A stretch of 5,398 nt of DNA from Thermoproteota archaeon (GTDB lineage Archaea; Korarchaeota; Korarchaeia; B14-G2). The notes under the pieces were generated by a model that searched no databases, was not told where the DNA came from, and worked only from the letters and a program-made list of their open reading frames with translations. Positions within the stretch are counted from its first letter, which is position 1. Each line of letters starts with the position of its first letter. Both the position numbers and the translations under genes were made by a program. Shown here one piece after another: positions 1 through 5,398 of the stretch. The stretch lies in NCBI GenBank assembly GCA_003661385.1, contig QMWA01000123.1, positions 1-5,398 of the forward strand, in the 5' to 3' direction.

Positions 1-428
1 TCCGCTCTAACATCTGGATCTTCCTCTTGAACTTCTCTAGCCTAGTCCTCCTGTACATCTCTCTAGCTAGCTCTAGATCTCTGCTGAGCAGAACAGGGTT
101 AAACCATACTCCTCTCTCCCTCAGCTCCCTGATGACGCCAAGCGGGTCATATAGGGGCCTGCAGGTGTACACCACATTGACTATGAAGGGATCCCCCCTC
201 CTCAGCTCTCCATATGAACTCACGTAGGCTGTAGATGCTTAAGTCGAGCTTCACCCCGCTCTCCAGGCACCTTAAGTATGCTGGGAGGATCTTCTCCTCA
301 GCACCATGCTCTCTCAGGACAACTAGCACATCCACATCGCGGCTGAGGCTCCCAAATGTAGCTAGCAGAATGAGGCCGCCTCCAAGAGCCTCCTTAAGCT
401 CACTCAAGAACCTCTCTACAGCCTCCAA
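1..428 (-). pseudogene. MNT-type nucleotidyltransferase, frameshifted and cut by the left window edge
   Basis: Family: DNA polymerase beta-like minimal nucleotidyltransferase, which transfers a nucleotide to a protein or small substrate and is often the antitoxin partner of a HEPN protein. Seen: from TTG at 428 the first frame gives a short helix, then FGSLSRDVDVLVVL (about residues 25-38) with the Gly-Ser and two catalytic Asp (D31, D33), and a third acidic residue in KLDLSIYS (D62). This frame stops at 147-149. After the G6 run at 193-198 a different minus-strand frame continues the protein without a stop to base 1 (DPFIVNVVYTCRPLYDPLG, then an Arg/Lys-rich helical region). Dropping one G joins them as EEGDPFIV. 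TTG is chosen because GGAGG (433-437) lies 4 nt upstream. The Gly-Ser to Asp-x-Asp spacing is unusually short. It is a pseudogene, a sequencing error in the homopolymer, or less likely a programmed frameshift. Any HEPN partner would lie beyond the left edge. Confidence 0.72.
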
Positions 429-432
429 GCTG

Positions 433-437
433 CCTCC
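433..437 (-). promoter_or_regulatory. Shine-Dalgarno GGAGG of the nucleotidyltransferase gene
   Basis: GGAGG sits 4 nt before the TTG at 428-426 and decides that start, since no ATG is available in this frame nearby. I see no convincing TATA box further upstream (440-480, minus strand). Confidence 0.5.
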
Positions 438-459
438 AGCAAGTACTGTAGCTGCAGGC

Positions 460-777
460 GTGAGGCTGCGTAAGCAAGCTTCACTGAAGCCCTACAGGCT
501 ACCCTGGACACACCCGCTAGCAGAGAGGACGATTAGAGTGGCTAAGGAGACCTATGGCAAGGAGCCTTATGTCCTCCCGAACTCGAGGGCATCAGGAGGA
601 ATGTCCCTGATACCCTATGTGCTGAAGGCTCCAATGACCTCATTCAGCATAGGCGCCTATGGGGTAGCACACAAGCCTAGCGAGTACATAAGGATAAGAG
701 ATTACGCTAAGGGAATAGAGTTCTACATAAACTTCTTAAAGGCTTCAGCTACCCCAACAGCTGGCGACGAGAGCTGA
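460..777 (+). pseudogene. C-terminal fragment of an M20-family metallopeptidase
   Basis: M20 enzymes (ArgE/DapE/CPG2 type) are dinuclear-zinc amidohydrolases of about 350-450 residues. Here only about the last 105 residues remain, in one open frame ending at TGA 775-777. Recognisable C-terminal pieces in order: YRLPWTHPLAERTIRVAKE, a YGKEPYVLPNSRASGG substrate/turn region, FSIGAYGVAHKPSEYIRI carrying the His that in M20 enzymes is the last metal ligand, and KGIEFYINFLKA. The N-terminal catalytic domain with the other metal ligands is absent: bases 1-430 are occupied by the antisense nucleotidyltransferase gene. The same frame stays open back to 235, but that part is the shadow of the antisense gene. 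No start codon with a ribosome binding site precedes the homologous part. The fragment has no AGCT from 481 to 746, unlike its surroundings. It is a remnant, not a functional enzyme; the left breakpoint lies near 430-480. Confidence 0.72.
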
Positions 778-957
778 AGCCTCCAGTACAGCGAGTGTAG
801 CTAGTGTCAGCCTCCTGAGGCCAGCTCTAGCTTCTAGCCTGCCATGAGGCTCCGCATGCGGCTTTAGAGCCTTGAATTCAAGGCCTCACACCTCGTGGCT
901 TTAGGCTGGCGTGCAGCAGGGGCATTGAGCCAGCTGGGCTCGGGGCTCTCCAGGCTT
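778..957. other. Non-coding interval between convergent genes
   Basis: This interval separates the plus-strand M20 remnant (ends 777) from the minus-strand alaX gene (ends 958). I see no coding signal on either strand and no T-run that would serve as an archaeal terminator for either side. It contains the foldable element at 834-909 and a near-palindrome GAGCCAGCTGGGCTC at 927-941 that resembles the palindrome upstream of alaX. Confidence 0.6.
834..909. other. Foldable three-way-junction element, possible structured RNA
   Basis: Seen: CTAGCCT (834-840) can pair with AGGCTGG (903-909, one wobble), and GCCATGAGG (841-849) pairs with CCTCGTGGC (891-899, one wobble), giving a long outer helix with a 3-nt bulge. 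Inside it are two perfect inverted repeats: CCGCATGCGG (852-861) and GCCTTGAATTCAAGGC (869-884, a 6-bp stem with an AATT loop). Together they make a three-way junction. The single wobble at 845/895 slightly favours a plus-strand RNA, but both strands can fold. I recognise no Rfam-type family, C/D box or tRNA signature. It could be an ncRNA, a 3' processing element or a mobile-element end. Confidence 0.3.
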
Positions 958-1413
958 TCATACTATGTCGAATGGGAGCTCTAGTAGCTGCTTTGCCTTG
1001 CGGTATCTGGGTTTCCTGAGCTTTATTGAGCCTACTTCTCCTGTTGTCTTTGTGTGCTGTTTGTTGCAGGCGTTAATGTTCCATCCTGGTATCTCTACTA
1101 CTGTGAGCTCTTTCACGTCCTCTGGCACGGGGAAGAGGTCGTATATGGTGTCTCCCCACTTTTCCTCAGCTTCCTTCCTGCTGAGCCTGTGTACTATGAT
1201 TGGAGTGTCTTCCTTGATTTTCCTGTTGGCTTCCTCCTCTATCCTAGCTATCTCCTCCTGTGTAGGCTTCCTGCTGAACTTCACAGTTAGCCTGCCATGG
1301 CTTCCGCTCACGTAAACTGATGCAGTCCACTTCGCATCCTGGCCGAGAACCTTGACTACGGCGCCCTTGAGCACGTGGAGCGCGGTATGGGCTCTAACCT
1401 CGATGTCAGCCAT
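958..1413 (-). CDS. alaX: Alanyl-tRNA editing protein, AlaX-S type
   Basis: AlaX proteins are free-standing relatives of the editing domain of alanyl-tRNA synthetase. They hydrolyse mischarged tRNA(Ala), typically Ser-tRNA(Ala), in the cytoplasm. Seen: 151 residues, matching the short AlaX-S class without the glycine-rich N-terminal domain. The zinc-site motifs are both intact: H-T-A-L-H (H9, H13) and C-N-K-Q-H (C116, H120), followed by [12 protein letters not shown], the usual T-x-E-I/V-G strand. Residues 50-80 form the charged helix of the family ([19 protein letters not shown]). ATG at 1413 is supported by GGTGA 4 nt upstream and a TATA box. It is a single gene with its own promoter, 79 nt after the upstream CBS gene, and it faces the M20 remnant. 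The gene looks complete, and its AGCT density is lower than in the CBS gene next to it. Confidence 0.93.
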
Positions 1414-1424
1414 CTGGTCACCAG
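1414..1424 (-). promoter_or_regulatory. alaX Shine-Dalgarno inside a small inverted repeat
   Basis: CTGGTGACCAG is a perfect 5-1-5 inverted repeat ending directly at the alaX ATG. Its core GGTGA (1418-1422) matches the archaeal anti-Shine-Dalgarno with a 4-nt spacer. A hairpin here would hide the ribosome binding site, though only if transcription starts upstream of about 1424. Confidence 0.5.
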
Positions 1425-1439
1425 GAGCCAGCTGGCTCC
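1424..1439 (-). promoter_or_regulatory. Perfect 16-bp palindrome in the alaX promoter, possible operator
   Basis: GGAGCCAGCTGGCTCC is self-complementary over 16 bp and fills the space between the TATA box and the Shine-Dalgarno. An archaeal transcript normally starts about 25 nt after the TATA centre, here near 1420, so the palindrome would lie in the promoter DNA itself, where a dimeric repressor could block polymerase recruitment. The regulator is unknown. Confidence 0.4.
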
Positions 1440-1440
1440 A

Positions 1441-1450
1441 GATATAAAAG
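1441..1450 (-). promoter_or_regulatory. TATA box of alaX
   Basis: CTTTTATATC on the minus strand is a good archaeal TATA element, centred about 33 nt before the alaX ATG. This predicts a start near 1420 and a very short leader. No purine-rich BRE is obvious immediately upstream (CCACCACA context). Confidence 0.65.
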
Positions 1451-1492
1451 TGGTGTGGATTCTATATGACGGGCTGAGAAGGTGTTGTGTGC

Positions 1493-2152
1493 TTAGAGCT
1501 TTAGGCATAGTGCTATCAGCTTCTCTTCTGTTATGATGCCTGTTAGCTTGCTTCCTGTGTACACTGGGATAGATGGCGTCTTCTCTGATATCATGGTGTA
1601 TGCTGCTTGGCTTGCTGGTGATCCTAGGTCTACTCTAGCTGCTATCGTCTTGATGTGAAGGCTTCTTCCCTCTAGTAGCGCTAGTGCTGCCTCTGCTAGC
1701 TCTATCTCACTGGAGTACCCTAGGGGGGTGGCTGCTCCCCTGGATTCAGCTGCTGCCTCTGCTATCTGGCTTAGTGTGGGGTTCTCTGGGAGCATGTATG
1801 TTGGGGCTAGAGCCTCAGCTGCTACCTTCAGCTTGCACTCTAGGCATGCTCTCACCAGGCCTCTTAGGGTCAGGATTCTCCCGTCTATCAGAGCTAGCCT
1901 GCTTCTCAAGCTAAGCATGTGATGTGCTGCCTCCCTTACAGTGGAGTCTGCTGGAAGCCTTGGGGGCTGCTTTAGGCAGCTGTTCAAGGGCTTGTGGCTG
2001 GCTGCTGCAGCAAGCAGCTGAGCTAGCTCCACATGCCTCTCATCTCCCACTAGGGCCTCAGTCACCCTTTCTGATGCAAGCCTAGCTATGGCCTCGGAGA
2101 CTGTCTTCACCTCGATGGGATTAGGCTCTTCAGCTAGCTGTATCGCACGCAT
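1493..2152 (-). CDS. Protein of four degenerate CBS motifs
   Basis: CBS motifs pair into Bateman modules that bind adenosyl ligands and regulate partner enzymes, channels or transcription. Seen: 219 residues with no transmembrane segment and four repeats of about 50-55 residues: 1-55 (NPIEVKTVSEAIARLASE), 56-110 (LPADSTVREAAHHMLSLRS then RILTLRGLVRAC), 111-160 (NPTLSQIAEAAAESRGA) and 161-219 (GSPASQAAYTMISEKTPSIP then KLTGIITEEKLIALC). The fourth is the most canonical (P-x-V, G-I-I-T-E-E-K-L); the first and third lack a clean second strand. That gives two tandem Bateman modules without another domain. ATG at 2152 is preceded by AGGAGG with only 2 nt between, and the sequence after it (NPIEV) is a normal CBS beginning. 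The stop is TAA. It follows the glycosidase-domain relic, whose stop codon overlaps this AGGAGG region. Target and ligand are unknown. Confidence 0.72.
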   Translation of the reverse strand: MRAIQLAEEPNPIEVKTVSEAIARLASERVTEALVGDERHVELAQLLAAAASHKPLNSCLKQPPRLPADSTVREAAHHMLSLRSRLALIDGRILTLRGLVRACLECKLKVAAEALAPTYMLPENPTLSQIAEAAAESRGAATPLGYSSEIELAEAALALLEGRSLHIKTIAARVDLGSPASQAAYTMISEKTPSIPVYTGSKLTGIITEEKLIALCLKL

Positions 2153-2154
2153 GT

Positions 2155-2160
2155 CCTCCT
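2155..2160 (-). promoter_or_regulatory. Closely spaced Shine-Dalgarno AGGAGG of the CBS gene
   Basis: AGGAGG is a full-strength match but only 2 nt separate it from the ATG at 2152, closer than usual. Its first two bases are the last two of the TAG stop (2161-2159) of the upstream relic, so the relic end and the CBS gene are fused at base level. No other in-frame ATG follows early; a GTG at codon 15 is a weak alternative. Confidence 0.4.
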
Positions 2161-2400
2161 AGTGTCCTGCCTGCTTAACTTCCTTGTGGTGTAGCTCTAG
2201 CTGCACCTCTACTACAGTGGCAGAGGCTCCACTGCTAGCTGCTATGGCAATCAGGTAGCTTGGCAGCAAAGCTGCCTTAGCTAGAGGCTGTAGGCTTTCC
2301 TCTGCTATGTTAGTGGTGTGAGGCTCTTAAGCTGAGATGCAGGTTATCATGTTGGGTTCTTGCCTTCAGCTCAGCTCTCACATGGGTCCTCTTCACTCTC
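2159..2400 (-). pseudogene. Decayed second copy of the glycosidase C-terminal domain
   Basis: Not a complete gene. In one minus-strand frame (2326-2159, TAG stop) I read NIAEESLQPLAKAALL, then YLIAIAASSGASATVVEVQL and ELHHKE. The C-terminus of the adjacent glycosidase reads YIAEASLQPLAESTLL, then IIQAIAASRSPPQVIAAQVQL and EVTPQG. The upstream part continues in another frame (about 2384-2313, VRAELKARTQHDNLHLSLRA, then a TAA at 2310-2312), matching the glycosidase's YMKLKLKAGTPGASIAVYVSA. So there is a frameshift near 2320 and an internal deletion of about 28 bp relative to 2432-2680. DNA words are shared too: CCTTGTGGTGT at 2182-2192 and 2436-2446, and GCTAGAGGCTGTA near 2280 and 2562. It is the relic of a tandem paralogue or of a 3'-end duplication. 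Confidence 0.65.
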
Positions 2401-2428
2401 CATGTGAGGTGAGTGGCTCGCTATAGCT

Positions 2429-4456
2429 CTAGCTGCCTTGTGGTGTGACTTCAAGCTGCACTTGGGCTGCTATCACTTGGGGTGGGGATCTGCTGGCTGC
2501 TATGGCTTGGATTATGTGGGTTCCTGCTGGCAGCTTGAGCTTGACTAGTAGGGTTGATTCAGCTAGAGGCTGTAAGCTGGCTTCTGCTATGTAGCATAGT
2601 GTTGGGTTGAGGTTGCTTAAGGCTGACACGTAGACTGCTATGCTGGCTCCCGGGGTTCCTGCTTTGAGCTTGAGCTTCATGTAGGCTTCCTCTCCCTCCT
2701 TGACCTGCTGGGTAGGCTGCATGCTCTGGTTTAGGAGCTCAGCTGTAGCTGAGATCAGGGGGCTGTCTGCTATGCTGGTGGGCTGCAGCTCAGGGCCTTC
2801 TGCTGGCATAGCTGCTAGCAGCCTTCCTCTGTGGGATGAGAGAGCTAGGGGTGTGGTGTCTAGGGCTTCAGTGTAGGGCTCCAGTGAGCTCAGGTCTATT
2901 AAAGCTACTCCTATGCTGGCTGTGTAAGCTATGTGCTCGTAGAGCTCTACTGCAGTAGCCTGGTATGAGAGGGTGGGCGCCTGTACCTGGGCTACCTGAC
3001 CTAGCTCTAAGTCAGCTAGCAGCAGGCTGCTGTTAGCTGATGCGATAACCAGCGGCTTGCCAGCGTAGACTGGGGCATACCTCTCTGGGTCTGATTGAGT
3101 GGCGTCCTTGACCCAGAGGATGCTGCCTTCAGCTACCATAGCTGCCTTAACTGCCCCATGGCTCCACCATGCTGCTAGCACCCCACCTGGAGCCTGGGTG
3201 AGCTTGATGCTGCTTGCCTCACCGAGCTCAAGCACAACGCCCTGGGGTATGGCTGCCAGGTAAGCTACCCCGCTGTCGACGTACGCTATGGCGTATCCGC
3301 TGCCTAGTGGTGCAGCTGAGAGGGATGCTACGTCAGCCACATGCAGGGAAGCTATCTGGGTGAGCTCGCTGCCAGCTAGCTCAGCTGCCTTAAGCTCGCT
3401 GCCTGAGCACCATGCCACCATGTACCTTCCTCTAGGCTGGCTGTAGCATGCTGCCACCAGCCTCTGGTCTCCAGGCTCCTCAATGTGGATAGTGGCCCCC
3501 TCTAGCTTGATGTAGATGTCGTAGTCCTCCTGCAGCTCAGCTTCAGAGAGCCCTCTATAGCTCCATGCTAGCAGCTCACCTGCCATCGACACGGTGTAGT
3601 GGGATGGTATGTACCTAGGCACTGTGTTGAGCTCGAGAGAGGGGGCTGCATACGCTATGAACCCCATGCTCCTACACTTCTCGAGGAAGTCCATGACCTT
3701 GCTCCAGCTCCACACGTAGTCTACCACCATGACATCTACTCCAGCTTCTCTGGCTTCAGCCAGCTTCTCGAGGACAGGCTGAGGGCTCTCACATGGCTCA
3801 TCAAGGCAGTACCACACATCCTCTCTCATAGCCACGTCAATGTACCCGGTGAGCTGCGGTAGGAGGCCTAGGCCTCCTCCGATGTTCACCATGACCTTGA
3901 GCCCTAAGCTCCTAGCTTCAGCTGACAGGGCAGCTACCAGCTGCCTCATCTCGCTTGCCGCGCTGGAGTAGCCTTGGCTAAGCCAGTACTCGTATGCATC
4001 TATGTTGTCGAGGAGCACACCCTGGAAGCCCTGGCTAGCTATGCTGCCTATGTAGCTTAGGAGTATGCTCTTCCACTCGCTGCTCCAGTACTTCACCCTA
4101 TACTCTCCAGGCCACTCCTCGACTGGAGGCCCAATCCACCAAGGTGGATCAGCATACCACTCTTCTCTCCAGTACCACCTCCAGTCCTCAGCGTACCCAG
4201 CGTTCAAATAAGCATAGACCTCTATTCCCCTCTCTGCTACAGCCTGAACCTCATGCTTAAGCCAGCTTCCACCTGGGCCGGCATCAGGGTCTACTACAGC
4301 TAGCTCAACTGAGAGGGACAACAGCTCCCTCAGGTCAACGTCATAGTACCAGAGGACCCCGAGCCTAGGAAGCGCCATATATGCTGTTGGAGCCTGCTGT
4401 ACGAGCAGGATAGAGCCTAGGATGCAGGCTAAAGCCCACAGGGGAAGCTGACGCAT
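2429..4456 (-). CDS. Secreted GH114-like glycosidase with beta-rich middle and Ig-like tail
   Basis: Family: GH114/TM1410-like TIM barrels, whose studied members are endo-alpha-1,4-polygalactosaminidases. Seen (675 residues from ATG 4456): a hydrophobic signal segment at about 5-24, then the barrel at about 30-290 with VVDPD (54-58), AYLNAGYAEDWRWYW (82-96), YRVKYWSSEW (119-128), GFQGVLLDNIDAYEYW (143-158) carrying D150 and D153, the E212 region (MREDVW) and VMVVDYVW. These follow the family's order. Residues about 300-585 are short beta-strand repeats, propeller-like; about 585-675 form an Ig-like domain without a membrane anchor, so the protein is exported. ATG 4456 is preferred over GTG 4465 because AGGGTG lies 6 nt before it. 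Ala, Ser and Leu dominate. The upstream neighbour is an S-layer-like protein, so surface glycan remodelling is a reasonable inference; the true substrate is unknown. Confidence 0.8.
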   Translation of the reverse strand: MRQLPLWALACILGSILLVQQAPTAYMALPRLGVLWYYDVDLRELLSLSVELAVVDPDAGPGGSWLKHEVQAVAERGIEVYAYLNAGYAEDWRWYWREEWYADPPWWIGPPVEEWPGEYRVKYWSSEWKSILLSYIGSIASQGFQGVLLDNIDAYEYWLSQGYSSAASEMRQLVAALSAEARSLGLKVMVNIGGGLGLLPQLTGYIDVAMREDVWYCLDEPCESPQPVLEKLAEAREAGVDVMVVDYVWSWSKVMDFLEKCRSMGFIAYAAPSLELNTVPRYIPSHYTVSMAGELLAWSYRGLSEAELQEDYDIYIKLEGATIHIEEPGDQRLVAACYSQPRGRYMVAWCSGSELKAAELAGSELTQIASLHVADVASLSAAPLGSGYAIAYVDSGVAYLAAIPQGVVLELGEASSIKLTQAPGGVLAAWWSHGAVKAAMVAEGSILWVKDATQSDPERYAPVYAGKPLVIASANSSLLLADLELGQVAQVQAPTLSYQATAVELYEHIAYTASIGVALIDLSSLEPYTEALDTTPLALSSHRGRLLAAMPAEGPELQPTSIADSPLISATAELLNQSMQPTQQVKEGEEAYMKLKLKAGTPGASIAVYVSALSNLNPTLCYIAEASLQPLAESTLLVKLKLPAGTHIIQAIAASRSPPQVIAAQVQLEVTPQGS

Positions 4457-4462
4457 AACGTG

Positions 4463-4468
4463 CACCCT
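4463..4468 (-). promoter_or_regulatory. Shine-Dalgarno AGGGTG choosing the glycosidase start
   Basis: AGGGTG lies 6 nt before ATG 4456. It contains the alternative in-frame GTG (4465-4463), which itself has no ribosome binding site. I see no clear TATA box in the 40 nt before it, so the gene may be read from further upstream, through the PIN remnant. Confidence 0.4.
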
Positions 4469-4493
4469 AGGCTTCAGATGGTAGCTAGGCCTT

Positions 4494-4716
4494 TCAAGGT
4501 ATGCTGAAGTGCTTGGCTTTCACTTCTCCTATCTCAGCTAGGTCCTTGTCTGCTGTGAGGAGTGTAGCCTTTTTGAGGCTGGCGACTGCTAGGATGCAGG
4601 CGTCTACTAGCGAGAGCTTCCCCCTGTACTTGCACTTTAGGAGGCCAGTTAGCTCTGTCAGCTTCCAGGAGATCTATTGCGCTCTTCAGCTGGAGCTCCT
4701 GCCCCACATACGCCAC
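4494..4716 (-). pseudogene. Remnant of a PIN-domain (VapC-like) ribonuclease gene
   Basis: PIN toxins are Mg-dependent RNases of about 130-140 residues. Only the C-terminal half is recognisable: one minus-strand frame open from 4673 to the TGA at 4496-4494 gives 59 codons, with LTELTGLLKCKYRGKLSLVD, ACILAVASLKKATLL and TADKDLAEIGEVKAKHF. These match the family's K-x-K-Y, S-L-x-D-A-x-I-L-A and L-L-T-x-D-x-D-L motifs and carry its last two acidic active-site residues. Directly upstream in this frame is a TAG (4676-4674) and no start codon. The next frame upstream (4716 to about 4670, GQELQLKSAIDLLEAD) may be a further out-of-frame piece of the same gene. The N-terminal D-x-S/T active-site strand is absent, and the terminator of the previous gene lies only 55 nt away. 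No antitoxin gene is visible. Called dead. Confidence 0.62.
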
Positions 4717-4764
4717 CTAGGTTTGGAGGTGCATGTAGGCTGGTTAGCAGTTCAGCTGTACTTG

Positions 4765-4780
4765 TGGAGAAAAAGGGGGT
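4765..4780 (-). terminator. T-run terminator after the S-layer-like gene
   Basis: On the minus strand CCCCCTTTTTCTCC begins about 7 nt after the TAG stop of the S-layer-like gene. Archaeal intrinsic termination relies on such short T-runs and does not need a hairpin; none is evident. It separates this gene from the PIN remnant and the glycosidase. Confidence 0.5.
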
Positions 4781-4786
4781 GTGGGG

Positions 4787-5398
4787 CTAGCCTACTGCCA
4801 GTATGGTGTAGGCATCTACCCCAAGTGGGTCTACTTTCCCATTGTGGTTTGAGTCCTCCCACATGACTACTAGTATGTGGTATCCTGCTAGTGCGCTCCA
4901 GGTGTCGGGGTCTGACATGTATAGGCAGCCTGCCATGGTTCCCCAGCCTGTTACACCAGCTATCAGCATGAGGTTCCTGTCTATCCCCGGCTCAGACTCA
5001 TGCACTAGGGCTACTACAAAGTAGTCTCTGTAGCCTGTCATGTTGCTGTACCAGTCCCAGCTTCCTAGCTCTGATACAGTCAGCCTTGCGCCACCTGGTA
5101 TGGCTTCGAACCCTATGCCTGCCATAGACTGTATTTTCGCTGCTACAGCGTTCACCACTCCTCCTCCCACAGCTATCAGGTTGCTTGTCGTGTCTATCCA
5201 CTCCAGTGTGCTCAGGTTGATGACCTGGTGGTCGAAGACTGGCTCAAGTGGGTCCATGCCAGCTTCTGCTGCAGCGTACTCCAGGAGGCTTCCCCCAGCG
5301 CAGTCTATGGTCTCTGGGTTCCAGAAGCCCTCACTCGGATACCACCTGCCATATACTCGCTTGGTGTCTGTCCTGAAGAGGCTTGGTATGTTCTCGAA
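4787..5398 (-). CDS. C-terminal part of a secreted S-layer-like protein
   Basis: Partial: the frame is open to the right window edge, so the N-terminus lies outside; 203 codons are visible. An internal ATG at 5257 is not the start, because the upstream 47 codons are open and read as plausible protein (RVYGRWYPSEGFW, ETIDCAGGS). Seen: the NLIAVGGGVVNAVAAKI strand-turn-helix, a pattern known from archaeal S-layer and cell-surface proteins; an LMLIAGVTGWGTMAGCLY segment of the same type; two N-glycosylation sequons (NLS, NMT); and near the end an EF-hand/dockerin-like loop D-S-N-H-N-G-K-V-D, which is expected to bind calcium. No C-terminal membrane segment is present. The TAG stop at 4787-4789 is followed by a T5 terminator. 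Exact family not recognised; a structural surface protein, or the tail of a surface enzyme, fits best. Confidence 0.7.
   Translation of the reverse strand, partial: FENIPSLFRTDTKRVYGRWYPSEGFWNPETIDCAGGSLLEYAAAEAGMDPLEPVFDHQVINLSTLEWIDTTSNLIAVGGGVVNAVAAKIQSMAGIGFEAIPGGARLTVSELGSWDWYSNMTGYRDYFVVALVHESEPGIDRNLMLIAGVTGWGTMAGCLYMSDPDTWSALAGYHILVVMWEDSNHNGKVDPLGVDAYTILAVG

Follow-up and report, generated by a model that had tools for sequence, protein, structure and literature searches.

Downstream of a secreted glycosidase gene, and ahead of a CBS-domain gene on the same strand, lies a gap of 276 bp. The window that we analysed is a whole contig of 5398 bp from an archaeal MAG (206 contigs with a total of 1.74 Mb; completeness 91%), which is the sole member of its family among the genomes compared. 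In the list of open reading frames of the window, no frame with a start codon and at least 50 aa spans the relic described below. The initial annotation proposed that the C-terminal domain of the glycosidase has a decayed tandem copy in the gap, and our alignments bore this out. The interval that follows the glycosidase gene was aligned locally, as DNA, with the 3' end of that gene; the score was 54, while the maximum was 40 in 1000 dinucleotide shuffles. When 610 pieces taken from this AGCT-rich genome served as controls, the maximum was 32 in comparisons with the relic and 36 in comparisons with the tail. A frame-aware comparison of the interval with the protein sequence of the tail scored 84; 60 shuffles gave no more than 44, and eight control stretches from elsewhere in the window no more than 48. 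The similarity is thus far above chance, even for DNA as rich in AGCT as that of this genome. The features are collected in Table 1.

Table 1. Coordinates of the relic, its parent gene and the downstream gene in the window.
Feature	Position	Strand	Details and evidence
Decayed copy of the C-terminal domain (relic)	2175-2400	-	Frame changes at four places, net loss of 44 nt, TAA at the homologous stop; DNA and frame-aware alignments
Best-kept core of the relic	2195-2308	-	Open for 38 codons in the reading frame of the parent gene; alignments
Spacer between gene stop and relic	2401-2428	-	28 bp; not significantly homologous to the domain start, nor to the sequence after the relic
Intact copy in the glycosidase gene	2429-2698	-	Last 89 codons and TAG stop, covering most of the C-terminal domain (a predicted beta sandwich); alignments, low-confidence model
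Parent gene, secreted glycosidase	2429-4465	-	678 aa, GTG or ATG start, hydrophobic N-terminus; Pfam GH114 3.5e-24, TIGR01370 3.2e-43, PDB TM1410 4.4e-38
Downstream CBS-domain gene	1493-2152	-	AGGAGG abutting the relic; Pfam CBS 9.2e-08

The alignments placed the relic at 2175-2400, not at 2159-2384 as first proposed, and its counterpart is formed by residues 590-678 of the glycosidase and the stop codon (2429-2698), in place of the roughly 85 residues (2432-2680) matched before. About 72 codon pairs of relic and tail could be aligned, with 57% amino-acid identity, and the core (38 codons, 2195-2308) reads IAEESLQPLAKAALLPSYLIAIAASSGASATVVEVQLE. The relic has 226 nt where the gene has 270 nt, a net loss of 44 nt where about 28 bp had been thought missing, and the single frameshift assumed near 2320 gave way to four frame changes, at about 2385-2388, 2326-2327, 2309-2310 and 2193-2194. 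The TAA at 2175-2177 occupies the position of the gene's TAG stop. The TAG at 2159-2161, which touches the AGGAGG of the CBS gene and had been taken for a relic stop overlapping that gene's ribosome binding site, is simply where the shifted frame of the relic core next closes.

Significant homology to an intact gene together with disabling changes (the four frame changes and the absence of the gene's 5' part) are among the criteria of a pseudogene, and, judged by its sequence, the relic is an ordinary pseudogene fragment, a disabled copy of the end of the neighbouring gene. No present function is apparent for it beyond that of a putative spacer ahead of the CBS gene. Like the prokaryotic pseudogene fragments from partial tandem duplication described in a survey (PMC522871), it is a disabled partial copy beside an intact neighbour and carries frameshifts and deletions; it differs from them in nothing notable and is limited to one C-terminal domain. 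Other readings of the interval were also considered. The relic had no Rfam match that would point to an RNA element, no terminator was found in the interval, and read-through of the stop codon from the glycosidase into the relic was rejected because the parent frame closes after 11 codons.

The parent protein consists of a TIM barrel of the GH114/TM1410 type (residues 42-280) followed by an additional C-terminus of about 400 aa. It scored 85.8 bits against Pfam GH114 (PF03537), over the curated cut-off of 27, and 148 bits against TIGR01370 (MJ1477/TM1410 family), under the curated cut-off of 181.25. D153 and E215 were invariant in the alignment, and the nearest solved structure in a PDB search was that of Thermotoga TM1410 (TmGH191). 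It has been documented that TM1410-type enzymes, formerly grouped with GH114, now belong to GH191 (PMC12054363), for which endo-galactosaminidase activity with a catalytic Asp and Glu in the barrel is the criterion. The barrel of the parent protein matches TM1410 at 4.4e-38 and is in this respect like the family, whereas the roughly 400 extra C-terminal residues set the protein apart, and the copied tail lies outside the catalytic family.

An AlphaFold model of the tail, made without an alignment, has seven strands at a pLDDT of 63, and the tail is predicted, with low confidence, to be a small beta-sandwich domain. A fold search with this model, which is too weak at that pLDDT, gave nothing with an E value of 0.001 or lower. 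The tail bears a weak relation to a domain present in tandem in a 538-aa protein from a genome of the same class (locus L011); z is 17 for the likeness of domain 2 to domain 1 in that protein, and also 17 for the match of domain 1 with our tail. This protein exemplifies the secreted archaeal proteins in which beta-sandwich or Ig-like domains follow one another; it has the same type of domain in tandem, but both of its copies are intact and in one frame, whereas the second copy in our window is dead. The C-terminal part of a 362-aa protein encoded in the same genome was also weakly related to the tail, and one supporting profile included the tail sequence itself.

Relatives of the locus were sought in several collections. 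In the genomes searched, no full-length counterpart of the last 400 residues of the glycosidase was found, and the relatives obtained match the barrel only. An alignment-based scan of GTDB yielded 313 loci, found through the TIM barrel, and the post-barrel part or tail was absent from all 80 that were kept. Close relatives of the glycosidase were absent from 41 related genomes, from the 29 compared within the phylum, from the contigs of GTDB r220 and from IMG/VR; the 41 genomes contained no close relative of the CBS gene either, and no relative in the two-domain state was seen among the genomes searched. Within the genome itself, the glycosidase is the single GH114 match, no other close copy of the tail was found, and four other contigs (33.7 kb) contained no similar local direct repeats at E 1e-3.

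The borders of the relic and its substitutions bear on how it arose. Homology begins near the edge of the domain, ends at the stop and is not detectable beyond; the sequences following the two stops have no detectable relation (P 0.905), in a stretch that is short and old. Since no remnant of the 5' part of a second gene is present in the 28-bp spacer, a domain-sized partial duplication is more economical, and likelier, than a lost whole paralogue. The differences between relic and tail by codon position number 22, 19 and 35, and dN was 0.34, dS 1.14 and dN/dS 0.30, with dS near saturation and the sequence short. Under simple models, simulated copies that had been under constraint for most of their existence gave median dN/dS values of 0.23-0.26, with 69-81% of runs at or below 0.3, while copies dead on birth with matching divergence (t 0.25-0.35) gave medians of 0.42-0.49, with 5-14% of runs at or below 0.3. 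Because the observed ratio fits the constrained copies better, the substitution bias weakly suggests that the relic was once translated.

The history that we prefer, and to which we give about an even chance, is that the 3' end of the gene once encoded two beta-sandwich domains in tandem and that the relic is the decayed second one. A domain-sized tandem duplication at the 3' end of the glycosidase gene would have produced two tandem beta-sandwich domains in one protein, a new stop after the first domain would have left the second untranslated, and frameshifts and deletions would then have reduced the latter to the 226 bp seen today. This account requires a single duplication and a single new stop, and the tandem occurrence of this type of domain in the 538-aa protein speaks for it. 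The partial nature of the duplication and the former translation of the second domain within the same protein are both points that we infer, and the two-domain history as a whole stays inferential because the spacer has no significant likeness to the start of the domain (P 0.23; rank 141 of 344 in a second test).

Alternatively, a partial tandem duplication of the 3' end may have included the stop codon, and the second copy, never translated, would have decayed from birth. A single event would suffice for this, the relic does have a stop at the homologous place, and the share of differences at third positions (35/76) is compatible with it. However, such a copy predicts homology after the stop, which was not seen, and its dN/dS would rarely be as low as the observed one in simulations of matching divergence; we consider this history rather unlikely, though worth serious weight. 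The initial annotation had suggested a lost tandem paralogue, and the relic could indeed be the remnant of a complete second gene whose first 1.75 kb was deleted and whose 3' end decayed, with which the homologous stop and the bias to synonymous change agree. The other 85% of such a gene has nevertheless left no trace, and the deletion must have spanned almost exactly the stretch from the end of the first gene to the start of the domain. Because the spacer leaves no room for other remains and no other GH114 gene was found in the genome, this history costs an extra, precisely placed deletion, and we regard it as improbable.

Repeated exchange of the secreted tail, also suggested at the outset, gained no support. 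The relic would in that case be a silent cassette or donor, as in pilin-type variation, and would belong to a pool of alternative C-terminal domains, any of which could recombine into the expressed tail of a surface glycosidase; if true, this would mean tail variation in an archaeon. Tail and relic do lie in tandem, and the tail is part of a surface-type protein, but one copy only was found, it is dead with its four frame changes, and the several donors that define such a system were not seen, the genome having no other close copy of the tail. We consider this reading very improbable. Hardly any credence is left for chance similarity: AGCT is strongly over-represented in the genome, yet none of the 610 same-genome pieces reached the observed score, and the frame-aware score stands far above the control maximum.

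The remainder of the contig contains further incomplete genes. An M20-family peptidase C-terminal fragment without its 5' part lies at 484-774 on the plus strand (Pfam positions 124-205 of 206, E 8.2e-08). Between the glycosidase and the upstream gene, at about 4491-4622 on the minus strand, there is a C-terminal fragment of a PIN-domain protein (E 2.1e-05), and the rest of the PIN domain does not stand ahead of it in the same frame. A nucleotidyltransferase-like frame on the minus strand (147-428, a weak match) seems to continue in another frame (2-223), which makes a frameshift probable within 2-428. Together with the relic, this debris fits a region of decay and is a hint that decayed fragments are retained here. 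At 4787-5398 on the minus strand are the C-terminal 203 aa of an S-layer-like protein, whose domain is present in 21 of the 29 genomes compared from the phylum and has 13 occurrences in the genome studied here; in another genome (locus L006), a similar domain precedes the GH114 barrel on the same contig. The minus strand also encodes, at 958-1413, a small stand-alone protein resembling the alanyl-tRNA synthetase editing domain (AlaX type, TIGR03683 match 1.1e-25), divergent from all the phylum homologues compared. AGCT is strongly over-represented in the window and at loci L108-L111, with 11-22 per kb and ln observed/expected of 1.07-1.73. The contig is probably not a stray one, since its composition agrees with that of four other contigs of the MAG (tetranucleotide correlation r 0.89-0.94).

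For annotation, these results mean that most of the 276-bp gap is probably a pseudogene fragment, neither a regulatory region nor a hidden gene. For the glycosidase, the relic would be a small record of the gain and loss of a domain in a secreted archaeal enzyme.
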